Assembly (NCBI GenBank): GCA_021850345.1
Contig: JAJZMN010000147.1
Location: 1-5,748, forward strand
Source of the DNA: Actinomycetes bacterium
Lineage (GTDB): Bacteria > Actinomycetota > Acidimicrobiia > Acidimicrobiales > RAAP-2
Direction of reading: 5' to 3'
DNA length: 5,748 nt
Part shown: piece after piece, positions 1-5,748 of the stretch
How the letters are laid out: every line of letters starts with the position of its first letter
How positions within the stretch are numbered: the stretch's first letter is position 1
Position numbers and translations under genes: made by a program
The notes under the pieces: model-generated
Database searches by the model: none
Told to the model about the DNA's origin: nothing
The model's input: only the letters and a program-made list of their open reading frames with translations

Positions 1-1
1 C

Positions 2-1000
2 ATCCGGGTGGCCGGGCAGGTCGTCCGCGCCGTGCCCAGCCTCCGAAGGGCGCGCCGCCGGATGCCGGGGCGTGCCTCGTCCGTCCTCACCCTCGATCCG
101 CTGGCGGAGCGGCTGCGTTGGGGCGGGCGCGGGATCGCGCCGGTGGACCCTGCGCTCATCGCCAGACCTGGGCTGGACCTCCGTATCTCCGTGGTGGCGC
201 TCGGTGCGGGGGCGCTCCGTTACGTCACCGGAGACGGCACGATCGTGGCGGGTGACGCGCTGACGCCCCTTCCCGGCAATTCGGCAGGCCCCGTGGACGT
301 CATCGACGCGGTGATCGCCTCGGCGAGCGTGCCCATGATCTTCCCGCCGCGGGCCCTCGCCGGCGACGCCTACGTGGACGGCGGCATCGTCGAGAACATC
401 CCGGTGGCCGCAGCGGCGGCCCTCGGCGCGAGGCGGATCTTCGCGGTGCTCGCGGTGCCGCTCGACCCGCCTGCGGAGCACTTCGATTATGCACGCGCGA
501 GCGCCCCGGCCGTGTTCCTCCGGGCGATCGGGGCGATCTCCTTCGCTGAGCGACAGCGCGCCAACCTGACGCCGCCACTTCCCGAGGGCACCGAGCTCAC
601 GGTGATCGACCCGGTGGTCGACGTGGTCGGGCCTTTCGAGGTGGCCCGCGGGCTGATGCTTCTGAACATGGACTACGGGTGGATGCGAGCAGCGGACATG
701 TCCGCCGACATCGGTCCCGCGGCCCGGCAGCGCGCGGTCGAGGCGACCGACGCGATCGTCGTCGCGCGCACCCAGGCGTGGCACCGCGAAGAGGAGCTTT
801 GGTCCGGCGAGGGGAGGTCCGCGGGCGACGTCGCCGCGCTCACCAGCTTGAAGCGGGTCGTGCGGGACGCGCTGACCGAGCGCAAGGAGCTCGGCCTCCC
901 GGTCCCCCACGACGCCACACGATGGTGGTCGGGCTACGAGATCCACGAGCGCGTCCGGCCCGCTTCGCTTCCCCCGGGCCTCTTCGACGAGCGCGGCTGA
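2..1000 (+). CDS. patatin-like phospholipase, 5'-truncated
   Basis: This is the C-terminal part of a patatin-family serine lipase or acyl hydrolase. The reading frame is open to the left edge, so the GTG at 8 is probably internal and the real start lies outside the window. The family uses a Ser-Asp dyad. The Asp motif is visible as YVDGGIVENIPV, with the catalytic Asp codon at 377-379, preceded by the typical ASASVPMIFPP segment and followed by AAALGARRIFAVLAVPL. The N-terminal glycine-rich oxyanion loop and GxSxG serine motif are not in the window, so activity cannot be judged. No signal peptide or membrane helix is seen in the visible part. The roughly 200 residues after the Asp motif are polar, with no domain I recognise. 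The gene ends with TGA, 21 bp before the convergent stop of the next gene. The family call is solid; the substrate is unknown. Confidence 0.85.
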   Translation: MRVAGQVVRAVPSLRRARRRMPGRASSVLTLDPLAERLRWGGRGIAPVDPALIARPGLDLRISVVALGAGALRYVTGDGTIVAGDALTPLPGNSAGPVDVIDAVIASASVPMIFPPRALAGDAYVDGGIVENIPVAAAAALGARRIFAVLAVPLDPPAEHFDYARASAPAVFLRAIGAISFAERQRANLTPPLPEGTELTVIDPVVDVVGPFEVARGLMLLNMDYGWMRAADMSADIGPAARQRAVEATDAIVVARTQAWHREEELWSGEGRSAGDVAALTSLKRVVRDALTERKELGLPVPHDATRWWSGYEIHERVRPASLPPGLFDERG

Positions 1001-1007
1001 GCAGCGC

Positions 1008-1020
1008 GGGCGAGGCGCCC
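1008..1020. terminator. short hairpin between convergent genes
   Basis: GGGCG-AGG-CGCCC forms a 5-bp GC stem with a 3-nt loop in the 21-bp gap between two convergent stop codons. It could act in both directions, but there is no T-run in either direction and the stem is short. The call rests mainly on its position. Confidence 0.3.
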
Positions 1021-1021
1021 T

Positions 1022-1576
1022 TCAGCGCAGGTGGTCGGACCACCCCTTCCCGTCCCACCAGCGCTCCTTGCCGCTCCCGGCGGGATCGGGGTACCAGCCG
1101 GCGGGCGGCAGCGGTTGGGGCGGCGCGGGAGGCTGGGGCGGGTAGCCGTAGCCGCCGTACGGGCCACCTCCGTAGGGGCCGCCGCCGTAGGAGGGGCCGC
1201 CGCCGTACGGGCCAGCGGGGTAAGGACCGGGCTCCCCGGAGCCTCCCTGGGTGCCGGGACCCCCGTAGCCACCGGGCGCCCCCCCGTAGCCCTCGCCGTA
1301 CTGGCCGTAGTGCGGGAACTGGGAAGCCGCGGGCGGGCCGGCGGAGGTCGGCGGGAACCGGCGACGGAGCACGGTCAGGTACACGATCGACGAGATGAGG
1401 GCGATCGGCCACAGGATCAGCCAGCCGATCCCGAGGGAGACGCCCCACATGACCTTCCGGCCCGTCGAGAACTGCCACGCCGGACGGCGCGCGACGTCGA
1501 CGATCGCCCAGATCACCGGGATGAGGGACACGAGCGCGAGCGCGCCGACGACGGTCAGCCAGTCACTGGGGGTCAC
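1022..1576 (-). CDS. two-helix membrane protein with C-terminal DUF2510
   Basis: This is a 184-residue protein of unknown function. Residues about 7-27 and 43-69 are hydrophobic and likely membrane helices. The pattern of an Ile/Trp-rich helix, an Asp, a short basic loop and a second Trp-rich helix resembles the PLDc_N-type two-helix domain. Residues about 86-157 are low-complexity Gly/Pro/Tyr (GGGPYGGGPYGG and similar). Residues 159-184 form a DUF2510 motif, AGWYPDP followed by RWWDGKGWSDH, a short Trp-rich module common in actinobacterial membrane proteins. The start is a GTG at 1576; an AGGG about 12 nt upstream is a weak ribosome site. A possible -10 (TAACAT, minus strand, 1631-1636) lies about 54 bp upstream. 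The gene is downstream of acs in the same direction, separated by a strong hairpin, so it is probably a separate unit. A link to acetate metabolism is not supported. Confidence 0.8.
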   Translation of the reverse strand: MTPSDWLTVVGALALVSLIPVIWAIVDVARRPAWQFSTGRKVMWGVSLGIGWLILWPIALISSIVYLTVLRRRFPPTSAGPPAASQFPHYGQYGEGYGGAPGGYGGPGTQGGSGEPGPYPAGPYGGGPSYGGGPYGGGPYGGYGYPPQPPAPPQPLPPAGWYPDPAGSGKERWWDGKGWSDHLR

Positions 1577-1636
1577 CGGACACGCAACCCTGCTGCCGCG
1601 GGGCCCACGGGGACAAACGCCACGCCCGCGATGTTA

Positions 1637-1675
1637 TGCGGGGCCCGGGAGCCCTGAAGGCACCCGGGCCCCGCA
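1637..1675 (-). terminator. 13-bp hairpin downstream of acs, likely terminator
   Basis: TGCGGGGCCCGGG at 1637-1649 pairs perfectly with CCCGGGCCCCGCA at 1663-1675. Inside, after one A/A mismatch, GCC (1651-1653) pairs with GGC (1659-1661) around a 5-nt loop. The hairpin lies 83 nt past the acs stop and before the DUF2510 gene. No T-run follows on either strand, so it would be a terminator of the U-poor kind suggested for high-GC actinobacteria, or an mRNA 3'-end protector. The stem is plain in the sequence; the function is inferred from position. Confidence 0.55.
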
Positions 1676-1717
1676 GTTGGCCGCCGGTCCCCCCGGACGA
1701 CGGCTGGGCCGGGGGTC

Positions 1718-1732
1718 GCACCTGCAAGGTGC
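1718..1732 (-). other. small stem-loop just after acs
   Basis: GCACCT-GCA-AGGTGC is a perfect 6-bp inverted repeat with a 3-nt loop, 26 nt past the acs stop. A second 4-bp hairpin (GCCC-TGA-GGGC, 1746-1756) lies even closer to the stop. Either could support 3'-end formation together with the larger hairpin at 1637-1675. Evidence is structural only. Confidence 0.3.
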
Positions 1733-1758
1733 ACGGCGCCGGCCCGCCCTGAGGGCAA

Positions 1759-3894
1759 CTACTCGGCCTGCCCGAACGCCTTGATCTCCTCGGCCTCTTT
1801 CTCGGAGAGCTGCTTGGGGACCTCGCCTCGGGCCTGCTTCACCTCTTGGACGTGCGCGCGGATCTCCTCGACCACCTCGGGATTCGCGAGCGTCGTGATG
1901 TCGCCGACGTCGGTGAAGTTGGAGATGCCGGCGATGACCCGGCGCATGATCTTGCCCGAGCGGGTCTTGGGCATGTCCGGGACGATCCAGACGCTCTTCG
2001 GCCGGGCCACCTTGCCGATCTCGGTCTCGATGACCTTGGCGACCTTCTCTTCGACGTGCGATCCGGGCTCGACGCCCGGCTTGAGCGAGATGTACATCTC
2101 GACCGCCCGGCCGCGCAGCTCGTCGACCACCGGCACCGCGGCCGCCTCCGCCACCTCGTCGACGAGGAGGCTCGCCGACTCGAGCTCCTTCGTCCCGAGG
2201 CGGTGGCCGGCGACGTTGATGACGTCGTCCACGCGCCCGAGGATCCGGAAGTAGCCGTCCGCGGCCTGGGTGGCGCCGTCGTTCGCGAAGTACGGCCAGT
2301 CGTGCCAGTCGGTGCTCTTCGGGTCCTTGTTGTACTTGGCGTAGTAGGTCGACACGAACCGGTCCGGGTCGCCCCAGATGGTCTGGAAGATGCCGGGCCA
2401 GGGGTTGCGGATGCAGATGTTGCCCGCGCGGCCCGAGCCCTTCGGCACTTCCTCGCCGTTCTCGTCGTAGATCACGGGGTAGATCCCGAGCACCCCGGGG
2501 CCGGCGCTTCCCGGCTTCATCGGCTCGAGCCCGGGCAGGGTCGAGCACAGGAAGCCGCCGTTCTCGGTCTGCCACCAGGTGTCGACGATCGCCGCCTCGC
2601 CCTTGCCGACGACCTCGTAGTACCACCGCCAGACGTCGGGCTCGATGGGCTCCCCCACCGTCGTCATGTGCTTGAAGTGGTAGTCGTACTTCTTGGGCTC
2701 TGTGGGGCCGACCTTGCGGAGCATCCGGATCGTCGTGGGCGCGGTGTGGAAGATGTTGACGCCGAGGCGTTCGGCGATCCTCCACGCCCGACCCGGGTCG
2801 GGATAGGTCGGCACGCCCTCGTACATCACGCTCGTCGTCCCGAGCGAGAGCGGCCCGTAGACGATGTAGGAGTGGCCGGTGATCCAGCCGATGTCCGCTG
2901 CGCACCAATAGGTGTCCTCGGGGTGGATGTCCTGGTAGTACTTCGAGGTCCCCGTCACGTACGCCAGGTAGCCGCCGATCGAGTGCTGGCAGCCCTTCGG
3001 GCGCCCCGTGGTGCCCGAGGAGTACATGATGAACAGGGGCGCCTCGGCGGGCATCGAGACCGGGTCGACGGTCTTCCCCCGGTAGTTGTCCATGACCTCG
3101 TCGACGAAGAAGTCGCGCCCCTCCACCATCGGGAACTTCGAGGCGTACTGGCCGGGGTGGCGCCGGTAGACGAGGACCTTGTCGACTTCGTGGCCCTCTT
3201 CCTTGGCACGCTCGACCGCCTCGTCGGCCTTCTCCTTGTGGTCGAGCAGCGCGCCGCTGCGGTAGTAGCCGTCCATCGTGATGAGGACGTGGCTCTGGGA
3301 GTCCGAGATCCTCCCGCCGCAGGCCGCGCCGCTGAAGCCGGCGAAGACCTGGGAGTGGATGACGCCGAGGCGGGCGCAGGCGAGCATCACGACGGGGAGC
3401 TCGATGACCATCGGCATGTGGAGCGTGACCCGGTCGCCGGCCTTCAGCCCGCAGAAGTCCCGGAGCATCGCCGCGGTCTCGTTCACCCGCCGGTAGAGCT
3501 CGCGGTAGGTGACCGCCTGGGTCTCTTCTTCCTCGAGCTCGGGGACCCAGATGAGCGCCGCCTGGTTGGGGCGCGTCTTCAGGTGCCGGTCGACGCAGTT
3601 GAACGAGGCGTTCAGCTTCCCGCCGACGAACCAGCGCCAGAAGGGCGGGTTCGAGGTGTCGAGCGTCGTGTGCCAGTACTCGTCCCATGTGAGGAGGTCC
3701 GCGTACTCCTTGAAGCACTCGGGGAACTTGTCCTCGCTGAAGCGCTCCCGGATGGAGGGGTCGGACGCGTTGGCCTGCCCGACGAACCCGGGCGGCGGGT
3801 AGTAGAAGTTCTCCTCCTTCCAGTGGACGGCGATCTGGGCCTCGCTGACTTGCAGTTCCTCGGTTTCTTCGGCCGGGGTGGTCTCTGCCGTCAT
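1759..3894 (-). CDS. acsA: acetyl-CoA synthetase (AMP-forming)
   Basis: This cytoplasmic enzyme joins acetate to CoA using ATP, through acetyl-AMP (acetate--CoA ligase). The 711 residues carry the whole family signature in order: N-terminal FVGGKLNASFNCVDRH (about 89-104), ATP loop YSSGTTGRPKG (291-301), ADIGWITGHSYIVYGP (333-348), VGEPIEP (413-419), DTWWQTENGG (438-447), hinge and ribose-binding GRVDDVINVAGHRLGT (553-568), and PKTRSGKIMRR (642-652), whose Lys648 matches the catalytic lysine silenced by acetylation in Salmonella Acs. Trp441 and Val413 match the acetate-pocket Trp414 and Val386 of Salmonella, favouring acetate over longer acids. I chose the ATG at 3894 over the GTG at 3906 because a GGAGG sits 5 nt before it. 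It is about 60 residues longer than the E. coli enzyme, from both termini and an insertion near 520-532. It lies downstream of satP on the same strand. Confidence 0.97.
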   Translation of the reverse strand: MTAETTPAEETEELQVSEAQIAVHWKEENFYYPPPGFVGQANASDPSIRERFSEDKFPECFKEYADLLTWDEYWHTTLDTSNPPFWRWFVGGKLNASFNCVDRHLKTRPNQAALIWVPELEEEETQAVTYRELYRRVNETAAMLRDFCGLKAGDRVTLHMPMVIELPVVMLACARLGVIHSQVFAGFSGAACGGRISDSQSHVLITMDGYYRSGALLDHKEKADEAVERAKEEGHEVDKVLVYRRHPGQYASKFPMVEGRDFFVDEVMDNYRGKTVDPVSMPAEAPLFIMYSSGTTGRPKGCQHSIGGYLAYVTGTSKYYQDIHPEDTYWCAADIGWITGHSYIVYGPLSLGTTSVMYEGVPTYPDPGRAWRIAERLGVNIFHTAPTTIRMLRKVGPTEPKKYDYHFKHMTTVGEPIEPDVWRWYYEVVGKGEAAIVDTWWQTENGGFLCSTLPGLEPMKPGSAGPGVLGIYPVIYDENGEEVPKGSGRAGNICIRNPWPGIFQTIWGDPDRFVSTYYAKYNKDPKSTDWHDWPYFANDGATQAADGYFRILGRVDDVINVAGHRLGTKELESASLLVDEVAEAAAVPVVDELRGRAVEMYISLKPGVEPGSHVEEKVAKVIETEIGKVARPKSVWIVPDMPKTRSGKIMRRVIAGISNFTDVGDITTLANPEVVEEIRAHVQEVKQARGEVPKQLSEKEAEEIKAFGQAE

Positions 3895-3897
3895 GTT

Positions 3898-3904
3898 CAC
3901 CTCC
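3898..3904 (-). promoter_or_regulatory. acs ribosome binding site, decides the start
   Basis: On the minus strand GGAGGTG precedes ATG at 3894, with 5 nt between GGAGG and the ATG. The upstream in-frame GTG at 3906 overlaps this Shine-Dalgarno sequence and has no good site of its own, so the four extra residues it would add (MEVN) are most likely untranslated. Confidence 0.8.
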
Positions 3905-3927
3905 ACGTGGTCACGACCAGGGGTGCG

Positions 3928-3936
3928 ACCGTTGGT
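3928..3936 (+). promoter_or_regulatory. LytTR-type box upstream of acs
   Basis: ACCGTTGGT fits every position of [TA][AC][CA]GTTN[AG][TG], the consensus I recall for LytTR-family regulators. With flanks it reads GCGACCGTT, identical to nine bases of the boxes upstream of satP. No partner box lies 21 or 22 bp away, it is on the strand opposite to acs, and it would be downstream of the predicted acs start site. It is therefore only a candidate. Confidence 0.3.
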
Positions 3937-3957
3937 GCCCGACCCGTGCCGGGCGCC
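3934..3957 (-). other. stem-loop in predicted acs leader
   Basis: GGTGCCCG at 3934-3941 pairs with CGGGCGCC at 3950-3957 around an 8-nt loop. One pair is T-G on the plus strand and A/C on the transcribed minus strand. It would lie in the 5' leader of acs mRNA, about 40 nt before the start codon. It may affect translation or be chance in GC-rich DNA. I see no known riboswitch pattern. Confidence 0.25.
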
Positions 3958-3966
3958 GGTGTCCTA

Positions 3967-3995
3967 ATCCTGCTCCCGTGGGAGCGGTTGTGCAA
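3967..3995 (-). promoter_or_regulatory. acsA: possible acs promoter with palindrome in its spacer
   Basis: On the minus strand, TTGCAC (3990-3995) and CAGGAT (3967-3972) are 17 bp apart and could be -35 and -10 boxes, giving a leader of about 65 nt before the acs ATG. The match to the consensus is modest. The 14-bp inverted repeat GCTCCC-AC-GGGAGC (3972-3985) fills most of the spacer, a place where a bound regulator would control access. If the promoter is real, acs can be transcribed independently of satP. Confidence 0.35.
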
Positions 3996-4010
3996 TCGGG
4001 TGCGCAGCCC

Positions 4011-4057
4011 GCCGGCCGGGCCGCTCCGCGTTCGCACGCGGGGCGGTGCCGGCCGGC
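4011..4057 (-). terminator. 19-bp imperfect hairpin between satP and acs
   Basis: Three nested stems share one axis: 4011-4019 with 4049-4057 (9 bp, GCCGGCCGG), 4021-4024 with 4043-4046 (4 bp), and 4026-4031 with 4036-4041 (6 bp), interrupted by a small internal loop and one mismatch. On the minus strand the loop is GCGA, a GNRA tetraloop. It begins 31 nt past the satP stop. There is no T-run after it, so it could be a U-poor terminator or partial terminator for satP, or a processing or stability element that sets different satP and acs mRNA levels. Confidence 0.55.
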
Positions 4058-4088
4058 AGCGCTGCGAGAGCTGTCGCTCAGTTCCTGC

Positions 4089-4727
4089 TCACGCCCGGAC
4101 TGCCGGGAAGCTCATCGGCTTTCCGACGAAGAGGACGTGGCGTCCGGCCATGCCGTTCACGACGCCGGCCGCCGACGTGTACCACGCCGTCGCCGCGGTG
4201 ACGACGCCCACGATGCCCCCGGCCTTCACCAGGTTGGATGTGGAGGCGAAGTTGCCGATGAACAGGAGCAACTCGGTCACTTCCAAGGTGAAGAAGACGG
4301 CCAGCACCGCCTTGTTCACGAACAGGCTCCACAGGAGCATGTAGGTGTTGAAGATGAAGAAGGCGAGCAGGATCCAGCCCAGGTCGTTTGTGACCATGTG
4401 CCCGGTCGCGTGGCCGGTGCCCAGCATCACGTAGAGCCCGAGGCCGATCCAGAAGCCGCCGTACGTCGAGAACGCCGTCGACCCGAAGACGTTCCGGTTC
4501 TTGAACTCCCACATGCCGGCGAGGAGCTGGCACGCGCCGCCGTAGGCGAAGGCGTAGCCGAGCCAGTCGTTGCCGGTCCCTCGTGTCCAGCCCGCGTTGT
4601 GCGCGGACAAGAGGAAGGTGGTGAGTGCGAAGGCAGCCAGCCCGAGCGGTGCGGGATCGGCGACGGTGGGCGCGCCGACGATCTCCATCTGCTGCACGGG
4701 TCTGGTCGCTTCGAAGGTGGTTGCCAT
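4089..4727 (-). CDS. satP: acetate uptake transporter, GPR1/FUN34/YaaH (SatP) family
   Basis: This is a 212-residue inner-membrane protein that takes up acetate and related small carboxylates such as succinate. The family signature near the start of helix 1 reads DPAPLGLAAFALTTFLLSAH (24-43); the usual first residue is Asn, here Asp24. Other family landmarks are the HN pair (43-44), the GMWEFKNRNVFGSTAFSTYG stretch (71-90) and GFWIGLG. Six hydrophobic helices can be drawn: about 26-46, 55-74, 86-104, 115-136, 139-160 and 168-190. The protein is slightly longer than E. coli SatP (188) because of its N-terminal tail. The start is the ATG at 4727, behind AAGGAGG with an 8-nt gap; the frame stays open far upstream but has no comparable start. 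acs follows 194 bp downstream on the same strand, pairing uptake with activation. The upstream side holds a phased repeat array and a divergent kinase gene, which suggests regulated expression. Confidence 0.95.
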   Translation of the reverse strand: MATTFEATRPVQQMEIVGAPTVADPAPLGLAAFALTTFLLSAHNAGWTRGTGNDWLGYAFAYGGACQLLAGMWEFKNRNVFGSTAFSTYGGFWIGLGLYVMLGTGHATGHMVTNDLGWILLAFFIFNTYMLLWSLFVNKAVLAVFFTLEVTELLLFIGNFASTSNLVKAGGIVGVVTAATAWYTSAAGVVNGMAGRHVLFVGKPMSFPAVRA

Positions 4728-4735
4728 GTCGTGGC

Positions 4736-4742
4736 CCTCCTT
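4736..4742 (-). promoter_or_regulatory. satP: satP ribosome binding site
   Basis: On the minus strand AAGGAGG lies 8 nt before the ATG at 4727, a near-perfect Shine-Dalgarno sequence. It fixes the transporter start although the same frame stays open for hundreds of bases upstream. Confidence 0.85.
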
Positions 4743-4814
4743 CCCGCCGGTTCCCCGGACGGGCTCGATGCGAAGCAGCACCTCACAGGTCGTGCCCGTC
4801 CGGCCCCCTCCGGA

Positions 4815-4832
4815 GACCGTGCGACCACGGTC
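4815..4832. promoter_or_regulatory. 7-bp inverted repeat upstream of satP
   Basis: GACCGTG-CGAC-CACGGTC is a perfect dyad with a 4-bp centre, 88 bp before the satP start and just downstream of the predicted promoter. It could be an operator for a dimeric regulator or a leader hairpin. Each arm contains ACCGTG, close to the ACCGTT core of the nearby boxes but inverted. Confidence 0.35.
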
Positions 4833-4844
4833 CTGCCAGGGAGG

Positions 4845-4873
4845 ATCTTGGTGAAACCGATTGCACCGGACAA
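4845..4873 (-). promoter_or_regulatory. satP: possible satP promoter
   Basis: On the minus strand TTGTCC (4868-4873) and CAAGAT (4845-4850) are separated by 17 bp. The -10 resembles that proposed for acs (CAGGAT). This gives a leader of about 110 nt. The -35 is weak, as expected of a promoter that needs an activator, and the repeat array begins about 42 bp further upstream. This is a by-eye prediction. Confidence 0.35.
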
Positions 4874-4914
4874 GGCTCTTTGCGCCGGGATCGCCCGGAG
4901 GTGGCCGTCCGTCG

Positions 4915-4965
4915 CCGAACGGTCGCCACCCTGCGCCGAACGGTCGCTGTCGGGCGACGAACGGC
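4915..4965 (-). promoter_or_regulatory. three phased LytTR-type boxes, 21-bp period
   Basis: Read on the minus strand toward satP, ACCGTTCGG occurs at 4936-4944 and 4915-4923, and the near copy GCCGTTCGT at 4957-4965. Gaps between boxes are exactly 12 bp, so the period is 21 bp, two helical turns. The first two fit every position of [TA][AC][CA]GTTN[AG][TG], and the third misses only the first. The consensus and the 12-13 bp gap are what I recall for LytTR response regulators (AlgR/AgrA/LytR class). The neighbouring gene encodes a LytS-type kinase, the usual partner of such regulators. The site lies about 40 bp upstream of the predicted satP -35, where an activator could bind. Binding itself is inferred. 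Confidence 0.6.
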
Positions 4966-5019
4966 GCGGCCGCCCCGATCGGAGCGCGCCCGCCGAAAGG
5001 ATCGACACCTCCGAAGGCC
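4915..5019. repeat. six-unit short direct repeat array
   Basis: Plus-strand units begin at 4915, 4936, 4957, 4975, 4993 and 5011: CCGAACGGT, CCGAACGGT, ACGAACGGC, CCGATCGGA, CCGAAAGGA and CCGAAGGCC. Periods are 21, 21, 18, 18 and 18 bp. Similarity falls off toward the kinase side; the first three are the best copies. A very degenerate copy may lie in phase at 4894-4902. The array may be a regulator-binding cluster that grew by duplication. All periods are multiples of three, so a coding origin (a Pro-Phe-Gly repeat on the minus strand) has to be considered, but no start site supports it. Confidence 0.5.
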
Positions 5020-5075
5020 CCGCGACAGACCGAGGGGGCTGTGGAAGACTGCGGGGAGGGGCGCCGCAGCCCGCG

Positions 5076-5087
5076 GTGCCCGGGCAC
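5076..5087. promoter_or_regulatory. 12-bp perfect palindrome before kinase start
   Basis: GTGCCCGGGCAC is a perfect palindrome ending 12 bp before the proposed TTG start of the kinase gene. It may be an operator or may occlude translation. Its first three bases are also an alternative in-frame GTG start. Chance is possible in GC-rich DNA. Confidence 0.3.
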
Positions 5088-5099
5088 GGGGGCCGGCCA

Positions 5100-5748
5100 T
5101 TGGACGTCGCGATCTGGGGGGCGCTTGCCGGGGTGCTCGTGGTCGCTGCCGTGGTGGCGTGGTTCGCCCTGCGCACCGGTGGGCGGCTCGGAACGCCGAG
5201 CCAGCGGACCACCTACGAGACCCTGCACACCGCGAGCCAGGCTGCGCCCGGCCTGCGCGGCGGGCTCACGAGGCAGAGCGCGCAGATCGCCGTGCCCCAC
5301 CTCCGGCGTCTGCTCGGCGGCGGCGTCGTCCTCGCCGACCGCTCCGGCATCCTCGCCCTGAGCGACGTGGACACCGACCACAGCGCACTCTTGGAGGGGC
5401 CGCTCCACGCCGCCATCGCGACCGGCAAGGCGCAGGTGCTCTCGACGCGCCAGCTCACGTGCGGCGACTCTCTGTGCCCGCTCCAAGGTGGCGTCGTCGT
5501 GCCGCTCCGGGTCGACGGCGAGGTCGCCGGCGCGCTCGGGACGCTCGCCACGGTCACGTCGTCCGCGCTCGCCCGCCTCGCGACGGAGGTCGCCCGCTTC
5601 GTGTCCACGCAGCTCGAGCTCGCCGAGCTCGAACGTGAGCGATCGAGAGCCGACCAGGCGGAGCTCCGGTTCCTTCGTGCCCAGATCGCGCCCCATTTCG
5701 TCTACAACGCCCTCACCGCCATCGAGTCGTTCATCCGGACCGACCCCG
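5100..5748 (+). CDS. LytS-type sensor histidine kinase, 3'-truncated
   Basis: The frame is open to the right edge, giving 216 residues of the N-terminal half of a sensor kinase. Residues about 5-24 form one membrane helix (AIWGALAGVLVVAAVVAWFA). Residues about 35-152 look like a GAF-type sensor fold, with the strand-like pieces GGGVVLADRSGILAL and GGVVVPLRVDGEVAGALGTL and a Cys pair, CGDSLC (121-126). A charged helix (about 157-190) leads to LRFLRAQIAPHFVYNALTAI, the His_kinase (LytS/YehU) dimerisation motif, with phospho-acceptor His199. The ATP-binding domain lies beyond the window. Such kinases normally phosphorylate LytTR-type response regulators, often encoded next door. The start is uncertain: TTG at 5100 has a GGGGG 7 nt upstream and begins just before the helix; GTG at 5076 would add eight residues. 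It is divergent from satP across a shared control region, which suggests it controls that gene. The signal it senses is unknown. Confidence 0.88.
   Translation, partial: MDVAIWGALAGVLVVAAVVAWFALRTGGRLGTPSQRTTYETLHTASQAAPGLRGGLTRQSAQIAVPHLRRLLGGGVVLADRSGILALSDVDTDHSALLEGPLHAAIATGKAQVLSTRQLTCGDSLCPLQGGVVVPLRVDGEVAGALGTLATVTSSALARLATEVARFVSTQLELAELERERSRADQAELRFLRAQIAPHFVYNALTAIESFIRTDP

What the first reader, a model, noticed from the sequence alone, without database searches (positions are those of the whole stretch)
4915..4965. LytTR-type box array at exact 21-bp period between an acetate transporter and a LytS-type kinase
Seen: two identical 14-bp units (4913-4926 and 4934-4947) and a near copy at 4955-4968, all 21 bp apart; on the minus strand the cores are ACCGTTCGG, ACCGTTCGG and GCCGTTCGT. 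Known: LytTR regulators bind 9-bp direct repeats with 12-13 bp gaps, consensus [TA][AC][CA]GTTN[AG][TG]. Inference: the response regulator partner of the adjacent kinase binds here as an activator of satP. Sequence, spacing, orientation and gene context all agree without being chosen for each other. Three boxes rather than two would be unusual.
Basis: partly seen in the sequence, partly recalled or inferred. Interest (0 to 1): 0.75.

Follow-up and report, generated by a model that had tools for sequence, protein, structure and literature searches.

The report
Expanded repeat operator before acetate transporter
In front of an acetate-uptake gene sits a row of near-identical docking sites, spaced two turns of the DNA helix apart, most likely for the regulator encoded beside it; this bacterium and its close relatives carry about four to seven such sites where two is the usual number.

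Summary
The three minus-strand boxes with a 21-bp period are there, plus a fourth, weaker one at 4892-4902 nearer satP. In 12 of 12 close relatives (MAGs of one family) a response regulator follows the kinase, and 13 of 13 intergenic regions carry the array (0 of 1000 shuffles each). Eight more distant loci of the same family carry 2-5 boxes. Boxes lie 49/50 and 70/71 bp upstream of a conserved satP -35 in 20 of 21 loci, while their distance to the kinase varies. Spacers between boxes are near random (35% identity between loci; 31% expected), boxes are kept (77%). Ten of 11 relatives' genomes encode one LytTR domain only. Elsewhere in those genomes box pairs occur at control level. More distant Actinobacteria have box pairs before actP, satP or cstA. 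Best reading: operator of the adjacent two-component system, activating satP and probably acs. The new part is expansion from a canonical pair plus a weak third box to arrays of about 4-7 boxes by phase-keeping 21-bp duplication, with different copy numbers in sister genomes. Triple LytTR operators are known (RcoM1, CoxC). Binding and direction of regulation are untested.

The parts
4957..4965 (-). Box 3 (distal), core GCCGTTCGT; 91 bp upstream of the CTTG of the satP -35
4936..4944 (-). Box 2, core ACCGTTCGG; 70 bp upstream of the CTTG
4915..4923 (-). Box 1, core ACCGTTCGG; 49 bp upstream of the CTTG
4892..4902 (-). Box 0 (proximal, degenerate) ACCTCCGGGCG; its GGCGAT part is strongly conserved
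4868..4873 (-). Putative -35 of satP, TTGTCC
   Evidence: conserved in alignment A1 and at fixed register; not found by the sigma-70 consensus scan
4845..4850 (-). Putative -10 of satP, CAAGAT, 17-bp spacer
4089..4727 (-). satP, acetate uptake transporter (PF01184, NF038013), inferred target
1759..3906 (-). acs, acetate-CoA ligase, behind satP; inferred co-target
5100..5748 (+). LytS-type sensor histidine kinase (PF06580), cut by the window end; LytTR regulator follows in relatives

Best explanation
The array is the operator of the LytTR response regulator encoded just after the adjacent kinase. Shown by comparison: the boxes, their 21-bp helical phasing, their fixed register to a conserved satP promoter, and the pairing with the genome's (almost always single) LytTR protein. 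Inferred: the kinase senses acetate or a related carboxylate signal and phosphorylates the regulator; regulator molecules line up on one face of the DNA over the boxes at 49 and 70 bp (and 91 bp and beyond) upstream of the -35, with the weak box at 28, and recruit RNA polymerase to satP and probably acs behind it. The close clade expanded a canonical pair plus weak third box by in-phase duplication of the 21-bp unit; selection holds the box, the spacer drifts.
For: LytTR regulator after the kinase in 12 of 12 close relatives (domains). One LytTR domain in 10 of 11 genomes: in 9 on the array's contig, in G006 at the start of another contig, as expected if the gene is split there; G001 has two, each on the contig of its own array. 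Arrays in 13 of 13 close loci, 0 of 1000 shuffles each. Register 49/50 and 70/71 in 20 of 21 loci. Box columns 77% identical between loci, spacers 35%, 31% expected. Other genomic box pairs at control level, 25 against 25. Box pairs before actP, satP or cstA in other Actinobacteria with the related kinase and regulator. Position upstream of the -35 is the usual activator position of LytTR proteins (PMC11347149, passage).
Against: No binding or expression data. The promoter is not a consensus match and was recognised by conservation. L109 keeps boxes but lacks the promoter register; L004 lacks the CANNAT -10. Many boxes have GCT where the LytTR consensus has GTT (56% C at that column). Box columns are favoured because units were picked by box score. 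L015, L016, L023 and L025 have the kinase but no convincing boxes on the DNA held.
Confidence: 0.87

Rival explanations
1. Same operator, but the bound regulator represses satP, or chiefly controls the divergent kinase-regulator promoter (autoregulation).
For: The array lies between two divergent genes. CoxC is a LytTR repressor acting through three repeats that overlap its -35 (PMC11347149).
Against: No array box overlaps the putative -35; the nearest starts 28/29 bp upstream of it in 13 of 13 close loci. The register to the satP promoter is fixed, while the distance from the most distal chain box to the kinase start runs from 68 to 160 bp in 12 close loci and is about 1.5 kb in L009, where an insertion intervenes.
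Confidence: 0.09
2. The repeats are a neutral minisatellite with no regulator.
For: The whole 21-bp unit duplicates, spacer included: L004 has three identical units. Copy number differs between sister genomes.
Against: Spacers decay while boxes persist, the register to the promoter is kept in 20 of 21 loci, and box pairs recur before carboxylate transporters in other Actinobacteria.
Confidence: 0.02
3. The boxes are read by another direct-repeat binder (for example a BldC-like protein).
For: BldC binds direct repeats of varying number head-to-tail (PMC5859096, passages).
Against: BldC repeats there are AATTXXXX(C) in 9-bp sites; these boxes are GC-rich on a 21-bp period and fit the LytTR consensus. 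I did not search the genomes for BldC-like proteins.
Confidence: 0.02

Closest known systems
Canonical LytTR operator pair
   Same: 9-bp direct repeats, 10-13 bp gap (12 here), upstream of the -35 (PMC11347149 and PMC6193735, passages).
   Different: About 4-7 boxes instead of 2; core often GCT instead of GTT; conservation extends to 11 positions (RCCG[CT]TCG[GT]CG).
RcoM1 and CoxC triple-repeat operators
   Same: More than two LytTR repeats at two-turn spacing (PMC11347149, passages).
   Different: Repeat TTCNNGCA / TTNNNGCN, not found in this box; sensor and LytTR in one protein (CoxC); CoxC sites overlap the -35 and repress.
BtsS/BtsR and YpdA/YpdB of gamma-proteobacteria
   Same: LytS/LytTR pair switching on a carboxylate transporter (PMC5552118, passages).
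   Different: Pyruvate systems; kinases with a 5TM-5TMR_LYT domain, not detected here.
CrbS/CrbR (MxtR/ErdR) acetate system
   Same: Two-component control of acetate use, acs included (PMC5715377, PMC8402216; abstract starts in the listing).
   Different: CrbS is a hybrid kinase fused to an SLC5 domain.
BldC operators
   Same: Variable number of head-to-tail repeats (PMC5859096, passages).
   Different: Unrelated protein, shorter AT-containing repeat.

Membership tests
LytTR-type operator | 9-bp element matching [TA][AC][CA]GTTN[AG][TG] (consensus as given in the finding) | tested here: met
   Two boxes 9 of 9, one 8 of 9 in the window; in relatives many boxes carry GCT
LytTR-type operator | Direct repeats with 10-13 bp gap | tested here: met
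   21-bp period, 12-bp gap
LytTR-type operator | Located just upstream of a promoter | tested here: met
   Register kept in 20 of 21 loci; promoter itself predicted, not mapped
LytTR-type operator | LytTR-domain regulator encoded by the system | tested here: met
   12 of 12 close relatives; window cut before the gene
LytTR-type operator | Bound by the regulator | not testable with these tools
   Needs gel shift or footprint
RcoM1/CoxC operator | Repeat TTCNNGCA / TTNNNGCN | tested here: not met
   Box consensus RCCG[CT]TCG[GT]CG has C, not G, at the sixth position counted from the first T of the repeat
BtsS/YpdA-type kinase | N-terminal 5TM-5TMR_LYT domain | tested here: not met
   Only His_kinase and HATPase_c found in the L004 kinase frame

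The most novel reading that the evidence does not exclude
The array is an evolvable dial: a promoter repeat whose unit length (21 bp, two helical turns) lets slippage add or remove whole regulator sites without losing phase. As the genome usually holds one LytTR regulator and this looks like its only strong target, box number sets the threshold and steepness of the acetate response, and lineages tune it by copy number (4 against 6 between sister genomes).
Probability: 0.3. Interest if true: 0.6.

Novelty: new variant of a known kind. Interest (0 to 1): 0.42.

Why it matters
It offers a natural series (from 3 to 7 boxes on one homologous promoter) for asking what extra LytTR sites do: strength, cooperativity or threshold. 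It also ties a LytS/LytTR pair to acetate uptake in Actinobacteria. In the open-licence library only one paper holds both 'LytTR' and 'satP' (a Staphylococcus aureus cytotoxicity study by title) and one both 'LytTR' and 'acetate transporter' (a Geobacter evolution study; passages show no such link); wider searches with capped listings showed none by title. The motif allows the regulon (satP, DUF485-actP, cstA, MFS transporters) to be predicted across Actinobacteria.

Tried and rejected
Sigma-70 and terminator scan: nothing in 4700-5200. A wider regulon in the relatives' genomes: pair hits outside the arrays equal the control. An eighth L001 box (20-bp step, overlapping the -35) was not counted. 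Of the more distant kinase loci L032 and L039-L062, mostly Firmicutes, I scanned L032 and L039-L061 and saw only scattered chance-like chains. L061's three boxes lie inside a DUF1996 gene and were dropped. The three-box pattern matched 45 of 395 genomes of the class at up to 3 mismatches, many matches looking like coding or low-complexity repeats, and control hits occur too; I followed six places in five genomes only. PMC6222199, taken up for direct repeats, concerns an OmpR-family regulator. PDB search of the regulator: the 60 listed of 213 matches align essentially to the receiver part. Rfam: no match in L018, L019, L020, L024. No structure prediction, no homologous-protein search and no phage or plasmid search was run.

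Full report
What is there. On the minus strand the window holds acs (1759-3906) and satP (4089-4727); then comes a 372-bp intergenic region and, on the plus strand from a TTG at 5100, a LytS-type histidine kinase that runs off the window end. A fourth, weaker copy (ACCTCCGGGCG) lies at 4892-4902. The window's chain score of 16 was not reached in 1000 dinucleotide shuffles (largest 8). The scoring consensus was drawn from these sequences, which favours them; but outside the arrays of 12 relatives the best chain, with one box position loosened, also reached only 8 in 273,246 strand-bases.

The regulator. No whole genome is held for the window, so the gene after the kinase was read in relatives. 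One scan of genome contigs gave 62 loci; 12 are close (kinase 71-88% identical). One is titled Acidimicrobiaceae (L012); the genomes of the others came up in the family search around its genome. In 12 of 12 a homologue of one response regulator follows the kinase; in L006 the contig ends within it. It has Response_reg and LytTR domains in the two that I scanned (L004, L010). A LytTR search of the 11 genomes holding these loci found one domain in 10: in nine on the array's contig, in G006 at the start of another contig, as if the split gene continued there. G001, which yielded both L001 and L009, has two, each on the contig of its own array.

The array in close relatives. Thirteen of 13 intergenic regions (window plus 12) hold a chain with a 21-bp period (22 bp in one step of L004 and two of L010); in each, 0 of 1000 shuffles reached the score. 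Chain counts, weak proximal box included: window 4, L001 7 (8 as printed; the last, overlapping the -35, not counted), L002 6, L003 4, L004 6, L005 4, L006 4, L007 6, L008 4, L009 4, L010 5, L011 4-5, L012 4. They depend on a threshold of 8 of 11 positions. On the kinase tree L007 (6) and L008 (4) are sisters (100/96), and L004 (6) is sister to L003 and L005 (4 each; 100/96). L004 has three identical 21-bp units, spacer included, a sign of recent tandem duplication.

Box against spacer. In 62 units from 13 arrays (one weak distal L011 unit and the eighth L001 unit left out) the 11 box columns are 80% identical within arrays and 77% between loci; the ten spacer columns 41% and 35%, with 31% expected from composition. 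Units were picked by box score, so the box figures are favoured; the low spacer figure is not. Consensus RCCG[CT]TCG[GT]CG.

Register. A search of 172 genomes of the family found the kinase in 19, eight of them new (L104-L111, 61-67% identical). Boxes lie between kinase and satP in all eight: 3 in a chain in L106-L111 (two of them weak-thresholded to 2 at a score of 9), 4 in L105 and 5 in L104, where one step is 11 bp. Over all 21 loci, boxes lie 49/50 and 70/71 bp upstream of the CTTG of the putative -35 in 20; L109 is the exception. A 17-bp spacer and CANNAT follow in 19 of 21 (not L004, L109); the script allowed 16-18 bp and preferred 17. The proximal box is at 28/29 bp in 13 of 13 close loci. 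The most distal chain box is 68 to 160 bp from the kinase start in 12 close loci; in L009 an insertion of more than 1 kb intervenes. The array is thus anchored to the satP promoter. The pair at 49 and 70 is the conserved core; boxes at 91 and beyond belong almost wholly to the close clade (a weak one at 90 in L104).

Specificity. In the 11 genomes a box-pair pattern with up to one mismatch had 53 hits: 28 in these arrays and 25 elsewhere; the reversed control pattern had 25. No second strong target is visible.

Beyond the family. In other Actinobacteria the related kinase and regulator are usually followed by actP, often with DUF485 before it. Box pairs 21 bp apart lie upstream of a divergent DUF485-actP in 12 of 12 Arthrobacter-group loci (L022, L026-L031, L033-L036, L038), upstream of a second DUF485-actP in L013 and L014 (20 bp in L014), of satP-acs in the Nocardioides MAG L017 and of cstA in L037; in L018-L021 and L024 a pair follows actP with no gene downstream in the same direction. 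The motif used there was loose, and chains of similar score occur by chance; the shared position is the argument. L015, L016, L023 and L025 gave nothing convincing. From the class-wide scan, six places in five genomes were followed up: three boxes in front of an MFS transporter domain in G380, G371 and G357, a complex array before an MFS transporter and a box cluster after actP in G356, and three boxes between the related kinase and acs-satP in G470.

Mechanism. Shown: anatomy, conservation, register, pairing with a LytTR gene. Inferred: phosphorylated regulator binds the boxes on one DNA face and activates satP, and acs behind it. Placement upstream of the -35 is the usual LytTR activator position (PMC11347149, passage; compare the S. 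mutans systems in PMC6193735, passages). The signal is unknown; acetate is suggested only by the genes.

Relation to what is known. LytTR sites are normally pairs; RcoM1 and CoxC use three (PMC11347149). No paper describing a LytTR-controlled satP or actP, or a LytTR operator of four or more boxes, appeared in the searches, which cover open-licence PMC only, with capped listings. I call it a new variant of a known kind: an expanded operator whose copy number varies.

Limits. Close relatives are MAGs without stated completeness; G001 may be a mixed bin. Nothing here shows binding.

Noticed in passing
L018:10521-10770, L019:11029-11290, L020:11037-11320, L021:11046-11326, L024:10992-11263: After actP a LytTR box pair is followed by a conserved stretch with a G-tract (ACTCGGGGGGGTGG or similar) and, in L019-L021, a terminator-like hairpin, with no gene in that direction before a convergent gene: a candidate regulator-controlled small RNA. 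No Rfam match in the four of five loci searched.
   Followed up: partly
window 4728-4840, minus strand (satP leader): The satP leader can form a hairpin just upstream of the Shine-Dalgarno sequence and a competing longer one (4755-4768 with 4790-4803). Folding of five leaders was more stable than shuffles in three (z -2.7, -4.1, -2.9) and not clearly so in two (z -1.6, 0.35).
   Followed up: partly
L010:3947-5848, L011:4009-5955, L012:4048-5949: The acs beside satP is only 43-44% identical to the window's acs here, against 84-93% in the six other close loci with acs on the contig, although satP is 77-90% identical: acs seems to have been replaced while the pairing was kept.
   Followed up: no
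L009:5178-7001: About 1.4 kb lies between the array and the kinase, with a 370-aa frame without Pfam match and a row of short 15-bp repeats: an insertion that separates operator and kinase.
   Followed up: partly
window 5036-5055: A conserved motif CTGTGGAAGACTGC (plus strand) lies about 50 bp upstream of the kinase start in most of the 12 aligned relatives; function unknown.
   Followed up: no
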